From Desulfotignum sp. (GTDB taxonomy: Bacteria > Desulfobacterota > Desulfobacteria > Desulfobacterales > Desulfobacteraceae), in NCBI GenBank assembly GCA_018399285.1, contig JAGYOW010000001.1, forward strand, positions 62,001 to 126,000: a DNA stretch of 64,000 nucleotides. The letters run 5' to 3'. Below are positions 1 through 64,000 of the stretch, piece after piece (within the stretch, counting starts at the first letter, position 1; each line of letters starts with the position of its first letter). Under the pieces are notes generated by a model. It did not search any database. It was not told the origin of the DNA and worked only from the letters and a program-made list of their open reading frames with translations. The translations under genes were made by a program, and so were the position numbers.

Positions 1-497
1 TGCACCTGTCCGTCCCGGCTCCGGGTACCTTCGGCGAAAAACAGAACCGATGCTTTGGCAGACATGCGTTTTTTGGCCTGCCGAATGGATTGGATCGCTG
101 CATCGTGACGGGACCGGTCGATGAAGATACACCCTAAGTAATGGCAGGCCGTGCCGAAAACGGGAATTTTTCTCAGTTCCTGTTTCATCACCCATTTGAT
201 ATGCAGCCCGATAAATCCGTGGATCACCGGGATATCCACCATGGACTGGTGGTTGGCCACCACCACATAAGCATGCCCTTGATGACAGTTTTTTTTGCCG
301 GTCAGTTTCACCTTGACGGGCACGATGCCGCAGGCCAGGCGGGACCATATCACGGCCAGTGCATTGGTGGCGTCCCGGGAAAAAAAAGCACCCACAACAA
401 TACAGATCATTCCTAAAACAAGGGTGATGATCACCATGAACGGCATGACAATCACCCATTTATACGGCTGATATATCCATTTTAAAATTCGGTTCAC
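1..497 (-). CDS. PlsC-type 1-acylglycerol-3-phosphate acyltransferase, 3' end beyond window
   Basis: Probable lysophosphatidic acid acyltransferase of the inner membrane (phospholipid synthesis). The minus-strand frame opens at a GTG at 497 with an AAGGA about 12 bases upstream. It has a hydrophobic N-terminal segment, then the family block NHQSMVDI near residue 80 (NHX4D catalytic motif) and FAEGTRS near residue 155 (the EGTR glycerol-3-phosphate-binding block). The frame is open to the window edge, so the C-terminus is missing. It starts 9 bases after the stop of the DUF4340 gene and may end that operon, although its role is unrelated to the exporter. Family assignment is firm; substrate is inferred. 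Confidence 0.85.
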   Translation of the reverse strand, partial: MNRILKWIYQPYKWVIVMPFMVIITLVLGMICIVVGAFFSRDATNALAVIWSRLACGIVPVKVKLTGKKNCHQGHAYVVVANHQSMVDIPVIHGFIGLHIKWVMKQELRKIPVFGTACHYLGCIFIDRSRHDAAIQSIRQAKKRMSAKASVLFFAEGTRSRDGQV

Positions 498-505
498 AGG
501 CTGAT

Positions 506-1459
506 TTATTCCTTGGTTTCCTCTTCTTCCGGCGGGGTGAGCCCGGCCAAATCAAGGGCATAGGATGTGATATCTTCAGCAACCTGGGGTTTTAAAAAAA
601 ATACATAGTCGTTCATGGATGAGGTGGCCGGCATGGATTCATCCCCATCCGGCTCAAACAATGTCAACACCCGGGAAGTACCATTGTCCAGAATCACGGT
701 CAGACCCGGGGATAAAGCTTTCAGATCGGCTTTGTTTGTGTCCGTTGCAAACCGGTCACAGGTCAGAGCGGATAATGAATACAGCAGATTGGACACGGTT
801 TTCGGATCCGGTGAGGAACCGTCCGGATAATCAAACACCGGTGTTGAGTCCTGCTCTTTTTCATCTTCCGCCGGTTTTCGGGCGGTCAGCACCACCTGTT
901 TTTCAGGGGTTTGGAGGGTGATTTTTTCAATGTCTTTTTCCTGAAATGTCAGAACCTTCCGGTCTCTGAATTCATCCACGGATTTGTTGAAATGGGCTCG
1001 AAAACTGTCATTGGCATGATAGATGTTGGCATCGTTTTCCAGCATCACAAACGTGTGATTGAAAGTGGGGGCGGTTTTGCCGATTTTAAAAGACATGACA
1101 GGGGTTCCCCCCTGAAAGGCGGTGACAGTCAAGACCCGGGACGGGTCGAGTTCATACCGGGTCACATCCTGTTTTTCGGAAACCAGGGCAGACAGGGTCA
1201 GCCCGGATATGACATCCAGCATTTTTTTAACAGCGCCGTCATCTGCCGGATAGGCGTGCTTTGTCACCGCCCATCCCGATTCCGTCCGGACAAAATCAAG
1301 GGTTTGATCGGTTTGCGCCACAGTCAGGCGGTCGATTTTTTCTGTATCCACGGATGGGGGTTCCGGCAGGGTATAATGACGGCCGTCTTCTTTTTTCAGG
1401 ACCAGATAGCCGGCCAGTATCGCAATGATCAATATCAGTATCAGATATTCTTTTTTCAT
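506..1459 (-). CDS. DUF4340 protein, accessory subunit of a gliding-type ABC exporter
   Basis: Protein of 317 aa with one N-terminal membrane anchor (residues about 4-20, rich in Leu and Ile) and a long, probably periplasmic, mixed alpha/beta domain typical of DUF4340. I chose the ATG at 1459, preceded by AAGGAT at a normal distance, over an upstream in-frame start that would overlap the previous gene and add non-hydrophobic sequence. DUF4340 genes regularly follow a GldG-like gene and an ABC ATPase/permease pair, which is the order here with a 13-base gap. The transported substrate is unknown. It is probably co-transcribed with the upstream exporter genes. Confidence 0.8.
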   Translation of the reverse strand: MKKEYLILILIIAILAGYLVLKKEDGRHYTLPEPPSVDTEKIDRLTVAQTDQTLDFVRTESGWAVTKHAYPADDGAVKKMLDVISGLTLSALVSEKQDVTRYELDPSRVLTVTAFQGGTPVMSFKIGKTAPTFNHTFVMLENDANIYHANDSFRAHFNKSVDEFRDRKVLTFQEKDIEKITLQTPEKQVVLTARKPAEDEKEQDSTPVFDYPDGSSPDPKTVSNLLYSLSALTCDRFATDTNKADLKALSPGLTVILDNGTSRVLTLFEPDGDESMPATSSMNDYVFFLKPQVAEDITSYALDLAGLTPPEEEETKE

Positions 1460-1472
1460 GGCAACATATCCT

Positions 1473-3638
1473 TTATGCGTTGAACTGTTTGGCAATTTTT
1501 TTCCGACGGGCTTTCCCGGCCACCCAGACACCGATTCCGAAAACAAACACCAGCACGGGCAATCCGGCAATGTTCAAGGTCTTGATCACTGTCCGGACAA
1601 AGGGAGTGGTGGTGGCCAATGGATTGAGCATCTGCTGTTTGCTTCGCATGGCTGCAATCTCATCCTTGCCGTTCAGATGATCAATGGTGTTCAGGATGAA
1701 TGTGGCATTGGTGGTGCGGCCTTCCGGGTCCAGCATGTTGTCCATCAGCATCTGGGAACATCCGAGCACAAAGATTTTGGCCGGCCGGGAGGTTTCCAGA
1801 ATCCGGTTTTCTGCCACCACTTCCGGGGTATCGCCCTCTGGTGCCGCTGTGTCGGATTCAACCGCATCCGTTGCTGCCGGATCTGTTGTTTCATCAACGT
1901 CTGCCGGGGGGTCGGATTCCGGAATATTCTCTTCCCCCATGGGTTTTTCAGGAACAGGCTTGTCTTTGAAATAACTGGTAAAAGTACCTTCCAGCAGATA
2001 GGCCAGATCATAACTGTCCATCTCTTCAGAAGATTCCGGCGGAGAGATGAACATGGGATTCAGGTTGATCTCATCTTTCATGAGCCAGGATTCTTTTGAG
2101 GTGCTCAGCAGCCGGGTGGCTGTCACACCGGCGGATGTCAGATTGTCTGATGCAAGTGACAACGGTGAGGCCTGCATGGCAATGACGCCTTTGATATTGC
2201 GCATGAACGACGGCGTGTTGTTGATGGTGTCTTCCTTGAGCATGGGCGCAAAATAGATGATCTGTTCCCCACCCTCCCTGGGCTGGTGTTTATACGCGGT
2301 TTTGTCCATCACAAACGCGGGTGTCATGGTGATGCCGTAGTGGGCCAGCAGCTTTTCCAGTCCCGTGTCGATGGGAAAGTACTGGGGCATGCCCATGCCG
2401 CCCCGGGGAGCGATTTCGTTGAATGCGTCTCCGAAAAAAGCGATGTTGGTGCCTTTCATCAGCGCCTGGTCAATCTGGAACAGCTCGTAATCGGAAAACG
2501 GTTCCGTGGGTTTGGTAATGATCAGGCAGTTGAGACCGTCGGGTATGGTCTGATCTTTGAGAGGGATCTGTCTGATATTGTAACGGTGGGACAACAGGTC
2601 GTTGAACACCTGCATGTCGCCCCCTGATCCCCCCTGCATCATGGCCCTGCGGTCCGGAACCAAAGCCGGTGTGCCGTGATCCGCCAGAAATCCGATATCC
2701 TGGTTGATACCGATCATTTTTTCGATAATGCCCATGATATCCTGTTCCAGTGTGTCCGGATCCGCCATCTGATAGGTGGTGCCGATAATGGGAAGATCCA
2801 CGGCTGTGATGAGCGGCAGACTGGCTGCCTGGTCCTGGTATGTCAGCACCAGGCCGGCAGCTCCCTGGCCGGCCGGAATGTTCTGGTCCTGAATGTCGGG
2901 CCAGGACAACGCCAAAAGATCATATTTTTTGCCGATATCGTTCAAGGCTTGTTTATCTGTGATATCCTGGTGATCAAATGACAGGATATCCAGACTCTTG
3001 GCATTGATGCCGTCAATGGTCTTTGTCACGGTTTCTTTCAGGCCGGGCAGGTTTTCCAGTCCGATCAGCGGGGCAATGTCTTTCAATGAAGAGGATAAAT
3101 ACAGGGTGGCCTGGACCTTGTCTTTTAAACGCAGCAGGGCTGAGACTTTGTTGTTGAGTTTCTGGATGGCAGTGGTCAGCTGGTATTCCAGGCCGTCCGC
3201 GGAAGTCACTGCATTGATTTTCTCAATGAGATCCCCATGGATGAGCACCAGGCCCATGTATGCGTTTGTGAATTTGAGCTCATCATTTTCCATCATCCGG
3301 ATCTGGATGGGGGAAATGCCGTAGCTTTGGGCCAGTTCCCGGTTTTCCACAGCGTTTGCGCTCAAATCCCCTTCTGCGGAAGACACATTGTAGAACTGAT
3401 AGTTGAACAGACGGCCGGCCCGGGCTGCGTATTCATCCAGCAGGTCTTTGAGATACCTTTGGGTGTTGTTATGGGGTGCCGGCAGGTTGTTGGAGAAAAA
3501 CACCTTGATGCTCAATGGTTCAGACAGGGTGGCCACGGCTTTTTGACTGGCATCGGACAATGAAAAATTTTGCTGGCCGTCAGATCGGCCCTGAAAAAGC
3601 GTCAGCCCGACGATGTTCACCAGCACAATCACGGCCAT
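1473..3638 (-). CDS. GldG-like ABC exporter auxiliary protein (ABC_transp_aux domain)
   Basis: Large auxiliary subunit of a gliding-motility-type ABC exporter, about 720 aa. It has an N-terminal membrane segment, a long extracytoplasmic domain of the ABC_transp_aux type, an acidic Pro/Glu/Asp-rich low-complexity stretch around residues 560-620, and a C-terminal membrane helix ending in a basic tail (GKARRKK). The 5' end looks damaged. A perfect AGGAGG (3684-3689) precedes an ATG at 3679 whose frame closes after 16 codons. Adding one A to the short A run just after it would join that ATG to this frame. The real start is therefore probably 3679, and 3638 is only the first ATG in the intact frame. 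Confidence 0.75.
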   Translation of the reverse strand: MAVIVLVNIVGLTLFQGRSDGQQNFSLSDASQKAVATLSEPLSIKVFFSNNLPAPHNNTQRYLKDLLDEYAARAGRLFNYQFYNVSSAEGDLSANAVENRELAQSYGISPIQIRMMENDELKFTNAYMGLVLIHGDLIEKINAVTSADGLEYQLTTAIQKLNNKVSALLRLKDKVQATLYLSSSLKDIAPLIGLENLPGLKETVTKTIDGINAKSLDILSFDHQDITDKQALNDIGKKYDLLALSWPDIQDQNIPAGQGAAGLVLTYQDQAASLPLITAVDLPIIGTTYQMADPDTLEQDIMGIIEKMIGINQDIGFLADHGTPALVPDRRAMMQGGSGGDMQVFNDLLSHRYNIRQIPLKDQTIPDGLNCLIITKPTEPFSDYELFQIDQALMKGTNIAFFGDAFNEIAPRGGMGMPQYFPIDTGLEKLLAHYGITMTPAFVMDKTAYKHQPREGGEQIIYFAPMLKEDTINNTPSFMRNIKGVIAMQASPLSLASDNLTSAGVTATRLLSTSKESWLMKDEINLNPMFISPPESSEEMDSYDLAYLLEGTFTSYFKDKPVPEKPMGEENIPESDPPADVDETTDPAATDAVESDTAAPEGDTPEVVAENRILETSRPAKIFVLGCSQMLMDNMLDPEGRTTNATFILNTIDHLNGKDEIAAMRSKQQMLNPLATTTPFVRTVIKTLNIAGLPVLVFVFGIGVWVAGKARRKKIAKQFNA

Positions 3639-3689
3639 ATATAAAACAAACTTAATATAATGTTCTTTGAAAATCCCATGAAGCCTCCT

Positions 3690-4391
3690 TTAATTTTTTC
3701 CTGCATCACAAGATGGGTGGAAAAGAGAAAAAATGGATATCAGGCTGATAAAATACAGAATGTCCCGGGTATCCAGGATACCTTTGGAAAAATTGGCAAA
3801 ATGGGTGTTGGCCCCGAAATATTCAATCACCGCCACAATTTCCGACGGCATGAAAACAGCATCCGGTTGATGATGGTCAACGTAAAGCACAGGGCGCATC
3901 CGATGATAAACGCGATGATCTGATTGCGGGTCAGAGCGGATGCAAACAATCCCATGGCGCAGAATGCCCCGGCCAGAAACACAGCCCCGATATATCCGCC
4001 AGCCACCGGTCCCCAGTCCAGGTCTCCGATCAAAGAAATGAATATGGGGTAGGACAGGGTGGGCACCAGCATGGTGCAGGTAAACAGGGTGGCGGCAAAA
4101 AAATTTTCCCAAAGCGATGTGGACAAAAGACACCGGCATGGTCAACAGGGTTTCATAGGATCCCACGTTTTTCTTCCGCAAACAACCGCATGGTCAGCGC
4201 GGGAACAAAAACGAGAACACCATGGGCAGCAGCGCGAAAAAATCCCGCAGGTCAGCCCGGCTGTAAATGAAAAAAAGTGGAAAAGAAAACCATCCCACCA
4301 CGATCAGAAACAAAGCGATCACAATATAGGCGATGGGGGATATGAAATAATCTTTAAATTCTTTTAATGCAATGATTTTGATTTGTGACAT
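3690..4391 (-). pseudogene. ABC-2 type permease of the gliding-type exporter, frameshifted
   Basis: Membrane subunit that should pair with the ATPase just upstream. Pieces of one permease lie in order in different frames. The N-terminus (SQIKIIALKEFKDYF, start 4391) runs to a TGA at 4194-4196. Across that stop another frame supplies PALTMRLFAEE. Next come a piece with GSYETLLTMPVSF, a membrane piece with LDWGPVAGGYIGA and ALTRNQIIAF, and a C-terminal piece with EIVAVIEYFGAN. About four indels are needed, two at homopolymers (a 7-T and a short T run), and the net phase is restored at the natural stop. This pattern fits sequencing error better than decay. The start overlaps the ATPase gene by 38 bases. 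Confidence 0.75.
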
Positions 4392-5340
4392 GATCAGTAG
4401 TATTCTCCCGGGGCCGTTTCTGGAATATATGTTCAAGTGCCTGGGTTTCTTTGGTCAGTTCCATGATAATCCAGTCGGTTTCCTTGATTTTCAGGTAGAT
4501 GTCGGATCGCACATCCCGGTCCGGGGGCCCCTGGATTTCAACGCATACCTGATCATCCATGTCCGGGGTCAGGGCGTTGACAGACAGATTTAAATTCATG
4601 TCCGCCAGAAACTGACACGCGGTTTTCACATCCGGTCCTTTCAAAGCCAGACGGATCAGATTGTTCTGAAGTGCGCCCTGTTTGAGCCGGGCGGTGGTGT
4701 CGTCGGCCACGACCTTGCCGTTGTTGATGATCACGATGCGGTCGCAGGTGGCTTCGGCTTCACTGAGGATATGCGTGGAAAAAATAACGGTTTTTTTTCT
4801 GCCGATCTGCCGGATGATGTTCCGGATCTCGGCGATCTGATTGGGATCCAGGCCGGAGGTGGGTTCATCCAGTATCAGGATTTCCGGGTCCGTCATCATG
4901 GCATGGGCCAGCCCCACCCGTTGTTTGAGCCCTTTGGACAGGGTGGCGATGGGTTTGTGCATGATGCCGGACAAGCCGCACAGATCAGCCAGGGTGTGTA
5001 GCCGTTCCAGTTGGCGGGCCGGGTCCTTCAACCCTTTGAGCCGGGCCACATAAGACAGATAATCATACACCAGCATATTGTGGTACAACGGGGCTGATTC
5101 CGGCAGATACCCCATCAATGATTTGATTTTCAGGGTATGCTCAGGCATGTGAAGATCCTTGACCGAGATCTGTCCGGATGTGGGTTTGAAATATCCGGTG
5201 AGCATTCGCAGCGCGGTGGTCTTTCCGGCGCCGTTGGGCCCGAGCAGGCCCAGAATCTCTCCGGGTCGAACCGACAGGCTGATATGATCCACCGCGCAGA
5301 AATCATTATAGTATTTGGTCAGGTCTTGAATCTCTATCAA
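4354..5340 (-). CDS. ABC transporter ATP-binding protein (GldA-like)
   Basis: Cytoplasmic ATPase of an ABC-2 exporter, 328 aa. Walker A GPNGAGKTT is near residue 35, the signature is LSKGLKQRVGLA, Walker B is ILILDEPTSGLD, and the switch is STHILSEAE. The C-terminal 100 residues form the extra domain seen in exporter ATPases. It is first in a minus-strand set with the permease, GldG-like and DUF4340 genes, an organisation shared with the Bacteroidetes gliding complex GldAFG and with Nos-type exporters. No other gliding genes are visible, so motility is not implied. The last 38 bases overlap the permease start. Confidence 0.9.
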   Translation of the reverse strand: MIEIQDLTKYYNDFCAVDHISLSVRPGEILGLLGPNGAGKTTALRMLTGYFKPTSGQISVKDLHMPEHTLKIKSLMGYLPESAPLYHNMLVYDYLSYVARLKGLKDPARQLERLHTLADLCGLSGIMHKPIATLSKGLKQRVGLAHAMMTDPEILILDEPTSGLDPNQIAEIRNIIRQIGRKKTVIFSTHILSEAEATCDRIVIINNGKVVADDTTARLKQGALQNNLIRLALKGPDVKTACQFLADMNLNLSVNALTPDMDDQVCVEIQGPPDRDVRSDIYLKIKETDWIIMELTKETQALEHIFQKRPRENTTDHVTNQNHCIKRI

Positions 5341-5354
5341 TGCAACCTCCTTGG

Positions 5355-5930
5355 TTAAAAATCTTCGAGTACCCGGCTTTTATTCAGAAATGTCTGAAGT
5401 TCTTCCGCTGTTTTTCTGGCCGCCTGAACCGCTTTGCCCAAATGCCGGGAAAAAGGGTCGTCCTTTCCCAGATTCCGGGTGACCGACCGGTACAGCTGTT
5501 CTCCTTTTTCAAAGTGGGCCATCACTTCAACCGCCATTTTTTTGCGTTCTTCATGGCGCAGTTTTTCGCTTTGTATCACGGATTCCAGTTTCTGAACCGC
5601 ATATTCCACCAGTGCATCCCTTGGCATGTCGTGGGCCCGTGACACCGTGCTCAAGGCATCGATGGTCCGTCGGCTCATAACATAGGTTTTCTGCCGCCGG
5701 TGGATTTTTTCAAACTGGGGCAAACGGATGGACCGGGCCAGTTTTTCCATGGCATCCATATCTTCAATGATGTGATCAAACAGGGATTTCTGTTTGATGC
5801 CCATGTGAACCGCCACCAGCCCGATGGCATCGATGGCTTTCTGGGACAGTTTAAATGTCGCCCGGACAGACTGCCTTCCGCGCAAATCCAGCACGGAGGG
5901 GCCTGAAACAGGTTCCCTTGGGGATGTCAT
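5355..5930 (-). CDS. Unrecognised protein with two tandem ribbon-helix-helix-like repeats
   Basis: Protein of 191 aa that I do not recognise by name. It holds two similar segments. One is near residues 22-58 (RATFKLSQKAIDAIGLVAVH, then a second helix). The other is near residues 81-117 (KTYVMSRRTIDALSTVSRAH, then a second helix). Each reads as a short beta strand followed by two helices with a small-residue turn, the layout of an Arc/MetJ-type ribbon-helix-helix. Two in one chain could give an intramolecular DNA-binding unit. The C-terminal 70 residues are charged and probably helical. It lies 14 bases upstream of the exporter ATPase, so it may regulate that operon. DNA binding is inference. 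Confidence 0.6.
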   Translation of the reverse strand: MTSPREPVSGPSVLDLRGRQSVRATFKLSQKAIDAIGLVAVHMGIKQKSLFDHIIEDMDAMEKLARSIRLPQFEKIHRRQKTYVMSRRTIDALSTVSRAHDMPRDALVEYAVQKLESVIQSEKLRHEERKKMAVEVMAHFEKGEQLYRSVTRNLGKDDPFSRHLGKAVQAARKTAEELQTFLNKSRVLEDF

Positions 5931-6055
5931 GATGGATGCCTCCTTTTACAACGCCTGTATTATTTTATCAGGTCATTCATAAAAGTAATGATGAATTATC
6001 GTGATCAAAAACTGTACAACAAATTGAAACGCGGATCAACCACAAATGTGGCAGA

Positions 6056-6841
6056 TTACCAAAATATCATCCAGAAGGATGACCGGGACAGAATTGCCAT
6101 CGCTATGCAGAGCCCGGTGCCGGCCCCCAGAAAGAGCCGTTCTCTGCCGCTGGATTCAAATGCGGGATCCGTGCGGTGTTCCGTGTAACACCGGGCATCC
6201 ATGGCCAGACACAAATGATCGGCACTGATAACGGTTTTTTTGAGCAGCGGCAGGGTCAGAAACCGGATTTGCCGGACCGGATTTTTTCTGAAACTGCCGC
6301 ACCGTGCATTCACCGCATCTGCCGTCTGTCCGGCCCGGGAAAGGATCAGGGGAAAAAATTTGAGGCACAGGCTGATCATGATGGCCGCCCGCTTTTCCGG
6401 CACAAGCGGAACAGGTGCCAAAAACCATTGGGCCGCGCTTTTCAACGCAGCCGGCCGGGTGGTGGCGGCAAAGAGCAGGCCGATCACCATGACCAGAAAA
6501 AACCGCACCCCTACCAGAGATCCCTGGGCCAGGCCCTGCCGGGTGATCTCAATCCCAGAAACAGATAAAATCGGTTCTCCCGGTACCGTGACCGCCCGGG
6601 TGGCCGCCATAAGGACCAGAAGCAGGATAAATCCTTTTAATCGGATGATTAAGCGGTACATGGGCATGCCGATGGCACACATCAATGGATACACCACCAG
6701 AAAACAGGCCAGACACGCACTGAAACCGGCGGTGAACAACGCCATGCTCAGCATGCATACCAGAACGGTCTTGACCCGGATATCCAGGTGATGCAGGACC
6801 GTGGTGCCGGCCTGAAAAGAAAACAGGGTCAGGTCTGCCAT
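6056..6841 (-). CDS. bioN: Biotin ECF transporter transmembrane protein (EcfT, BioN)
   Basis: Energy-coupling-factor T component, 261 aa, with several hydrophobic segments (about residues 25-50, 70-85, 115-130 and 235-255). A charged cytoplasmic stretch around residues 180-215 includes MDARCYTEH, a variant of the EcfT coupling motif (usually Ala-Arg-Gly). It couples the ATPase to the substrate-binding membrane protein. The gene overlaps the end of bioM by 13 bases and follows bioY in the same direction, next to birA, so biotin is the likely substrate. Confidence 0.82.
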   Translation of the reverse strand: MADLTLFSFQAGTTVLHHLDIRVKTVLVCMLSMALFTAGFSACLACFLVVYPLMCAIGMPMYRLIIRLKGFILLLVLMAATRAVTVPGEPILSVSGIEITRQGLAQGSLVGVRFFLVMVIGLLFAATTRPAALKSAAQWFLAPVPLVPEKRAAIMISLCLKFFPLILSRAGQTADAVNARCGSFRKNPVRQIRFLTLPLLKKTVISADHLCLAMDARCYTEHRTDPAFESSGRERLFLGAGTGLCIAMAILSRSSFWMIFW

Positions 6842-7584
6842 GGCGGGGCCGAATATCCCATTCTGGAAAAACAGGGTTCTCTGATGCCGAAGTACTCCAG
6901 ATTTCCCAGCAGTTCTCTGGGCGGCCCATCTTTGACCAGACGGCCCTGATTGTCCATGATGAGCATTCGGGACGCGTGGGTGATCACTTCTTCCACTTCG
7001 TGGGTCGCCATGATAATGGTCTGTCCTTCCCGGTTCAACCGGCAGATGATCTCCACCAGATCCCGGGAAGCGGGATGGTCCAGGTTGGCAAAGGGCTCAT
7101 CCAGCACGATAATTTCCGGATCCATGACCAGGATGCCGGCAATGGCCAGCCGTCGTTTTTCACCGCCGGACAGGGTGGAAGGGTTCCGGTCTTTTAAATG
7201 GATCAGATTCATGTATGCCAGGGTCTGATCGACTTTTTCATGAATCCGGGCCCGGGGTGTATTCAGGTTTTCCAGGCCGAATGCCACCTCATCTGCTACC
7301 GTGTCTGCAACAATCTGGGTGTCTGCATCCTGGAACACCATGCCGATGGTTTTCCGGGTGACAATCAGGTCTTTTGTCACGGATCGGCCATGGAGCCGGA
7401 TTTCACCGGATGTCGGCCGGACCAGGGCATTGAGATGCCTTATCAGTGTGGTTTTTCCGGATCCGTTGGGTCCGGCCAGAAGAATAAATTCTCCGGGAAA
7501 GATCCGGGCGCAGATATCATGAATCCCTGTACCGTTGAAAAAGGCATGGGTCAAATGATCGATTTCCAGAATGGGCCGGGGCAT
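6829..7584 (-). CDS. bioM: Biotin ECF transporter ATPase (EcfA, BioM)
   Basis: ABC ATPase of 251 aa that powers the biotin ECF transporter at the inner face of the membrane. Walker A is GPNGSGKTT near residue 37, the Q-loop is MVFQDADTQ, the signature is LSGGEKRRLAIAG, Walker B is IIVLDEPFANLD, and the switch His lies in MATHEVEE. The Q-loop followed by ADTQ is typical of EcfA/CbiO proteins rather than classical importers. It lies 6 bases after bioY and overlaps bioN. A single ATPase suggests an EcfA homodimer, as in dedicated BioMNY systems. Confidence 0.87.
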   Translation of the reverse strand: MPRPILEIDHLTHAFFNGTGIHDICARIFPGEFILLAGPNGSGKTTLIRHLNALVRPTSGEIRLHGRSVTKDLIVTRKTIGMVFQDADTQIVADTVADEVAFGLENLNTPRARIHEKVDQTLAYMNLIHLKDRNPSTLSGGEKRRLAIAGILVMDPEIIVLDEPFANLDHPASRDLVEIICRLNREGQTIIMATHEVEEVITHASRMLIMDNQGRLVKDGPPRELLGNLEYFGIREPCFSRMGYSAPPWQT

Positions 7585-7590
7585 GATAAT

Positions 7591-8121
7591 TTATTCCTTG
7601 AGCAGGGGCCGGATTTTTCGGGCCATGACCACAGCGCCCGCGATTTTCACGGCATCCCCCAAAAGAAACGGAATCAGGCCCAGCGCCAGGGCCTGGCCCC
7701 AGGACAGGGAAAACGCCAGCTTCAACCATGGGACCCCGACCCCGTAAAGCATGATGGAACCTCCGATCATGGCCAGGATGTCCCGGAACGGTGTTTGGCC
7801 CAGAAACCTGGATATTGTCCCGGTCACCAGGACCGCAGGCAGGTATCCCAGCAGATATCCGCCTGTGGGGCCGAATATTTTTCCGATTCCTGACGTGCCG
7901 CCGGCAAATACCGGCAAACCGGCCAGGCCGATCAGCAGATACACGGCAACGCAGGCGGTACCCCAGGCCGGTCCCAGAATCAGGCCGGCCAGCAGAACAA
8001 ACATGTTCTGAAGCACTATGGGAACCGGTCCAATGGGAATGGCGATAAATGCACCCACACATATCAGAGCCACAAACAATGCCGCATGAACCATGGGCCG
8101 CAAACTGTCTGTCTGAGTCAT
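7591..8121 (-). CDS. bioY: Biotin transporter substrate-binding subunit BioY
   Basis: Membrane S component of 176 aa with about six hydrophobic segments. BioY landmarks visible are PIGPVPIVLQNMFVLLAG in the N-terminal third and the later GLPVFAGGTSGIGKIFGPTGGYLLGY-type region, read here at about residues 67-93. It binds biotin and passes it through with BioM and BioN. The start at 8121 has AAAGGA a few bases upstream. The gap to birA is 13 bases, so the four genes probably form one transcript controlled from the operator at 9073-9103. Confidence 0.92.
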   Translation of the reverse strand: MTQTDSLRPMVHAALFVALICVGAFIAIPIGPVPIVLQNMFVLLAGLILGPAWGTACVAVYLLIGLAGLPVFAGGTSGIGKIFGPTGGYLLGYLPAVLVTGTISRFLGQTPFRDILAMIGGSIMLYGVGVPWLKLAFSLSWGQALALGLIPFLLGDAVKIAGAVVMARKIRPLLKE

Positions 8122-8134
8122 CGTATATTTCCTT

Positions 8135-9082
8135 TCAGGTATGAAAACAGTCCCCGTAAATAATGGGGTGATCCTGTCCTTTTGAATCTTTCACCCACAG
8201 GGTGCCCGCGTCATCCACATCCTGGGCCCGGCCTTGGATGGTCTGATTCCGGGTTTCCACCCGGACCCGGGTGCCGATGGTACTGGTGCGCTGCTTCCAT
8301 GCCGCCATGATGTTCCGGGCATTCAAATCCTGGATCCGGTCAAAGAAACACTGGAGAAATTGCGCCAGAATTTTTTTTCTGGATACGGGTCGGCCCAGGG
8401 CCTGGCCAATGGAGATGGCCTCAAATGCGCTGGAAGAGGGGTCGTTGTTGACATTGATACCAATACCCACCAGCAGAAACCGGATCATATCCGCCCGGGT
8501 TTCGATCTCAGACAAAAGCCCTGCCAGTTTTTTTCCTTCCAGCAGAAGGTCATTGGGCCATTTGACCTGCACATCCAGTTTGAACAGGGTTTCCAAAGTC
8601 AAAGACAGACTCAGGGATGCGGCAAAATTGTACAGATAGGCCAGGGCCGGCGGGGTGTCCGGAGTCAAAATCAGGGTGATCCACAGCCCGCCCGGGTCTG
8701 ATTCCCATTTGCGGTTGAGCCGGCCCCGGGCTTTTGTCTGATGTTCCGCCACCACACAGCTGGCATGGGGCACACCCTGCCGGGCCAGTTCTCTTGCCGT
8801 GTCCATGGTGGTGGTCACCCGGGGAAAATAATGGATCCGCTCGGATAAAGGCGGGTCAAAGCAGACCGGCAGGAGCAGGTTGTCCGGATCTGTCAGAAAA
8901 TACCCTTTAGGGCTGGATTCGATCAGAAACCCGTCTTGTTTCAAAGCGTGAATATGTTTCCATATGGCCACCCGGGAGATGCCGGTCAGTTCACTGAGCC
9001 TGACCCCGGAAATGGTGCGGCCCTTTGCCCGGTATAACTTTTCCAGGATGATCTGGCGGATATGCTGTATTTCGTTAACCAT
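8135..9082 (-). CDS. birA: Bifunctional biotin-[acetyl-CoA-carboxylase] ligase / biotin repressor BirA
   Basis: Class II biotin protein ligase of 315 aa. Residues 1-65 form a winged-helix DNA-binding domain (SELTGISRVAIWKHIHAL is the recognition region). The ligase domain carries a GRLNRKWES block (a variant of the biotinyl-AMP-binding GRGRxGRxW), then KWPNDLLLEGKKLAG, with an SH3-like C-terminal domain. It activates biotin and attaches it to carboxylase carrier proteins, and with biotinyl-AMP bound should repress this operon. The start at 9082 lies inside an inverted repeat matching the BirA operator type, so autoregulation is likely. Confidence 0.93.
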   Translation of the reverse strand: MVNEIQHIRQIILEKLYRAKGRTISGVRLSELTGISRVAIWKHIHALKQDGFLIESSPKGYFLTDPDNLLLPVCFDPPLSERIHYFPRVTTTMDTARELARQGVPHASCVVAEHQTKARGRLNRKWESDPGGLWITLILTPDTPPALAYLYNFAASLSLSLTLETLFKLDVQVKWPNDLLLEGKKLAGLLSEIETRADMIRFLLVGIGINVNNDPSSSAFEAISIGQALGRPVSRKKILAQFLQCFFDRIQDLNARNIMAAWKQRTSTIGTRVRVETRNQTIQGRAQDVDDAGTLWVKDSKGQDHPIIYGDCFHT

Positions 9083-9103
9083 AACAGGAAAGAATGGTTA
9101 ACA
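9073..9103. promoter_or_regulatory. Candidate BirA operator over the birA start
   Basis: Inverted repeat CGTTAACC - 15 bases - GGTTAACA (9073-9080 and 9096-9103). Half-sites of this GGTTAAC/GTTAACC type separated by 14-16 bases are the known BirA operator pattern in bacteria. The left half-site overlaps the birA ATG (9080-9082 on the plus strand), so binding would block the start region of birA-bioY-bioM-bioN. It lies 117 bases from the divergent gene at 9220. Confidence 0.75.
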
Positions 9104-9219
9104 GAAAAATCACATCCGGTCAAGAAAATTGATCCGTCGGGTTCGGTTTTTCGGTTTTGCTTGAACCGGACCGCCCATGTGGTCTATAAAAGAAATATGA
9201 GCGAAAAGGAAACACAGAT

Positions 9220-9759
9220 ATGAAGGTTGTCAGACAGGTGTTGCCCCATGCCTCTGATTTCAGGCGGTTCTGGAAACAGACCGGTCCGTTTGAATTCGCG
9301 TTGACCAGTGCGGAATTCCCCCCGGTGCTGCTGGGGCCTGAGGAGTGGATTTTCGGGCATACGGCCCGGGATGTGCTCGAAGCATTGATGGGATTTGCCC
9401 CGGGAAAAACAAAGATTGTCCGGTCGGATTTCAATGTGAAAAATACCCGGATTCTGCGGCCGAACCATCTGATTCCATGGAAAATCCAGGATTTTCCCGA
9501 AGAATGGAATCATGTGGTGTGTGATTTTTTTGTCCCTGAAGGGCACCTGACCCGGGCGGTGGAAAACCGGATGAATGCGGTCCCCGTGCCTGGCGATGAT
9601 GGGCACCAGGTGGCGGCCGCATTTTTCAGTCTGCTGGAAAATCATCTGGAGGCCATGGGATATGTGTGGTTAAGGCCCCGGGAAAATGCCAGGTATGCCG
9701 CTGTTCAGGGCTATCTGTCGGAATGGGAAAAAGACGAAAAAGACGCCGGGTTGCTGTAG
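9220..9759 (+). CDS. Unrecognised conserved-looking protein, 179 aa
   Basis: I do not recognise this protein. It starts at an ATG preceded by AAAAGGAAA. No signal peptide, membrane segment or clear catalytic motif is visible. It is rich in aromatic residues (FRRFWKQTGPFEF, EEWIFGH, YVWLRPRENARY), and the tail is highly charged and acidic or basic (EWEKDEKDAG). Codon use is like its neighbours. It is divergent from birA and convergent with the ATP-grasp gene, so it appears to be transcribed alone. A long competing frame on the other strand (9120-9645) looks like a shadow. Confidence 0.6.
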   Translation: MKVVRQVLPHASDFRRFWKQTGPFEFALTSAEFPPVLLGPEEWIFGHTARDVLEALMGFAPGKTKIVRSDFNVKNTRILRPNHLIPWKIQDFPEEWNHVVCDFFVPEGHLTRAVENRMNAVPVPGDDGHQVAAAFFSLLENHLEAMGYVWLRPRENARYAAVQGYLSEWEKDEKDAGLL

Positions 9760-9769
9760 CCGGTCCCGG

Positions 9770-10579
9770 TCAGACCTCATTGTTGAGAATTTTGTCGCAC
9801 AGCATCTGCTTGTAATCGATTCCCACGGTTTTAAATCCTTTGGTTCCGTATTTCATATTGCCTTCCAGTACCAGAAGCCGGCCCTGGGATTCCACAATAT
9901 CGATGCCCACATCATCCCAGCCGCATTTGTCAGCGGTTGAAAGCGCCAGATCCAGGGCAGCGGCCGGCACCGGATCAAAACAGATGTGGCCTCCCTGGGA
10001 GATATTGGTTTTGAAGGTATCTGCCGGGGCGACCCGCCAGTAGGCCAGCACCACGTCCCGGCCGATGATGATGATCCGCATGTCCCGGTCTAAAGCCAGG
10101 TATTCCTGGATATAGGCCGGGCCTTTCCGGTTCAGGTACGTGGACAGCTCTTTTGGATTTGTAATGAGAAAAACCCCCTGGCCCCGGGCCGAGCCCCGGG
10201 GAATTTTGGCAATGAATGGAAAAGAAAATTCTGACAGGATGGTCTGTTTCTGGCGGGGACCGTAATATACCCGGGTTTTGGGATGCGGAACGCCCAGCAT
10301 CTGAAACATGGCGGTCTGCCGGATTTTGTCCATGGCAAAAGTGTAGGTGTGAACACTGGGAAACGTGGGTTTGCCCATGGCATTGAACAGACCGGCGTAA
10401 AATGCGGTGGGGTAGAGGATGCGCCGGGCCGAGATCAGTTGCTGCCGCTGCTCGAGGCTATAGTCGTGGAAATTGGGCCGGAATCCCAGTGTCGTGATCC
10501 GGGAACAGTGCCTGAGCCGTGCCCCGATGGCCACCAGGCCTGAATTGGCCGGACAAAGGCTAGGATCGGTCATAGCCAT
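9770..10579 (-). CDS. ATP-grasp protein, RimK-like ligase family
   Basis: Probable ATP-dependent carboxylate-amine ligase, about 269 aa. ATP-grasp features are FPFIAKIPRGSARGQGV (nucleotide-binding Lys and glycine loop), then AYIQEYLALDRDMRIIIIG and a metal-binding C-terminal block DDVGIDIVESQGRLLVLEGNMKYG read around residues 222-245, ending near a conserved Lys/Gly-rich tail. The family adds amino acids or similar groups to a carboxylate; the substrate cannot be told from sequence. I chose the ATG at 10579, which overlaps the end of galE by 20 bases. The overlap suggests coupled translation with galE and the U32-like gene. Confidence 0.75.
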   Translation of the reverse strand: MAMTDPSLCPANSGLVAIGARLRHCSRITTLGFRPNFHDYSLEQRQQLISARRILYPTAFYAGLFNAMGKPTFPSVHTYTFAMDKIRQTAMFQMLGVPHPKTRVYYGPRQKQTILSEFSFPFIAKIPRGSARGQGVFLITNPKELSTYLNRKGPAYIQEYLALDRDMRIIIIGRDVVLAYWRVAPADTFKTNISQGGHICFDPVPAAALDLALSTADKCGWDDVGIDIVESQGRLLVLEGNMKYGTKGFKTVGIDYKQMLCDKILNNEV

Positions 10580-11576
10580 GGGGATTTTTCTGCTGCCAGT
10601 GCCAGGCGTCGGCACACATGTCATCTAAGGTTCGAGTCGCCTTCCACCCCAGTTCTTTTTCGGCTTTGCCGGGGTCTGCCCAGCAGGCTGCGATATCCCC
10701 GGGCCGCCGGGGATCTGTGTCATAGGGGATGGGGCGGCCGCAGGCCCGTTCAAATCCCTGGATCATTTCCAGGACCGAATATCCTTTTCCCGTGCCCAGG
10801 TTGTAGGTGAGAACACCGGGGGCGGCCAGCAGTCCGGGCAGGGTTTTGACATGGCCTTCCGCCAGATCACACACATGAATGTAATCCCGGACCCCGGTGC
10901 CGTCCGGGGTCGGGTAATCATTGCCGAACACCCGGACCCGGTCCAGGGAACCAATGGCCACCCGGGCGATATAAGGCACCAGATTGTTGGGAATTCCCCG
11001 GGGGTCTTCTCCGATCAGACCGGTGGGATGGGCCCCCACCGGATTGAAATACCGGAGCCGGGCAATATGCCATGCAGGATCAGATACAAACACATCCTCA
11101 AGAATCTGCTCGATCATTAATTTGGTCCGGCCGTAGGGGTTGGTGACAGACAACGGAAACGTTTCCGTGATGGGCAGGGTGTCGGGATCTCCATATACGG
11201 TGGCGGAAGAGGAAAAAATAATTTTTTTGACGTCTGATTCAGCCATGACCGACAACAGGTTTAAGGTGCCGGTGATATTGTTGTGAAAATAGGTCAACGG
11301 CATGGCGGTGGATTCCCCCACGGCTTTGAGCCCGGCAAAATGAATCACCGCATCGGGCCGGGACCGATCAAAGACCCGGCTGATCGCGTCTTTGTCCAGC
11401 AGATCCCTGTTAAAGAAATCCACGGATTTGCCGGTGATCTGCTCCACCCGGGTTAAGGAGGCTTCCGTGCTGTTGCACAGATTGTCCACCACCACCACAT
11501 CCATGTTCTGTTCGAGAAGGGCCACGCAGGTATGGCTGCCGATATAGCCGGCACCACCGGTCACAAGTATTTTCAT
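10560..11576 (-). CDS. galE: UDP-glucose 4-epimerase
   Basis: Extended short-chain dehydrogenase of 338 aa that interconverts UDP-glucose and UDP-galactose, using bound NAD, for surface sugars. The Rossmann motif TGGAGYIGSH is at residues 6-15, the catalytic Ser is in SSSATVYGD, YGRTK gives the Tyr-x3-Lys pair, and GVRDYIHV and the substrate-binding tail are typical of GalE. The ATG at 11576 is chosen because AAGGAC lies just upstream and Rossmann sequence begins at once. It overlaps the upstream gene by 4 bases (ATGA) and the downstream ATP-grasp gene by 20. Confidence 0.95.
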   Translation of the reverse strand: MKILVTGGAGYIGSHTCVALLEQNMDVVVVDNLCNSTEASLTRVEQITGKSVDFFNRDLLDKDAISRVFDRSRPDAVIHFAGLKAVGESTAMPLTYFHNNITGTLNLLSVMAESDVKKIIFSSSATVYGDPDTLPITETFPLSVTNPYGRTKLMIEQILEDVFVSDPAWHIARLRYFNPVGAHPTGLIGEDPRGIPNNLVPYIARVAIGSLDRVRVFGNDYPTPDGTGVRDYIHVCDLAEGHVKTLPGLLAAPGVLTYNLGTGKGYSVLEMIQGFERACGRPIPYDTDPRRPGDIAACWADPGKAEKELGWKATRTLDDMCADAWHWQQKNPHGYDRS

Positions 11577-12637
11577 GGTCTGTCCTTGTAAGGTTTGAGT
11601 ATTCGTGTCTGTTGCCGGGCGGTTCGGTTGAACAGGTCCCGGCATCGGGTGCAGTTTACACACAAGTGATTGCACCCGGCAAGGGTGTTTAAAAAATCAG
11701 GTCCCAGCTGTTTGTTGTCCACATGATAAAAATCGGCTAAAAACCGGGTGGCATCCATCAATTCCAGCAGGTTGCCGTCAAATGATTTGCGGATGTATGC
11801 ATTGACGGCCTGAATTAAAAAGCGTGATCCCAGAGTTCGGCCGCTGATTTTGACCGTGTCGGCAAGCCGGGCATACGCGGTCAGATCTTCGGGCCGGATG
11901 AACGGACTGCTGAAAAAAAAATGTGGGTGACGATGAAAAAAATCATGACACCCATGCACCTGACTGATCCGGTGGGTCATCTCCGGGACCAGTCTGGTAT
12001 TGGACAAAGACACCTGGGCATCATGGGTGAGTTTGAACGGGCAGTGGCTCAGGCACCCTTCATTGGCCATCAGTTCAATGCCCACATCCGGAAAGGCTTG
12101 CCGGATGGCGGACACCATTTTTTCCAAGCCGTTGAAATCCCGGTTCAATGATCGGTCTAAGATCAGTTTTTCAGGCATTTTAAAACAGGTTTCCCGGATG
12201 GCTGTCAGCATGGAAAATGCTTTGGGGGCATTGTCCAGCATCATGTTGATTCCGGGCACGGCTTCCAGGGATTTCACCTGTTTGTGCCCGGTTTTTGACA
12301 GGGCCGTGAGCAGATACATATCCGAGAACACGATGCCGCTGAGGCCGCCAGTCGAATCCAGGGCCTGGAGCCGGTCCAGTATCCGGTTCAGAAACCGGGT
12401 GTCAAAATACCGGTCCGGGGTGATAAAGCGGGTGTTGAAAAGACAATAGGTTTTGATTTTACCCAGGCGGGGCAGATGTTTTTGTAAAAAATGCAAGTCC
12501 AAAGATCCGAACTGAACCCGGGCATCGAGTGCCGGACCGTCTGGCAACGCAAAATACACAGATGACAGTAACGATTTGTTTTCAACCAGAAAATCGATAT
12601 AGGGGTCATCCGCAATAAAAGGAACGGACAATTTCAT
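11573..12637 (-). CDS. U32-peptidase-like protein with a possible iron-sulfur site
   Basis: Protein of 354 aa resembling the U32 family as used by UbiU/UbiV-type iron-sulfur proteins. The motif ELMANEGCLSHCPFKLTHD (about residues 186-204) matches the U32 hallmark NEGCxxxCPF. Near the C-terminus GCNHLCVNCTRCRD supplies four more Cys. U32 relatives bind a 4Fe-4S cluster and take part in RNA or ubiquinone hydroxylation; the name peptidase is mostly historical. What this one modifies is unknown. Start at 12637, with no clear Shine-Dalgarno sequence. It heads the overlapping group with galE and the ATP-grasp gene. Confidence 0.6.
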   Translation of the reverse strand: MKLSVPFIADDPYIDFLVENKSLLSSVYFALPDGPALDARVQFGSLDLHFLQKHLPRLGKIKTYCLFNTRFITPDRYFDTRFLNRILDRLQALDSTGGLSGIVFSDMYLLTALSKTGHKQVKSLEAVPGINMMLDNAPKAFSMLTAIRETCFKMPEKLILDRSLNRDFNGLEKMVSAIRQAFPDVGIELMANEGCLSHCPFKLTHDAQVSLSNTRLVPEMTHRISQVHGCHDFFHRHPHFFFSSPFIRPEDLTAYARLADTVKISGRTLGSRFLIQAVNAYIRKSFDGNLLELMDATRFLADFYHVDNKQLGPDFLNTLAGCNHLCVNCTRCRDLFNRTARQQTRILKPYKDRP

Positions 12638-12809
12638 AAATATATGTTATATAGAATTTTTCAAATATGGCAACGCGTGAATACCACTTTGATGACCGGA
12701 TGATAAAAAAAGGCTGCCTGACATTGACAGGCCATGGGACGGTGATTAAACTATGGGTCATTCAGGCGGGCACATCCTGAATTCAATAAACCATAAGGAG
12801 AGTTTACCA

Positions 12810-13118
12810 ATGATTGAATTGACAGATCCTGCAAAGGAGCAGATCGACAACTACTTTCAGGGGAAAGAACCGACCCCGATTCGTATTTTTCTGAATTCCG
12901 GCGGCTGAGGGGGACCCTCCCTGGCCATGGCTCTGGATGAGCCTAAAAATTCAGATGACAGTTTTGAAGTAAAAGGTCACAAATTTGTTGTGGACAAAGA
13001 ATTCATGCAAAAAGCGGAACAGATTAAAATCGATTTCACGGGAATGGGATTTCATCTGGATTCCAATATGGATCTCGGCGCACCGGATTGTGGCGGATGC
13101 GGCGGATCCTGCGGCTGA
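12810..13118 (+). CDS. HesB/IscA-like selenoprotein, UGA codon 33 read as selenocysteine
   Basis: Reading from the ATG at 12810 (AAGGAG at 12795-12800) gives 102 aa with one in-frame TGA at 12906-12908. The flanks are FLNSGG before it and GGPSLAMALDE after it. The same frame runs on to TGA 13116-13118 and ends with Cys94, Cys97 and Cys101. This matches the HesB-like selenoproteins known from deltaproteobacteria, in which selenocysteine replaces the first cluster-ligand Cys of the IscA fold. A stem-loop lies just after the UGA, SelB is encoded at 28949-30862, and a terminator follows. The role is unproven, perhaps iron-sulfur or redox chemistry. Translation from 12927 alone would lose a third of the domain. 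Confidence 0.9.
12909..12943 (+). promoter_or_regulatory. Candidate bacterial SECIS element
   Basis: Directly after the UGA at 12906-12908 lies a hairpin GGCTC (12929-12933), loop TGGAT (12934-12938), GAGCC (12939-12943). The loop begins 25 bases after the UGA and contains GG. Bacterial SECIS hairpins sit within about 40 bases 3' of UGA, inside the coding region, with G in the apical loop for SelB contact. The GC-rich stretch 12909-12926 could add a lower stem. Placement and loop fit; the pairing has not been folded computationally. Confidence 0.55.
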
Positions 13119-13141
13119 TCATATATAGATAAATTGTAAAA

Positions 13142-13173
13142 AAAGGTGTGCTGTAAAAAGCGCACCTTTTTTT
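13142..13173. terminator. Bidirectional rho-independent terminator
   Basis: Stem AAAGGTGTGC (13142-13151) and GCGCACCTTT (13160-13169) with one G-U pair and an 8-base loop. It is followed by T residues on the plus strand and, because of the A run before the stem, by T residues on the minus strand too. It sits between the convergent selenoprotein gene and the thiamine pyrophosphokinase gene. Confidence 0.85.
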
Positions 13174-13175
13174 AT

Positions 13176-13841
13176 TCAATCCATGGACCGGATCACCAGA
13201 AGCGTGCCGGACTTGATGGAAATCTGTGCCGCGGATTCTGAAAAAAAATTGCTGATGCCCAGGGTGGTGCCTATTTTCAATGTCTGATCCCGGAGCGGAT
13301 AGGACAGGCCCGTGAGGGTGACCCCGGTGACCGTGGCGGTCAAAGGGATGAGCGACACCAGATCCCCGGGATTTCCGGACAGTTCCAATCGGTCTTTCAC
13401 CAGGCAGATCTCATTGTGCGCATCCATGATTCTGACACAGATACCGGCATCTGCCAGGGGAACCAGCAGCAGGATATTGGCCAGTGTATGATCCAGCCGG
13501 GTACCGGTGGCAGCCAGCATGGTGATATGGGTGGCACCCCGGTTTTTGGCATAATCCAGGCACAATTCCATATCGGTTCTGTTTTTCCGGCGGGGATAAG
13601 GTTGGACCGGGACCTTGTTTTTTTTGAAAAAGTTCAGTGTGTCCGGGTCAATGGAGTCCAGATCCCCGACGATCACATGGGGCAGGACTCCGTTTTTTTT
13701 CAGATGTCCGGCGCCGCTGTCCGCAGCAATAATCAGATCCGCGGTTTTCAGAAGACGGTGGATGTGCCGGTGCCAGGTTCGGGTCCGGGCCGGATTCAGG
13801 CGGCCCCCGGCGATGACAATGCAGTTCATGAAGGTGTTCAT
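13176..13841 (-). CDS. Thiamine pyrophosphokinase
   Basis: Protein of 221 aa that transfers pyrophosphate from ATP to thiamine, giving thiamine diphosphate. Family blocks are IAADSGAGHL near residue 38, VIVGDLDSID near residue 56, YPRRKNRTDMELCLDYA and TGTRLDHTLANILLL. The C-terminal beta domain (GDLVSLIPL and later) forms the thiamine-binding half. Length is normal for bacterial TPK. The product would serve the TPP-dependent 2-oxoacid oxidoreductase at 36-38 kb among others. It is divergent from lptF, 80 bases apart. Confidence 0.9.
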   Translation of the reverse strand: MNTFMNCIVIAGGRLNPARTRTWHRHIHRLLKTADLIIAADSGAGHLKKNGVLPHVIVGDLDSIDPDTLNFFKKNKVPVQPYPRRKNRTDMELCLDYAKNRGATHITMLAATGTRLDHTLANILLLVPLADAGICVRIMDAHNEICLVKDRLELSGNPGDLVSLIPLTATVTGVTLTGLSYPLRDQTLKIGTTLGISNFFSESAAQISIKSGTLLVIRSMD

Positions 13842-13921
13842 ACCATGAAATACCGGGTTTGAAAACCGGTATTTGCATCATCCCTTGACACCGGGAGTCC
13901 AAACTTATAATTTCCTTTCTT

Positions 13922-15124
13922 ATGCGTGCGCCCACCACCATACATCAATATATTTTCAGGGAATTTTTCCCGCCTTTCGGGATCAGCCTGTGTTTTTTGA
14001 CTTTTGTGTTTCTGATGACCCGGATTCCGGAAATCATGAACCTGGTGGTCAATTACAATGCAGACATGCTGGCTGTGATCATGATGATTGTGTTCACCTT
14101 GCCCAGATTTATGGAATTCACCATTCCCATGTCCGTGATGGTGGCGGTGCTGCTGACATTTATCCGCATGTCCGGAGAAAATGAAATGACCGCCATGAAA
14201 GGGGCGGGTCTGTCTTTATACCGGCTGCTGCCGCCGGTGCTGGTTTTCTGTCTGCTGGGGACCGGGCTGACCCTTTTTATCACGGTGTTCGCCGTTCCCT
14301 GGGGCAAACTGTCCATCAAGGAAAAAACCCTGGATATGGCCCGGTCCAGCATGGATCTGGCCATAGAAGAACGGCAGTTCAACTCCCGGCTGGAAGGCAT
14401 CATGATCTATGTGTCACACATAGACATGAAAACAAAAGACCTGACAGATGTGTTTATTGAGGACCGGTCGGTGAAGGGCATGACCCGGATTTCCATTGCC
14501 CCGGAAGGACGGTTGATTCATTCACCGGACAAGGATGTGTATACCATCCGGCTGTTCGACGGGATGATCAATCAGGTGGACATCAAGGAAAAAACCGTGT
14601 CCAACATCCGGTTCGGACATTATGATATCAATATCGATCTGGCTGAAATTCAGCAGAAAAACGGCACCGCTGTTCAAAAGGATCTGGACGAGTATGATAT
14701 CCGGGAACTGGTGACGTTTATCCGGTCCCAGGCAGGAGACAAAACCAGAATGAGCGAGGCCAGAATGGTGCTGCATGAAAAATTTTCCGTGCCGTTTGCC
14801 TGCCTGTTTCTGGGATTGCTGGCGTTCCCTTTGGGGGTTCAGTCTCGGGTTGCGGGACGCTCGTCCGGACTGGGGTTCGGTGTGTTTTTTCTGCTGGTTT
14901 ATTATATTTTTCTGGCCGCAGGATGGTCTGCCGGAGAAACCGGTCGATTTCCCCCGGTTCTGGGCATGTGGCTTCCAAACCTGGTCATGGGCGGCGCGGC
15001 AATATATCTGCTCAAGCGAAATGCCGATGAAAATCCGGTAAAGATGCCGGCAAAGATATCCCGGGCCGGGGCCTGGATTAAACATATTTACACGAAACTG
15101 ACACGCCATGACCTGTCTGCATAG
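13922..15124 (+). CDS. lptF: LPS export ABC transporter permease LptF
   Basis: Inner-membrane permease of 400 aa of the Lpt bridge, which moves lipopolysaccharide to the outer membrane with LptG and the ATPase LptB (not in the window). It shows the LptF/LptG (YjgP/YjgQ) layout: three N-terminal membrane helices, a large periplasmic beta-jellyroll domain around residues 125-270, and three C-terminal helices with LGLLAFPLGVQSR. The early block GENEMTAMKGAGLSLYRLL is the coupling-helix region. It overlaps lptG by 17 bases and heads the envelope operon running to 23.3 kb. Confidence 0.93.
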   Translation: MRAPTTIHQYIFREFFPPFGISLCFLTFVFLMTRIPEIMNLVVNYNADMLAVIMMIVFTLPRFMEFTIPMSVMVAVLLTFIRMSGENEMTAMKGAGLSLYRLLPPVLVFCLLGTGLTLFITVFAVPWGKLSIKEKTLDMARSSMDLAIEERQFNSRLEGIMIYVSHIDMKTKDLTDVFIEDRSVKGMTRISIAPEGRLIHSPDKDVYTIRLFDGMINQVDIKEKTVSNIRFGHYDINIDLAEIQQKNGTAVQKDLDEYDIRELVTFIRSQAGDKTRMSEARMVLHEKFSVPFACLFLGLLAFPLGVQSRVAGRSSGLGFGVFFLLVYYIFLAAGWSAGETGRFPPVLGMWLPNLVMGGAAIYLLKRNADENPVKMPAKISRAGAWIKHIYTKLTRHDLSA

Positions 15125-16184
15125 ATACTGGCTCAAGGAATTTCTGACCTTTTTCGGGGTGATTCAGGCCCTGATTCTGGTGCTGTTCGTGATCATCGAT
15201 TATCTGTCCCGCATGGACAAATTTCTGGAATCCAGTATTTCACTGGTGTATGCGTTCTGGTATGTGGTTCTCAAGCTGCCGTTCATGTTTGTTCAACTGA
15301 CGCCGGCCGCCGTGCTTCTGGCCACCATCACTGTGTTCGGGCTGATGAACCGGAACAATGAGCTGACCGCAGTGAAATCTTCAGGCATCTCCGTGTATTT
15401 TCTGGTCAGACCGGCAGTGGGTATCAGCCTGATTATGGCCGGGGTGATGTTTCTTTTAGGCGAATCCCTGGTGCCGCTGTCCATGGCAAAATCCAATGAT
15501 ATCCGTCAATATGAGATCCGGAAGCAGAATCAGATGACCCAGAACCAGAACAATATCTGGATCAAGTCCGACAACCGGCTGGTGCACATCCGTTTTTTTG
15601 ACCCGGTCCAGAAAACCGTGGCCGGTGTCTGTGCCACGACGCTGGGGGAAGATTTTTCTCTGATTTCCCGCATCGATGCGCGTTTCGGCAGGTATGAGCT
15701 GGGGCAGTGGCTTCTGGAGGATGTGGTGGAACAGACCTATAACCCGGACACCCACGATTATGATGTGACCCTGTCGGATATGAGGCTGTCGGATCTGGGT
15801 CTGGTGCCTGAAGATCTGGGGCAATGGGTGAAAAAATCCGATGAAATGGGATTTTTCGAACTGAAATCCTATGTGGAAAAAGTCCGGGATGAAGGGTATG
15901 ATGCCAACACGTATGAGGTGGACATGCACGGGAAAATCGCATTTCCCTTTATCTGTGTCATCATGGCTCTGACCGGTGCGGCCGCAGGTATGCGGTCTTT
16001 TGCCCGGGTGAACCTGCCCGGCGCCATCGGACTGGGGGTGGCCATCTCTTTTTTTTACTGGGTGGTGTACGGCATCTGCCTGTCCATGGGATATGCCGGG
16101 GTGCTCCCCGCAATGGTGGCGCCCTGGGTGGCCAATGCGTTGTTTTTGTGCGGCGGCATGATTTTTCTGATCAACACGGAATAA
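15108..16184 (+). CDS. lptG: LPS export ABC transporter permease LptG
   Basis: Second permease of the LPS exporter, 358 aa, with the same plan as LptF. N-terminal helices include FFGVIQALILVLFVIIDYLS, followed by NNELTAVKSSGISVYFLVRP (coupling helix). The periplasmic jellyroll covers about residues 130-255, and the last three helices contain MALTGAAAGMRSFAR. The start overlaps lptF by 17 bases and the next gene, waaA, begins 6 bases after the stop. Tight packing suggests a single transcript for LPS export, lipid A and inner core genes. Confidence 0.93.
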   Translation: MTCLHRYWLKEFLTFFGVIQALILVLFVIIDYLSRMDKFLESSISLVYAFWYVVLKLPFMFVQLTPAAVLLATITVFGLMNRNNELTAVKSSGISVYFLVRPAVGISLIMAGVMFLLGESLVPLSMAKSNDIRQYEIRKQNQMTQNQNNIWIKSDNRLVHIRFFDPVQKTVAGVCATTLGEDFSLISRIDARFGRYELGQWLLEDVVEQTYNPDTHDYDVTLSDMRLSDLGLVPEDLGQWVKKSDEMGFFELKSYVEKVRDEGYDANTYEVDMHGKIAFPFICVIMALTGAAAGMRSFARVNLPGAIGLGVAISFFYWVVYGICLSMGYAGVLPAMVAPWVANALFLCGGMIFLINTE

Positions 16185-16190
16185 ACGGTC

Positions 16191-17495
16191 ATGATCTGGT
16201 TTTATCACATTCTGGTTATTACGGGATTCATACTGGTGCTGCCTTTTTTGCCGATTGTGTGGCTGGTGTCGAAAAAACGTCGGACCAATCTGATGCAGCG
16301 CCTGGGGCTTTGTACCGGCATAAAAAAACAGACGGGTCCCTGCAAACCGGTCTGGATTCACGCCCTTTCCGTGGGGGAAGTCAAATCCGCCCTGCCGCTG
16401 GTTATGGCGGTCCATGATCATTTTCCACAGACTCCGATCGTTTTTACGGCATCCACCCGGACCGGTTATGACACGGCCCGCAGCCTGTTCTGCCGGGCAG
16501 ATTCTCCCCTGGTTTCCCAACTTGCGTATTTTCCCTTTGATCTGCCCTGGGCCGTTGCAAGGGTCCAAAAAAAGATTGATCCGGCATGGGTCTGTCTGGT
16601 GGAAACCGACCTGTGGCCGGGATTTCTTCATGCCATGGACCGGAAACAAATTCCTGTGGTTCTGGTGAATGCCAGGCTGTCACGCCGGTCCTTTCACGGG
16701 TACCGCCGGCTGGGACCGGCCGCTTTTTCCAGACTGACCCATGGCGGTGCAGACCCGCCGTGATCTGGAACGGTTTGCTTCTTATCAGATAAAAAACGGA
16801 GGAGCCGGTTGACCCTGGCCGGGAACATCAAATTTGATTATCCGCTGAAAACCATGACCGACACAGAGAAAAATGAGCTAAAAAGCTGGTTTCACATGGA
16901 TGACACCCAACCATTGTGGGTGGCCGGATCCACCCATCCCAAAGAAGAATCCATGGTGTGGGAAGTTTTTCATCAGGTGCGCCGGCAGGTGCCGGACCTG
17001 AAACTGTTGATCGCGCCCAGGGATCCGGGCCGGTGCAAACAGGTGGCCCGGGATCTGGCAAAAAAAGGAGGGGAATCAATATTGCTTTCCACCACCCGAG
17101 ACAACCCCAAAGATGCACCGGTGATGCTTCTGGACTGTTTAGGCGTGCTGGCAAAGGCTTATGCCGTGTGTGATGCCGCCTTTATCGGCGGGTCTTTAGT
17201 GCCGTGCGGAGGCCATAATCCACTGGAACCGGCCATGTTCAAAAAACCGATATTGTTCGGCCCGCACATGGAAGATTTTGCCGAAGTGGCAGATCTGCTG
17301 CTGGCCCGGGCAGGTGCCTGTCAGGTGAATGATGCAGACGCTCTGGCCGATACCCTGGCTGATCTGCAGGCGTGTCCGGAACGTGCCGCGCAAATGGGAC
17401 ACCTGGCATTTGGCGTGTTGGAAGAAAACGCCGGTGCAGTGGACCGAACCTTGGCAATGCTGTCATCACTGAAGACCGGGGGAAAATGTGTTTAA
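16191..17495 (+). pseudogene. waaA: Kdo/Kdo8N transferase WaaA (KdtA) with two compensating frameshifts
   Basis: Inner-membrane transferase that adds Kdo-type sugar to lipid IVA. The N-terminal part (GT30) has a membrane anchor, then VWIHALSVGEVKSALPL and LVETDLWPGFL. The frame ends at TGA 16761-16763. A second frame from about 16741 continues the family sequence (AVQTRRDLERFASYQIKNGG) to TGA 16810-16812. The original frame resumes at 16809 with LTLAGNIKFDYP and the C-terminal half (GGSLVPCGGHNPLEPAMF). Two opposite indels about 65 bases apart explain this. Error is likely because waaA is normally needed. Given kdnAB nearby, the donor may be CMP-8-amino-Kdo. Confidence 0.85.
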
Positions 17496-18642
17496 GGCCC
17501 TGGAAAAAAAAATTATTCATGCATCCAAACGTCAGGATCCCACGCCTTTTCTGTCCTTTGACACCCTGCTCAAAGCGGTGTCTTACGGATATCAGGCCGG
17601 TGTGGTTCTTCGGAACCGCTGGTACCAATCCGGTCGAATGTCCCGGAAACGCCTGCCCTGTCCAGTGATTTCCGTGGGCAACATCATGGCCGGGGGGACG
17701 GGTAAAACACCCATGGCCGTGTTTCTGGCGGAAATGTTGATTGAATCGGGCAAAAAACCCGTGGTGATCAGTCGGGGGTACAAAGGCAGTCTGAAACATT
17801 CGGCTGCCATTGTGAGCGACGGCACCCGAATGTTTCTGGATGCGTGTGCGGCCGGAGATGAACCCTATATGATGGCCTGCCTGAAACGGTTTCCCGTGGT
17901 GGTGGGAAAAGACAGGTACCGGGCCGGATGCCTGGCTCTGGACCAATTGGATGTGGATGTGGTGGTTCTGGACGACGGGTTTCAGCACATGCAGCTGCAG
18001 CGCGACCTGGATCTGGTCCTGATGGATCATGATGTGCCATTGGGAAACGGGCGAATGCTGCCGGCCGGCCGTCTCAGGGAACCTGCAGCCCAGGCCCTGG
18101 CCAGGGCCGATGCCGTGATTCTGACCCGGTGTTCGGAAACACCGGAGATACCCCATACAGTTTCAACGCTGGCCCCGGATCTGCCCGTATTTTACAGCCG
18201 CCACCAGCCGTTTCTGGCGGATGTGTATCCGGTCGGTTCCCGAAACAGTCAATCGCTTCTAACCCCGCAAAAAAAATCAGAAACACGTCTGTTGTCAGAC
18301 CGTCTTCAGGGGGTGCCCGCAGTTCTGTTTTCCGGTATTGCCGACAACCGGGCTTTTTTTCGCACCATCCAGGGGTTCGGCGTAAATATCCTGGATCATC
18401 TTGAATTTGAGGATCATTACCGGTATAAGAGGGCTGACATTTTACAGATCCGGCACCGGGCAAAGGCTTTGAACGCAGCCATGCTGGTGACCACCCAGAA
18501 AGACTGGGCCAGGCTGGACAAAGAAATTGATTGGCCTCTGGATCTGGCCGTCATCGGGATCACCCTGACACTTGAAAGTGAATCCGGGTTTTGCCGTCTG
18601 GTTGAAACCCGGATTCAAACGCGAGACATCAATGAATCATGA
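17488..18642 (+). CDS. lpxK: Tetraacyldisaccharide 4'-kinase
   Basis: Membrane-associated kinase of 384 aa that phosphorylates the 4' position of the lipid A precursor. The P-loop is GNIMAGGTGKTPM near residue 70, followed by KPVVISRGYKG, then VVVLDDGFQHMQLQRDLDLVLMD and PLGNGRMLPAGRLREP, all standard LpxK blocks. GTG start at 17488, overlapping waaA by 8 bases. It is followed by the acyltransferase gene with a 4-base overlap. The usual lipid A order, with WaaA before LpxK, is inverted relative to the pathway but common in this operon type. Confidence 0.95.
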   Translation: MFKALEKKIIHASKRQDPTPFLSFDTLLKAVSYGYQAGVVLRNRWYQSGRMSRKRLPCPVISVGNIMAGGTGKTPMAVFLAEMLIESGKKPVVISRGYKGSLKHSAAIVSDGTRMFLDACAAGDEPYMMACLKRFPVVVGKDRYRAGCLALDQLDVDVVVLDDGFQHMQLQRDLDLVLMDHDVPLGNGRMLPAGRLREPAAQALARADAVILTRCSETPEIPHTVSTLAPDLPVFYSRHQPFLADVYPVGSRNSQSLLTPQKKSETRLLSDRLQGVPAVLFSGIADNRAFFRTIQGFGVNILDHLEFEDHYRYKRADILQIRHRAKALNAAMLVTTQKDWARLDKEIDWPLDLAVIGITLTLESESGFCRLVETRIQTRDINES

Positions 18643-19544
18643 AAGATGAACAGATATACCGGCTGTTGAAGCGGATGATGTTTTTTATGGGAATCATTCC
18701 CATCCCGGTGGCGGATTTTTTTGCCCGGGTTCTGGGACGATTCTGGTTCCGGATAGACAAACGCCATCGCAACATCACCCTGGACAACCTGACCTGGGCA
18801 TTCGGCCATGAATGGTCAGAAGAAAAAATCGAGCAAACCGCCCGGCAGGTGTTTGTCAACATTGCATCCATGCTGTTTGAAGTGGCCTGGTCGGCCCGGC
18901 TCTCCAAATCCCGGTTTCTGTCTCATTTCACGATCCAGGGTCTGGAACATGTGATAACTGCCCATGCCAAGCGCAAAGGCGTTCTGGTGATTTCCGGCCA
19001 CATGGGCAATTTTGAGATGCTGGTTCCGGCCATTGAAGGCACCGGATTAAAAGGGTATGCCATCTACCGCAAACTGGATTTTGAGCCCCTGGAAAAAATG
19101 ATGCGGGACTTGCGGCAACGGTTCGGGGTGACCTTGATCCCCCTGCGGGGGGCGTCCAGAAAACTGGAGGACATCCTGGCAGCCGGCGGGGTGGTGGGGA
19201 CCCTGATCGATCAGAATGTGGACTGGTACAAAGGGGTGTTTGTCCGGTTTTTCGGTCGGCCGGCCTGCACCAACAGCGGCCTGGCCAAACTGGCCATGAA
19301 AACCGACGCGCCTGTGGTGCCTCTGTATACCGTTCGTCATGGCAGACATTTTTTTATCCGGTTTCTGCCGGAGGTGCCTGTGACGGTAACAGGAGATGCC
19401 ATCGCGGATATTGAAGCCAATACCCAGCGGTTTGTCACGGCCGTGGAGACCATGGTTCGCCAATGTCCGGACCAGTATTTCTGGGTGCACAACCGGTGGA
19501 AGACCAAACCCTGGTGCCTGTGGCCTGGACAGGACTCCCGGTGA
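18639..19544 (+). CDS. Lipid A acyltransferase, LpxL/HtrB family
   Basis: Protein of 301 aa in the lysophospholipid acyltransferase superfamily that adds a secondary acyl chain to Kdo-lipid A at the inner membrane. There is a hydrophobic segment near residues 12-30. The catalytic HX4(D/E) motif is in ISGHMGNFEML (about residues 120-130). Further family blocks are LIDQNVDWYKGVFVRFFGRPACTN and a C-terminal WVHNRWKTKP. Which acyl position it serves, as LpxL or LpxM, cannot be decided. It overlaps lpxK by 4 bases. Confidence 0.9.
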   Translation: MKDEQIYRLLKRMMFFMGIIPIPVADFFARVLGRFWFRIDKRHRNITLDNLTWAFGHEWSEEKIEQTARQVFVNIASMLFEVAWSARLSKSRFLSHFTIQGLEHVITAHAKRKGVLVISGHMGNFEMLVPAIEGTGLKGYAIYRKLDFEPLEKMMRDLRQRFGVTLIPLRGASRKLEDILAAGGVVGTLIDQNVDWYKGVFVRFFGRPACTNSGLAKLAMKTDAPVVPLYTVRHGRHFFIRFLPEVPVTVTGDAIADIEANTQRFVTAVETMVRQCPDQYFWVHNRWKTKPWCLWPGQDSR

Positions 19545-19564
19545 CCCCTTTGATCTGAAAAACA

Positions 19565-20611
19565 ATGAAGAAAAATATATCCAATCAAACCTGCCGCAGA
19601 ATTCTGATCCGGGCCGCCAACTGGGTGGGGGATGCTATCATGACCACTCCGGTGATCCGGGCGGTGCGCAAAAATTTTATGGATGCACATATCACAGTGC
19701 TGGCCAAACCCTGGGTGATTCCTGTTTATGAGAACAATCCATATGTGGATGACGTGATGGTATATGATGCAGCAGACCGCCACAGAATGGGGGCGGGAAC
19801 CCTGCGTCTGGTATCAGATATCCGGCAGCGGCGGTTTGATCTGGCGATTCTCATGCAGAATGCCTTTGAGGCGGCCCTGCTGGTGTTTCTGGCCCAGGTT
19901 CCGGTGCGGGTGGGATACAATACCGATGCCAGAACCTGGTTGCTCAAGCCGGCTGTTCAGCTGGATCCGGCACTGAAAAAAACACATCTGATCGATTATT
20001 ATCTGGGGATTCTCACCGGTGCCGGACTGGCAACCTACGGCCGGGATATGGACCTGTATCTGTCTCCTGCTGATCGGGATGACGCGGATCACCGGCTATT
20101 TAATCTGAAAAAAAATGGGTCGGACCGGGTTCTGGGCATCAACCCCGGGGCCACCGGCGGAACCGCCAAACGCTGGTTTCCGGATCGGTATGCCGCCTTG
20201 TGCAGACGTCTGGCCAACACCTATGACACGCGGATTCTGATTTTCGGGGGGCAAAAAGACCGGGCCCTGGGCGAACAGATTGGCGCCATGGCACCGGGGT
20301 GCTGTGTGAACCTGGCCGGTGAAACCACCCTGGGCCAGGCGTTTGCCCTGATACACCAGTGTGATTTGTTTGTCACCAATGATTCAGGACTCATGCACGC
20401 GGCCGCCGCCTTGAATATTTCCCAGGTGGCGATTATCGGTTCCACCGATCCGAAGGCCACCTCTCCGGACAGCCCGGCCAGCACCATCATCCGGGTACCG
20501 GTGCCCTGCGCGCCCTGCCTGAAAGATGACTGTCCCACGGATCATGCCTGCATGGACCGGATCACGGTGGACATGGTGTTTGACACCTGTTGCCGGATTC
20601 TGGATTCATAA
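19565..20611 (+). CDS. waaF: ADP-heptose:LPS heptosyltransferase, WaaF-like
   Basis: GT9 glycosyltransferase of 348 aa for the LPS inner core. It opens with ILIRAANWVGDAIMTTPVIRAV, the acceptor-side motif. The donor-binding half has GINPGATGGTAKRWFPDRYAAL and then TNDSGLMHAAAALN followed by AIIGSTDPKATSP, close to WaaF (heptosyltransferase II). The last block CAPCLKDDCPTDHACM is a Cys-rich tail often seen in this family. It lies 20 bases after the acyltransferase and 31 bases before a second GT9 gene. Confidence 0.9.
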   Translation: MKKNISNQTCRRILIRAANWVGDAIMTTPVIRAVRKNFMDAHITVLAKPWVIPVYENNPYVDDVMVYDAADRHRMGAGTLRLVSDIRQRRFDLAILMQNAFEAALLVFLAQVPVRVGYNTDARTWLLKPAVQLDPALKKTHLIDYYLGILTGAGLATYGRDMDLYLSPADRDDADHRLFNLKKNGSDRVLGINPGATGGTAKRWFPDRYAALCRRLANTYDTRILIFGGQKDRALGEQIGAMAPGCCVNLAGETTLGQAFALIHQCDLFVTNDSGLMHAAAALNISQVAIIGSTDPKATSPDSPASTIIRVPVPCAPCLKDDCPTDHACMDRITVDMVFDTCCRILDS

Positions 20612-20642
20612 GCGTGGATACTGAATTGTAAGGAGAAAGAAA

Positions 20643-21662
20643 CTGTTTTCATCCATTCAAAAAATTCTGATCATCAAGCCCAGTGCATTTGGAGACATCA
20701 TTCATTCACTGCCGTTCCTTGATGCGGTAAAAAAACGGTTTCCCCACGCCCGGGTGGACTGGGTGGTGTCACACGGCCTGCACACCTTTCTGGAAGGCCA
20801 TCCCCTGATCCATACCCTGTGGGTGATTAAAAAAGACCAATGGAAACAATTGTCCCGTGTGGAAGACACGGTCAAAGAAATTATGTCTTTGAAAAAACAG
20901 CTGGGCCGGGTGGGATATGATGTGGCCATTGACCTGTCCGGGCTGTTCCGGTCCGGTGTGATCACCTGGTTTTCCAAAGCCCCGGTCCGGCTGGGATTTG
21001 CGGAATCCGATGAAGGCAGTCCTTTTTTTTATACCCACAGGATTCACGGCAGCATGAAAATCCACGCCATTGACCGGTATCTTGAGATCGCCCGGTACAT
21101 GGGGTGTAAGATCAATTCCATTGAATATCCCCTGGCACCATATAATCCCGCCCCGGGCATTTTGCAAACCCTGCCGGAAAAGTATGTGGTCATGGCCCCG
21201 TCTGCCGGTAAACCAGCCAACCAGTGGCCGGCTGAAAAATTCGGGGAACTGTCGTCCCGCCTGGCTCTACCCTGCGTGATCATCGCATCAGCCAATGAAG
21301 CGGGTATTGCTGACACTGTGGTGGCCCATTCAAAGGGAAACGCCATTTCCATTGCCGGAAAAACCCGGCTCAAGGAACTGATCCCCGTGATCCGGGGCGC
21401 TTCGTTTTTTGTGTGCAACGACACCGGTCCCATGCACCTGGCCGCTGCCCTGAACATTCCGGTGTTTGCCATTTTCGGTCCGGCCAACCCGGTACGCACC
21501 GGTCCTTATGGAAACATTCACACGGTGATCCGGCTGGAGGATCTGCCCTGCGCCCCCTGTTATGCAAAACACCCCTGCACCCGGTATGATTTCACATGCA
21601 TGAAAGACCTGTCTGTGGATCAGGTGTATGATGCCATTTACCGGAAAACAAAAGCACCATGA
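20643..21662 (+). CDS. waaC: ADP-heptose:LPS heptosyltransferase, WaaC-like, apparent CTG start
   Basis: Second GT9 protein, 339 aa if read from CTG at 20643. The N-terminal motif ILIIKPSAFGDIIHSLPFL must be included, but the first ATG or GTG in frame (GTG 20754) lies after it. An AAGGAG at 20630-20635 sits 7 bases before the CTG, so either CTG is used or an ATG was misread. The C-terminal half has MAPSAGKPANQWPAEKF and CNDTGPMHLAAALNIPVFAIFGPANP, and CAPCYAKHPC near the end. Likely heptosyltransferase I for the inner core. The stop overlaps the next gene by 4 bases. Confidence 0.85.
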   Translation: MFSSIQKILIIKPSAFGDIIHSLPFLDAVKKRFPHARVDWVVSHGLHTFLEGHPLIHTLWVIKKDQWKQLSRVEDTVKEIMSLKKQLGRVGYDVAIDLSGLFRSGVITWFSKAPVRLGFAESDEGSPFFYTHRIHGSMKIHAIDRYLEIARYMGCKINSIEYPLAPYNPAPGILQTLPEKYVVMAPSAGKPANQWPAEKFGELSSRLALPCVIIASANEAGIADTVVAHSKGNAISIAGKTRLKELIPVIRGASFFVCNDTGPMHLAAALNIPVFAIFGPANPVRTGPYGNIHTVIRLEDLPCAPCYAKHPCTRYDFTCMKDLSVDQVYDAIYRKTKAP

Positions 21663-22495
21663 AACTGTCTGTGATCGTCACCACCTATAACCGGCCGGAT
21701 GCGTTGAAAAAAGTGCTGCAAGGCCTGTATGCCCAGACCCGGCTCCCGGATGAGATCCTGGTGGCGGATGATGGCTCCACGGATGATACCCGGCAGGTGC
21801 TGTCTGGCTTTGAAAACCGGCCTGGCCCGAATTTGTGCCATATCTGGCAAAAAGACAAAGGTTTCCGGCTTTCCAGGATTCGAAACAAGGCCATATCAGC
21901 ATCAACAAGTGATTATCTGGTGTTTCTGGATGGGGACTGTATTCCGGGGCCTTATTTTATCGAAGATCATTTCCGGCTTGCACGAAAAGGATTTTTTTTC
22001 CAGGGGAAAAGAGTACTGGTAAATAAGAAAGCTGAGCATGGGTTCGAATTTAAGGATACACAGTCTATCTTCCGGCGGCTGTATCACCTGGTGTGCCGAA
22101 ATGTGTCAAACGCCCATCATCTTTTTCGGATATCTTTTTTCCCCACCTGGTCCACCCGGAAATTGTCCGGCATCCGGGGATGCAATATGGGATTTTTCAA
22201 GCAGAATCTGCTGGACGTGAACGGATACAATGAATCGTTTACCGGATGGGGAAGAGAAGATCAGGAAATTGTGATTCGTCTGTATAATCTGGGGGTGGCA
22301 AGAAGAGAAAATCCCTTTAATGCGGTTTGTTATCATCTGTGGCATCGGGAAAATCCCCGAAACCGGCTTTCGGACAATGATCGTCTGCTTAAAAAAGCCA
22401 TGGCTGAAGATTCCCATGTATGCAGAAACGGGCTGAACCGCCTGGAAGCACATGGATCATTGTATGATTTAAATTCATCTGACACAGCAGGATGA
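21659..22495 (+). CDS. Glycosyltransferase family 2 protein
   Basis: GT-A fold transferase of 278 aa that probably extends the LPS core at the cytoplasmic face. N-terminal LSVIVTTYNRPDALKKVL and VADDGSTDDT bind the nucleotide sugar, and FLDGDCIPGPYF has the DxD metal site. The C-terminal block GRGC-like region (IRGCNMGFFK, then WGREDQEIVIRL) resembles the galactosyltransferase C-terminal domain. Donor sugar unknown. It overlaps waaC by 4 bases and is 3 bases from the next transferase, so it belongs to the same operon. Confidence 0.88.
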   Translation: MKLSVIVTTYNRPDALKKVLQGLYAQTRLPDEILVADDGSTDDTRQVLSGFENRPGPNLCHIWQKDKGFRLSRIRNKAISASTSDYLVFLDGDCIPGPYFIEDHFRLARKGFFFQGKRVLVNKKAEHGFEFKDTQSIFRRLYHLVCRNVSNAHHLFRISFFPTWSTRKLSGIRGCNMGFFKQNLLDVNGYNESFTGWGREDQEIVIRLYNLGVARRENPFNAVCYHLWHRENPRNRLSDNDRLLKKAMAEDSHVCRNGLNRLEAHGSLYDLNSSDTAG

Positions 22496-22498
22496 TGT

Positions 22499-23287
22499 AT
22501 GGCAAAACTATCGGTTTATATTATCGCTTTTAATGAAGAAGACAAAATCCTGGATGCAGTCCAAAGTGTGGCCTGGGCGGATGAAATCATTGTGGCGGAC
22601 TCCTTCAGCACGGATCGCACCGCAGCCATTGCCCAGGACCTCGGGGTCCGGGTAGTCCAGATTCCGTTCAAAGGATTCGGAGATTTGAGAAATCAGGCCA
22701 TTTCCGCCTGCACCCATGACTGGATTTTCAGCCTGGATGCGGATGAGCGCTGTACCAGGGCGGCCAGAGAGGAAATATCCCGGATCATTCATGACCCGGA
22801 CAGCAAAGATGCCTATTATGTGCCCCGGCGCAACTATTTCATGGGAAAATGGATCCGGCATGGGGGATTTTACCCGGATTTCCGACAGCCCCAGGTATTC
22901 AGAAAAGGAGCGCTCCGGTTTAAAAACGATGCTGTGCATGAGCGGTATGAAGTGATCAGCCAAAAGCCCTGCGGCACTTTGAAATCATTTATCCATCAGA
23001 TCCCTTTTAAAAATCTGGAGGAGATCATCCACAAGGCCAACCGGTATTCGACGCTGGGCGCTGAAAAACTGGATGACACAAATAAAAAATCCAGCATGTG
23101 GACGGCCGTGACCCATGGATTGTGGGCCGCGTTTTCCATCTATATTCTTAAACGGGGCTTTCTGGACGGATGGCCTGGATTCATCATTGCCTTTGCCAAT
23201 TTTGAAGGCACCTTTTACAAATACGCCAAATCCTATCTGAAAAAACGAGGTCTGGACAATTTTTTGAAGTTCAGTCCGGATTTATAA
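22499..23287 (+). CDS. Glycosyltransferase family 2, WaaE/KdtX-like
   Basis: GT2 protein of 262 aa like the LPS core beta-glucosyltransferases WaaE/KdtX. LSVYIIAFNEEDKILDAVQS and IIVADSFSTDRT are the donor site, FSLDADERCT is the DxD block, and YYVPRRNYFMGKWIRHGGFY with the QPQVFRK block is typical of this subfamily. The last 90 residues are hydrophobic/basic and may contact the membrane. It is the last gene of the plus-strand envelope operon. A weak stem-loop followed by T residues (23303-23330) lies just after it. Confidence 0.88.
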   Translation: MAKLSVYIIAFNEEDKILDAVQSVAWADEIIVADSFSTDRTAAIAQDLGVRVVQIPFKGFGDLRNQAISACTHDWIFSLDADERCTRAAREEISRIIHDPDSKDAYYVPRRNYFMGKWIRHGGFYPDFRQPQVFRKGALRFKNDAVHERYEVISQKPCGTLKSFIHQIPFKNLEEIIHKANRYSTLGAEKLDDTNKKSSMWTAVTHGLWAAFSIYILKRGFLDGWPGFIIAFANFEGTFYKYAKSYLKKRGLDNFLKFSPDL

Positions 23288-23302
23288 AAAATACCGAACA
23301 AA

Positions 23303-23330
23303 ACTTTTGTCTGTAAAAGTCATTTTTTTT
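23303..23330 (+). terminator. Weak candidate terminator after the LPS core operon
   Basis: A 6-bp stem ACTTTT/AAAAGT (23303-23308 and 23315-23320) with a 6-base loop is followed two bases later by eight T residues. The stem is AT-rich and short. The T run also encodes the last residues of the convergent gene at 23320-24462, so this is tentative. Confidence 0.4.
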
Positions 23331-24462
23331 CAGGATTTAATTGATGGTGGACGTGGTAGATCCGTAAAATATTTTTTCCCATGACATCGATGGTGTGAAA
23401 CTTCTGGACATTTTCCCGGGCGGCATTCACCCGTTTTTGGGTCTCGGTTTTCCGGGACAGTGTTTCCGTGATCTGTTGCGCCAGGGTGTCGGCATCCCCG
23501 GGATCGAAAAGCAGCCCGGTGGCTCCGTGCCGGATGATATCCGGTATGCCACCGGTTTTCGAACCGATGACCGGACACTCGCAATACATGGCTTCCAGCA
23601 ACGCCTGGGGTACTCCTTCAAAGGGGGATGCCAGCACTTTGCAGTCCAGCGCCCGATAAACAGGCCAGACATCATCTGTGAATCCAATGAAATGGGTTCG
23701 GAAAGCGATCTCCAGATCCCGGGTCATTTTTTCCAGCTGTTCCCGGTAGGCATCCGGGCCGTTTCCCACCAGGACCAGGTGATGAGGAATGTGATGGTAC
23801 ACCTGTTTGAATGCTTTTACCAGGGTGGTGACCCCCTTGTCTGCGGACAGGCGGCCCACAAATCCAATAAAGCGGGTATCCGACGGGCATCCGAGTGTTT
23901 CAGCCAGATTTTTTCCGGCCGATTTCCTAGAGGGCAGGGAGTCCGGCGGCAGAATCCCGCTGGGCATGGAAAACACCTGTCTGTCATTGAGGTTGAAAAC
24001 ATTCTTGAGATGCCGGGTGGTGTAATCTGCCGTAGTGAAAACATACGTGGCATATTTTTTGTATATCAACCGGTTGTACCAGGAGTCTCTGACATGGGCG
24101 CTGATGTGCCGGGAAAGAATCCGGCATCCGATTTTTTTTTGATATGCCGCCAGAAGGGCGATCCGGGAGTCTTCATTGCCATGGGTATTGACAATGTCAG
24201 GTTGTTCATTGGCAAAGACACGCCTGAGAAACCGATAGTCTGAAATCATTTCTGATTTTTTGAAATCAACCTCATAGGTTCGAAAGCCGTTCTGCCTGGA
24301 CTTATGTAACAACGGGGTGTTTCTGGGAGCGGCCACAATGAAGTCATGGCCGTTGTTTCTCATCCACACCGCTTCGTTGAAAATCCGTTTTTCCAGCCCG
24401 CCCCACTGGGTGTGACAGGTGGTATGAATGATTTTAAAATGGGATTGCAAAGGCGTCAGCAT
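23320..24462 (-). CDS. Glycosyltransferase family 4 protein
   Basis: GT-B transferase of 380 aa, probably acting on LPS core or O-chain sugars. The N-terminal half carries HTTCHTQWGGLEKRIFNEA (acceptor side). The donor half has FIGFVGRLSADKGVTTLVKAF, LVLVGNGPDAYREQLE, then SPFEGVPQALLEAMYCECPVIGS-type sequence (around residues 278-300), with the EX7E motif. Sugar specificity unknown. The gene overlaps the end of kdsB by 7 bases, so it is probably co-transcribed with the 8-amino-Kdo genes upstream of it. Confidence 0.9.
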   Translation of the reverse strand: MLTPLQSHFKIIHTTCHTQWGGLEKRIFNEAVWMRNNGHDFIVAAPRNTPLLHKSRQNGFRTYEVDFKKSEMISDYRFLRRVFANEQPDIVNTHGNEDSRIALLAAYQKKIGCRILSRHISAHVRDSWYNRLIYKKYATYVFTTADYTTRHLKNVFNLNDRQVFSMPSGILPPDSLPSRKSAGKNLAETLGCPSDTRFIGFVGRLSADKGVTTLVKAFKQVYHHIPHHLVLVGNGPDAYREQLEKMTRDLEIAFRTHFIGFTDDVWPVYRALDCKVLASPFEGVPQALLEAMYCECPVIGSKTGGIPDIIRHGATGLLFDPGDADTLAQQITETLSRKTETQKRVNAARENVQKFHTIDVMGKNILRIYHVHHQLNPEKK

Positions 24463-25190
24463 GGCTGCAGTGCCCTTTCCACCCGGGCAATATCCTCGGG
24501 CAGATCAATCTCAGGTGAATCAAACCGGGTTACTGCCACCTTAATGGAATAGCCGTATTCCAAAGCCCGCAGCTGCTCCAGTTTTTCCACGGCTTCGCAC
24601 CGGCCCGTGGGCAGGGTGACAAACCGGTCCAGAAACGATTTTTTATAGGCGTAAAATCCTAAGTGCTTGTAGTAATCGGTTTCTGTGCCCGCATCTCTGG
24701 GAAACGGGATCTGAGCCCGGGAAAAATACAAGGCATTTCCCGTGTCATCAAAGATCACCTTGACATCCTTGGGATCGGTGATCTCTCTGGGGTTTTGGAT
24801 TTTAAAGGCCAGCGTGGACATTGCCACGCCCGGGTCTTTGTCAAACGGGGAGATCAGGTCATCTAAGGACCGGGGATCGAACACGGGCTGATCCCCCTGG
24901 ATATTGATGATAATTTCATCCGGGCCCAGTTTAAGGATGTTGGCGGTCTCCGCCACCCGGTCGGTACCGGACCGGCAGGTGTCCGATGTCATGACGGCAT
25001 TGCCGCCGAACGCTTCTACCGCCGCAACAATGCGAAGGTCATCCGTGGCCACCCAGACATCGGTCACCACAACAGATTTTTGGGCCTGTTCATATACCCG
25101 CTGGATCATGGGCCGGCCGGCAATGGGGACAAGGGGTTTTCCCTGAAGCCGGCTGGAGCCGTATCGGGAAGGGATGATGGCAATGGGCAT
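24456..25190 (-). CDS. kdsB: CMP-Kdo (probably CMP-8-amino-Kdo) synthetase
   Basis: Cytidylyltransferase of 244 aa that activates the 3-deoxy-octulosonate sugar with CTP. IIPSRYGSSRLQGKPL is at the N-terminus, and MIQRVYEQAQ, VATDDLRIV, TSDTCRSGTDRVAE, NIQGDQPV and KHLGFYAYKKSFL are KdsB blocks. The ATG at 25190 is chosen because family sequence begins at once; an upstream in-frame start would add unrelated residues. In Shewanella the KdsB beside KdnA/KdnB prefers 8-amino-Kdo, and the same preference is inferred here from context, not from residues. Confidence 0.92.
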   Translation of the reverse strand: MPIAIIPSRYGSSRLQGKPLVPIAGRPMIQRVYEQAQKSVVVTDVWVATDDLRIVAAVEAFGGNAVMTSDTCRSGTDRVAETANILKLGPDEIIINIQGDQPVFDPRSLDDLISPFDKDPGVAMSTLAFKIQNPREITDPKDVKVIFDDTGNALYFSRAQIPFPRDAGTETDYYKHLGFYAYKKSFLDRFVTLPTGRCEAVEKLEQLRALEYGYSIKVAVTRFDSPEIDLPEDIARVERALQPC

Positions 25191-25204
25191 AAAGGTAAAA
25201 TCCC

Positions 25205-27485
<2,281 letters not shown>

Positions 27486-27689
27486 GGCAGACTCCTATCA
27501 TGTCATTTAGACATCTGACTGAAATAATCAAATAAAGCATATCTATCACATCCCTGGCCCAAGTTTCAAGCATCGTTCGTCAATTCCGGCAGTGAAAAGC
27601 CATTGACCTGTGATCACGGCCCTGCTTATAATGACCCGTCAAATCATGCCGTGTTCAAAAAAAGCAGCAAAAAACATAGGTGGAACAGC

Positions 27690-28943
27690 GTGTGTCAGCC
27701 ATTGTCATTATATATTCATGTGCCTTTTTGCAAAAGAAAATGTCCGTATTGTGATTTTTTTTCAGTGACGGATCCCTCCCTGATTCCGGCATATGTGGCC
27801 GGGGTGTGCAAAGAGATCCGGATCTGGTCTGACATGACAACCGGCCGGGTTCAAACCCCCTTGCACACCCTTTACCTGGGGGGCGGGACCCCGTCTGTGC
27901 TGTCCGTGGCCCAGGCGGCCCGGATTCTGGAAACCGTGCATCAGGCATTGGGTGTGACACCGGATGCGGAAATCACCATGGAGGTGAATCCAGGGACAGT
28001 GGATGCCGCGTATCTGTCTGGTATCAGGCAAGTGGGGATCAACCGCCTCAGCATCGGGGCCCAGTCGTTTGATCCGGCCAAGCTGTCGTTTCTGTCCCGG
28101 ATCCATACCAGGGATCAGGTGTTTGAAACCCTGTCCGGGGCGGCCCGGGCCGGATTTTCCAATATCGGGCTGGATTTGATGTATGCGCTGCCTAAAGAAA
28201 CTGCAGATGGGTGGCAGACGGATCTGGACACGGCCCTGGCATTGGAGCTGCCGCATCTGTCCTGCTATATGCTGACCCTGGAGCCGGGCACTCCTTTTTA
28301 CGGGCAGTATCAAAGCGGGCATTTCAGCCCCTGTGGTCCGGACCGCCGCACAGAGTTTTTTGTCCACACTTCCCGGGTGCTGGAACATGCCGGATATGCG
28401 CATTATGAAGTGTCCAACTTTGCCAGGAACAGCGCGTTCCGATCCGTTCACAACACCCATTACTGGGAACGGGGGGCATATCTGGGAGTCGGCCCGTCCG
28501 CCCATTCGTTTGTGCCCGACGGGCTGTCAGGCACTGTCGCACAAAAATATGGTGTCAAATCCGGTCCGGGAGATGTGCCGGGATCACTGCCGGGTATTGT
28601 CAAAAAATCCGGTCCGGTCCGTGCCTGGAACAAGACGAATATTCAGATTTGGCTGGATCATGTGACCGCCGGCCGTCTGCCCTGGGCAGATCATGAAATT
28701 CTGAGTCCGGCCCAGGAAAAAATGGAACAGATTATGCTGGGACTTCGGACAGACATAGGGGTGGATATCAATGGCCTTCACCCGGAAATTCTGGTCCTGA
28801 TGGACCGGCTGGCCGGCCAGGGGTCCGGTGTTTTCTTTAACCATTCCAGAGAAGGTTTCAGTGCCCGGCATTTCAGGTTGACCCGTTCCGGGCTGACTTG
28901 TCTGGACGGTATTGTGGATGCCATCATCCGGAAGATCACATGA
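27690..28943 (+). CDS. hemW: HemW-type radical SAM heme chaperone
   Basis: Radical SAM protein, 417 aa from the GTG at 27690. AGGTGG (27678-27683) lies 6 bases upstream and the protein begins directly with the family's start, CQPLSLYIHVPFCKRKCPYC. Earlier in-frame starts would add an unlikely basic tail. Cys14, Cys18 and Cys21 bind the 4Fe-4S cluster; LYLGGGTPSVLS, SIGAQSF, NIGLDLMYALP and YEVSNFA follow, as in HemW. HemW carries heme rather than oxidising coproporphyrinogen, although such genes are often annotated as hemN. It is convergent with selB, 5 bases between. Confidence 0.9.
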   Translation: MCQPLSLYIHVPFCKRKCPYCDFFSVTDPSLIPAYVAGVCKEIRIWSDMTTGRVQTPLHTLYLGGGTPSVLSVAQAARILETVHQALGVTPDAEITMEVNPGTVDAAYLSGIRQVGINRLSIGAQSFDPAKLSFLSRIHTRDQVFETLSGAARAGFSNIGLDLMYALPKETADGWQTDLDTALALELPHLSCYMLTLEPGTPFYGQYQSGHFSPCGPDRRTEFFVHTSRVLEHAGYAHYEVSNFARNSAFRSVHNTHYWERGAYLGVGPSAHSFVPDGLSGTVAQKYGVKSGPGDVPGSLPGIVKKSGPVRAWNKTNIQIWLDHVTAGRLPWADHEILSPAQEKMEQIMLGLRTDIGVDINGLHPEILVLMDRLAGQGSGVFFNHSREGFSARHFRLTRSGLTCLDGIVDAIIRKIT

Positions 28944-28948
28944 CAGGC

Positions 28949-30862
28949 TTATGATTTCCTTCTCAGCTGCCGGGTGTCTCCCACCCGGATGGTCAGGTGA
29001 ATGGCATCAAAATACTCGATCAAAGGGATGACATATTTGCGGGAAATGCCGGTCATGTCTTTGAACTCCGGGGTGGTGATGGATTCGTTTTTCTTCAGAA
29101 ATGTCACCAGCTCCGCTTCCAGCCGGGCCATCACTTGTGCATCAAAGTACAGGTCATCTTTTGTTTTGATGATCTGTTTTTCATCGATCAGCATCTGAAG
29201 CACATCCATGGCGGTTTTTTTGTCCAGATCCAGGTCCTGACACACGGTCCGGAAAAAAGGCGGGGTCAGGCCGGCGGATCGGTAGATGCTTAGAATATCT
29301 TCTTTGATCTGGTGCTGATCCACCTGCAATGCCACTTTAAAATCCGCCAGTTTCACCAGATTTTTGTCCTGGATGACCGCATTTTCTTTTTCAAGACGGG
29401 AAAACAGGATGTTGAAAAATCTGGGATCCTTGATGTAGCGGAACTTGGATTTCAGCTCCTGGGTGGGCATGCCTTCCTTTAATGGATTGGCGGTATGGTA
29501 GTGCTGAATTTTTTCCAGCACCTTTTTTTTGAAGTCATCAAAAAACGCCCCGCTGACAAATGTCTGTTTTTCCTTGTCCGTCTGGATGACCGCCTGCTGG
29601 GCCAGCAGTTTCTGAAGGGTGGTAGACAGTTTTTTGTCAGACAGGTTGGTCATGATCCGCAGATCATTGAAATTCAAACCCTTGTATCCGTTCAAAGACA
29701 GAAAAAACAGAATGGTCTGCTCAGGATCATCTGCTGCCAGACCGGTCAGGCCTTGTATGACGGCGGCATCCATGTGCCGGTATTTTCTGGCCACAGGATT
29801 GAGAATAACCCCGCCGCCAATGGTTTTGACGGGTGAATAACTCCGGATCACATACCGGTCATCCTTGATGCAGCACACCGGAGATTCCAGCCGGAACTGC
29901 ACCAGCGCGTCCTCGCCGGGCAGCAGTTCATCTCGGTCAAGCAGGACCATATATCCTAAAATTTCACTGGTGCCGGAGTGGAACCGGACCCGGGTCCGGA
30001 CTTTGGCCGGTTTGGCATTGGATTTCAGATAATGAAATCCGGCATCCACCATATAGCTTTCGATCAGAGTGTCCGGGGTAGAAAGTATATCGCCCCGGTC
30101 GACCGATTCCTTGTCCAGTCCCTGGAAATTGATGGCCGTGCGCGTGCCGGGGCCGGCTTCATTCACGCTGCTGGAATGCACCTGAATTCCCCGGACCTTG
30201 GAGATGATCCGTTTGGGATAAACCATGATGTCTTCCCCCACCCGGATATGGCCCGAGGTCAGGGTACCGGTGATCACGGTGCCGAATCCTTTCATGCTGA
30301 ACACCCGGTCCACGGGCAGCCGGAAAATGGAGGAAAATCTGCGTTCCGGCAGCTGCCGGCAGATTTTTTCCAGGGCCGCCAGAAAATCATCCAACCCCTG
30401 ACCCGTGGCCGAAGAAACGGGAATGACGGGCTGGTCTTCCAGAAACGTGCCGTCCACAAAATCATGAATATCTTCCAGGGCCAGCTCCAGCAGATCCTCA
30501 TCCACCAGATCGGTCTTGGTCAATGCGATCAGCCCGTGTTCAATGCCCATGAGGTGACAGATCTCCATGTGCTCCCGGGTCTGGGGCATCACGCCTTCGT
30601 CCGCCGCAATGACCATGGTGACCACATCGATCCCGGAAGACCCGGCCACCATATTTTTCACGAATTTTTCATGGCCGGGCATGTCCACAATCCCGATATG
30701 GGTGCCCCCGGGCAAATCCAGAAAGGCAAACCCAAGTTCAATGGTGATGCCCCGCTGTTTTTCTTCTTTGAGACGGTCGGTTTCAATGCCGGTGAGTGCT
30801 TTGACCAGGCTGGTCTTGCCGTGATCGATGTGGCCGGCTGTGCCGAGTATGATGTTTTCCAC
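28949..30862 (-). CDS. selB: Selenocysteine-specific translation elongation factor SelB
   Basis: GTPase of 637 aa that delivers selenocysteinyl-tRNA to UGA codons. The GTPase domain (1-170) has [20 protein letters not shown] and DMPGHEKF. Beta-barrel domains follow, and the C-terminal third is a series of winged helices (from about residue 370) that bind the SECIS hairpin. Presence of SelB directly supports reading the UGA in the HesB-like gene at 12810. selA, selC and selD are not in the window. A small membrane protein gene lies 5 bases upstream. Confidence 0.95.
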
Positions 30863-30867
30863 TGGAG

Positions 30868-31050
30868 CTATCCTTTTTTACCGGCTTTGGAAGTTTTAAA
30901 ATACCGCATGGCATAGGCCAGGGCCACCAGCAACAGACCGGTGATAACCCCATGAAACAGCCCCCATTCCGGCCGGAAAACCCGGATCAGAAGAATGCCG
31001 AACACCAGTCCGAGAATGAGCCGGATCACAAAGATGAGCAATGTATTCAT
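30868..31050 (-). CDS. Small membrane protein, 60 aa, unrecognised
   Basis: Short protein with two predicted membrane helices (about residues 4-22 and 32-49) joined by a short loop FRPEWGLFHG, then a basic tail (KTSKAGKKG). AAGGAACGGC precedes the ATG. Composition is protein-like and it sits 5 bases from selB on the same strand, so translation is plausible. No family name comes to mind; it need not be related to selenocysteine. Confidence 0.65.
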   Translation of the reverse strand: MNTLLIFVIRLILGLVFGILLIRVFRPEWGLFHGVITGLLLVALAYAMRYFKTSKAGKKG

Positions 31051-31218
31051 GCCGTTCCTTAAATTGTTTGTATGGTTTCAGTTTTTTTGTATCAAAAGAT
31101 AATAGTCAAACAACCGTGCCAGGTCAATGTTTAATGTCAGCCCCTTTTTTCAGCAGGGTTTGTTAAAAAACTATTGAAAAATAAAATCAGTTCGGATATA
31201 TTATTAAGGTTTTTTGCG

Positions 31219-31294
31219 GTGGGTGTAGCTCAGTTGGTAGAGCACCAGGTTGTGGCCCTGGTGGCCGCGGGTTCAAGTCCCGTCACTCACCCCA
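31219..31294 (+). tRNA. tRNA-His (GTG)
   Basis: Cloverleaf with acceptor GTGGGTG/CACTCAC (one G-U pair), anticodon stem CCAGG, loop TTGTGGC with anticodon GTG, T arm with GTTCAAG and an encoded CCA at 31292-31294. The extra G at 31218 opposite the discriminator C is the G-1 mark of tRNA-His. Confidence 0.97.
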
Positions 31295-31343
31295 TTCACA
31301 TTTCCGCCGGTTCCTTTTTTCCTTTGCCTGACAAGAAAATTAT

Positions 31344-32048
31344 TTAAAGCAGCGGCATGCGGGGCATGTCTGAAAGAATCCGCTGCTGCCTTGTTTCCAT
31401 GCTCGGGGTCGGCTCGCTGGGAGACAATATATGGGGACTGGGAAGAATTGCTGCCATCAGGGCCGCCTGATCCGGTGTCAGTTCGGCGGCGGAGGATTGA
31501 TAATATCGCCAGGCACCTGCCTGGGCTCCCACGATACCGGTGCCCCAGTCCACGGTATTCAGATACATTTCCAGAATTCGCATTTTGTCCCATATCAGTT
31601 CAATCAGCAACGTGTACCAGACTTCTCCCAGTTTTCTCAGAGGATTGCGCGTGGCCGGCAGAAACACGGAACGGGCCGCCTGCATGGTGATGGTGCTGGC
31701 CCCTCTGGCAGATTTTCCTTCGAAGACGTCGTTGATAACAATTTTTATCTCTTGGAAATCAAATCCATGATGGGTGAGAAAGCGCTGGTCTTCCGCGGCA
31801 ATGACCGCTTGTTTCAAATGAGGCGATATGTCTGACAGGTTCCGCCATTCATAAGCCGGCACCACATAGTGCGCATCAAACCACTGATGGCGCAGCCGCT
31901 CCCATACCATGTTGACGGTAAACGGCGGGTTGACATATTTCAATACCGCCACCTGGAGCAGGGTCAGGCTGACCAGGACCAGAAAAAATTTGACCAGGGT
32001 TTTGAACACCCATGCAGCAATGGCGTGGCGTTGTGTTTTCTTTTTCAT
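31344..32048 (-). CDS. mtgA: Monofunctional biosynthetic peptidoglycan transglycosylase
   Basis: GT51 enzyme of 234 aa that polymerises lipid II glycan strands at the periplasmic side. The N-terminal basic end and a membrane helix (about residues 15-38) anchor it. The GT51 motifs are AVIAAEDQRFLTHHGFD (catalytic Glu), RGASTITMQAARSVFL, KLGEVWYTLLIELIWDKMRILEMYLN and ALMAAILPSP. I use the ATG at 32048, preceded by AAGGA with a 6-base gap. No transpeptidase domain is present, as expected for MtgA. It is monocistronic, between tRNA-His and a small gene on the plus strand. Confidence 0.93.
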   Translation of the reverse strand: MKKKTQRHAIAAWVFKTLVKFFLVLVSLTLLQVAVLKYVNPPFTVNMVWERLRHQWFDAHYVVPAYEWRNLSDISPHLKQAVIAAEDQRFLTHHGFDFQEIKIVINDVFEGKSARGASTITMQAARSVFLPATRNPLRKLGEVWYTLLIELIWDKMRILEMYLNTVDWGTGIVGAQAGAWRYYQSSAAELTPDQAALMAAILPSPHILSPSEPTPSMETRQQRILSDMPRMPLL

Positions 32049-32175
32049 GGGTTTCCTTTTTGTCCGGAATCGTATCGGCAATTCGGGTGGTTGTCAATCC
32101 GGTTTGTCCATGATATAGACCTGCTATGAACCAGAAGATCTCATAATTGGAAGGATCAGAGGCAACAAACGTCTT

Positions 32176-32355
32176 ATGACATATAATTTCGATCCGGACA
32201 AATGGTATGATGATGAATTGTTCATCATTGACACAAAGTTCAAGCAAGGGAAAATGGACCAAAAAGCCTATGACCGGGCCGTGGCGGAACTGGACCGGCA
32301 ACTGGCTGATATGTGGCGCCGACTGGACGGTACCTATCAGGTGGGAAAGGATTGA
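32176..32355 (+). CDS. Small acidic/basic protein, 59 aa, unrecognised
   Basis: A short frame from ATG 32176 to TGA 32353-32355 encodes a charged, helix-prone protein: YNFDPDKWYDDELFI at the start and QKAYDRAVAELDRQLADMWRRL in the second half, which looks like an amphipathic coiled segment. Codon use resembles the surrounding genes. The upstream GGAAGGATCAGAGG is far from the start, so initiation is not certain. I do not know the family. It lies between mtgA (divergent) and tRNA-Arg. Confidence 0.55.
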   Translation: MTYNFDPDKWYDDELFIIDTKFKQGKMDQKAYDRAVAELDRQLADMWRRLDGTYQVGKD

Positions 32356-32427
32356 TCCTGTCCCGGTAATGGGGATCTTGCGAAGTTTCTGCAACTGTGA
32401 TATTCATGATCCGTTTTTGTAATCTGC

Positions 32428-32504
32428 GCGCCCGTAGCTCAGCTGGATAGAGCATTGGACTTCGAATCCAAGGGTCGGGGGTTCGAATCCCTCCGGGCGT
32501 GCCA
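32428..32504 (+). tRNA. tRNA-Arg (TCG)
   Basis: 77 nt with acceptor GCGCCCG/CGGGCGT, anticodon stem TTGGA/TCCAA, loop CTTCGAA giving anticodon TCG (reads CGA), T arm GGTTCGAATCC and encoded CCA (32502-32504). DUF1847 starts 28 bases downstream. Confidence 0.97.
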
Positions 32505-32531
32505 TATTCTTAGAAATTCCAGGAGGAAACC

Positions 32532-33230
32532 ATGGCCCATCACAAGAAAAAGCCCTCTCCGGCTTGTGCGGCCTGTGACATACCCATGGAACAGAAAATC
32601 TGTTTTACAGATCAGGGAAAAGGCCCGAAAGGGTGCCCGACGGTGGCGTATCCATCGGTTCTGGAAGCAGCCAATCAAGCCTATGCGGAATCGGATGTGA
32701 ACCAGTTCGCCCATATGGCATCGGTGCAGGAGGCCCACTGTTATGCCAATCGGGATCAGAAACCCTATGTGATGCAGCCGTGCAAAACCCGGATCGTGGA
32801 GACGTGCGAATTTGCGAAAAAAATGGGATATCAAAGGCTCGGGCTGGTGTTCTGTCTGGGGTTGGCCAGTGAGGCCGGCACGGTGGGAGAAATTCTTTCC
32901 GATTATGGGTTTGAGGTGGTGTCTGTTTGCTGTAAAGCCGGGAGGTCGTCTAAAGACCTGATCGGCATTGAAGAGGAAGACAAGATCTTCAGAGGAACAG
33001 ACGAATCCATGTGCAATCCTGTTTTTCAGGCCATGCTGCTGAACCAGGAAAACGTGGATTTCAATATTCTTTTAGGGTTGTGCGTGGGCCATGATTCCCT
33101 GTTTTTCAAGTATACGAATGTTCCTACCACCGTGCTGGCGGTCAAGGACCGGGTCACCGGACATAACCCCCTGGCCGCTGTTTACCAGGCCGATTCTTAT
33201 TATCGGAAAATTCGCCATCCTGATTTATGA
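32532..33230 (+). CDS. DUF1847 domain protein, Cys-rich
   Basis: Protein of 232 aa with the DUF1847 layout. The N-terminus has CAACDIP and a later CPTVA. The body has LGLVFCLGLASEAGTVGEIL, VVSVCCKAGRS, CNPVFQAMLLN and a metal- or cluster-like GLCVGHDSLFFKYTNVP. Many Cys residues, several conserved in the family, suggest a metal or iron-sulfur site; the function is not established. The start follows AGGAGGAAACC. The stop overlaps the surE start by 4 bases, so the two are translated together. Confidence 0.8.
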   Translation: MAHHKKKPSPACAACDIPMEQKICFTDQGKGPKGCPTVAYPSVLEAANQAYAESDVNQFAHMASVQEAHCYANRDQKPYVMQPCKTRIVETCEFAKKMGYQRLGLVFCLGLASEAGTVGEILSDYGFEVVSVCCKAGRSSKDLIGIEEEDKIFRGTDESMCNPVFQAMLLNQENVDFNILLGLCVGHDSLFFKYTNVPTTVLAVKDRVTGHNPLAAVYQADSYYRKIRHPDL

Positions 33231-33979
33231 AAATTCTTCTCACCAATGATGACGGGTATCAGGCCATAGGTGTTCAGACCCTGTTCCGGGTGTTGGGCAA
33301 GAAACACCAGGTGGTCATGGTGGCGCCGGATCGGGAAAGAAGCGCGGTGAGTCACAGTATCACCCTGCATCACCCGGTGCGGATGCACAGAATCGAATCC
33401 GGCCGCCAAAAAAAAATTTATGCTGTGGACGGCACCCCGGCCGATTGTGTCAAGCTCGGGCTGGCTGAATGTTTCAAAACCCCGCCGGACTGGGTGATTG
33501 CCGGAATCAATCCCGGAAGCAATATCGGCATTGACATCAACTATTCCGGAACGGTTGGCGCTGCCCGGGAAGGGGCTTTGAACGGAATTTCCGGGCTGGC
33601 CGCCTCCATCAAGCTGGATCAGGTCATGGATTATGATAACCTGGCCCGGTATGTGATGAATATGGTTGAGGCCATCGGTGAAAAAGGCCTGCCATCCGGC
33701 ACGTTCCTGAATGTCAATGCACCGGGGATCGCTTTTTCACAAATTCAGGGGATTAGAATCACCCGCCAGGCGTTGAACAATCTGTCCAGCCGGTTTGAAA
33801 AAAGGCAGGATCCCAAACAGCGCAATTATTACTGGTATGGCACTCAGGAGCCGGTATCCGGAAAACCGGATACTGATGTCAATGCTGTTTCGCAGAATTG
33901 TCTTTCCATTACCCCGATTCAGTGTGACCTCACGGATTACAAAACTCTGGCTGAGATGCCCAAATTTTCCATTGACTGA
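33227..33979 (+). CDS. surE: 5'-nucleotidase SurE
   Basis: Divalent-metal-dependent nucleoside monophosphatase of 250 aa. It opens with KILLTNDDGYQAIG, where Asp8-Asp9 are metal ligands, followed by APDRERSAVSHSIT, DGTPADCVKLGL and GINPGSNIGIDINYSGTVGAAREGAL, all SurE blocks. Length is usual. It overlaps the DUF1847 gene by 4 bases, and 25 bases after it lies the PGPGW gene. Confidence 0.95.
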   Translation: MKILLTNDDGYQAIGVQTLFRVLGKKHQVVMVAPDRERSAVSHSITLHHPVRMHRIESGRQKKIYAVDGTPADCVKLGLAECFKTPPDWVIAGINPGSNIGIDINYSGTVGAAREGALNGISGLAASIKLDQVMDYDNLARYVMNMVEAIGEKGLPSGTFLNVNAPGIAFSQIQGIRITRQALNNLSSRFEKRQDPKQRNYYWYGTQEPVSGKPDTDVNAVSQNCLSITPIQCDLTDYKTLAEMPKFSID

Positions 33980-34004
33980 AGTTATCCTTTCCAGGAGTCC
34001 ATAA

Positions 34005-34427
34005 GTGAACCGGTTGCTTGAAATGGTCATGCAGTATCCGTCGGTGCTGGCCGGGGTGACCATTGTATCTGTGGCTGGGTTTATTTTCAGTATTCTGGGG
34101 GTTTCCTGGCTGGTTTGCTGGCTGCCGTCCAATTATTTTATGCTGTTTGACAATCCGACATCCGTGCCCAGGTTGTTTCGACCCCGGGTGCAGATAGTCA
34201 AAAATATGGCCGGGGCCGTATTGGTCTGTTTAGGCCTGGTGATGTTGATTGTGCCTGGCCAGGGCCTGTTGACCCTGTTTCTGGGGCTGGTGATCATGAA
34301 TTTTCCAGGGAAAAGAAAGGTGATCCGGTTCCTGATCCGCCTGAAAACCATACAGACCTCTTTGAACTGGATACGCAGAAAAAAAGGGCGGCTCCCTTTT
34401 GTTTTCCCGATTTTCAAGAACAGATAA
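34005..34427 (+). CDS. PGPGW-family small transmembrane protein
   Basis: Membrane protein of 140 aa from a GTG at 34005, with helices near residues 15-40 and 68-95. The block LMLIVPGQGLLTLFLGLVIMNFP corresponds to the PGPGW family motif (here PGQGL). It is followed by a basic C-terminal region KRKVIRFLIRLKTIQ. Function unknown. It follows surE by 25 bases and is convergent with the MTA phosphorylase gene, 15 bases apart. Confidence 0.72.
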   Translation: MNRLLEMVMQYPSVLAGVTIVSVAGFIFSILGVSWLVCWLPSNYFMLFDNPTSVPRLFRPRVQIVKNMAGAVLVCLGLVMLIVPGQGLLTLFLGLVIMNFPGKRKVIRFLIRLKTIQTSLNWIRRKKGRLPFVFPIFKNR

Positions 34428-34442
34428 CTCTGGTTTTTTATC

Positions 34443-35288
34443 TTATTTGCGCAAGATTGTCAGCATGTCTTTGAAAGATGCCGGAACCTGATCATCCGGA
34501 GTGATCACCGCGTCTTTTAACGAAGTCCGGCAGCTGCAATCTGCCGGGGGCGGTTCAGATACCATCAGCAACCGCAGCAGATCCTGGACAGACTCAATGC
34601 TCTGACTGTAAAGGGCCAGCACCGATGCCAGACTGGCATGGTGGGACGGATCCTCCTTCCAGCAGTCATAATCGGTGACAATGCAGATAGCGGCATAGCA
34701 GATCTGGGCCTCTTTTGCCAGAAACGCCTCCGGCACATTGGTCATGCCCACCAAATCGCATCCGGCCAGGCGCAGAAAATGGCTTTCCGCTTTGGTGCCC
34801 AGGCGGGGGCCTTCCACACAGGCATAGGTTTTGCCGAAATGAAAGGTCAGATCCATTTCTTCGGCATGGTCTGCCATCCATCGGTTCAGGCGGGTGCATA
34901 CCGGTTCAGCCGTAGAGATGTGGGCTGACAGCCCGCTGCCGAAAAAGCTGGACTGCCGCCTGCCTCTGGTCCAGTCAAAATACTGGGATGGAAAAACGAT
35001 GTCACCGGGATGGATATCTTCCTGAAGGCTTCCTGTGGCAGACACACTGATGATCCGGTTGGCCCCCAGCTTTTTGAGCGCAAAAATGTTGGCCGGGTAA
35101 TTGATTTCATGGGGCAGCCGTTCATGGTTTTTGCCATGACGGGGAAGAAACAGCATCTTTGTGTTCTGATATACGGCTTTGACAATCGGCGCAGAAGGGG
35201 ACCCGAACGGGGTGTCGGTCTGCAATGTTTCAATGGTTTCAAGTCCCTGGATATGATAAAGCCCGGTGCCGCCGATAATTGCAAGCAT
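34443..35288 (-). CDS. S-methyl-5'-thioadenosine phosphorylase (or related purine phosphorylase)
   Basis: MTAP/PNP family enzyme of 281 aa that cleaves MTA to adenine and methylthioribose-1-phosphate. ATG 35288 begins directly with MLAIIGGTGLYHIQGLE; FLPRHGKNHERLPHEINYPANIFALK, SATGSLQEDIHPGDIVFPSQYFDWTRG-type blocks (residues about 87-111) and YACVEGPRLGTKAESHFLR and MTNVPEAFLAKEA follow. The C-terminal residues beyond 245 include CSCRTSLKDAV. Members of this family may use methylthioinosine or inosine instead; the residues do not settle this. Confidence 0.88.
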   Translation of the reverse strand: MLAIIGGTGLYHIQGLETIETLQTDTPFGSPSAPIVKAVYQNTKMLFLPRHGKNHERLPHEINYPANIFALKKLGANRIISVSATGSLQEDIHPGDIVFPSQYFDWTRGRRQSSFFGSGLSAHISTAEPVCTRLNRWMADHAEEMDLTFHFGKTYACVEGPRLGTKAESHFLRLAGCDLVGMTNVPEAFLAKEAQICYAAICIVTDYDCWKEDPSHHASLASVLALYSQSIESVQDLLRLLMVSEPPPADCSCRTSLKDAVITPDDQVPASFKDMLTILRK

Positions 35289-35513
35289 CTTGTATGAGTT
35301 CCTCAAAATGGGGTTAATTTGAATTTTCAGTACAGGCACATACCATTAAACCGGGTAAATATCAAAATTAAAATTCAATCCCGAAGATTTTTTAGCATTC
35401 ATGGGTGATCTTCTGGCCGGGGTCTAAGTCAAAGCGGACGGTCGGATCAATCCATGGATTTGAAGTCGCAGTCGCTGGAAAGAAGATATCCGGGGTCGGA
35501 TTGTGTCATCAAA

Positions 35514-35968
35514 TCAAGAGGATCGGTTTTGCAGCAGCGGGGATATGAAAAACCAGGCCAGTCCCAGAATCTGGAGGCTCAGGATCATGAGAAAGGCGGT
35601 ATGGTATCCGGCCGGACAGTCGGACTGGAAAGCTTAAAGTCAGTCCGGTCCAGAGACATCACATCCCGCAGCCAGGGGCCGGCCCACAGACCTTGGACCG
35701 CCATGAACCCGGCCTGGGACAGCATGGTCAAAGGCGCAATTCGCCAGAAGGTGAGACTCTGAAATACTTGAATAACACCCTGAATCTGATGGGAAAACGG
35801 CTCGGGCACCGGTTTTTTGACTGATTCCGGCACCACCGTGAATACGGCTGCCGCCATCAGGACACATAGAACGCCCAGACCCAGGAACACCCGGACCAGG
35901 AGGGCAGGGGCCAAGGGGCTGGCCGATGGTTTCACCGCTGTTCTGCGCATGCCGTCAGGCTTTGTCAT
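35514..35968 (-). pseudogene. Remnant of an MFS-type transporter
   Basis: Two pieces of a major facilitator transporter lie on the minus strand in different frames. From about 35968 comes PALLVRVFLGLGVLCVLMAAAVFTVVPESV and then FWRIAPLTMLSQAGFMAVQGLWAGPWLRDVMSLDRT, at 35585-35968. After a join the last helix, AFLMILSLQILGLAWFFISPLL, reads to TGA 35514-35516. The first half of the protein and one or more later helices are missing, so this is true decay rather than one base error. Upstream 35289-35513 (225 bases) holds no gene I can recognise. Confidence 0.75.
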
Positions 35969-36015
35969 GCCGCCCCTGAAGATCCTGTTCCCGCGTCCGG
36001 GTGTTTGGTCCGTGG

Positions 36016-37311
36016 TTACAAAATTTTATTCACGGTTTCCATGGATAAATTGAACACTTTTTCATTAAACCGGGATTTTAAAGCAAAGACAAGCATATCT
36101 TTGTTGAGCACGATTTCATGTTTTGCCAGCAGGGCCAGAGAGGCCAAAGCCCAGTCGGTCTTTTTGATTTTCATGGCCTTGAAATCGATCTCCTCCACCT
36201 GTGCCGGGGTGTCGGGAATGGCCACGCTGGTTTCCTTGAGCACATAGGTATCCGGGGACAGGGCGGCAAAAATCTTTTGTCGCCGGGCCACGCCTTCATC
36301 ACTTAAAGCCAGCACCACAGTGGGGGATTCGATCCCGGTGTATCCGATTTTTTCCGGGGACAGCAGGATTTCCGAGACGGACTGGCCCCTGAGCACGGTG
36401 ATATTGTAGTCGTTTTTAATGGACACGTTCAATCCGCCGGAGATTCCGGCAAAACAGACCATATCCCCGGCAGTGACGATGCGCATGCCCGCAGACCCCA
36501 GAATCACCACCTCGTGCCGTCTGGCATCGGGCATGTCAAACTGTCTTTTGACCACAAAGGGGTCGGGGAATTTGCCTTTTTCTTTTGCCAGCTGCCGGTA
36601 TCTGTCTCCATATTCGGGCCGCTGGTTTTTCTCGATCACCCCGCCCGGAGATGGTCTTTGTTCGATCATCTGGTCGATCACTTTGGGGGTGAGCTGATTG
36701 CGTTTGGTGTACCGGCCCGTGCACAACCCCAAAGTTTCCACAACAGAAAATCCTTTGTGTTTCATGGCTGAGACCAGTTCATCGGACAGTCCGTCATCCA
36801 TCCCGGAGATCCGTGACACATAGCTGGCTCCGGCACTTTCCACCACACCGCAGATGTCCATGGGAATTTCCGCCTGGTTGAGAAATTCGGATCCCACCAC
36901 GGCATCGCTGGGCGTGGTGGCGGAATACTGGCCCCCGGTCATGCCGAAATTGAAGTTGTTCAAAATAATCAGGGTTAAATCCATGTTTTTCCGGCAGGCG
37001 GACAGCACATGGGCGCCGCCGATACCCATGCCCCCGTCTCCCATGGTCACGATGACGTTCAGGGACGGATCAGCCAGTTTCAGGCCGGCGGCATAGGTCA
37101 ATGCCCGGCCATGAACCCCGTGCAGGGCATGGACATTGAAAAACGTGTCAAACAGACCGGAACACCCGATATCGGTGACGATCACGGTTTTATGATCCGG
37201 GATGCCCATTTTTATCAGCGCGGCATCCAGGCTTTTGGTAATGCGTTCATGGGTGCAGCCCGGGCAGAATACCGGGGGTCGGCTGGTATTTAAAAAACTA
37301 TTCATTTTCAA
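36016..37311 (-). CDS. 2-oxoacid:ferredoxin oxidoreductase, beta subunit fused to gamma domain
   Basis: Protein of 431 aa combining two domains. Residues 1-240 form the TPP-binding beta part: FCPGCTHERI, IGCSGLFDTFF, GDGGMGIGGAHVL and ILNNFNFGMTGGQYSATTPSD are typical of KorB/VorB. Residues about 250-431 carry the gamma domain (HEVVILGSAGMRIVTAGDM), which usually is a separate chain. The complex oxidatively decarboxylates 2-oxoacids to acyl-CoA and reduces ferredoxin. No small ferredoxin-like (delta) subunit is encoded here. It overlaps the alpha gene by 14 bases. The substrate is uncertain: 2-oxoglutarate, branched-chain or aryl 2-oxoacid. Confidence 0.88.
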   Translation of the reverse strand: MKMNSFLNTSRPPVFCPGCTHERITKSLDAALIKMGIPDHKTVIVTDIGCSGLFDTFFNVHALHGVHGRALTYAAGLKLADPSLNVIVTMGDGGMGIGGAHVLSACRKNMDLTLIILNNFNFGMTGGQYSATTPSDAVVGSEFLNQAEIPMDICGVVESAGASYVSRISGMDDGLSDELVSAMKHKGFSVVETLGLCTGRYTKRNQLTPKVIDQMIEQRPSPGGVIEKNQRPEYGDRYRQLAKEKGKFPDPFVVKRQFDMPDARRHEVVILGSAGMRIVTAGDMVCFAGISGGLNVSIKNDYNITVLRGQSVSEILLSPEKIGYTGIESPTVVLALSDEGVARRQKIFAALSPDTYVLKETSVAIPDTPAQVEEIDFKAMKIKKTDWALASLALLAKHEIVLNKDMLVFALKSRFNEKVFNLSMETVNKIL

Positions 37312-38416
37312 TGGTCTCCATAATCTTGGCAGGGGGGATCATCGTGCCGTTCATCTGGCCGTAAAATTCCACGGGTTTGCCGCACAGCACGCGTTTGATC
37401 TCATTGACGTACTGGCCCAGGTTCATTTCGATCACCACAATTTTTTTGAATCGGGCCGCTTTTTCTGCTAGCAACGCCTCAGGAACCGGCCATAAGGTTT
37501 TCAAAGACAGGGTGGATACCGGCCGGCCTTTTTCAGCCAGGGCGGTCGCCGCATCTGTCACGGCCCGGGAGGTGATGCCGTAGGAGATGACCAGGGTGTC
37601 GGTGTCGGGCACCATGTTTTCTTCATACAGGGTGATGCGGTCCATGGCAGCGGTCAGTTTGGTGTGCAGCCGTTGCTGCATGGCGGCAATGACCTGGGGA
37701 TCGATGGTGATATATCCGTCCGGTCCGTGGGTGGAAGAGGTCTGGCGCACCAGGGTTGTGCCGCCGATGGGCAGAAACGGCGGGGCCTTATCCGGGTCGG
37801 CTGCAAACGGTACATAGGGGCCGGATCCGGTGTATGGGGTGCGTTCCACCAAAGGCGGCAGATTCAGGTCGTCCATGTCAAAGCTTTCCTTGGTCATGCC
37901 GATCTCCTTGTTGGAGGCGATAAACACCGGACACCGGAACTCTTCGGCAAAGTTGAACGCATGCACGGTCAATTCTAAACAATCTTTTGCATCTTTGGGT
38001 GCCAGGACAATCACGGGCGCGCCGGATGTGGATCCCCAGCGCATGAACTGGATGTCCGAATCCGCGCCTCTTGTGGCGGAGCCGGTGGAAGGTCCTAACC
38101 GCTGAACATTGGCGATCACCAGCGGAATCTCACTGCCGATGGCAAAAGAGATATGTTCACTGTAAAGGCTGATACCCGGACCGGAAGTGGCGGTAAGCAC
38201 TTTTTTGCCGGCCATGGCTGCACCGATACAGTATCCCATGGATGCAATCTCGTCTTCTCCCTGGATGCAGACACCGTCTCTGGGCGGCAGCATTTTAAGC
38301 ATATTATTGAATATGGTGGTGGCCGGTGTAATGGGATAACCGGCAAAAAAATTGCAGCCGGCGGCCATGGCCCCCCTGGCAACGGCTTCGTTGCCTTCCA
38401 TGAATACAGATGCCAT
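37298..38416 (-). CDS. 2-oxoacid:ferredoxin oxidoreductase, alpha subunit
   Basis: Pyruvate-flavodoxin-oxidoreductase-type alpha chain, 372 aa, from ATG 38416 with GAAGGAGACC upstream. Residues 1-30 carry EGNEAVARGAMAAGCNFFAGYPITPATTI; QGEDEIASMGYCIGAAMAGKKVLTATSGPG and VIANVQRLGPSTGSATRGADSD follow, as in KorA and VorB-type subunits. It pairs with the beta-gamma protein encoded next, overlapping by 14 bases. A divergent GntR/FCD gene lies 154 bases away across a palindrome, suggesting substrate-linked control. Confidence 0.9.
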   Translation of the reverse strand: MASVFMEGNEAVARGAMAAGCNFFAGYPITPATTIFNNMLKMLPPRDGVCIQGEDEIASMGYCIGAAMAGKKVLTATSGPGISLYSEHISFAIGSEIPLVIANVQRLGPSTGSATRGADSDIQFMRWGSTSGAPVIVLAPKDAKDCLELTVHAFNFAEEFRCPVFIASNKEIGMTKESFDMDDLNLPPLVERTPYTGSGPYVPFAADPDKAPPFLPIGGTTLVRQTSSTHGPDGYITIDPQVIAAMQQRLHTKLTAAMDRITLYEENMVPDTDTLVISYGITSRAVTDAATALAEKGRPVSTLSLKTLWPVPEALLAEKAARFKKIVVIEMNLGQYVNEIKRVLCGKPVEFYGQMNGTMIPPAKIMETIENE

Positions 38417-38458
38417 AATGGTCTCCTTCAAAAAATTGATCTGATTCATCCAATATAA

Positions 38459-38484
38459 ATCTGATCAGATATTTGATTAAATAT
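38459..38484. promoter_or_regulatory. Candidate GntR-family operator between korA and the regulator
   Basis: A perfect 12-bp palindrome ATCTGATCAGAT (38459-38470), adjoined by a second inverted repeat ATATTT-GATT-AAATAT (38469-38484), lies in the 154-base gap between korA (minus) and the GntR/FCD gene (plus). FCD-type regulators bind short symmetric sites of this size between divergent genes. Function is inferred from position only; no matching second copy is visible in this gap. Confidence 0.5.
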
Positions 38485-38570
38485 TTGACGGATTTTAAAG
38501 GGTTTGCTAAAACATGTCAAGGTGTAATTCCCATATTTTTAATTGATTTTATCCGGGTGTTGATATAAGG

Positions 38571-39281
38571 ATGACGTTCATGAAACAACCAAAAAAGACC
38601 GTGCCCAGAAAAACCAAGGAAGATTTCACCCGGGAAGCCTACATGGGCATCCGCCGGATGTTTTTTCACAACGAGATTATCCCGGGCCAGAAAATATCAT
38701 ATGGAGATCTGGCCAAACGACTGAACATGAGCACCACCCCGGTGATCCAGGCGCTGAAGCATCTGGAGTTCCAGGGGCTGGTCCGGCATGAGCCCAACCG
38801 GGGATATTATACTGAAAACGTGAGCCTGGCCGAGATTACCGAGATTTATGAGTTCCGGGAACTCATTGAGGTGTCCCTGCTGTCCGCCACCATCGAAAAC
38901 ATCGGCAAACGCGGGATCACCCAGTTGAAAAAAGCCCTGGACAGCCATCTGGCGGCAGTCAGGGATATTTATCTCAAGGAACGGTTGCTCAAGGACATGG
39001 AGTTTCATCTGAAACTGGCCCAGCTCTCCGACAACCAGATTCAGTTCAACACCCTGAAATATCTGTTTGATCTGCTGTATCTTAAATACCGGGGCAATAT
39101 TTTGTTTGTCACACCCATGGACCGGGTGGACAATGAGCATATTCAACTGTATGAAGCCATTGAAAACAAAGACCTGGCCCAGGCCCGTGCCGTGCTGTCC
39201 CGCCATATCGCCAACGTGAAAAAGCATGCCATTGAAAGTACCCGACGGGCATTGCAGGAAAAGCGCATTAAGATGGTGTGA
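38571..39281 (+). CDS. GntR-family transcriptional regulator, FCD (FadR-type) domain
   Basis: Protein of 236 aa. A winged helix with ISYGDLAKRLNMSTTPVIQALKHLEFQGLVRHEPNRGYY is at about residues 40-80. The C-terminal ligand domain is all-helical, with YEFRELIEVSLLSATIEN and the later FHLKLAQLSDNQIQFN, where His residues can bind a metal (FCD type). Such regulators usually sense an organic acid and control divergent catabolic genes. Here that gene set is korAB. Start at 38571; an alternative start at Met4 is possible. It ends 4 bases before the convergent unknown gene. Confidence 0.88.
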   Translation: MTFMKQPKKTVPRKTKEDFTREAYMGIRRMFFHNEIIPGQKISYGDLAKRLNMSTTPVIQALKHLEFQGLVRHEPNRGYYTENVSLAEITEIYEFRELIEVSLLSATIENIGKRGITQLKKALDSHLAAVRDIYLKERLLKDMEFHLKLAQLSDNQIQFNTLKYLFDLLYLKYRGNILFVTPMDRVDNEHIQLYEAIENKDLAQARAVLSRHIANVKKHAIESTRRALQEKRIKMV

Positions 39282-39285
39282 CCCA

Positions 39286-41073
39286 TCATCTCAGCTCCAG
39301 CCAGTCAAACCAGATGGGGTGATTCTTTTTGTACCAGGCAAGGACCTGCCGCAGCAGTTTCTGGTCTTCTCTGGAGATGGTGGCTTCCGGAATTTTGTCA
39401 AAGTTCAGGATCATTTTGGTATCGTAAAAGCGCAATGCCTCTGAACACAGGGTCTGCAATTCATTTCGGATCCTGCCGGAATCGGAAATTTTTACGGCCC
39501 GGTGCCGGAAGTCCTCACCCTTGAGAAACCGGTTCAATAAAGGGCTGAATACCAGTTTGCTTTCGTTGAAATTCTCCAGCAGGCGAAGGGCGACAGTGAT
39601 CCGCTTGTCTCCGGCAGCCGTGGTGATGCGGACCGTCACCTCATACGTGTCATCGTCAATCTGTGTGACCCCCGGGGCCCCGGTGTAGGGATCGGGCAGC
39701 ATATACCCGGCACCGGCCAGGGCCTGCCATTTTTTTTCAGAAATCAGATCATCAGCGGTAATGGTGCGGGAATTCAGGGGGATACCGGCTTTTTGTGCGG
39801 CCAGGATGCTGTCTTTATACTTCTGGACAAAGTCCGGATTCAGATCCGGATCCTTCACCAGATCCCGGAGCTGGTCTGCAAACGTATCGCTGCCCGGATC
39901 CAGTTTCATGGCTGCCGCATCCAGAGGTGCGGTGAACCGGAACCGGGAAGACAGCACGGCCAGGGATGCGGACAGATCCAGGATCGGGGCCAGGCTGGCA
40001 GCCTGAATGGCTTCGGCCGACGCCGCATATCCGTCCACAATAAACAGGTGCGTGGCGTTATCTTGGTCCTGCCAGTCCCCGATGGTCAGGGTCGGGGCAT
40101 AGGTGCCGGAATCGGTGAACGGCGTCCATCCGTTGGGCAGCATCCAGTCGTCATTCACCAGATGGGCCCCGGCCGCTTCCCATTGTTCCCATAAGTAACC
40201 GATGCGGTCGGCCCGGCTGTCGCCTTTCAGGGTCCACACATGGATGTGACCGGGCTCAATCCCGGGATAGGCTTTCTGAATCGCTTCAACCACCCGGTGG
40301 CGGGGGGTGAAGAAATCAATGAGAATGGAATCCTTGGCAGCCCGGTCCACCACTTTTTTGGGAATCACCAGGTTGCCGATATATCCTTCGTACTGATCGG
40401 ATATGGCCAGGGGCTGATCAAACAGATGCAGCACGGTCAATGGACCGGCCTCTTCTCCTTTGGCAAACCGGGAGGTGTTTTCCAGGGTATCGATGGCCGC
40501 GCCCCAGATGGTGACCCCCTCCCGGGCGATGGTCTTCTTGAAATCTTCCCAGGAAAAATCCGGATCATTGATGAGCCGGTTGACCCAGGTTTCCAGGAAT
40601 TTGGCCACCTGGGGCCGGGCATAAATCCGGCCGAATCCCAGCAGCGGATTGGCTCCCATTTCCGATGTTTCACCGGCCTTGGGCATCAGGCCTTCGCCCA
40701 GGCAGACCATGATGGCATGGTTTTCCGGCAGGGTCCGGGTCAGGTACCACAGACTTTCACTCATGGCATAGGCGGAAATGGCATCCGCGTCTTTTTTGAC
40801 AATGTTCAGCCCGGTTTTATCCAGCCCGGCGCCCTGGCCGTACCGGCCGAACAGCCGGGTACCCAACGCTGTCACCGCCAGGGTCATGGCCAGCATTTTT
40901 TCGGTGCGCGGATCAGTGAACGAAATGCTGTCCAGCAGGTCATCCGCCGGTTTTCCCCGGAGCCATTCAATGTGCACATTTTCCAGCCACAGGTGGAGCC
41001 GGCCCAAAATGGGCCGGCAGTCAAAGGCCCACTGGGCCACAAGATTTTTCTGTTTCATCGGGTGTGTGTCCAT
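39286..41073 (-). CDS. Unrecognised large protein, about 595 aa
   Basis: I do not recognise this family. It appears soluble, with no signal peptide and no membrane segment. Visible landmarks are a near-N-terminal AFDCRPILGRLHLWLEN, SESLWYLTRTLPENHAIMVCLGEG, PLLGFGRIYARPQVAKFLE, FTPRHRVVEAIQKAYPGIEPGHIHVW, LFIVDGYAASAEAIQAAS and a final KKNHPIWFDWLELR. The regular spread of helices and loops suggests a real single-copy enzyme or structural protein. I chose ATG 41073 (GGGGG a few bases upstream); starts at 41133 and 41106 are open. It lies beside the korAB/GntR group but faces GntR convergently, so a link is not shown. Confidence 0.7.
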   Translation of the reverse strand: MDTHPMKQKNLVAQWAFDCRPILGRLHLWLENVHIEWLRGKPADDLLDSISFTDPRTEKMLAMTLAVTALGTRLFGRYGQGAGLDKTGLNIVKKDADAISAYAMSESLWYLTRTLPENHAIMVCLGEGLMPKAGETSEMGANPLLGFGRIYARPQVAKFLETWVNRLINDPDFSWEDFKKTIAREGVTIWGAAIDTLENTSRFAKGEEAGPLTVLHLFDQPLAISDQYEGYIGNLVIPKKVVDRAAKDSILIDFFTPRHRVVEAIQKAYPGIEPGHIHVWTLKGDSRADRIGYLWEQWEAAGAHLVNDDWMLPNGWTPFTDSGTYAPTLTIGDWQDQDNATHLFIVDGYAASAEAIQAASLAPILDLSASLAVLSSRFRFTAPLDAAAMKLDPGSDTFADQLRDLVKDPDLNPDFVQKYKDSILAAQKAGIPLNSRTITADDLISEKKWQALAGAGYMLPDPYTGAPGVTQIDDDTYEVTVRITTAAGDKRITVALRLLENFNESKLVFSPLLNRFLKGEDFRHRAVKISDSGRIRNELQTLCSEALRFYDTKMILNFDKIPEATISREDQKLLRQVLAWYKKNHPIWFDWLELR

Positions 41074-41251
41074 GGTCTGCCCCCATGTATGAAATTGCGG
41101 TGTCATCGGGTTTATCAGCCAAACAGGTATCATTTACCTGGAAAATCTGTCAAGGATTAAACGGCAGGTATTGTCAGAAGTGCCGCCGCTGGGGTGGGGG
41201 CTGGAAAAAAGAGTGTACGCCGGGACTTGTCCTTTACCCCCGGTTTAGGAT

Positions 41252-43813
41252 ATGGTGACAGTCATGGCAGACCGCAAATTTTCATATCCAGCGGTTCAGG
41301 CCCCGCCGGACAAAAGATCCGATATCCCGGTGAACCAGGGGATGATCCGGGAACAGTTGCGCGGGGTGGTGGACCGGGTGACCTATCACAATCCGGACAA
41401 CGGGTGGTCCGTGCTCCAGATCCTGCCTTTTGACGCGCCGGGCCGGCGGGAAACCGTGCTGGTGCATCAGACAAAGGTATTTGCCGGGGCCACCATGAGT
41501 TTTGAAGGGGCCTGGCAGACACATCCCAGATATGGGCGCCAGTTTTCCGCCACCCGGGCTGAAGAACAAAAACCCGCATCCGCCGGGGCCCTGGAAAAAT
41601 ATATCGGATCCGGCCTCATCAAAGGGGTGGGGCCTAAAACCGCGAAAAAAATTGTCAGACATTTCAGGGACCAGACCCTGGACGTGTTTGAAAACCAGAT
41701 CCACCGGCTTGTGGAGGTCCCGGGCATTGCTGAAAAAAAACTGGAGATGATCTCCGCCGCCTGGATCGAACACCGGGCCATCCGGGATGTGATGATGTTT
41801 TTGCAGTCCCATGGTATTTCCACCCTGTTTTCCGTGCGCATTTACAAGGCCTATGGGGATGAGGCCATTGCCAGGGTTATGGATGACCCCTATTGCCTGG
41901 CGGATGATTTTTATGGGATCGGCTTTTTTTCCGCTGACAATGTGGCCTTGAGCATCGGCCTGGCAACCGACAGCCCCCGGCGCATTGTTGCGGGCATCCG
42001 CCATGTGCTGTCTGCGGCCAGAAATTTCGGGCATTGTTTTCTGACTTTTTCTCAAATTAAAGTGCAGGTGGAAGAACTGCTGGGCCTGGATCTTTCCCGG
42101 GGCCTGGATGGGGTGCTGGAAACCATGGAAGCCGACCGGCTGATCATGCGCCGGACCCTGGTGCCGGCGCCCGGAGAACCCAGCCAGGCATGTTATTATG
42201 CCAGATCTCTGTATTTTGACGAACTGTATGTGGCCCGGCGCATGGCACAGATGACCGACCCGCCGGATGTGGACACAACCCGGATCCGCCGATGGGTCCT
42301 GCTATTTACCAAGTCCAGGCATCTGCAATTGAGTGAGGAACAGGCCGGTGCAATCCAGGGGATTGTCGGCAAAGGGGTTTCCATTCTCACGGGCGGACCG
42401 GGCTGCGGCAAGACCACAGCCACCCGGATTTTGGTGGCGCTTCTGGAGGCCATGAAACGCCGGGTGGTGCTGGCAGCCCCCACGGGCCGGGCCGCCCAGC
42501 GCATGGGGGAGGTGATCGGCAGAGACGCCAAAACCATTCACCGGCTGCTGGGGTGGGCCAACGGGCAGTTCAAGAAAAATGAGGATACTCCCCTTAAAGC
42601 CGATTTTCTGGTGGTGGATGAAAGCTCCATGCTGGATATCAGCCTGACCGCTTCGTTGCTCAAAGCCGTGCCCCCAGGGTGCCAGGTGGTGTTTATCGGA
42701 GATTATGACCAGCTGCCGTCCGTGGGGGCCGGCAATGTGCTCAAAGATCTGATCGGGTCGGGCATTGTTTCCTGTTTCCGGTTGACACAGATTTTCCGAC
42801 AGGCAGCCCAGTCATTGATTATTCAGTTTGCCCATCAGATCAACAGCGGGGACATGCCCTGGATCGCCTCTCCGTTCAAGGATCCGTTCGTGTGGCATAA
42901 AAAAACCGACTGTCTGTTTCTGGACGCGGATGAAGCCACTGCTGAACAGCTGCAATTCATCCGGCGGATCAAGGCCCTGACAGACGTGGACAAAAAAGAG
43001 GTGACCAAAGATCTTGATGATCCGGATCTGTTTGAGTTTCGGGTGAAAGAACCGGTGCGGCCCTACGAAACTGAAATCCAGATTCCTGAAAAATTCGCCC
43101 ATGTCAATCTGGAACAGGTGGCTGCCGCCGGCACCCGGGTGGAGGAGCTTCTGGCTGTGCTTAAAAAGGTCCACCCCTGGTCTTGTTTGCATTATGGGCT
43201 GACAGCCGTGGATGTGATCCGGAAACTCTACATGGAATGGATTCCCAGATATCATGGGGCATCAATGGAAATCCAGATCCTTTCTCCCATGACAAGGGGA
43301 TCCTTGGGCACGGTGAACCTGAATCGGGTGATCCAGGAGACCGCCAACCCCCAGGCGCCAGGCAAAGCCCAGATCATCGTGGGCCAGCGGGTGTTCCGGA
43401 AAGGGGACCGGGTCATCCACCGGAAAAACAATTATGATTTGAACGTATTCAACGGGGATATCGGCACCATCACCGCCATTGATGCCGCCGATCTGACCCT
43501 GTCCGTGGCGTTTTCGTCCGATACCCCGCCGGTGCAGTACCGCCAGGCCGATATCCTGGAGCTGGATCTGGCCTATGCCGTAACCATCCATAAATCCCAG
43601 GGATCGGAATTCGAGGCCGTGATCATCCCGGTGATGACCCAGCATTTCAAGATGCTGTTCCGCAACCTGATCTATACCGGGATCACCCGGGCAAAAAAAC
43701 TGGCCGTGTTTGTGGGCACCCGGCGGGCCCTGGCCATGGCTGTGAAAAACCAGGATATTTCAAAACGCCAGACCGCCCTGGCCCAGCTGCTTAAGGACGA
43801 AGCAGCCGGATAA
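41252..43813 (+). CDS. recD2: ATP-dependent DNA helicase RecD2
   Basis: SF1B helicase of 853 aa, the RecBC-independent RecD form. The N-terminal 330 residues hold the OB-like and helix-hairpin-helix region (SGLIKGVGPKTAKKIV and VPGIAEKKLEMI). Walker A TGGPGCGKTTATRI is near residue 380, followed by AAPTGRAAQRM, VVDESSMLD, IGDYDQLPSVGAGN, RLTQIFRQA and the C-terminal TIHKSQGSEFEAVI and TGITRAKKL. It unwinds duplex DNA 5' to 3' in repair or replication. ATG 41252 has only AGGA very close, so Met5 is an alternative. The end overlaps the convergent helicase gene by 23 bases. Confidence 0.95.
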   Translation: MVTVMADRKFSYPAVQAPPDKRSDIPVNQGMIREQLRGVVDRVTYHNPDNGWSVLQILPFDAPGRRETVLVHQTKVFAGATMSFEGAWQTHPRYGRQFSATRAEEQKPASAGALEKYIGSGLIKGVGPKTAKKIVRHFRDQTLDVFENQIHRLVEVPGIAEKKLEMISAAWIEHRAIRDVMMFLQSHGISTLFSVRIYKAYGDEAIARVMDDPYCLADDFYGIGFFSADNVALSIGLATDSPRRIVAGIRHVLSAARNFGHCFLTFSQIKVQVEELLGLDLSRGLDGVLETMEADRLIMRRTLVPAPGEPSQACYYARSLYFDELYVARRMAQMTDPPDVDTTRIRRWVLLFTKSRHLQLSEEQAGAIQGIVGKGVSILTGGPGCGKTTATRILVALLEAMKRRVVLAAPTGRAAQRMGEVIGRDAKTIHRLLGWANGQFKKNEDTPLKADFLVVDESSMLDISLTASLLKAVPPGCQVVFIGDYDQLPSVGAGNVLKDLIGSGIVSCFRLTQIFRQAAQSLIIQFAHQINSGDMPWIASPFKDPFVWHKKTDCLFLDADEATAEQLQFIRRIKALTDVDKKEVTKDLDDPDLFEFRVKEPVRPYETEIQIPEKFAHVNLEQVAAAGTRVEELLAVLKKVHPWSCLHYGLTAVDVIRKLYMEWIPRYHGASMEIQILSPMTRGSLGTVNLNRVIQETANPQAPGKAQIIVGQRVFRKGDRVIHRKNNYDLNVFNGDIGTITAIDAADLTLSVAFSSDTPPVQYRQADILELDLAYAVTIHKSQGSEFEAVIIPVMTQHFKMLFRNLIYTGITRAKKLAVFVGTRRALAMAVKNQDISKRQTALAQLLKDEAAG

Positions 43814-45254
43814 ACTCGGGAATGCTGCTGTTTTTGTGGAACCGCAAATGGACCCGGGCCCGGGTCATGGCCACATAGATCAGGTTGAACTCGTCCGGAT
43901 CCGCCCCGGCTGGATCAATGATCCGGCCGTCTTTGACCAGGGAGACAAAATCATCCATGATCAGGACATTGTTCCATTCCAGACCCTTGGCCTTGTGGGC
44001 CGTGGTCAAAAGAATTCCGGCCTGTTCAGGGGGCCGGGCCGTTTGCCTGATCCGATCCACATGGGACCGCAGGGCCGGGCCGTATTTTTCCACCACCGCA
44101 CACACCGATGACAGTTCCAGATCCTCCACGGTCGTGGCATAGGACTTGAGATCCTCAAAATTGGAAAACCCTTTGATGAACGGATCCTGAACCCGGGCCA
44201 CGGTCTTGTCATATAGAAAAGAAACCGATGTGAGCAGATCCAGGCGGTATCCCTGGATCCCGCCGGCAAACCCGATATCATGGGTTTTGTAAAGCTGGAC
44301 TGCCCGGTCAAACAGCACAGCATTGGTGCGGGCGATAATCGTATGGCCATGGGAATCCCAGGGAGGTTTTTTATTCGGGTAAGCCGTGCCCCGGAGCTGC
44401 CGGGTCTCTTTTTTAAAGACAGACAGCACCATGTTGGCGGCTTTGGCAATGTTGTTGTCAAACCGGAAACTTTGGGTCAGATAACAGGTCTGTTGGGCTG
44501 CAAGCGTTTTCAGGGTATCTTTGGCACCCCGGAAGCTGTAGATCTGCTGGTGGTTGTCTCCTACCACGATAATGGCCGGTTTTTTTTCAGGCCGGTCCGA
44601 TTTGACCTGGGACAGGACAATGGCACTTACCACCGGGTTGATGTCCTGGGCTTCGTCCAGCAGGATGCAGTCGAAATTTAAAACCGGTCTGGACAGCTGA
44701 TACAGCTTGAGATACCCGTCATGAAGCATACCGATGTCCGGATGATCCCCGGTACACATCAGTCTCCCCAGAAGATTGGCATGGGCCACCAGGTCCGGCA
44801 TTTTCAGGCCCTGACGCTGATAATGACCCCGGGCCGAAGCAGGAACATGGGAAAAATCCACCACCGGATCGGCGGACACCAGGTACTGGTGCAGGGTTTC
44901 CATGGTGAACCGCGCGGTTTCATAATTATCCAGATTCAGGGCATCCATGACCTGATTGGCCCGGAACCGCTGCACCAGCCGGTTTTTGTGTGGAATTCCC
45001 TTGACCCCGAAGCCTAAGGAATGGGCGGTTCGGGCCATGACATTGGCCGGGAATTTTCTGGCGGCTTCCTGCTGCACGCTTTTGTTGAACGCCAGATACA
45101 AAAATCGCAGTCCGGGCCGTTTTCGGGCATATGCCACCAGGGTGGTGGTCTTGCCGGTACCGGCAAAGGCCAGGATTTTGAGAATCTGTCCGGGAACCGG
45201 GTCCGTGTCAATGATCTGCTGTTGCTCGGCGGTGGGGTGTATCATGGGTGACAA
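43791..45254 (-). CDS. UvrD/Rep-type superfamily I DNA helicase
   Basis: SF1A helicase of 487 aa, short relative to UvrD (about 720 aa) and closer in size to FBH1-like or phage-type helicases. Walker A AFAGTGKTTTL is near residue 30, FLYLAFNKSVQQEA gives motif Ia, LLDEAQDINPV is Walker B, VVGDNHQQIYSFRGA is motif III, TTAHKAKGLEWNNV is motif V and NLIYVAMTRA is motif VI. Substrate and pathway unknown, presumably recombination or repair. It is convergent with recD2 and 7 bases from the nitroreductase gene upstream. Confidence 0.88.
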   Translation of the reverse strand: MSPMIHPTAEQQQIIDTDPVPGQILKILAFAGTGKTTTLVAYARKRPGLRFLYLAFNKSVQQEAARKFPANVMARTAHSLGFGVKGIPHKNRLVQRFRANQVMDALNLDNYETARFTMETLHQYLVSADPVVDFSHVPASARGHYQRQGLKMPDLVAHANLLGRLMCTGDHPDIGMLHDGYLKLYQLSRPVLNFDCILLDEAQDINPVVSAIVLSQVKSDRPEKKPAIIVVGDNHQQIYSFRGAKDTLKTLAAQQTCYLTQSFRFDNNIAKAANMVLSVFKKETRQLRGTAYPNKKPPWDSHGHTIIARTNAVLFDRAVQLYKTHDIGFAGGIQGYRLDLLTSVSFLYDKTVARVQDPFIKGFSNFEDLKSYATTVEDLELSSVCAVVEKYGPALRSHVDRIRQTARPPEQAGILLTTAHKAKGLEWNNVLIMDDFVSLVKDGRIIDPAGADPDEFNLIYVAMTRARVHLRFHKNSSIPEFIRLLRP

Positions 45255-45261
45255 GACAGGG

Positions 45262-45999
45262 CTATTGTCTGAAAAACCCTTTTTTTTCCAGAAATACTTT
45301 CATGTGGGGCCGGATCACCCGGCCCGTGAAATCTGCCATCTGCCGGGTCCAGGTCCGGTCTTTGAGGGTGGGTGACCGTTTTGCATAATAGTTCTGGATC
45401 TCCTGATCATAGTCTGTCAAAGATTTCTGCTCCGGGGCCGAAGGGAACCGGTCCTTATGAAACACCGCACCCACCGGCAGCCGGGGTTTGGGAGCGGGAT
45501 CATCGTCCGGATATCCCAGGCACATGCCGAACACCGGATACGCGTGTTCAGGGATGTGCAGCAGCTCACTCACCAGATCCGGGTCATTGCGGATTCCGCC
45601 GATAAACACCCCGCCAAGGCCTTTGGATTCCGCTCCCAGCATCAGGCTCTGGGCCATCAGGGCCGTATCCACAGTGGCCACCAGCAGCTGCTCGGCCCAT
45701 CCGGTTTCAGGGGCGATGTTATGACGGCGGCAGGCATGTATCAGCCGGGTCAGATCGGCACAGAACACCAGAAATACCGGGGCCTGGGCCACCCAGGGCT
45801 GGGGACCGGCCATGTCTGCGATTTTCTGCCGCGTATCCGGATCAGTCACCTGGATGATGGTGTATGCCTGAACATGATGGGACGTGCTGGTGCACTGGGC
45901 CGCGGAAATCAATGATGTGAGCAGGGTTTCATCCACGGATTTTGCAGTGAATTTCCGGATGGACCGGTGGGCGGACAAAAGGTTCAGAACAGAGGTCAT
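45262..45999 (-). CDS. Nitroreductase-family FMN oxidoreductase
   Basis: FMN-dependent oxidoreductase of 245 aa, NfsA/FRP-type. ATG 45999 has AAGGAA upstream and begins directly with the family's N-terminus: LLSAHRSIRKFTAK (FMN-phosphate region), STSHHVQAYTIIQVTD, then SLMLGAESKGLGGVFIGGIRNDP. The C-terminal 50 residues have YYAKRSPTLKDRTW and end in a KKGFFRQ tail. It uses NAD(P)H to reduce nitroaromatics, quinones or flavins; physiological substrate unknown. It lies 7 bases upstream of the helicase gene. Confidence 0.9.
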   Translation of the reverse strand: MTSVLNLLSAHRSIRKFTAKSVDETLLTSLISAAQCTSTSHHVQAYTIIQVTDPDTRQKIADMAGPQPWVAQAPVFLVFCADLTRLIHACRRHNIAPETGWAEQLLVATVDTALMAQSLMLGAESKGLGGVFIGGIRNDPDLVSELLHIPEHAYPVFGMCLGYPDDDPAPKPRLPVGAVFHKDRFPSAPEQKSLTDYDQEIQNYYAKRSPTLKDRTWTRQMADFTGRVIRPHMKVFLEKKGFFRQ

Positions 46000-46215
46000 G
46001 ATGTTTCCTTCACCAAATGGGTTGTGATCTTTAAAGCAGGCTATCATTTCCGGGCCGTTGTTTCAAGCGACGTTGAAAAGGAAACGGCGTTGTGTTTGCA
46101 TGTATTTTGAATTATCATAACTGAAGAAACAATGACTGGGGATCAGAAAAATTGACCACATAAAACACCGTTGTTTATTGGGGGTAAGATGATAAAATAT
46201 AGAGAACCAATAAAA

Positions 46216-46250
46216 ATCAAAAAAGGATTTCAACTTACGCTGAAATCCTT
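46216..46250 (-). terminator. Rho-independent terminator of tRNA-Gln
   Basis: Perfect 10-bp inverted repeat AAGGATTTCA (46223-46232) and TGAAATCCTT (46241-46250) with an 8-base loop. On the minus strand the stem is followed by T residues (the A-rich stretch 46216-46222). It begins 11 bases after the tRNA-Gln 3' end, as expected for a monocistronic tRNA. Confidence 0.9.
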
Positions 46251-46260
46251 ATGAATTCAA

Positions 46261-46334
46261 TGGCTGGGTGACTAGGATTCGAACCTAGATTGACGGAGTC
46301 AGAGTCCGTAGTCCTGCCATTGGACGATCACCCA
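46261..46334 (-). tRNA. tRNA-Gln (CTG)
   Basis: 74 nt on the minus strand. Acceptor TGGGTGA/TCACCCA, anticodon stem ACGGA/TCCGT, loop CTCTGAC with anticodon CTG, T arm GGTTCGAATCC and encoded CCA at 46261-46263. A strong terminator follows. Confidence 0.96.
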
Positions 46335-46458
46335 CCAGTGCTGAATGTCCGGGGTTTATACATCAAAGACCCGGCCGTGTCAAAGAGACTTTCTGGCTGT
46401 TTGCCAGGATCGAAAAATCCCCGTTACCTTTGAGCGGATAAGTGAATGAAAATAAAAG

Positions 46459-47274
46459 ATGGTAAATAAATCAAATTCTGCGTGTGATGCTGCAAACATA
46501 TGGATGCTTAAAGCCGGATTGAAAAAGTTGAAAACCGCGGCGGTGGCATTTTCCGGCGGGGTGGATTCCGCTTTTCTGCTGGCAGTGGCCGCTGAATCCG
46601 GTTTGGAGAATCTGCTGGCAGTGACTGTGGAATCCGCGTTTGTAACCAAACAGGAGATCCGCCAGGCCCGGCAGACAGCCAAAGATCTCGGGGTTGCGCA
46701 TCAGGTGGTAAAACTCGATATTTTGAGTCATGAGCAGGTGACGGCAAACACACTGGCACGCTGTTATCATTGTAAGACCGTGATGTTTTCTGTGATCCGC
46801 AGGGTTGCGGACAAAAATGGGATCACCCATGTGCTGCACGGGGTGAATACCGATGATTTGGGCGATTTCCGGCCCGGTCTGAAAGCAGCCGAAGAACTGG
46901 GGGTCTTTGCCCCCCTGGCGGATGCCGGGTTTACCAAGCAGCAGATCCGTGTCTGTTCCAGGCAGATGGGACTGAAGACCTGGGATCTGCCGTCCCAGTC
47001 CTGTCTGGCCACCCGGATTCCTTTTTTTGATGTGATCACAAAAAAGGCCCTGAATCGCATTGACCAGGCCGAACAATTTCTCCGGTCTCTGGGGTTTGCC
47101 CATGTCCGGGTGCGAAGCCATGGCACCGTGGCCCGCATCGAGACCGATGCGGCCGCCATGGCCGCCATGGTGGATCATCGTAAACAGATCTCAGTGGGTC
47201 TCAAAACGTTCGGATTCACTTTTGTGAGTCTGGACCTGGACGGGTATCACACCGGGAAAATGAATCCGAGCTAA
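46459..47274 (+). CDS. larE: LarE-family ATP-dependent sulfur transferase
   Basis: PP-loop protein of 271 aa. AVAFSGGVDSAFLLAVA (residues about 28-44) is the ATP pyrophosphatase loop. CYHCKTVMF, LHGVNTDDLGDFRPGLKAA and SQSCLATRIPFFD are LarE/NAD-synthase-like blocks. In Lactobacillus LarE gives its own cysteine sulfur to build the nickel-pincer cofactor of lactate racemase. The Cys in SCLATRIP sits where that sacrificial Cys is found. Other cofactor genes (larA, larB, larC) are not in the window, so the pathway is inferred. Start at 46459. Confidence 0.85.
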   Translation: MVNKSNSACDAANIWMLKAGLKKLKTAAVAFSGGVDSAFLLAVAAESGLENLLAVTVESAFVTKQEIRQARQTAKDLGVAHQVVKLDILSHEQVTANTLARCYHCKTVMFSVIRRVADKNGITHVLHGVNTDDLGDFRPGLKAAEELGVFAPLADAGFTKQQIRVCSRQMGLKTWDLPSQSCLATRIPFFDVITKKALNRIDQAEQFLRSLGFAHVRVRSHGTVARIETDAAAMAAMVDHRKQISVGLKTFGFTFVSLDLDGYHTGKMNPS

Positions 47275-47385
47275 ATAAATGCAATCAGGACTTCAGAATC
47301 GATCGACAGACGATAAGAGAAACAGGGATGACACAGCAGTGGCTGACAATAAAACCCAAACTGAAGCAGACAGGAAGCACGGATT

Positions 47386-47829
47386 ATGAAATATTCACAG
47401 GCACAGCCGGGCCGGGTCTTTGTGATCCGCCTGGAAGACGGAGAGGTGATTCATGATGTTATTGAGGCATTTGCCAGGAACCAGGGGGTCCGGGCAGCCT
47501 CACTGGTGGTTTTGGGCGGGGCTGACAAAGGCAGCGAACTGGTGACCGGACCGGAGCAGGGCTGTCGGTTCCCGGTCACGCCACAGACCCATGTCCTGGA
47601 GGAGGTCCATGAAGTGACCGGCACCGGGACCCTGTTTCCGGATGAAAGCGGCAATCCGGTGCTGCACATGCACCTGGCCTGCGGCAGGGGAGATGACACG
47701 GTGACCGGGTGTATCCGCAAAGGAGTAAAGGTATGGCAGATGATGGAGGTGATACTTCATGAACTGACCGGCGCCGGCGGGGTGCGCAAAAAAGATGAGG
47801 TCACCGGGTTTGCCATGTTGGTGCCCTGA
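47386..47829 (+). CDS. PPC/DUF296 domain protein
   Basis: Single-domain protein of 147 aa. The family's fold is a trimeric beta-alpha domain, also found on plant AT-hook proteins. MKYSQAQPGRVFVIRLEDGEVIHDVIEAFA is at the N-terminus, LVVLGGADKGSELV follows, then the HxH metal site in HMHLACGRGDDTVTGCIRKG and a Val/Trp-rich tail. Function in bacteria is not established. It follows larE by 111 bases and is convergent with ndk across a hairpin. Confidence 0.85.
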   Translation: MKYSQAQPGRVFVIRLEDGEVIHDVIEAFARNQGVRAASLVVLGGADKGSELVTGPEQGCRFPVTPQTHVLEEVHEVTGTGTLFPDESGNPVLHMHLACGRGDDTVTGCIRKGVKVWQMMEVILHELTGAGGVRKKDEVTGFAMLVP

Positions 47830-47874
47830 AGAGCCGCCCGACCTGAAAACCGGTGACGCCTTTATCAGGCCGAA

Positions 47875-47907
47875 GCAGGCGCAGTTAAAAAAAATGGCTG
47901 CGCCTGC
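47875..47907. repeat. Inverted repeat between convergent genes
   Basis: Perfect 10-bp stem GCAGGCGCAG (47875-47884) and CTGCGCCTGC (47898-47907) around a 13-base A-rich loop. It lies between the ends of the DUF296 gene and ndk. Neither strand has a clear T run after the stem, so it is a transcript-end hairpin but not a classical rho-independent terminator. Confidence 0.6.
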
Positions 47908-47920
47908 AAGGTAAGATGGC

Positions 47921-48340
47921 TTACCGGGACTGGATCTCCAGGTGGTTGAAAAAATAGCTGATTTCAAAGGCAGCGGTTTCCGGGGCATCGGATCCGTGGA
48001 CCACGTTTTTTTCAATGTCAGTGGCATACTCGCGGCGGATGGTGCCTTCTTCCGCTTCCTTGAAATTGGTGGCACCCATGATTTTGCGGTTTTCGGCAAT
48101 CACATTTTCGCCTTCCAGCACCATGACAACGATGGGACCGGAGGTCATGAAATCAGTAAGGCTGTCGAAAAACGGACGTTCTTTGTGAACGGCGTAAAAT
48201 CCCTGGGCCTGGGTTTTGGTCAGGTGGATCATTTTCATGGCAGCGATTTTGATGCCCGCGCTTTCAAAACGTTTGATTACCTCGCCGATGATGTTTTTCC
48301 CCACCCCGTCGGGCTTGATAATGGACAGTGTTCTTTCCAC
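47921..48340 (-). CDS. ndk: Nucleoside diphosphate kinase
   Basis: Enzyme of 139 aa that equalises nucleoside triphosphate pools via a phosphohistidine. [16 protein letters not shown] is the N-terminus, [26 protein letters not shown] is central, and the active-site His is in [21 protein letters not shown] used the GTG at 48340, since family members begin with this ERT block; a TTG 21 bases upstream would add seven residues. AAAGGA lies upstream at a slightly long distance. It is divergent from rho. Confidence 0.95.
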
Positions 48341-48704
48341 AGTAGGTTTTCCTTTCTTCAATTGTATTAAGGTTTGTCCAGGCAGGACAGGATCAATGGC
48401 TGATGGTGCAAAGATTGAGACCCTGTCATGAAGGCTTTGTATGAATCAGAAGGGGAAAATATCATATCCGTGTATTGTAAGTCAATATAAGGGCTGGTTC
48501 TTCAAAAGAATTGTTGACAATAAAAAATTAATGCACTATTAGTCAGGTGTTATTCAGATAATACCAGTCCATGGTCTGTTTTTTTCCATATTTTTTTATT
48601 CGAAAATTCCAGACATCAAAGACGTCCTGTAAAATCGACTGATCCTTGCCAGAAAATGAAATTATGCCGGAAAATGAAAAAAATAAAAAAATTCGGGAGC
48701 GCGA
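48341..48704. other. Intergenic region between ndk and rho, 364 bases
   Basis: No coding frame is credible here. The AT-rich segment 48440-48700 holds one good promoter (48514-48542) pointing toward rho. The roughly 155 bases between it and the rho ATG would form a leader, and bacterial rho genes often use a leader for autogenous control. I see no clear riboswitch or stem-loop with a T run. Confidence 0.6.
48514..48542 (+). promoter_or_regulatory. Candidate sigma-70 promoter for rho
   Basis: TTGACA (48514-48519) matches the -35 consensus at all six positions. After 17 bases, TATTAG (48537-48542) matches the -10 consensus at four of six. It points to rho, whose ATG is at 48705, leaving a leader of about 155 bases. 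Confidence 0.6.
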
Positions 48705-49952
48705 ATGAATCTTGTAGAACTCAATAAAATGAAAATCAGCGAGCTGACCAAGCTTGCAAAAGATAACAATATCAAAGGGATCGGCGGTCTAAAGAAACAG
48801 GAATTGATTTTTGCCCTGCTCCAGGCCAATATTGAAAAAAGCGGCCAGGTATATGGAGAGGGAACCCTTGAAATTCTTCCGGATGGATTCGGTTTTCTCA
48901 GGGCACCCGGCTATAATTATCTGCCCGGACCGGATGATATTTATGTGTCTCCTTCCCAGATCCGGCGCTTTAATTTGAGAACCGGGGATACCATCTCCGG
49001 CCAGGTGAGGCAACCCAAAGATTCAGAACGGTATTTTGCCCTGCTCAAAGTGGAGGCAGTCAACTTTCAGAGCCCGGAAGTGGCGGCTGAGACGATTTTA
49101 TTTGACAACCTGCTGCCGCTTTATCCGGAACGAAAGATGAATCTGGAGGCGGAATCCGACAACTATTCCATGCGGATCATCGATCTGATGTCACCCATCG
49201 GTTTCGGACAAAGAGGGTTGATTGTTTCGCCCCCTAAAGCCGGAAAAACCATGCTGCTCCAGAACATTGCCAATTCCATGATCAAATCCCATAAAAGCAT
49301 TGTGCCCATGATACTGCTGATTGACGAGCGTCCTGAAGAGGTCACGGACATGACCCGGTCTGTGGATGCGGAAGTGATCAGTTCCACGTTTGACGAGCCG
49401 GCGGAGCGACATGTGCAGGTGGCTGAGATGGTCATTGAAAAAGCCAAGCGGATCGTGGAGCAGGGTCATGATGTGGTGATTCTTCTGGATTCCATCACCC
49501 GGCTGGCCCGGGCCTACAATGCGGTGATGCCGCCGTCCGGAAAAATTTTATCCGGTGGTGTGGATTCCAACGCCCTGGACCGGCCCAAACGGTTTTTCGG
49601 GGCCGCCCGGAATATCGAGGACGGCGGCAGCCTGACCATTATCGCCACAGCCCTGGTGGAAACCGGCAGCCGCATGGATGAGGTGATCTTTGAAGAGTTC
49701 AAGGGCACCGGCAACATGGAGCTGGTTTTGGACAGAAAGCTGGCGGATAAACGCGTGTTCCCGGCCATTGATATCAACCGGTCCGGCACCCGGAAAGAGG
49801 AACTGCTCCTGGATCCCATGACTTTGAACCGGGTCTGGATTTTGAGAAAATTGCTGTCCAGTTTAAATTCTGTGGACAGTATGCAGTTTTTACTTGAAAA
49901 AATGCAGGGAACAAAGGATAATAAAGAGTTTCTTGAATTGATGAATTCATGA
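48705..49952 (+). CDS. rho: Transcription termination factor Rho
   Basis: RNA-dependent ATPase of 415 aa that terminates transcription. The N-terminal helical domain is [18 protein letters not shown]; the cold-shock-like RNA-binding part has [23 protein letters not shown] and the [13 protein letters not shown] loop. Walker A is [13 protein letters not shown] near residue 175, Walker [11 protein letters not shown]-like ([16 protein letters not shown]), and the R-finger region [20 protein letters not shown] follows. Length and motifs are standard. rpmE follows 67 bases later. Confidence 0.97.
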
Positions 49953-50019
49953 ACGTAAATTTTTTATGAATCAGCTGCTGGATTTAACAGGCAGATGCAC
50001 CAAGGAGTGATAGGAAAAA

Positions 50020-50238
50020 ATGAAAAAAGACATTCATCCCAAATATGCAAGAACGACCGCTGCCTGTGCATGCGGTGCCACCTTTGATGTGGGTTCCACC
50101 CGCGAGGCCATCAAGGTGGAAATCTGTTCACAGTGTCATCCGTTTTTTACCGGAAAACAGAAACTGGTGGACTCTGCCGGCCGTATTGACCGGTTTAAAA
50201 GAAAATATGCCAACTTTGATGCAAGCAAACTGGTATAA
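50020..50238 (+). CDS. rpmE: 50S ribosomal protein L31, zinc-binding type
   Basis: Ribosomal protein of 72 aa. It retains the Cys pattern of the C+ form: CAC near residues 16-18 and CSQC at 36-39, which hold zinc. [27 protein letters not shown] is the usual start. It follows rho and precedes prfA, the order seen in many Proteobacteria. A stem-loop lies between it and prfA. Confidence 0.96.
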
Positions 50239-50260
50239 TTTTAAATCATTGATATTTTAC

Positions 50261-50290
50261 AAAAGGGGGTCTGCTACAGACACCCCTTTT
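50261..50290 (+). terminator. Stem-loop between rpmE and prfA
   Basis: AAAAGGGGGTCTG (50261-50273), loop CTA, then CAGACACCCCTTTT (50277-50290) form a long stem with one bulged A. T residues continue after a GGA. It could end the rpmE transcript, or act as an attenuator in the rpmE-prfA message, since prfA begins 14 bases later and lacks an obvious Shine-Dalgarno sequence. Confidence 0.6.
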
Positions 50291-50303
50291 GGATTTTTGC
50301 ATC

Positions 50304-51377
50304 ATGATTGAAAAATTAAAAGGCATAGAAGAACGGTATGTCAAGCTGGAGCACCTGCTGAGTGACCCGGAGGTGATCAAAGACCAGACCAAATACCAGA
50401 AATACGTCAAGGAGCACGGAGAACTCAATCGGATTGTTCCGGTGTTCCGGACCTATGAACAGGTTCAGTCTCAACTGGAAGAAGCACAGGATCTGTTGAA
50501 AGATCCGGATGCAGAGATTCGCGGGATGGCCAGAGACGAGATCGTCAGTCTGGAAAAACAGGCTGAAACGCTGATATCCAAACTCAATGTGCTGCTCATG
50601 CCCAGAGATCCAAGAGATGACAAAAACGTGATCCTGGAGATCCGGGCCGGCACGGGCGGAGAAGAAGCCGGTATTTTTGCCGGCGATCTTTTCAGAATGT
50701 ACTCCCGGTATGCGGAGAACAAAAACTGGACCGTCGAGGTGATTGAAAAAAATGATTCCAGTGCCGGGGGATTCAAGGAAATCGTTTCTTTGATCCAGGG
50801 GAAAGGGGTTTTTGGCGCGTTCAAGTATGAAAGCGGCACCCATCGGGTGCAGCGGGTGCCGGAAACCGAAACCCAGGGCCGGATCCACACGTCTGCTGTC
50901 ACCGTGGCCGTATTGCCCGAGGCCGAAGATATCGACATTGAAATCAATCCGGCAGATATCAAAGTGGATGTGTTCCGGGCGTCCGGACCTGGGGGACAGT
51001 CGGTGAATACCACGGATTCCGCTGTTCGGGTCACCCATGTTCCCACGGGGGTGGTGGCCACGTGCCAGGATGAAAAATCTCAGCATAAAAACAAGGCCAA
51101 AGCCCTGGGCGTGTTGAAATCCCGAATCCTGGACGCCAGGATGAGAGAAGAAGATGCCAAACGGGCCGCTGACCGCAAAGGCCAGGTGGGTACCGGAGAC
51201 CGGAGCGGTCGTATCCGGACCTACAACTTTCCCCAGGGCAGAATGACCGATCATCGTATCGGGCTGACCCTGTATAAACTGGACAGTATCATGGAAGGCG
51301 ATATCCAGACCATTATCGATGAATTGAAAACCGTTCATCAAGCCCGGGCGCTGCAGGAAAACCACACCTTTGCATAA
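50304..51377 (+). CDS. prfA: Peptide chain release factor 1
   Basis: Release factor of 357 aa that ends translation at UAA/UAG. It starts at ATG 50304 ([12 protein letters not shown]); an upstream TTG in frame is less likely. The stop-codon-reading loop with [12 protein letters not shown] is near residue 190-205, and the peptide-release GGQ is in [16 protein letters not shown] near residue 230. [18 protein letters not shown] is the C-terminal block. Its stop overlaps the prmC ATG by one base. PrmC methylates the Gln of GGQ, so the pair works together. Confidence 0.96.
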
Positions 51378-52246
51378 TGGACTGGACTGTATTCAAACTG
51401 ATCTCCTGGACGGAAACCTATTTTACCCGGCACCGGATCGACAGTCCCCGCCTGACCGCTGAAATTCTGCTGGGATTCTGTTTAGGTGTCCGACGTCTGG
51501 ATCTGTATCTTCAGCATGACCGGCCTCTGGAAAAACAGGAACTGGCCCGGTTCAAAACATTGATTCAGCGTCGGAAAAACCATGAGCCGGTGGCTTATAT
51601 CACCGGAGAAAAAGGATTTTTCGAGTCCAGTTTTCAGGTGGGTCCGGGCGTACTCATCCCCCGGCCGGACACTGAAACCCTGGTGACAACCACATTGTCG
51701 GTTCTGGATGAAACTTTCCGAAAACAGCAAAAGATCCTGGAACTGGGAGTGGGCTCCGGCGCCATTGTCATCTCTCTGGCAAAGGCCCACCCGGAACATC
51801 TTTTTTTTGCCGGCGATATTTCCCGGATCGCACTGGAAGCGGCCCGGAAAAACGCGGCCCGGGAAAATGAGATCGGAACGATTCATTTTTTCAACGGATC
51901 CTGGTTTGCGCCGCTGGCCACCGGCCCTTTTTTTGATGTCATTGTCTCGAACCCGCCGTATATTCCCACCGAAGATATTTTTGGCCTGGCCCCTGAAATC
52001 AGGGATCATGAACCAAGGTCAGCCCTTGACGGCGGACATGACGGGTTAACATGTATCCGTGAAATAGTGACCCATGCCGGCGATTTTCTGGTGCCCGGGG
52101 GACAGCTTCTTCTGGAAATGGGGTTTGACCAGAAAGCTGATGTCACGGCCCTGGTAAAAGCATGCTCCCAGTTTGATCAAATAAATATTGTTCAGGATCT
52201 GGCCGGTCAAAATCGGGTGGCACAAATTAAAAAAAAAATTGATTAA
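51377..52246 (+). CDS. prmC: Release factor glutamine methyltransferase
   Basis: Class I SAM methyltransferase of 289 aa that methylates the GGQ glutamine of release factors. The N-terminal helical domain carries HRIDSPRLTAEILLGF; the SAM site is LELGVGSGAIVISLAKAHP near residue 120; the NPPY motif is in SNPPYIPTEDI near residue 193, and the last part has LLLEMGFDQK. Placed directly after prfA, one base overlap. It ends 156 bases before rpsB. Confidence 0.95.
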   Translation: MDWTVFKLISWTETYFTRHRIDSPRLTAEILLGFCLGVRRLDLYLQHDRPLEKQELARFKTLIQRRKNHEPVAYITGEKGFFESSFQVGPGVLIPRPDTETLVTTTLSVLDETFRKQQKILELGVGSGAIVISLAKAHPEHLFFAGDISRIALEAARKNAARENEIGTIHFFNGSWFAPLATGPFFDVIVSNPPYIPTEDIFGLAPEIRDHEPRSALDGGHDGLTCIREIVTHAGDFLVPGGQLLLEMGFDQKADVTALVKACSQFDQINIVQDLAGQNRVAQIKKKID

Positions 52247-52402
52247 CTTTTTTTTTTTTGATATAGATGTAAGGATTTTTATTAGAAGCGTTTAACACAC
52301 ACATTCATGGACCCGGAGTCCGGTGCTTTTTCATAAAGTCGATTTCCGGGGATGAAATGGATGAAGGATTTACAAAACCATTTAGATTGATTTGGAGAAC
52401 CA

Positions 52403-53260
52403 ATGGCCTACATTACCATCAGAGAATTGCTGGAAGCCGGTGTTCATTTCGGACACCAGACAAAACGCTGGAACCCCAAGATGAAAAAATATATCTTCGG
52501 GGCCAGAAACGGGATCTACATTATCGACCTTCAGCAGACCGTGAAACTGTTCAAAGAAGCCCATGATTTCATCAAAGGCATTGCAGCGGAAGGAAAGGAT
52601 GTCCTGTTTGTGGGAACCAAAAAACAGGCGTCCGAAGCCCTGTATGAAGAAGCCAACCGGGCTGAGATGTTTTATGTGGAAAACCGGTGGCTGGGCGGCA
52701 TGCTGACCAACTTTCAGACCATCAAGAACAATATCAACCGGTACCATTTTCTCAATTCCATTGAAAATGACGGGACCCTTGAAAATTATCCCAAAAAAGA
52801 GCAGTCAAAAATGCTCAAGGAAAAAGAGAAACTGGAATTTGCCATCGGCGGTATCAGCCATATGAAACGGCTGCCCTCCGCCATTTTCATCATTGATCCC
52901 AAAAATGAGGCCATTGCCGTCAAAGAGGGCAAACGCCTGGGCATTCCCATTGTGGCAGTCGTGGATACCAACTGCGATCCGGATGACATTGATTATGTGA
53001 TCCCCGGCAATGACGATGCCATCCGGTCGATCCGGCTGTTTACTTCCCGGATTGCCGATGCCTGCATTGAAGGCCGTCAGATCTATGAAGAAAAAATGCA
53101 GGCCCAGGCAGATGGTGATCAGGAAAAAGAGATGGATAAAGGGGATCAGAAAGTGGCCATTGAAGTGGTATCAGACGGTACTGACGGCCCTGTTGTGGAA
53201 AAAATCAAACGCAAAACCACACCTGCTGAACCGGCAGAAGAATCGATTGAAACTGAATAA
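52403..53260 (+). CDS. rpsB: 30S ribosomal protein S2
   Basis: Ribosomal protein of 285 aa, with about 30 extra residues at the C-terminus that are Glu/Lys-rich ([10 protein letters not shown] and later). The core is standard: [47 protein letters not shown] and [33 protein letters not shown] lies 6 bases before the ATG. The 156-base leader after prmC has a short hairpin near 52309-52321 and a long T run (52247-52258 region), and may carry the promoter for this run of genes. Confidence 0.96.
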
Positions 53261-53286
53261 CGACATTTTAATAGGAGCATAATAAT

Positions 53287-53883
53287 ATGGCTGAGATTTC
53301 CGCAGCAATGGTAAAAGAACTGCGCGAAGCAACCGGGTCGGGCATCATGGATTGTAAACGGGTGCTGGCCGAAGCAGACGGCAATATGGAAAAAGCCTTC
53401 GATCTGCTGCGCAAAAAAGGGCTGGCCAAAGCAGCCAAGCGGGCGGGTCGATCCACGTCAGAAGGCATTGTTTATTCTTATATTCATACCGGTGCCAAAC
53501 TGGGCGTGCTGGTGGAAGTGAATTGTGAATCCGATTTTGTGGCCAAAACCGATGATTTTATCGAATTTGCCAAAAACATTGCCATGCACATCGCTGCTGC
53601 CAATCCTGCCGGGCTGACACCGGATGATGTGGATCAAAGCGTGGTGGAAAAAGAACGCGAAATTTTCAGGGCCCAGATGCTTGAAGAAGGTAAACCCGAA
53701 AACATCATCGACAAGATTGTGGACGGCAAGGTGGAAAAATTCTACAAGGAAGTCTGCCTTTTGAGTCAGCAGTATGTCAAGGACCCCCAGAAAACCATTG
53801 AAGAATTCCTCAAGGAAACCATCGGCAAGATCGGTGAAAATATCCAGATCAGACGCTTTGCACGGTTCCAGATAGGAGCGTAA
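53287..53883 (+). CDS. tsf: Elongation factor Ts, short form
   Basis: Nucleotide-exchange factor for EF-Tu, 198 aa, shorter than the 283-aa E. coli form and like the short type of Thermus and many Desulfobacterota. MAEISAAMVKELREATGSGIMDCKRVL, the later GVLVEVNCESDFVAKTDDF and the final IRRFARFQIGA are diagnostic. It follows rpsB by 26 bases. AGGAG within its last codons (53874-53878) serves the next gene. Confidence 0.96.
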   Translation: MAEISAAMVKELREATGSGIMDCKRVLAEADGNMEKAFDLLRKKGLAKAAKRAGRSTSEGIVYSYIHTGAKLGVLVEVNCESDFVAKTDDFIEFAKNIAMHIAAANPAGLTPDDVDQSVVEKEREIFRAQMLEEGKPENIIDKIVDGKVEKFYKEVCLLSQQYVKDPQKTIEEFLKETIGKIGENIQIRRFARFQIGA

Positions 53884-53886
53884 CTG

Positions 53887-54582
<696 letters not shown>

Positions 54583-54599
54583 AATAGAAAGGTGACCAT

Positions 54600-55153
54600 A
54601 TGACTGATGAGAAGTGTCGAAGAAACCAGGGACCGGATGGGAAAAACAGAGAAAGCTCTTGTCAAGGAGATGGGAAGGGTAATGACTGGGAGTGTCCCAG
54701 TCCAGTTGACAGGTGAAAGTGGATATTACGGCACCCAGACCCCGTTGCCCCAGATGCTTCTGCCGCATCCATTCTGAAAGTCGCCGATAAACGTAAGCCG
54801 TGGATATCAGCGTGACTCAACGGTGGAAAAAGTTATCAAAGCTGCACCTGGTCGACACCTCCGGCTGATTGTAAACTGGATCCGACTTCCATGTCTCCTG
54901 GATTTTCAGAGGATGCAGAAAGAGATCGCCGCGCGCCAAAAATGTGTCCAAAATATGTGAAGATTACAAGGTAGCGGTTCGCAATATCCGTCGGGATTCC
55001 AATGACATGCTCAAGGAACTTCAAAAGGACGGGGAAATTTCCGAAGATGACAGCTTCAAGGGGCAAAAACAGGTTCAGGACCTGACCGACGAGTATATCC
55101 AGCGACTGGACGATATTTTTGCTGAAAAAGAAAAGGAAATCCTTGAAATCTGA
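54600..55153 (+). pseudogene. frr: Ribosome recycling factor (frr), broken by many indels
   Basis: Ribosome recycling factor, which splits post-termination ribosomes. AAAGGTG precedes ATG 54600. Only fragments of the first two thirds can be followed, through several frames (KALVKEMGRVMTG-like and later PTPLPQM). From 54944 a clean frame reads CEDYKVAVRNIRRDSNDMLKEL and SFKGQKQVQDLTDEYIQRLDDI to TGA 55151-55153, the true C-terminus. The damage forms one block with pyrH, and ends before uppS. As this is an essential gene in most bacteria, error is the likely cause. Confidence 0.88.
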
Positions 55154-55913
55154 TGAAGGGCAGGTCCATGGTCTGGATTCTGCCAGATTGCCGAAACATG
55201 TGGCGGTTATCATGGACGGCAACGGCCGGTGGGCCAAAAAACGATGGTTGAACCGGGTCAAAGGCCATGAAAAAGGCTCTCAGACGGTCAGAACCATTGT
55301 AGAGTCCTGCCGGAAATTACAGATTCCTTTTTTGACCTTATATGCATTTTCCACTGAAAACTGGTCCAGACCTCATTCCGAGGTGTCGGCACTCATGCAC
55401 CTGTTAAAGCAATTTCTGGTGTCTGAGCGCAATGAGCTGATAGAAAAAGGGATCTGCCTGAAAGTGCTGGGCCAGTTGGAAAAACTGCCGGAAGATGTTC
55501 GGGCCCAGGCCCGGGAGACTATGGCAGCCACTGGCAAAAATACACAAATGACCTTGAACCTGGCTTTGAGTTATGGCAGTCGCCAGGAAATTACCGATGC
55601 AGTTCACGCTCTGGCAAAAAAAGTGGAAACCGGTGAACTGGCAGTAGATGACATCAGTGAGCAAACGATATCGAATCATCTGTATACTGCCGACATGCCG
55701 GATCCGGATCTGGTCATCAGGACCTCCGGGGAGTTCCGACTATCCAATTTCCTGCTCTGGCAGTCCGCGTATGCGGAAATTTTCATTACGCCCACCCTGT
55801 GGCCGGATTTTACCCAGGCGGAATTTCTCGATATCTTAACCCATTATCAGAAAAGGGACCGACGGTTCGGTAACGTTGAATGCAACATGCCCAGCGATGG
55901 ATTACCACTTTAA
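55143..55913 (+). CDS. uppS: Undecaprenyl diphosphate synthase
   Basis: cis-Prenyltransferase of about 256 aa that makes the C55 lipid carrier for peptidoglycan and LPS. HVAVIMDGNGRWAKKR (catalytic Asp in MDGNGRWA) comes near residue 20, GHEKGSQTV, TLYAFSTENWSRP, LALSYGSRQEI and PDLVIRTSGEFRLSNFLLWQSAYAEIFI-type blocks follow. I chose TTG 55143, with AAGG 6 bases upstream, over TTG 55119. It overlaps the frr end by 11 bases, and its own end overlaps cdsA by 34. Confidence 0.93.
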   Translation: MKSDEGQVHGLDSARLPKHVAVIMDGNGRWAKKRWLNRVKGHEKGSQTVRTIVESCRKLQIPFLTLYAFSTENWSRPHSEVSALMHLLKQFLVSERNELIEKGICLKVLGQLEKLPEDVRAQARETMAATGKNTQMTLNLALSYGSRQEITDAVHALAKKVETGELAVDDISEQTISNHLYTADMPDPDLVIRTSGEFRLSNFLLWQSAYAEIFITPTLWPDFTQAEFLDILTHYQKRDRRFGNVECNMPSDGLPL

Positions 55914-56698
55914 TACTGGCGCCTTTGATCATTTGGATTCTGATCAAAGGCACACCCATAATTTTGTCCGCCCTGGTTTCCACCGTGGCTGTTTCTGCTA
56001 TCCGGGAATATCTGCGCATTGTTTTCAGATCTGATAACCATACCGTGCCATGGATGATTTCCGGGTTATCCTATCTGACCTGTATCTTTCTGGTGACTGC
56101 CGCCGCCGTTGGCTCGTGGCCGGCAATGATTCTTGTGTTGATCCTGAACCTGATTTTTCTGTCCGCCTTTGTCCTGTTCCGGTTCCCGGCAGGCAAAGAT
56201 CTGTTTGATACCATCGCCCGGCAGGCTTTAGGGATCATGTATGTTCCCTTGTCCCTGTCTTTGCTGCTGTTTGTAAGAAATATGGAGCACGGCGCGCTCT
56301 GGGTTTTCTGGCTGTTGATTGTCTGTTTCATGAATGATACCGGTGCCTTTTACACGGGTACGTTTTTTGGAAAACGCAAACTGGCACCCCGGATCAGCCC
56401 TAAAAAAACCCTGGAGGGATCGGCCGGCGGTATTGGTGCATCCATGACAGCCGGCCTGATTTTTTCTGTGCTGTTTTTCGGTTCACCCGGGCTGGCTTTA
56501 TTGACACTTCCCTGTTCCTTTCTCATTGCCGTGGCCGGGCAGGTGGGGGACCTGTTTGAATCCGCTTTAAAGCGGGCGTCCTCGGTCAAGGATTCCGGCC
56601 GGATTCTGCCGGGCCATGGGGGGATGCTGGACCGGATTGACGGATTGCTGTTCGCCATTCCCGTGCTCTACGCATATCTGCTGGCGGTGGGGATATGA
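55880..56698 (+). CDS. cdsA: Phosphatidate cytidylyltransferase
   Basis: Integral membrane enzyme of 272 aa that makes CDP-diacylglycerol from phosphatidate and CTP. About eight hydrophobic segments span the protein. The family signature lies near the C-terminus, SALKRASSVKDSGRILPGHG followed by GMLDRID (about residues 228-255), with the FMNDTGAFYTGTFFGKRKL block before it. It overlaps uppS by 34 bases and dxr by 4 (ATGA), which is the common order of this lipid/isoprenoid cluster. Confidence 0.94.
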   Translation: MQHAQRWITTLILAPLIIWILIKGTPIILSALVSTVAVSAIREYLRIVFRSDNHTVPWMISGLSYLTCIFLVTAAAVGSWPAMILVLILNLIFLSAFVLFRFPAGKDLFDTIARQALGIMYVPLSLSLLLFVRNMEHGALWVFWLLIVCFMNDTGAFYTGTFFGKRKLAPRISPKKTLEGSAGGIGASMTAGLIFSVLFFGSPGLALLTLPCSFLIAVAGQVGDLFESALKRASSVKDSGRILPGHGGMLDRIDGLLFAIPVLYAYLLAVGI

Positions 56699-57846
56699 AG
56701 CACCTGTCCATTTTAGGGGCGACCGGTTCCATCGGTACGTCTGCCCTTGAAATTGTCCGCATGCATCCGGACCGGTTTCAGGTAAAGGCGTTGACCGCTG
56801 CCAATAATCTGCCGCTGTTGAGCCGTCAGATCCAGCAATTTATGCCGGATATGGTTGCGGTGCTGGATGAGGCCAAGGCCCGGGAACTGGCTGAAATGCT
56901 GACGCCGGGTGTCCGGCCTGAGATTCTGTCCGGACCTTCTGGATATGCGGCTGCAGCTGCCTGGGAAGGAGTGGATACCGTGGTGCTGGCCATGGTGGGG
57001 GCCGCAGGTTTGAAATGGCGCTGGCCGCCATTGAGGCTGGAAAAGACATTACCCTTGGCCCTTAAGGGAAACCTGGTGATGGCCGGTGATATTGTTATGG
57101 CCAAAGCCCGGGAAAAAAACGTGACCGTGCTGCCTGTGGACAGTGAGCATTCCGCCATGTTTCAATGTATGCTGGGTAATCAGGGCAAAGATGTGAAACA
57201 GCTTTTTCTCACTGCATCCGGCGGGCCTTTTAGAAATACCCTGAAATCGGATTTTTCCGGCATTACCAGAGAAGACGCGTTGAACCATCCCAACTGGTCC
57301 ATGGGCGACAAGATCTCCATTGATTCAGCCACACTCATGAACAAGGGACTGGAACTCATTGAAGCCGTGCACCTGTTCGGTATTTCCCATCAAAATATTC
57401 AGGTGGTGATCCATCCCCAGAGCATTGTCCATTCCATGGTCGGATTTGTCGATGGATCTGTCATGGCCCAGATGGGGGTGCCGGACATGAAACAGGCCAT
57501 TTCTTTTGCCCTGTCATTTCCGGACCGTCTGAATACAGGCCTGTCCTTTCCGGATTTTACAGCCCTTGGCTCTCTGACCTTTTGCGCCCCGGATCCTGAT
57601 CGGTTTCCATCTCTATCATTTGCGCGGGCAGCGTGCGAAAAAAAAGGGACCCTGCCTGCAGTGATGAATGCCGCCAATGAAGTGGCGGTTCAGGCATTCC
57701 TTGACCGGTGCATCCGGTTTTCCGATATCTTCAACCTTGTTTCCACCACCATGGCAGCCCATACCTGCATTGACAATCCAGATCTTTCAGGTATTATTGA
57801 GGCCGATCGCTGGGCCAGGGAAAAAGCCGGTTCCCTTATAAAATAG
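56695..57846 (+). CDS. dxr: 1-deoxy-D-xylulose 5-phosphate reductoisomerase, with a short shifted segment
   Basis: Second enzyme of the MEP isoprenoid pathway, 383 aa. SILGATGSIGTSALEIV (NADPH site), DSEHSAMFQ (metal ligands) and VIHPQSIVHSMV are normal. Residues about 108-121 read oddly (WRWPPLRLEKTLPL). Adding one A near 57015 and removing one G near 57058 gives the usual MALAAIEAGKDITLAL, so two compensating indels are likely. Just after this, K-G-N-L occurs where K-E-S/N-L is usual, the active-site Glu. If real, the enzyme would be impaired; the block lies close to the pyrH/frr errors. Confidence 0.9.
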   Translation: MKHLSILGATGSIGTSALEIVRMHPDRFQVKALTAANNLPLLSRQIQQFMPDMVAVLDEAKARELAEMLTPGVRPEILSGPSGYAAAAAWEGVDTVVLAMVGAAGLKWRWPPLRLEKTLPLALKGNLVMAGDIVMAKAREKNVTVLPVDSEHSAMFQCMLGNQGKDVKQLFLTASGGPFRNTLKSDFSGITREDALNHPNWSMGDKISIDSATLMNKGLELIEAVHLFGISHQNIQVVIHPQSIVHSMVGFVDGSVMAQMGVPDMKQAISFALSFPDRLNTGLSFPDFTALGSLTFCAPDPDRFPSLSFARAACEKKGTLPAVMNAANEVAVQAFLDRCIRFSDIFNLVSTTMAAHTCIDNPDLSGIIEADRWAREKAGSLIK

Positions 57847-57856
57847 AGAGGTAAAC

Positions 57857-58927
57857 GTGGGTCATTCTGTTGTCGCATTCATTATCGTTATCGGTGTTCT
57901 GGTGTTCATTCACGAACTGGGCCATTTTCTGGCGGCCCGGTTTTTTAAAGTGGGTGTGGATGTGTTTTCTCTGGGATTCGGTCCCAAAATTTTCAAAAAA
58001 ATGAAAGGCCGCACCCAATATTGTATCTCTGCCGTTCCTTTGGGGGGATATGTGAAAATGGTGGGGGAAGAACCGGGTAAAGAGCTGCCTGTAGAAGATG
58101 AAGCCATCTCATTTTCCCACAAACCTTTGTATCAGAAAAGCCTGATCGTGGCTGCCGGACCTGCGTTTAATTTTTTTCTGGCGATTTTTATTTTTTATGT
58201 CCTGTATCAGTTTTCCGGCATCTATCTGGCCGAACCGGTGATCGGCGAGGTGATGGACAACACCCCGGCTCAGCAGGCCGGATTATTGCCCGGTGATGTG
58301 ATCACAAAGGTGGACAGCCATGACATCCGGTCCTTTGAAGATATTTTCCGGATCGTGGGAGAATCTGACGGGCAGGCCCTGGACATCGGCGTGGCCCGGG
58401 AAGGGCAAACCCTGCGGATTTCTCTGGTTCCGGAAAAACAGGAAACCGTCAATGTGTTCCAGGAATCCGTGGACCGGTATGTTATCGGTATCCGGGGCAC
58501 GGGCGAGGTGTTTCATGAGCCGCTGAATCCGTTCCAGGCCATGGCAAGGTCCATTTCAGATACATATGGGCTGGTGAAGGTGACCATTCTGTCCGTGGGC
58601 AAGATGATCTCGGGCAGCCTGTCCGCCGACAACCTGGGAGGCCCCATCATGATCGCCCAGATGGCCGGGGAACAGGCCAAAGCCGGTGTCGTGAATTTTG
58701 TGTGGTTCATTGCCTTGCTGTCGGTCAACCTGGGCATCATCAACCTGTTCCCTATCCCGGTGCTGGACGGGGGGCACCTGGTGTTTTTCGGCATTGAGGC
58801 GGTCACGGGAAAACAGGTCAGCGACAAAGTAAAAGAAAAAATGATCCAGTTCGGGGCCGCCCTTCTGGTGGCATTGATGGTGTTTGTTTTTTATAATGAT
58901 ATTATAAGAATTTTCAATGGTGGATAA
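57857..58927 (+). CDS. rseP: Site-2 intramembrane protease RseP
   Basis: Zinc metalloprotease of the inner membrane, 356 aa, that cleaves anti-sigma factors and other membrane segments. Zinc site HELGH at residues 19-23 in the first helix. A PDZ domain follows the second helix (EVMDNTPAQQAGLLPGDVI near residue 135). The C-terminal NLFPIPVLDGGHLVFFG gives the third zinc ligand. It begins at GTG 57857 and ends the rpsB-to-rseP run; its stop lies 1 base before the likely purL start. Confidence 0.94.
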   Translation: MGHSVVAFIIVIGVLVFIHELGHFLAARFFKVGVDVFSLGFGPKIFKKMKGRTQYCISAVPLGGYVKMVGEEPGKELPVEDEAISFSHKPLYQKSLIVAAGPAFNFFLAIFIFYVLYQFSGIYLAEPVIGEVMDNTPAQQAGLLPGDVITKVDSHDIRSFEDIFRIVGESDGQALDIGVAREGQTLRISLVPEKQETVNVFQESVDRYVIGIRGTGEVFHEPLNPFQAMARSISDTYGLVKVTILSVGKMISGSLSADNLGGPIMIAQMAGEQAKAGVVNFVWFIALLSVNLGIINLFPIPVLDGGHLVFFGIEAVTGKQVSDKVKEKMIQFGAALLVALMVFVFYNDIIRIFNGG

Positions 58928-58928
58928 C

Positions 58929-61900
58929 ATGACAGCCTGTATCGAGATTGCGTTGAAACAATCGCTGGGGGATGCGGAAGCATCTTCGCTTGTCAAAAAG
59001 GCGGATTCCTATTTTAAAATTCACATTGAGTCGGCCAGAACCATCCATATGCTGACCATTGACTCTGATCTGAAGACACAGGACCTGGAACGGATCCGGC
59101 AGGAGATTTTCACCAATCCCGTGACCCAGGTATCTTCGTTATCCCCCCTGGAAATAGACTTTCACTGGTGCATCTGGATCGGGCTGCGGCCCGGGGTCAA
59201 GGACAATCCCGGGGCCACGGCCATGGAAGCCGTTGAAGATCTGCTGGGCCGATCATTCGGGCCGGATGAAGGGATCTATACCTCGAAGCGCTATTGCCTT
59301 TCCGGAGAATCCTTAACCCGGTCTCAGGTGGAAATCCTGGCCAAAGAGCTTTTATCCAACCCCATTATCCAGCAGTACAAGATTTTTTCCAAAGCAGACT
59401 GGCACCCTGAAACAGGGGCAAATGTCAAACCGGCCCGGGTGATTCTGGACCATACCCCCTGTTTTGATTTCATTGACATCGATTCCGACCAGACCCTGGC
59501 AAAGATCAGCGACCAGCGCAACCTGGCATTGAACCCCAGGGATATCCCGGTTATCCGGCAATATTTTCTGGATCCGGAGGTGGCGACCCAGCGACAGGCC
59601 GTGGGGCTGCCCGGGCCCACAGACGTGGAACTGGAATATATTTCCCAGGCCAGAAGCGACCATTGCAATCACAATACGTTTCGGGGCATTTTCAAGTACA
59701 CGGATGTGATGACCGGGGAAAAAACCATTGAACACTCCCTGTTCAAGACCTATATCCAGCAGCCCACCCTGGCGCTGAAACAGAAAAAAGACTGGGTGGT
59801 GTCTGTACTCTGGGACAATGCCGGCGTGGGGGCGTTTGATGAACACAACAACTATGTGATCACCGGGGAAACCCACAACTCGCCGTCCAACATGGAAGCC
59901 TATGGCGGGGCCATCACCGGTATTGTGGGCGTGTACCGGGACCCCATGGGCACGGGCCTGGGTTCCAAACTGTTCATGGGCAGTTTCGGGTTCTGTGTGG
60001 GGGATGTCAATTATGACGGGCCCTTAAAACCGCCATTGCATCCCAGACGGCTTTTGAACGGGGTGATCGAAGGGGTCAGAGACGGGGGCAACAAGAGCGG
60101 GGTGCCCACCACCTTTGGCCAGACCCTGTTTGATCCGGGATATATAGGCAAAAGCCTGGTGTTTGTCACCGCTTTGGGCATTATGCCCAGACAGGTGAAA
60201 GGCAGACCCAGTCATGAAAAGAAAACATCACCGGGTGACTTGATCATCATGAGCGGGGGCCGGGTGGGCAAGGACGGGATCCACGGGGTCACCGCGTCTT
60301 CGGAAAGTTATTCGGAAAACACCCCGGCCGGCCATGTTCAGATCGGAGACCCCTATACCCAGAAAAAGATGCATGATTTTCTCCTGGAATGCCGGGATGA
60401 GGGGTTGATCCGGTTTATTACCGACAACGGCGGAGGCGGGCTGTCTTCGTCCATCGGCGAATCCGCCATGATTTCCAACGGGTGCGTGGTGTATCTGGAC
60501 AAGGTGCCCCTCAAGTATCCGGGCCTGGACATGTGGGAGATCTGGGTGTCGGAATCCCAGGAGCGCATGACCATTGCCATTGACCCAAAAGATCTGGACC
60601 GGTTCATGTCCCTGTCCAGGCAGCATGCCGTGGAAAGCACGGTGATCGGCGAATATACCGATACCGGCAAGCTGCACATCACCTTTCAGGGAAAAACCTG
60701 TGCCTATGTGGATATGGATCTGCTGGACAAAGGGTTTCCCGCCTGGGAGTTTGACGCGGTGTGGTTGCCGCCTGCGGCCCGGGGACTGACCGAACCGGTG
60801 ATCCGCAGACCAGAAGATTTCAATGGTCTCATGACCGCCATGCTGGCCCGGCCCAATATCTGTTCCAAGGAATGGATCATCCGCCAGTATGACCATGAGG
60901 TCCAGGGCGGATCCGTGATCAAGCCTCTGGTGGGCGTGAACCATAACATTCCGTCGGATGCGTCCGTGACCCGGCCGGTACTTACCGGGAATAAAGGGCT
61001 GGCGTTTTCTCAGACCCTGTTGCCCTGGTATTCAAAAATCGATGCGTATCACATGATGACCTGCACCGTTGACGAGGCGGTACGAAGACTCATTGCCGTG
61101 GGCGGCAGCCTGGATCATATCGGCGGGGTGGACAATTTCTGCTGGCCCGATATCGGGTATGATGAAAAGACCAATCCGGACGGCAGATTCAAGGCAGCTC
61201 AGCTGGTGCGGGCCTGCCGGGCCCTGAAAGATGCGTGCATGGCCTATGAGATCCCGCTGTTGTCCGGCAAGGATTCCATGTATGTGGATGGACACCTGGA
61301 AGGGGCGTTCGGTGAGCGCATCAAAGTGTCGGCCCTGGAAACGGTGCAGTTTTCCGCCACTTCCGTGGTGGAGGACATCCTGCACTGCCAGACCCTGGAA
61401 CCCAAATCAGCCGGGGATTTTGTCTATGTCGCCGGGATCACGGCCGATGAACTGGGGGCTTCCGAATATTATGATCTGTTCGGCAAAACCGGTGCCAATG
61501 TGCCACAGGTGAATTTTGGTGCCAACCGGGTGTTGTACCGGGCCGTGGAAAAAGCCATGGGTCTCGAGATGCCGGCTTCGTGTCATGCCGTGGGCCGGGG
61601 CGGTCTGGGGGTTCACCTGGCACTGATGACCATGGCCGGCAGACTGGGCATGGAAATCGATCTGTCCCAGGTGCCGGCTGCGGCAGAAACCCTTTCAGAC
61701 GATGTGCTGCTTTTTTCCGAATCTGCGGGCCGGTTTGTTCTGACTGTTCCGCCGGACCGGAAGCCGGTATTTGACAAACTCGCCAAGGGGCTGCCATTCA
61801 GGTGTGTGGGGGGGGTCACAGATGCACACGATCGCCTGAAAATCACAGGGGTCCGGAACGATGTCATTGTGGATCTGGCCTGTGCCGATCTGGACAAGGC

Positions 61901-61931
61901 ATTTAACAAACTGTTTGGAGAGATGATATGA
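58929..61931 (+). CDS. purL: Phosphoribosylformylglycinamidine synthase subunit, PurSL-like fusion
   Basis: ATP-dependent purine biosynthesis enzyme of about 1000 aa. The N-terminal 190 residues resemble a PurS-like region; the rest is the paired AIR-synthase-like PurL body. ISQARSDHCNHNTFRGIF carries the catalytic His. ETHNSPSNMEAYGGAITG, SGGRVGKDGIHGVTASS and GKDSMYVDGHLEGAFGER are further landmarks. The large fused bacterial form also has the glutaminase; here that domain is the separate purQ next door (4-base overlap). I favour ATG 58929, preceded by GGTGG, over ATG 58917. Confidence 0.92.
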   Translation: MTACIEIALKQSLGDAEASSLVKKADSYFKIHIESARTIHMLTIDSDLKTQDLERIRQEIFTNPVTQVSSLSPLEIDFHWCIWIGLRPGVKDNPGATAMEAVEDLLGRSFGPDEGIYTSKRYCLSGESLTRSQVEILAKELLSNPIIQQYKIFSKADWHPETGANVKPARVILDHTPCFDFIDIDSDQTLAKISDQRNLALNPRDIPVIRQYFLDPEVATQRQAVGLPGPTDVELEYISQARSDHCNHNTFRGIFKYTDVMTGEKTIEHSLFKTYIQQPTLALKQKKDWVVSVLWDNAGVGAFDEHNNYVITGETHNSPSNMEAYGGAITGIVGVYRDPMGTGLGSKLFMGSFGFCVGDVNYDGPLKPPLHPRRLLNGVIEGVRDGGNKSGVPTTFGQTLFDPGYIGKSLVFVTALGIMPRQVKGRPSHEKKTSPGDLIIMSGGRVGKDGIHGVTASSESYSENTPAGHVQIGDPYTQKKMHDFLLECRDEGLIRFITDNGGGGLSSSIGESAMISNGCVVYLDKVPLKYPGLDMWEIWVSESQERMTIAIDPKDLDRFMSLSRQHAVESTVIGEYTDTGKLHITFQGKTCAYVDMDLLDKGFPAWEFDAVWLPPAARGLTEPVIRRPEDFNGLMTAMLARPNICSKEWIIRQYDHEVQGGSVIKPLVGVNHNIPSDASVTRPVLTGNKGLAFSQTLLPWYSKIDAYHMMTCTVDEAVRRLIAVGGSLDHIGGVDNFCWPDIGYDEKTNPDGRFKAAQLVRACRALKDACMAYEIPLLSGKDSMYVDGHLEGAFGERIKVSALETVQFSATSVVEDILHCQTLEPKSAGDFVYVAGITADELGASEYYDLFGKTGANVPQVNFGANRVLYRAVEKAMGLEMPASCHAVGRGGLGVHLALMTMAGRLGMEIDLSQVPAAAETLSDDVLLFSESAGRFVLTVPPDRKPVFDKLAKGLPFRCVGGVTDAHDRLKITGVRNDVIVDLACADLDKAFNKLFGEMI

Positions 61932-62752
61932 CACAGGTGAAGGCACTGATTTTAACGGGTTTCGGACTGAACTGCGACCATGAAACCGCCCTGGCCTTTG
62001 AACTGGCCGGTGCCCGGCCTTATCGTGTGCATATCAATTCTCTGGTGGACGGCACTGTGAACCTGGCGGATTTTCATATTCTGGCGTTCGGCGGCGGGTT
62101 TTCCTGGGGGGATGACCACGGGGCCGGGGTGATCCAGGCGGTGAAACTGAAAAACCATATCGGAAAAGACCTGCTGGGTTTTGTGGATGCGGGAAAACTG
62201 ATCATCGGTATCTGCAACGGATTCCAGGCCCTGGTGAATACCGGGCTTCTGCCGGGACTGGACAAGGACTACACCCGGCGTTCCGTGGCCATCACCTACA
62301 ATGACTGCGGCAATTTCAGGGACCAGTGGGTCCATTTGACCGCCAATCCTGAAAGTCCGTGTGTGTTTACCAGAGGCATGGGCCAGGCGGATTTTCCCGT
62401 GCGGCATGGGGAGGGCAAATTCATTGCCGAACCGGACGTACTGACATCGCTGCAGGCCAACGGCCAGGTGGTATTCCAATATGCCGATGCAACGGGCAGT
62501 CCCGCCGACGGTGTGTTTCCCTTCAACCCCAACGGGTCGCTGCACGACATTGCCGGCATCTGTGATCCCACCGGAAAGATCTTCGGGCTCATGCCCCATC
62601 CGGAAGCCTACAATCATGTGACCAATCATCCGGACTGGACCCGCAGAAAAGAACAGCTCAAAGGGGAAGGGCAAGCGTTCGGTGCAGAAGAAACCATTGG
62701 TATCCGTTTGTTTCAAAACGGGGTGGATCACATCCGGGAAAGGTTCTTTTAA
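61928..62752 (+). CDS. purQ: Phosphoribosylformylglycinamidine synthase glutaminase subunit
   Basis: Class I glutamine amidotransferase of 274 aa that supplies ammonia to PurL. The nucleophile is Cys96 in LIIGICNGFQALVN. The His and Glu of the triad lie in LMPHPEAYNH near residues 223-225. It is somewhat longer than Bacillus-type PurQ (about 227 aa), closer to the glutaminase end of large PurL, which fits the 1000-aa PurL partner. It overlaps purL by 4 bases (ATGA). Confidence 0.93.
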   Translation: MTQVKALILTGFGLNCDHETALAFELAGARPYRVHINSLVDGTVNLADFHILAFGGGFSWGDDHGAGVIQAVKLKNHIGKDLLGFVDAGKLIIGICNGFQALVNTGLLPGLDKDYTRRSVAITYNDCGNFRDQWVHLTANPESPCVFTRGMGQADFPVRHGEGKFIAEPDVLTSLQANGQVVFQYADATGSPADGVFPFNPNGSLHDIAGICDPTGKIFGLMPHPEAYNHVTNHPDWTRRKEQLKGEGQAFGAEETIGIRLFQNGVDHIRERFF

Positions 62753-62757
62753 ATATC

Positions 62758-63450
62758 ATGCTGGGAACCATTGTCAACTGTCTGGCCATTATTGCGGGTG
62801 GCCTGGTGGGGCTGTTGTTCAAAAACGGTATTCCGGACCGCTACAACCAGACTGTGATGCAGGCCGTGGGCCTGGCCGTGCTTTTGGTGGGCCTGAAAAC
62901 CGCCATTGTCAGTGATGATCTTCTGGTGATCATTATTTCTCTGGCCATCGGGGCTCTTGTGGGGGAATGGATCGGTATCGAAAACCGGCTGGAACGGCTG
63001 GGAAAATTGCTGGAAAAAAAATTTACAAAAGGCAGCGGCGGATTTGCCCAGGGATTTGTCACCGCTTCTTTGATCTATTGTGTGGGTTCCATGGCCATTG
63101 TCGGATCTCTGGAAAGCGGATTGTCCGGCAACCATGCCACCTTGTTTGCCAAATCCTGCCTGGACGGGATTGTGAGCATCATCTTAAGCTCGTCTCTGGG
63201 GATGGGAGTGCTGTTCTCCGCCTTGCCGGTGCTGCTTTACCAGGGATCCATCACCCTGCTGGCCACGGTGCTCAAACCTTTGCTGGTGCCGGCGGTGATC
63301 GCCCAGATGTCCGGGGTGGGCGGTCTGTTGATTCTGGGGATCGGTATGAACATGCTCAGAGAAAAAAAAATCAAGGTGGGGAACATGCTCCCTGCTATTT
63401 TTATTCCATTGATCTGGTTTGTGATCCAGGGATTGCCGGGAGTGGCGTAA
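62758..63450 (+). CDS. DUF554 membrane protein
   Basis: Membrane protein of 230 aa, with about six hydrophobic segments. The family's features are the N-terminal MLGTIVNCLAIIAGGLVGLLFKNGIP, AVGLAVLLVGLKTAI, LIYCVGSMAIVGSLESGLSG and a late LLILGIGMNMLREKKIKVGNMLPA. DUF554 (YdfK-like) has no established function; a transport role is possible. It follows purQ by 5 bases, and the EamA gene starts 6 bases after, so these may share a transcript. Confidence 0.85.
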   Translation: MLGTIVNCLAIIAGGLVGLLFKNGIPDRYNQTVMQAVGLAVLLVGLKTAIVSDDLLVIIISLAIGALVGEWIGIENRLERLGKLLEKKFTKGSGGFAQGFVTASLIYCVGSMAIVGSLESGLSGNHATLFAKSCLDGIVSIILSSSLGMGVLFSALPVLLYQGSITLLATVLKPLLVPAVIAQMSGVGGLLILGIGMNMLREKKIKVGNMLPAIFIPLIWFVIQGLPGVA

Positions 63451-63456
63451 TCACCC

Positions 63457-64000
63457 ATGTCCATGAAAGACAGCCTGCTTTATGTGCTGACCATTATCAT
63501 CTGGGGCTCCACCTGGATCGGCATTAAATTCCAGCTGGGGACCGTGGACCCCATGGTGTCGGTGGTGTACCGGTTTGCCCTGTCCTCGGTGATTCTGCTG
63601 GTGTTCTGCAAGTTGCGGGGGCTGTCTTTGAAGTTTTCATTCAAGGACCATGGTTTTATGGCATTGCTGGGCCTGCTTTTATTTTCCGTGAACTACTGGC
63701 TGGTGTATGTGGCGGAGGTGTATCTCACCTCGGGCCTGGTGGCGGTACTGTTTTCTTCGATTGTGTTTCTGAACATTGCCAATGGGGCGCTTTTTCTCGG
63801 GGCCCCGGTGGAACGAAAAATGGTGGTGGGTGCTGCCGTCGGGATTATGGGGATCGGCCTGATTTTCATGCATGAGATTGAATCCTTTGATCTGACGGAC
63901 AAAAATCTGCTGGGGATCGCTTTTGGATTTTCCAGCGTGCTGCTGGCGTCTTTGGGAAACATCACATCCGCCCGAAATTCCAGAGCCGATATCCCGGTGA
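63457..64000 (+). CDS. EamA/DMT-family transporter, 3' end beyond window
   Basis: Drug/metabolite transporter family permease; 181 codons are visible. MKDSLLYVLTIIIWGSTWIGIKFQLGTVDPMVSVVYRFALSS is the first half-repeat of the EamA fold, and membrane segments alternate through the visible part (helices near residues 5-25, 35-50, 67-87, 92-110, 120-138 and 150-165). The substrate is unknown. The start at 63457 lies 6 bases from the DUF554 gene; Met3 is an alternative. Confidence 0.88.
   Translation, partial: MSMKDSLLYVLTIIIWGSTWIGIKFQLGTVDPMVSVVYRFALSSVILLVFCKLRGLSLKFSFKDHGFMALLGLLLFSVNYWLVYVAEVYLTSGLVAVLFSSIVFLNIANGALFLGAPVERKMVVGAAVGIMGIGLIFMHEIESFDLTDKNLLGIAFGFSSVLLASLGNITSARNSRADIPV

Follow-up and report, generated by a model that had tools for sequence, protein, structure and literature searches.

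The window analysed in this study, a stretch of 64 kb, contains on its plus strand a short reading frame that starts with the ATG at 12810-12812, finishes with the TGA at 13116-13118 and has no stop inside it other than one TGA at codon 33, which lies between the residues SGG and GGPS. The sequence confirms what the preliminary description had reported of this frame, including the AAGGAG upstream of the start and the 102-aa product with Cys94, Cys97 and Cys101. The product is MIEL...NSGG-U-GGPSLAMALDEP...CGGCGGSCG, in which U is selenocysteine (Sec). The features of the locus, together with the gene of the Sec-specific elongation factor, are the following.

11573-12637, minus strand: upstream neighbor, coding for a 354-aa protein, opposite in strand to the Sec gene
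12724-12752, plus strand: promoter-like site (TTGACA, 17 nt, TAAACT) from a consensus scan
12795-12800, plus strand: ribosome-binding site AAGGAG in the sequence, 9 nt 5' of the ATG
12810-13118, plus strand: gene of the IscA/HesB-type Sec protein, 102 aa, with matches to NF038090 and PF01521 and the same TGA in 50 of 50 relatives
12906-12908, plus strand: in-frame TGA of codon 33 (Sec33), which the profile alignment places opposite the first conserved cysteine of IscA
12929-12943, plus strand: likely SECIS hairpin GGCUC-UGGAU-GAGCC, fold of -8.8 kcal/mol, with near-frozen synonymous sites in the Sec copies
13089-13112, plus strand: C-terminal cysteine tail, with Cys94 at 13089-13091, Cys97 at 13098-13100 and Cys101 at 13110-13112
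13145-13173, plus strand: intrinsic terminator, formed by a hairpin at 13145-13166 and a T run
13176-13841, opposite strand to the Sec gene: downstream neighbor, thiamin pyrophosphokinase
28958-30853, minus strand: selB, Sec-specific elongation factor (TIGR00475, 345.6 bits, cut-off 242.25)

The promoter-like site is weak, as the scan gave 2 such sites on both strands against 1.3 expected. The terminator-like stretch is absent from the output of the terminator pattern scan, and 62 nt at this place fold at -23.3 kcal/mol (z of -8.4). Since both neighbors lie on the other strand and the Sec gene has its own terminator-like hairpin, it is probably transcribed alone. The 354-aa product of the upstream neighbor has no match in Pfam or NCBIfam; at 26 loci its apparent relatives, recognised by eye, lie upstream of the Sec gene in the opposite orientation.

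Under translation table 11 alone, the TGA at codon 33 is a stop, and the only in-frame ORF that is left is a piece of 63 aa at 12927-13118. The locus would then represent a 32-aa peptide, a pseudogene or a sequencing error, a reading that we consider next to impossible and have rejected in view of the comparisons with related copies. The nearest relatives belong to Desulfotignum and other Desulfobacteraceae (L003, Desulfotignum sp., is 99% identical), which makes a Desulfotignum-like sulfate reducer the very likely source of the window. The TGA is shared by all 50 relatives from the genome scan, Desulfospira joergensenii DSM 10085 (L020) among them, and extends down to copies with 43-47% identity (L046-L052), mostly from Syntrophaceae/Smithellaceae or deltaproteobacteria. 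In a wider set, column 33 is TGA in 98 distinct copies and Cys in 44 (38 TGC and 6 TGT), with no other residue; these were hand-chosen (close relatives, best loci, and TGA-free copies fetched on purpose), so that 98:44 does not represent a frequency. This set comes from a profile search with 163 matches, from which one below 40 bits was removed; the 160 that were counted correspond to 142 distinct DNA sequences, and two copies that fall outside the counting motif were assigned by eye (L164 as Cys, L080 as Sec). Eight further stretches were considered, seven of which could be read at column 33, with 1 Sec and 6 Cys, one of the latter (L209) being the same gene as L156; no motif was found in the eighth stretch, L211. 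The comparison of homologues at this column, which the preliminary description had proposed as a check, thus gave Sec or Cys in every copy read and neither a stop nor an unrelated residue.

Coding constraint also continues after the TGA. Compared with 30 close relatives, pN/pS is 0.119 before and 0.142 after this codon, and compared with 95 Sec copies it is 0.41 before and 0.32 after, all these values being simple counts in which multiple hits are uncorrected.

The SECIS candidate, GGCUC-UGGAY-GAGCC with the loop UGGAY, begins 20 nt after the UGA, and it carries a G in the small apical loop of a stem-loop 3' of the UGA, the trait described as common to bacterial SECIS elements (PMC1088965). 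Covariation was set aside as evidence for this element, since this hairpin shows very little variation and the encoded protein partly dictates its codons, and synonymous codon use was chosen instead. In the Sec copies, Ala+8 is GCT in 98 of 98, Leu+9 is CTG in 98 of 98 and Glu+11 is GAG in 97 of 98. The same columns of the Cys copies have GCT in 18 of 43, CTG in 14 of 44 and GAG in 17 of 28, and elsewhere in the same Sec genes these codons account for 89 of 506 Ala, 173 of 665 Leu and 152 of 518 Glu, respectively. At the adjacent Gly+2 and Pro+3, the Sec copies use all four codons. The 98 Sec copies include the gene of the window and are kin, which makes them non-independent draws, but they span the phylum. 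With G-U accepted as a standard pair, all five stem positions are paired in 96 of 98 Sec copies, as against 0 of 44 Cys copies; this last count results in part from other amino acids at +12, often Lys, and the codon counts are the cleaner test. One Cys copy, from genome G206 (L205), keeps the whole stem with one loop change (UAGAU for UGGAU); selA was not found in this genome, and its hairpin is likely a fossil SECIS that followed a Sec-to-Cys change. A figure legend of PMC1794560 already describes a SECIS remnant in a HesB-like gene of Desulfitobacterium hafniense.

The genome of the organism possesses the full Sec machinery: tRNA-Sec was found with 76.9 bits, and selA, selB and selD are also over their cut-offs. 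The presence of SelB in the same window, as first described, is borne out by the TIGR00475 match listed above. The selD gene (L099, C167:38527-39453) likewise has one in-frame TGA, and SelD is among the selenoprotein families listed in PMC1794560. At L203:4546-5685 (contig C140 of the same genome), the tRNA-Sec gene precedes a NifU/IscU-like gene of the same orientation by about 620 nt. In 50 genomes picked for comparison, selA was found in 49, that is, in 30 of 30 with a TGA copy, in 4 of 5 with TGA-free copies only and in 15 of 15 with no match, which makes it a weak test; the sole genome in which it was not found is G206, with its Cys copy. Genomes G416 (74% complete) and G424 (95%) have selA, and only TGA-free copies were found in them.

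The TGA shared by the relatives, the Sec/Cys-only column of the wider set, the pN/pS values, the near-frozen hairpin codons and the Sec machinery all stand against an ordinary stop. As judged by sequence comparison, the decoding of the UGA at 12906-12908, as Sec and under selection, is strongly supported, and it is very likely that the window encodes a small IscA-like protein of the iron-sulfur type that carries selenocysteine where the standard code would have a stop. A mechanical scan of the window gave 25 places with an in-frame TGA, the Sec gene included; those other than the Sec gene and position 16761 were judged by their flanking letters alone. At 16191-17495 on the plus strand, a frame that we take to be waaA/KdtA-like is interrupted by the TGA at 16761, and the surrounding residues give the impression of a disturbed frame and not of a Sec codon.

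For the assignment to a family, profile matches of the Sec protein were computed with Sec given as Cys. The protein matches NCBIfam NF038090, "IscA_HesB_Se", with 112.7 bits over residues 1-96 (cut-off 85), and Pfam PF01521 with 33.4 bits (cut-off 26.3). It resembles NF038090 in the match to the whole model, in its Cys-rich tail and at the column of codon 33, where the members read have either Sec or Cys, and no feature was found that would distinguish it from an ordinary member. Membership in TIGR01911, HesB_rel_seleno, the model given for HesB-like selenoproteins in two reviews (PMC13188914, PMC9312934), was rejected, as the protein reaches 30.2 bits against a cut-off of 66.35; the two are related in sequence, and the UGGP of the protein agrees with the motif UxGP listed in PMC13188914, but by score TIGR01911 is another subfamily.

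The Sec gene adds a new member to a selenoprotein family whose occurrence in deltaproteobacteria, stated in the preliminary description, has been in print since 2006-2007. A 2006 survey listed 11 HesB-like selenoproteins, whose hosts include Syntrophobacter, Desulfovibrio and Geobacter (Zhang et al. 2006, PMC1794560). In PMC1914089, a TGA cluster of the HesB family that contains DVU_1382 of Desulfovibrio vulgaris was kept apart from the methanococcal one. The in-frame TGA is common to these proteins and to ours, which comes from another, Desulfotignum-like genome and is likened to them by their description. Since the family is in print, to call the gene "hidden" was an overstatement. As to the expectation of the preliminary description that automatic annotation would give only a 63-aa piece or a pseudogene, NCBI has the dedicated model NF038090. 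The words HesB and IscA are absent from the main text of two genome papers on related sulfate reducers (PMC2702500, PMC5109826) and of a paper on Sec and pyrrolysine in marine deltaproteobacteria (PMC8318568), and among the papers listed from the open-licence literature none was recognised by title as biochemistry of the family. For the methanococcal HesB-like selenoprotein, which was identified with the help of mutagenesis and Se-75 labelling, PMC11097638 describes the function as not clear; a 2026 review says the same of the function of most selenoproteins (PMC13188914).

The structure predicted by AlphaFold2 from an alignment of 82 rows (pLDDT 84.8, pTM 0.73) has its best PDB matches in IscA (1r94, E of 4.0e-7) and in IscA with a [2Fe-2S] cluster (1x0g, E of 5.9e-7), and six of the first 10 matches are IscA or SufA. 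DsrR, which presumably lacks the ligand cysteines, appears at rank 8, and for this reason the IscA fold alone is no proof of a carrier. Thirteen residues are invariant in the 82 rows (M1, A8, R25, U/C33, G35, L38, A41, L42, D43, D49, G80, F81 and C94), and G32, P36, D75, S85, C97 and C101 are conserved in at least 90% of them.

A-type carriers possess three Cys ligands, the last two of them as CxC. The Sec protein is like IscA, SufA and ErpA in its predicted fold, in the column of the first cysteine and in a PF01521 score over the cut-off, but it differs from them in having Sec for the first Cys and a tail of the form CxxCx3C (Sec33, then Cys94-x2-Cys97-x3-Cys101) instead of CxC, and it scores far below the cut-offs of the IscA, SufA and ErpA models. 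The tail is predicted to be disordered, with a pLDDT below 50 for residues 91-100. The number of its cysteines is maintained: in the 97 Sec copies that could be read (1 further copy was unreadable), 80 have three and 17 have four, with varying spacing, and all 44 Cys copies have at least three. Before the tail region, 82 of the 98 Sec copies have no Cys and 16 have one. One Sec plus at least three tail Cys would suffice to ligate a cluster within one chain, which is suggestive but no proof, and we infer that Sec33 and the tail cysteines may form a redox or Fe-S site. The description of a HesB/IscA-like selenoprotein with Sec at the first ligand column is supported by the homologues, the conservation of the SECIS and the machinery.

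The same residues could serve a thiol/selenol redox or repair enzyme built on the IscA fold, in which Sec33 would attack the substrate and a tail Cys would resolve the selenenyl-sulfide, with no cluster involved. Sec is usually catalytic, and the three or more tail Cys of all readable copies could fulfill the resolving role; redox roles are moreover thought likely for the majority of uncharacterised selenoproteins, according to PMC13188914. Against this stand the alignment of Sec33 with the first conserved Cys of IscA, the conservation of the tail Cys as a set of at least three rather than as one resolving Cys, and the absence from the Sec protein of a CxxU or UxxC motif. We regard such an enzyme as possible, though improbable.

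The organism also has a Cys paralogue (C117:6161-6475), 45% identical and with the sequence SGCGGPSL, directly behind the genes for a CCG/4Fe-4S protein and for an FlpD/MvhD-type protein. In some other Desulfobacteraceae, Cys copies are near Fe-S electron-transfer genes that are TmcB/HmcF/DsrK-like (L185), HdrA-like (L179, L189) or sulfhydrogenase-like (L189), all of these calls being under the curated NCBIfam cut-offs. A CCG/4Fe-4S-type neighbor occurs at 11 of 64 Cys-copy loci versus 1 of 100 Sec-copy loci, an HdrA-like one at 5 of the 64 and FlpD at 4, counts that are to be read with caution, since some of the Cys loci overlap and the flanks of many comprise no more than 300 nt. In L188 and in the tandem loci L196 and L197, inspection of the ORFs by eye showed no Hdr-type gene. 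A small ORF lies just downstream of the Cys copy at 29 of 64 loci (L195:6492-6986 is one); the one in the genome of our organism is ParE-like (PF24732, 21.7 bits, below the cut-off of 24.4), and the one in L189 has no family match. An epimerase-type gene is nearby on the opposite strand at 38 of 100 Sec-copy loci, with the same caution on flanks and overlap. Sec and Cys copies stand in tandem elsewhere in the phylum (L055, L056, L057, L064, L077, L081 and L082). This arrangement of genes suggests that the two kinds of copies may have divided roles rather than acting as a simple selenium backup.

These neighborhoods bear on another proposal, namely that the protein binds or senses metal, sulfide or selenium species, so that Sec33 and the tail would form a site for a soft metal ion or a chalcogenide and Fe-S would not be delivered. 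One Sec together with three or more Cys makes a soft set of ligands, the lifestyle is sulfide-rich as judged from relatives of the organism, and metal binding by Sec has been proposed for some other selenoproteins (PMC13188914). Nevertheless, no transporter or regulator was recognised next to the Sec gene within the window, and some Cys paralogues are beside Fe-S electron-transfer genes; we consider this proposal quite unlikely.

A role as a carrier would agree with the inventory of such proteins in the family. With PF01521, no classical A-type carrier was found in the genome of the organism (86.5% complete) or in 15 near-complete relatives. At E values of up to 1, the 15 family genomes gave 7 matches, the 2 over the cut-off being NF038090-family members and the other 5 having E values of 0.07-0.55; the only match in the genome of the organism is the Cys paralogue, with 21.5 bits, below the cut-off. 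Of 14 control genomes, 9 have PF01521 over the cut-off. The model missed most NF038090 copies in those genomes, and a divergent carrier could escape it, but a classical IscA, SufA or ErpA should not. The genome of the organism has four NifU_N/IscU-type matches, and SufBD was not found in it at its completeness of 86.5%. A 2009 survey reported that A-type carriers are absent from many Delta-Proteobacteria (PMC2682760); we suggest that this gap may have arisen in part from Sec genes read as stops and from the low similarity of the NF038090 family.

Bringing these observations together, we propose that a small selenoprotein of A-type (IscA/HesB-like) is encoded here by a gene that stands alone. 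The UGA at 12906-12908 would be read as Sec by SelB with Sec-tRNA, aided by the hairpin at 12929-12943, to yield the 102-aa protein, which would take the IscA fold and may act as a carrier of Fe-S (or iron). Sec33 would replace the first cysteine ligand, the flexible Cys-rich tail would supply the others, and the protein may stand in for the classical A-type carriers that are seemingly missing from this sulfate reducer; the Cys paralogue behind the Hdr/MvhD-type genes may do the same job for that enzyme group. A Fe-S (or iron) carrier with Sec33 as a ligand is, in our judgment, the best explanation and somewhat probable. In its favor we count the Sec/Cys-only column, the SECIS codons, the Sec machinery, the coding constraint, the IscA-like model, the tail Cys, the PF01521 results in the 15 relatives and in the organism's own genome, and the NifU/IscU-type scaffolds. 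Counted against it are the disordered tail, the varying Cys spacing, CxxCx3C in place of CxC, and the non-universal distribution of the NF038090 family, with no match in 11 of 86 genomes of the taxonomic family and 175 of 395 of the phylum. A disruption mutant of the distant methanococcal HesB-like selenoprotein, moreover, still fixed nitrogen, a result cited as unpublished in PMC11097638.

The distribution of the NF038090 family was determined in the taxonomic family of the source organism, where it is represented over the cut-off in 75 of 86 genomes. A copy with a single internal TGA is present in 73 of these 75 and both kinds are present in 31, while the copies of the other 2 are all TGA-free; where the TGA lies was read only for copies fetched as loci. 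Among the TGA-free copies of these genomes, 38 of 45 were read (20, 17 and the 1 of the organism's own genome), and all 38 have Cys (L164 by eye). The 11 genomes without a match include 2 of the 42 rated at least 90% complete and at most 5% contaminated, and also G473 (100% complete, 7% contaminated). In the phylum sample of 395 genomes, 168 are over the cut-off. The tree of 142 copies (105 columns, poorly resolved) needs at least 5 changes of Sec/Cys label, 4 of them forced by well-supported branches, and it gives no direction of change since it is unrooted.

A stronger version of the carrier proposal would make the Sec protein the main A-type Fe-S carrier of Desulfobacteraceae, with the reported lack of carriers being partly an artefact of UGA read as stop. 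We hold this version to be unlikely, the more so as 11 of the 86 family genomes are without a member, one of them rated 100% complete. If it were true, general Fe-S maturation in these sulfate reducers would proceed through a natural selenium-ligated cluster and would depend on the supply of selenium.

HesB-like proteins are among the commonest bacterial selenoprotein families, ranking sixth by number of organisms in a 2016 table, with 86 organisms and 90 proteins (PMC5029168). The Sec and Cys copies gathered here, the tail motif, the gene context and the SECIS signature make the idea of a selenium-ligated carrier directly testable. If the NF038090 family is indeed an Fe-S carrier, it would be a selenium-ligated one, tying the supply of iron-sulfur clusters to selenium in sulfate reducers.
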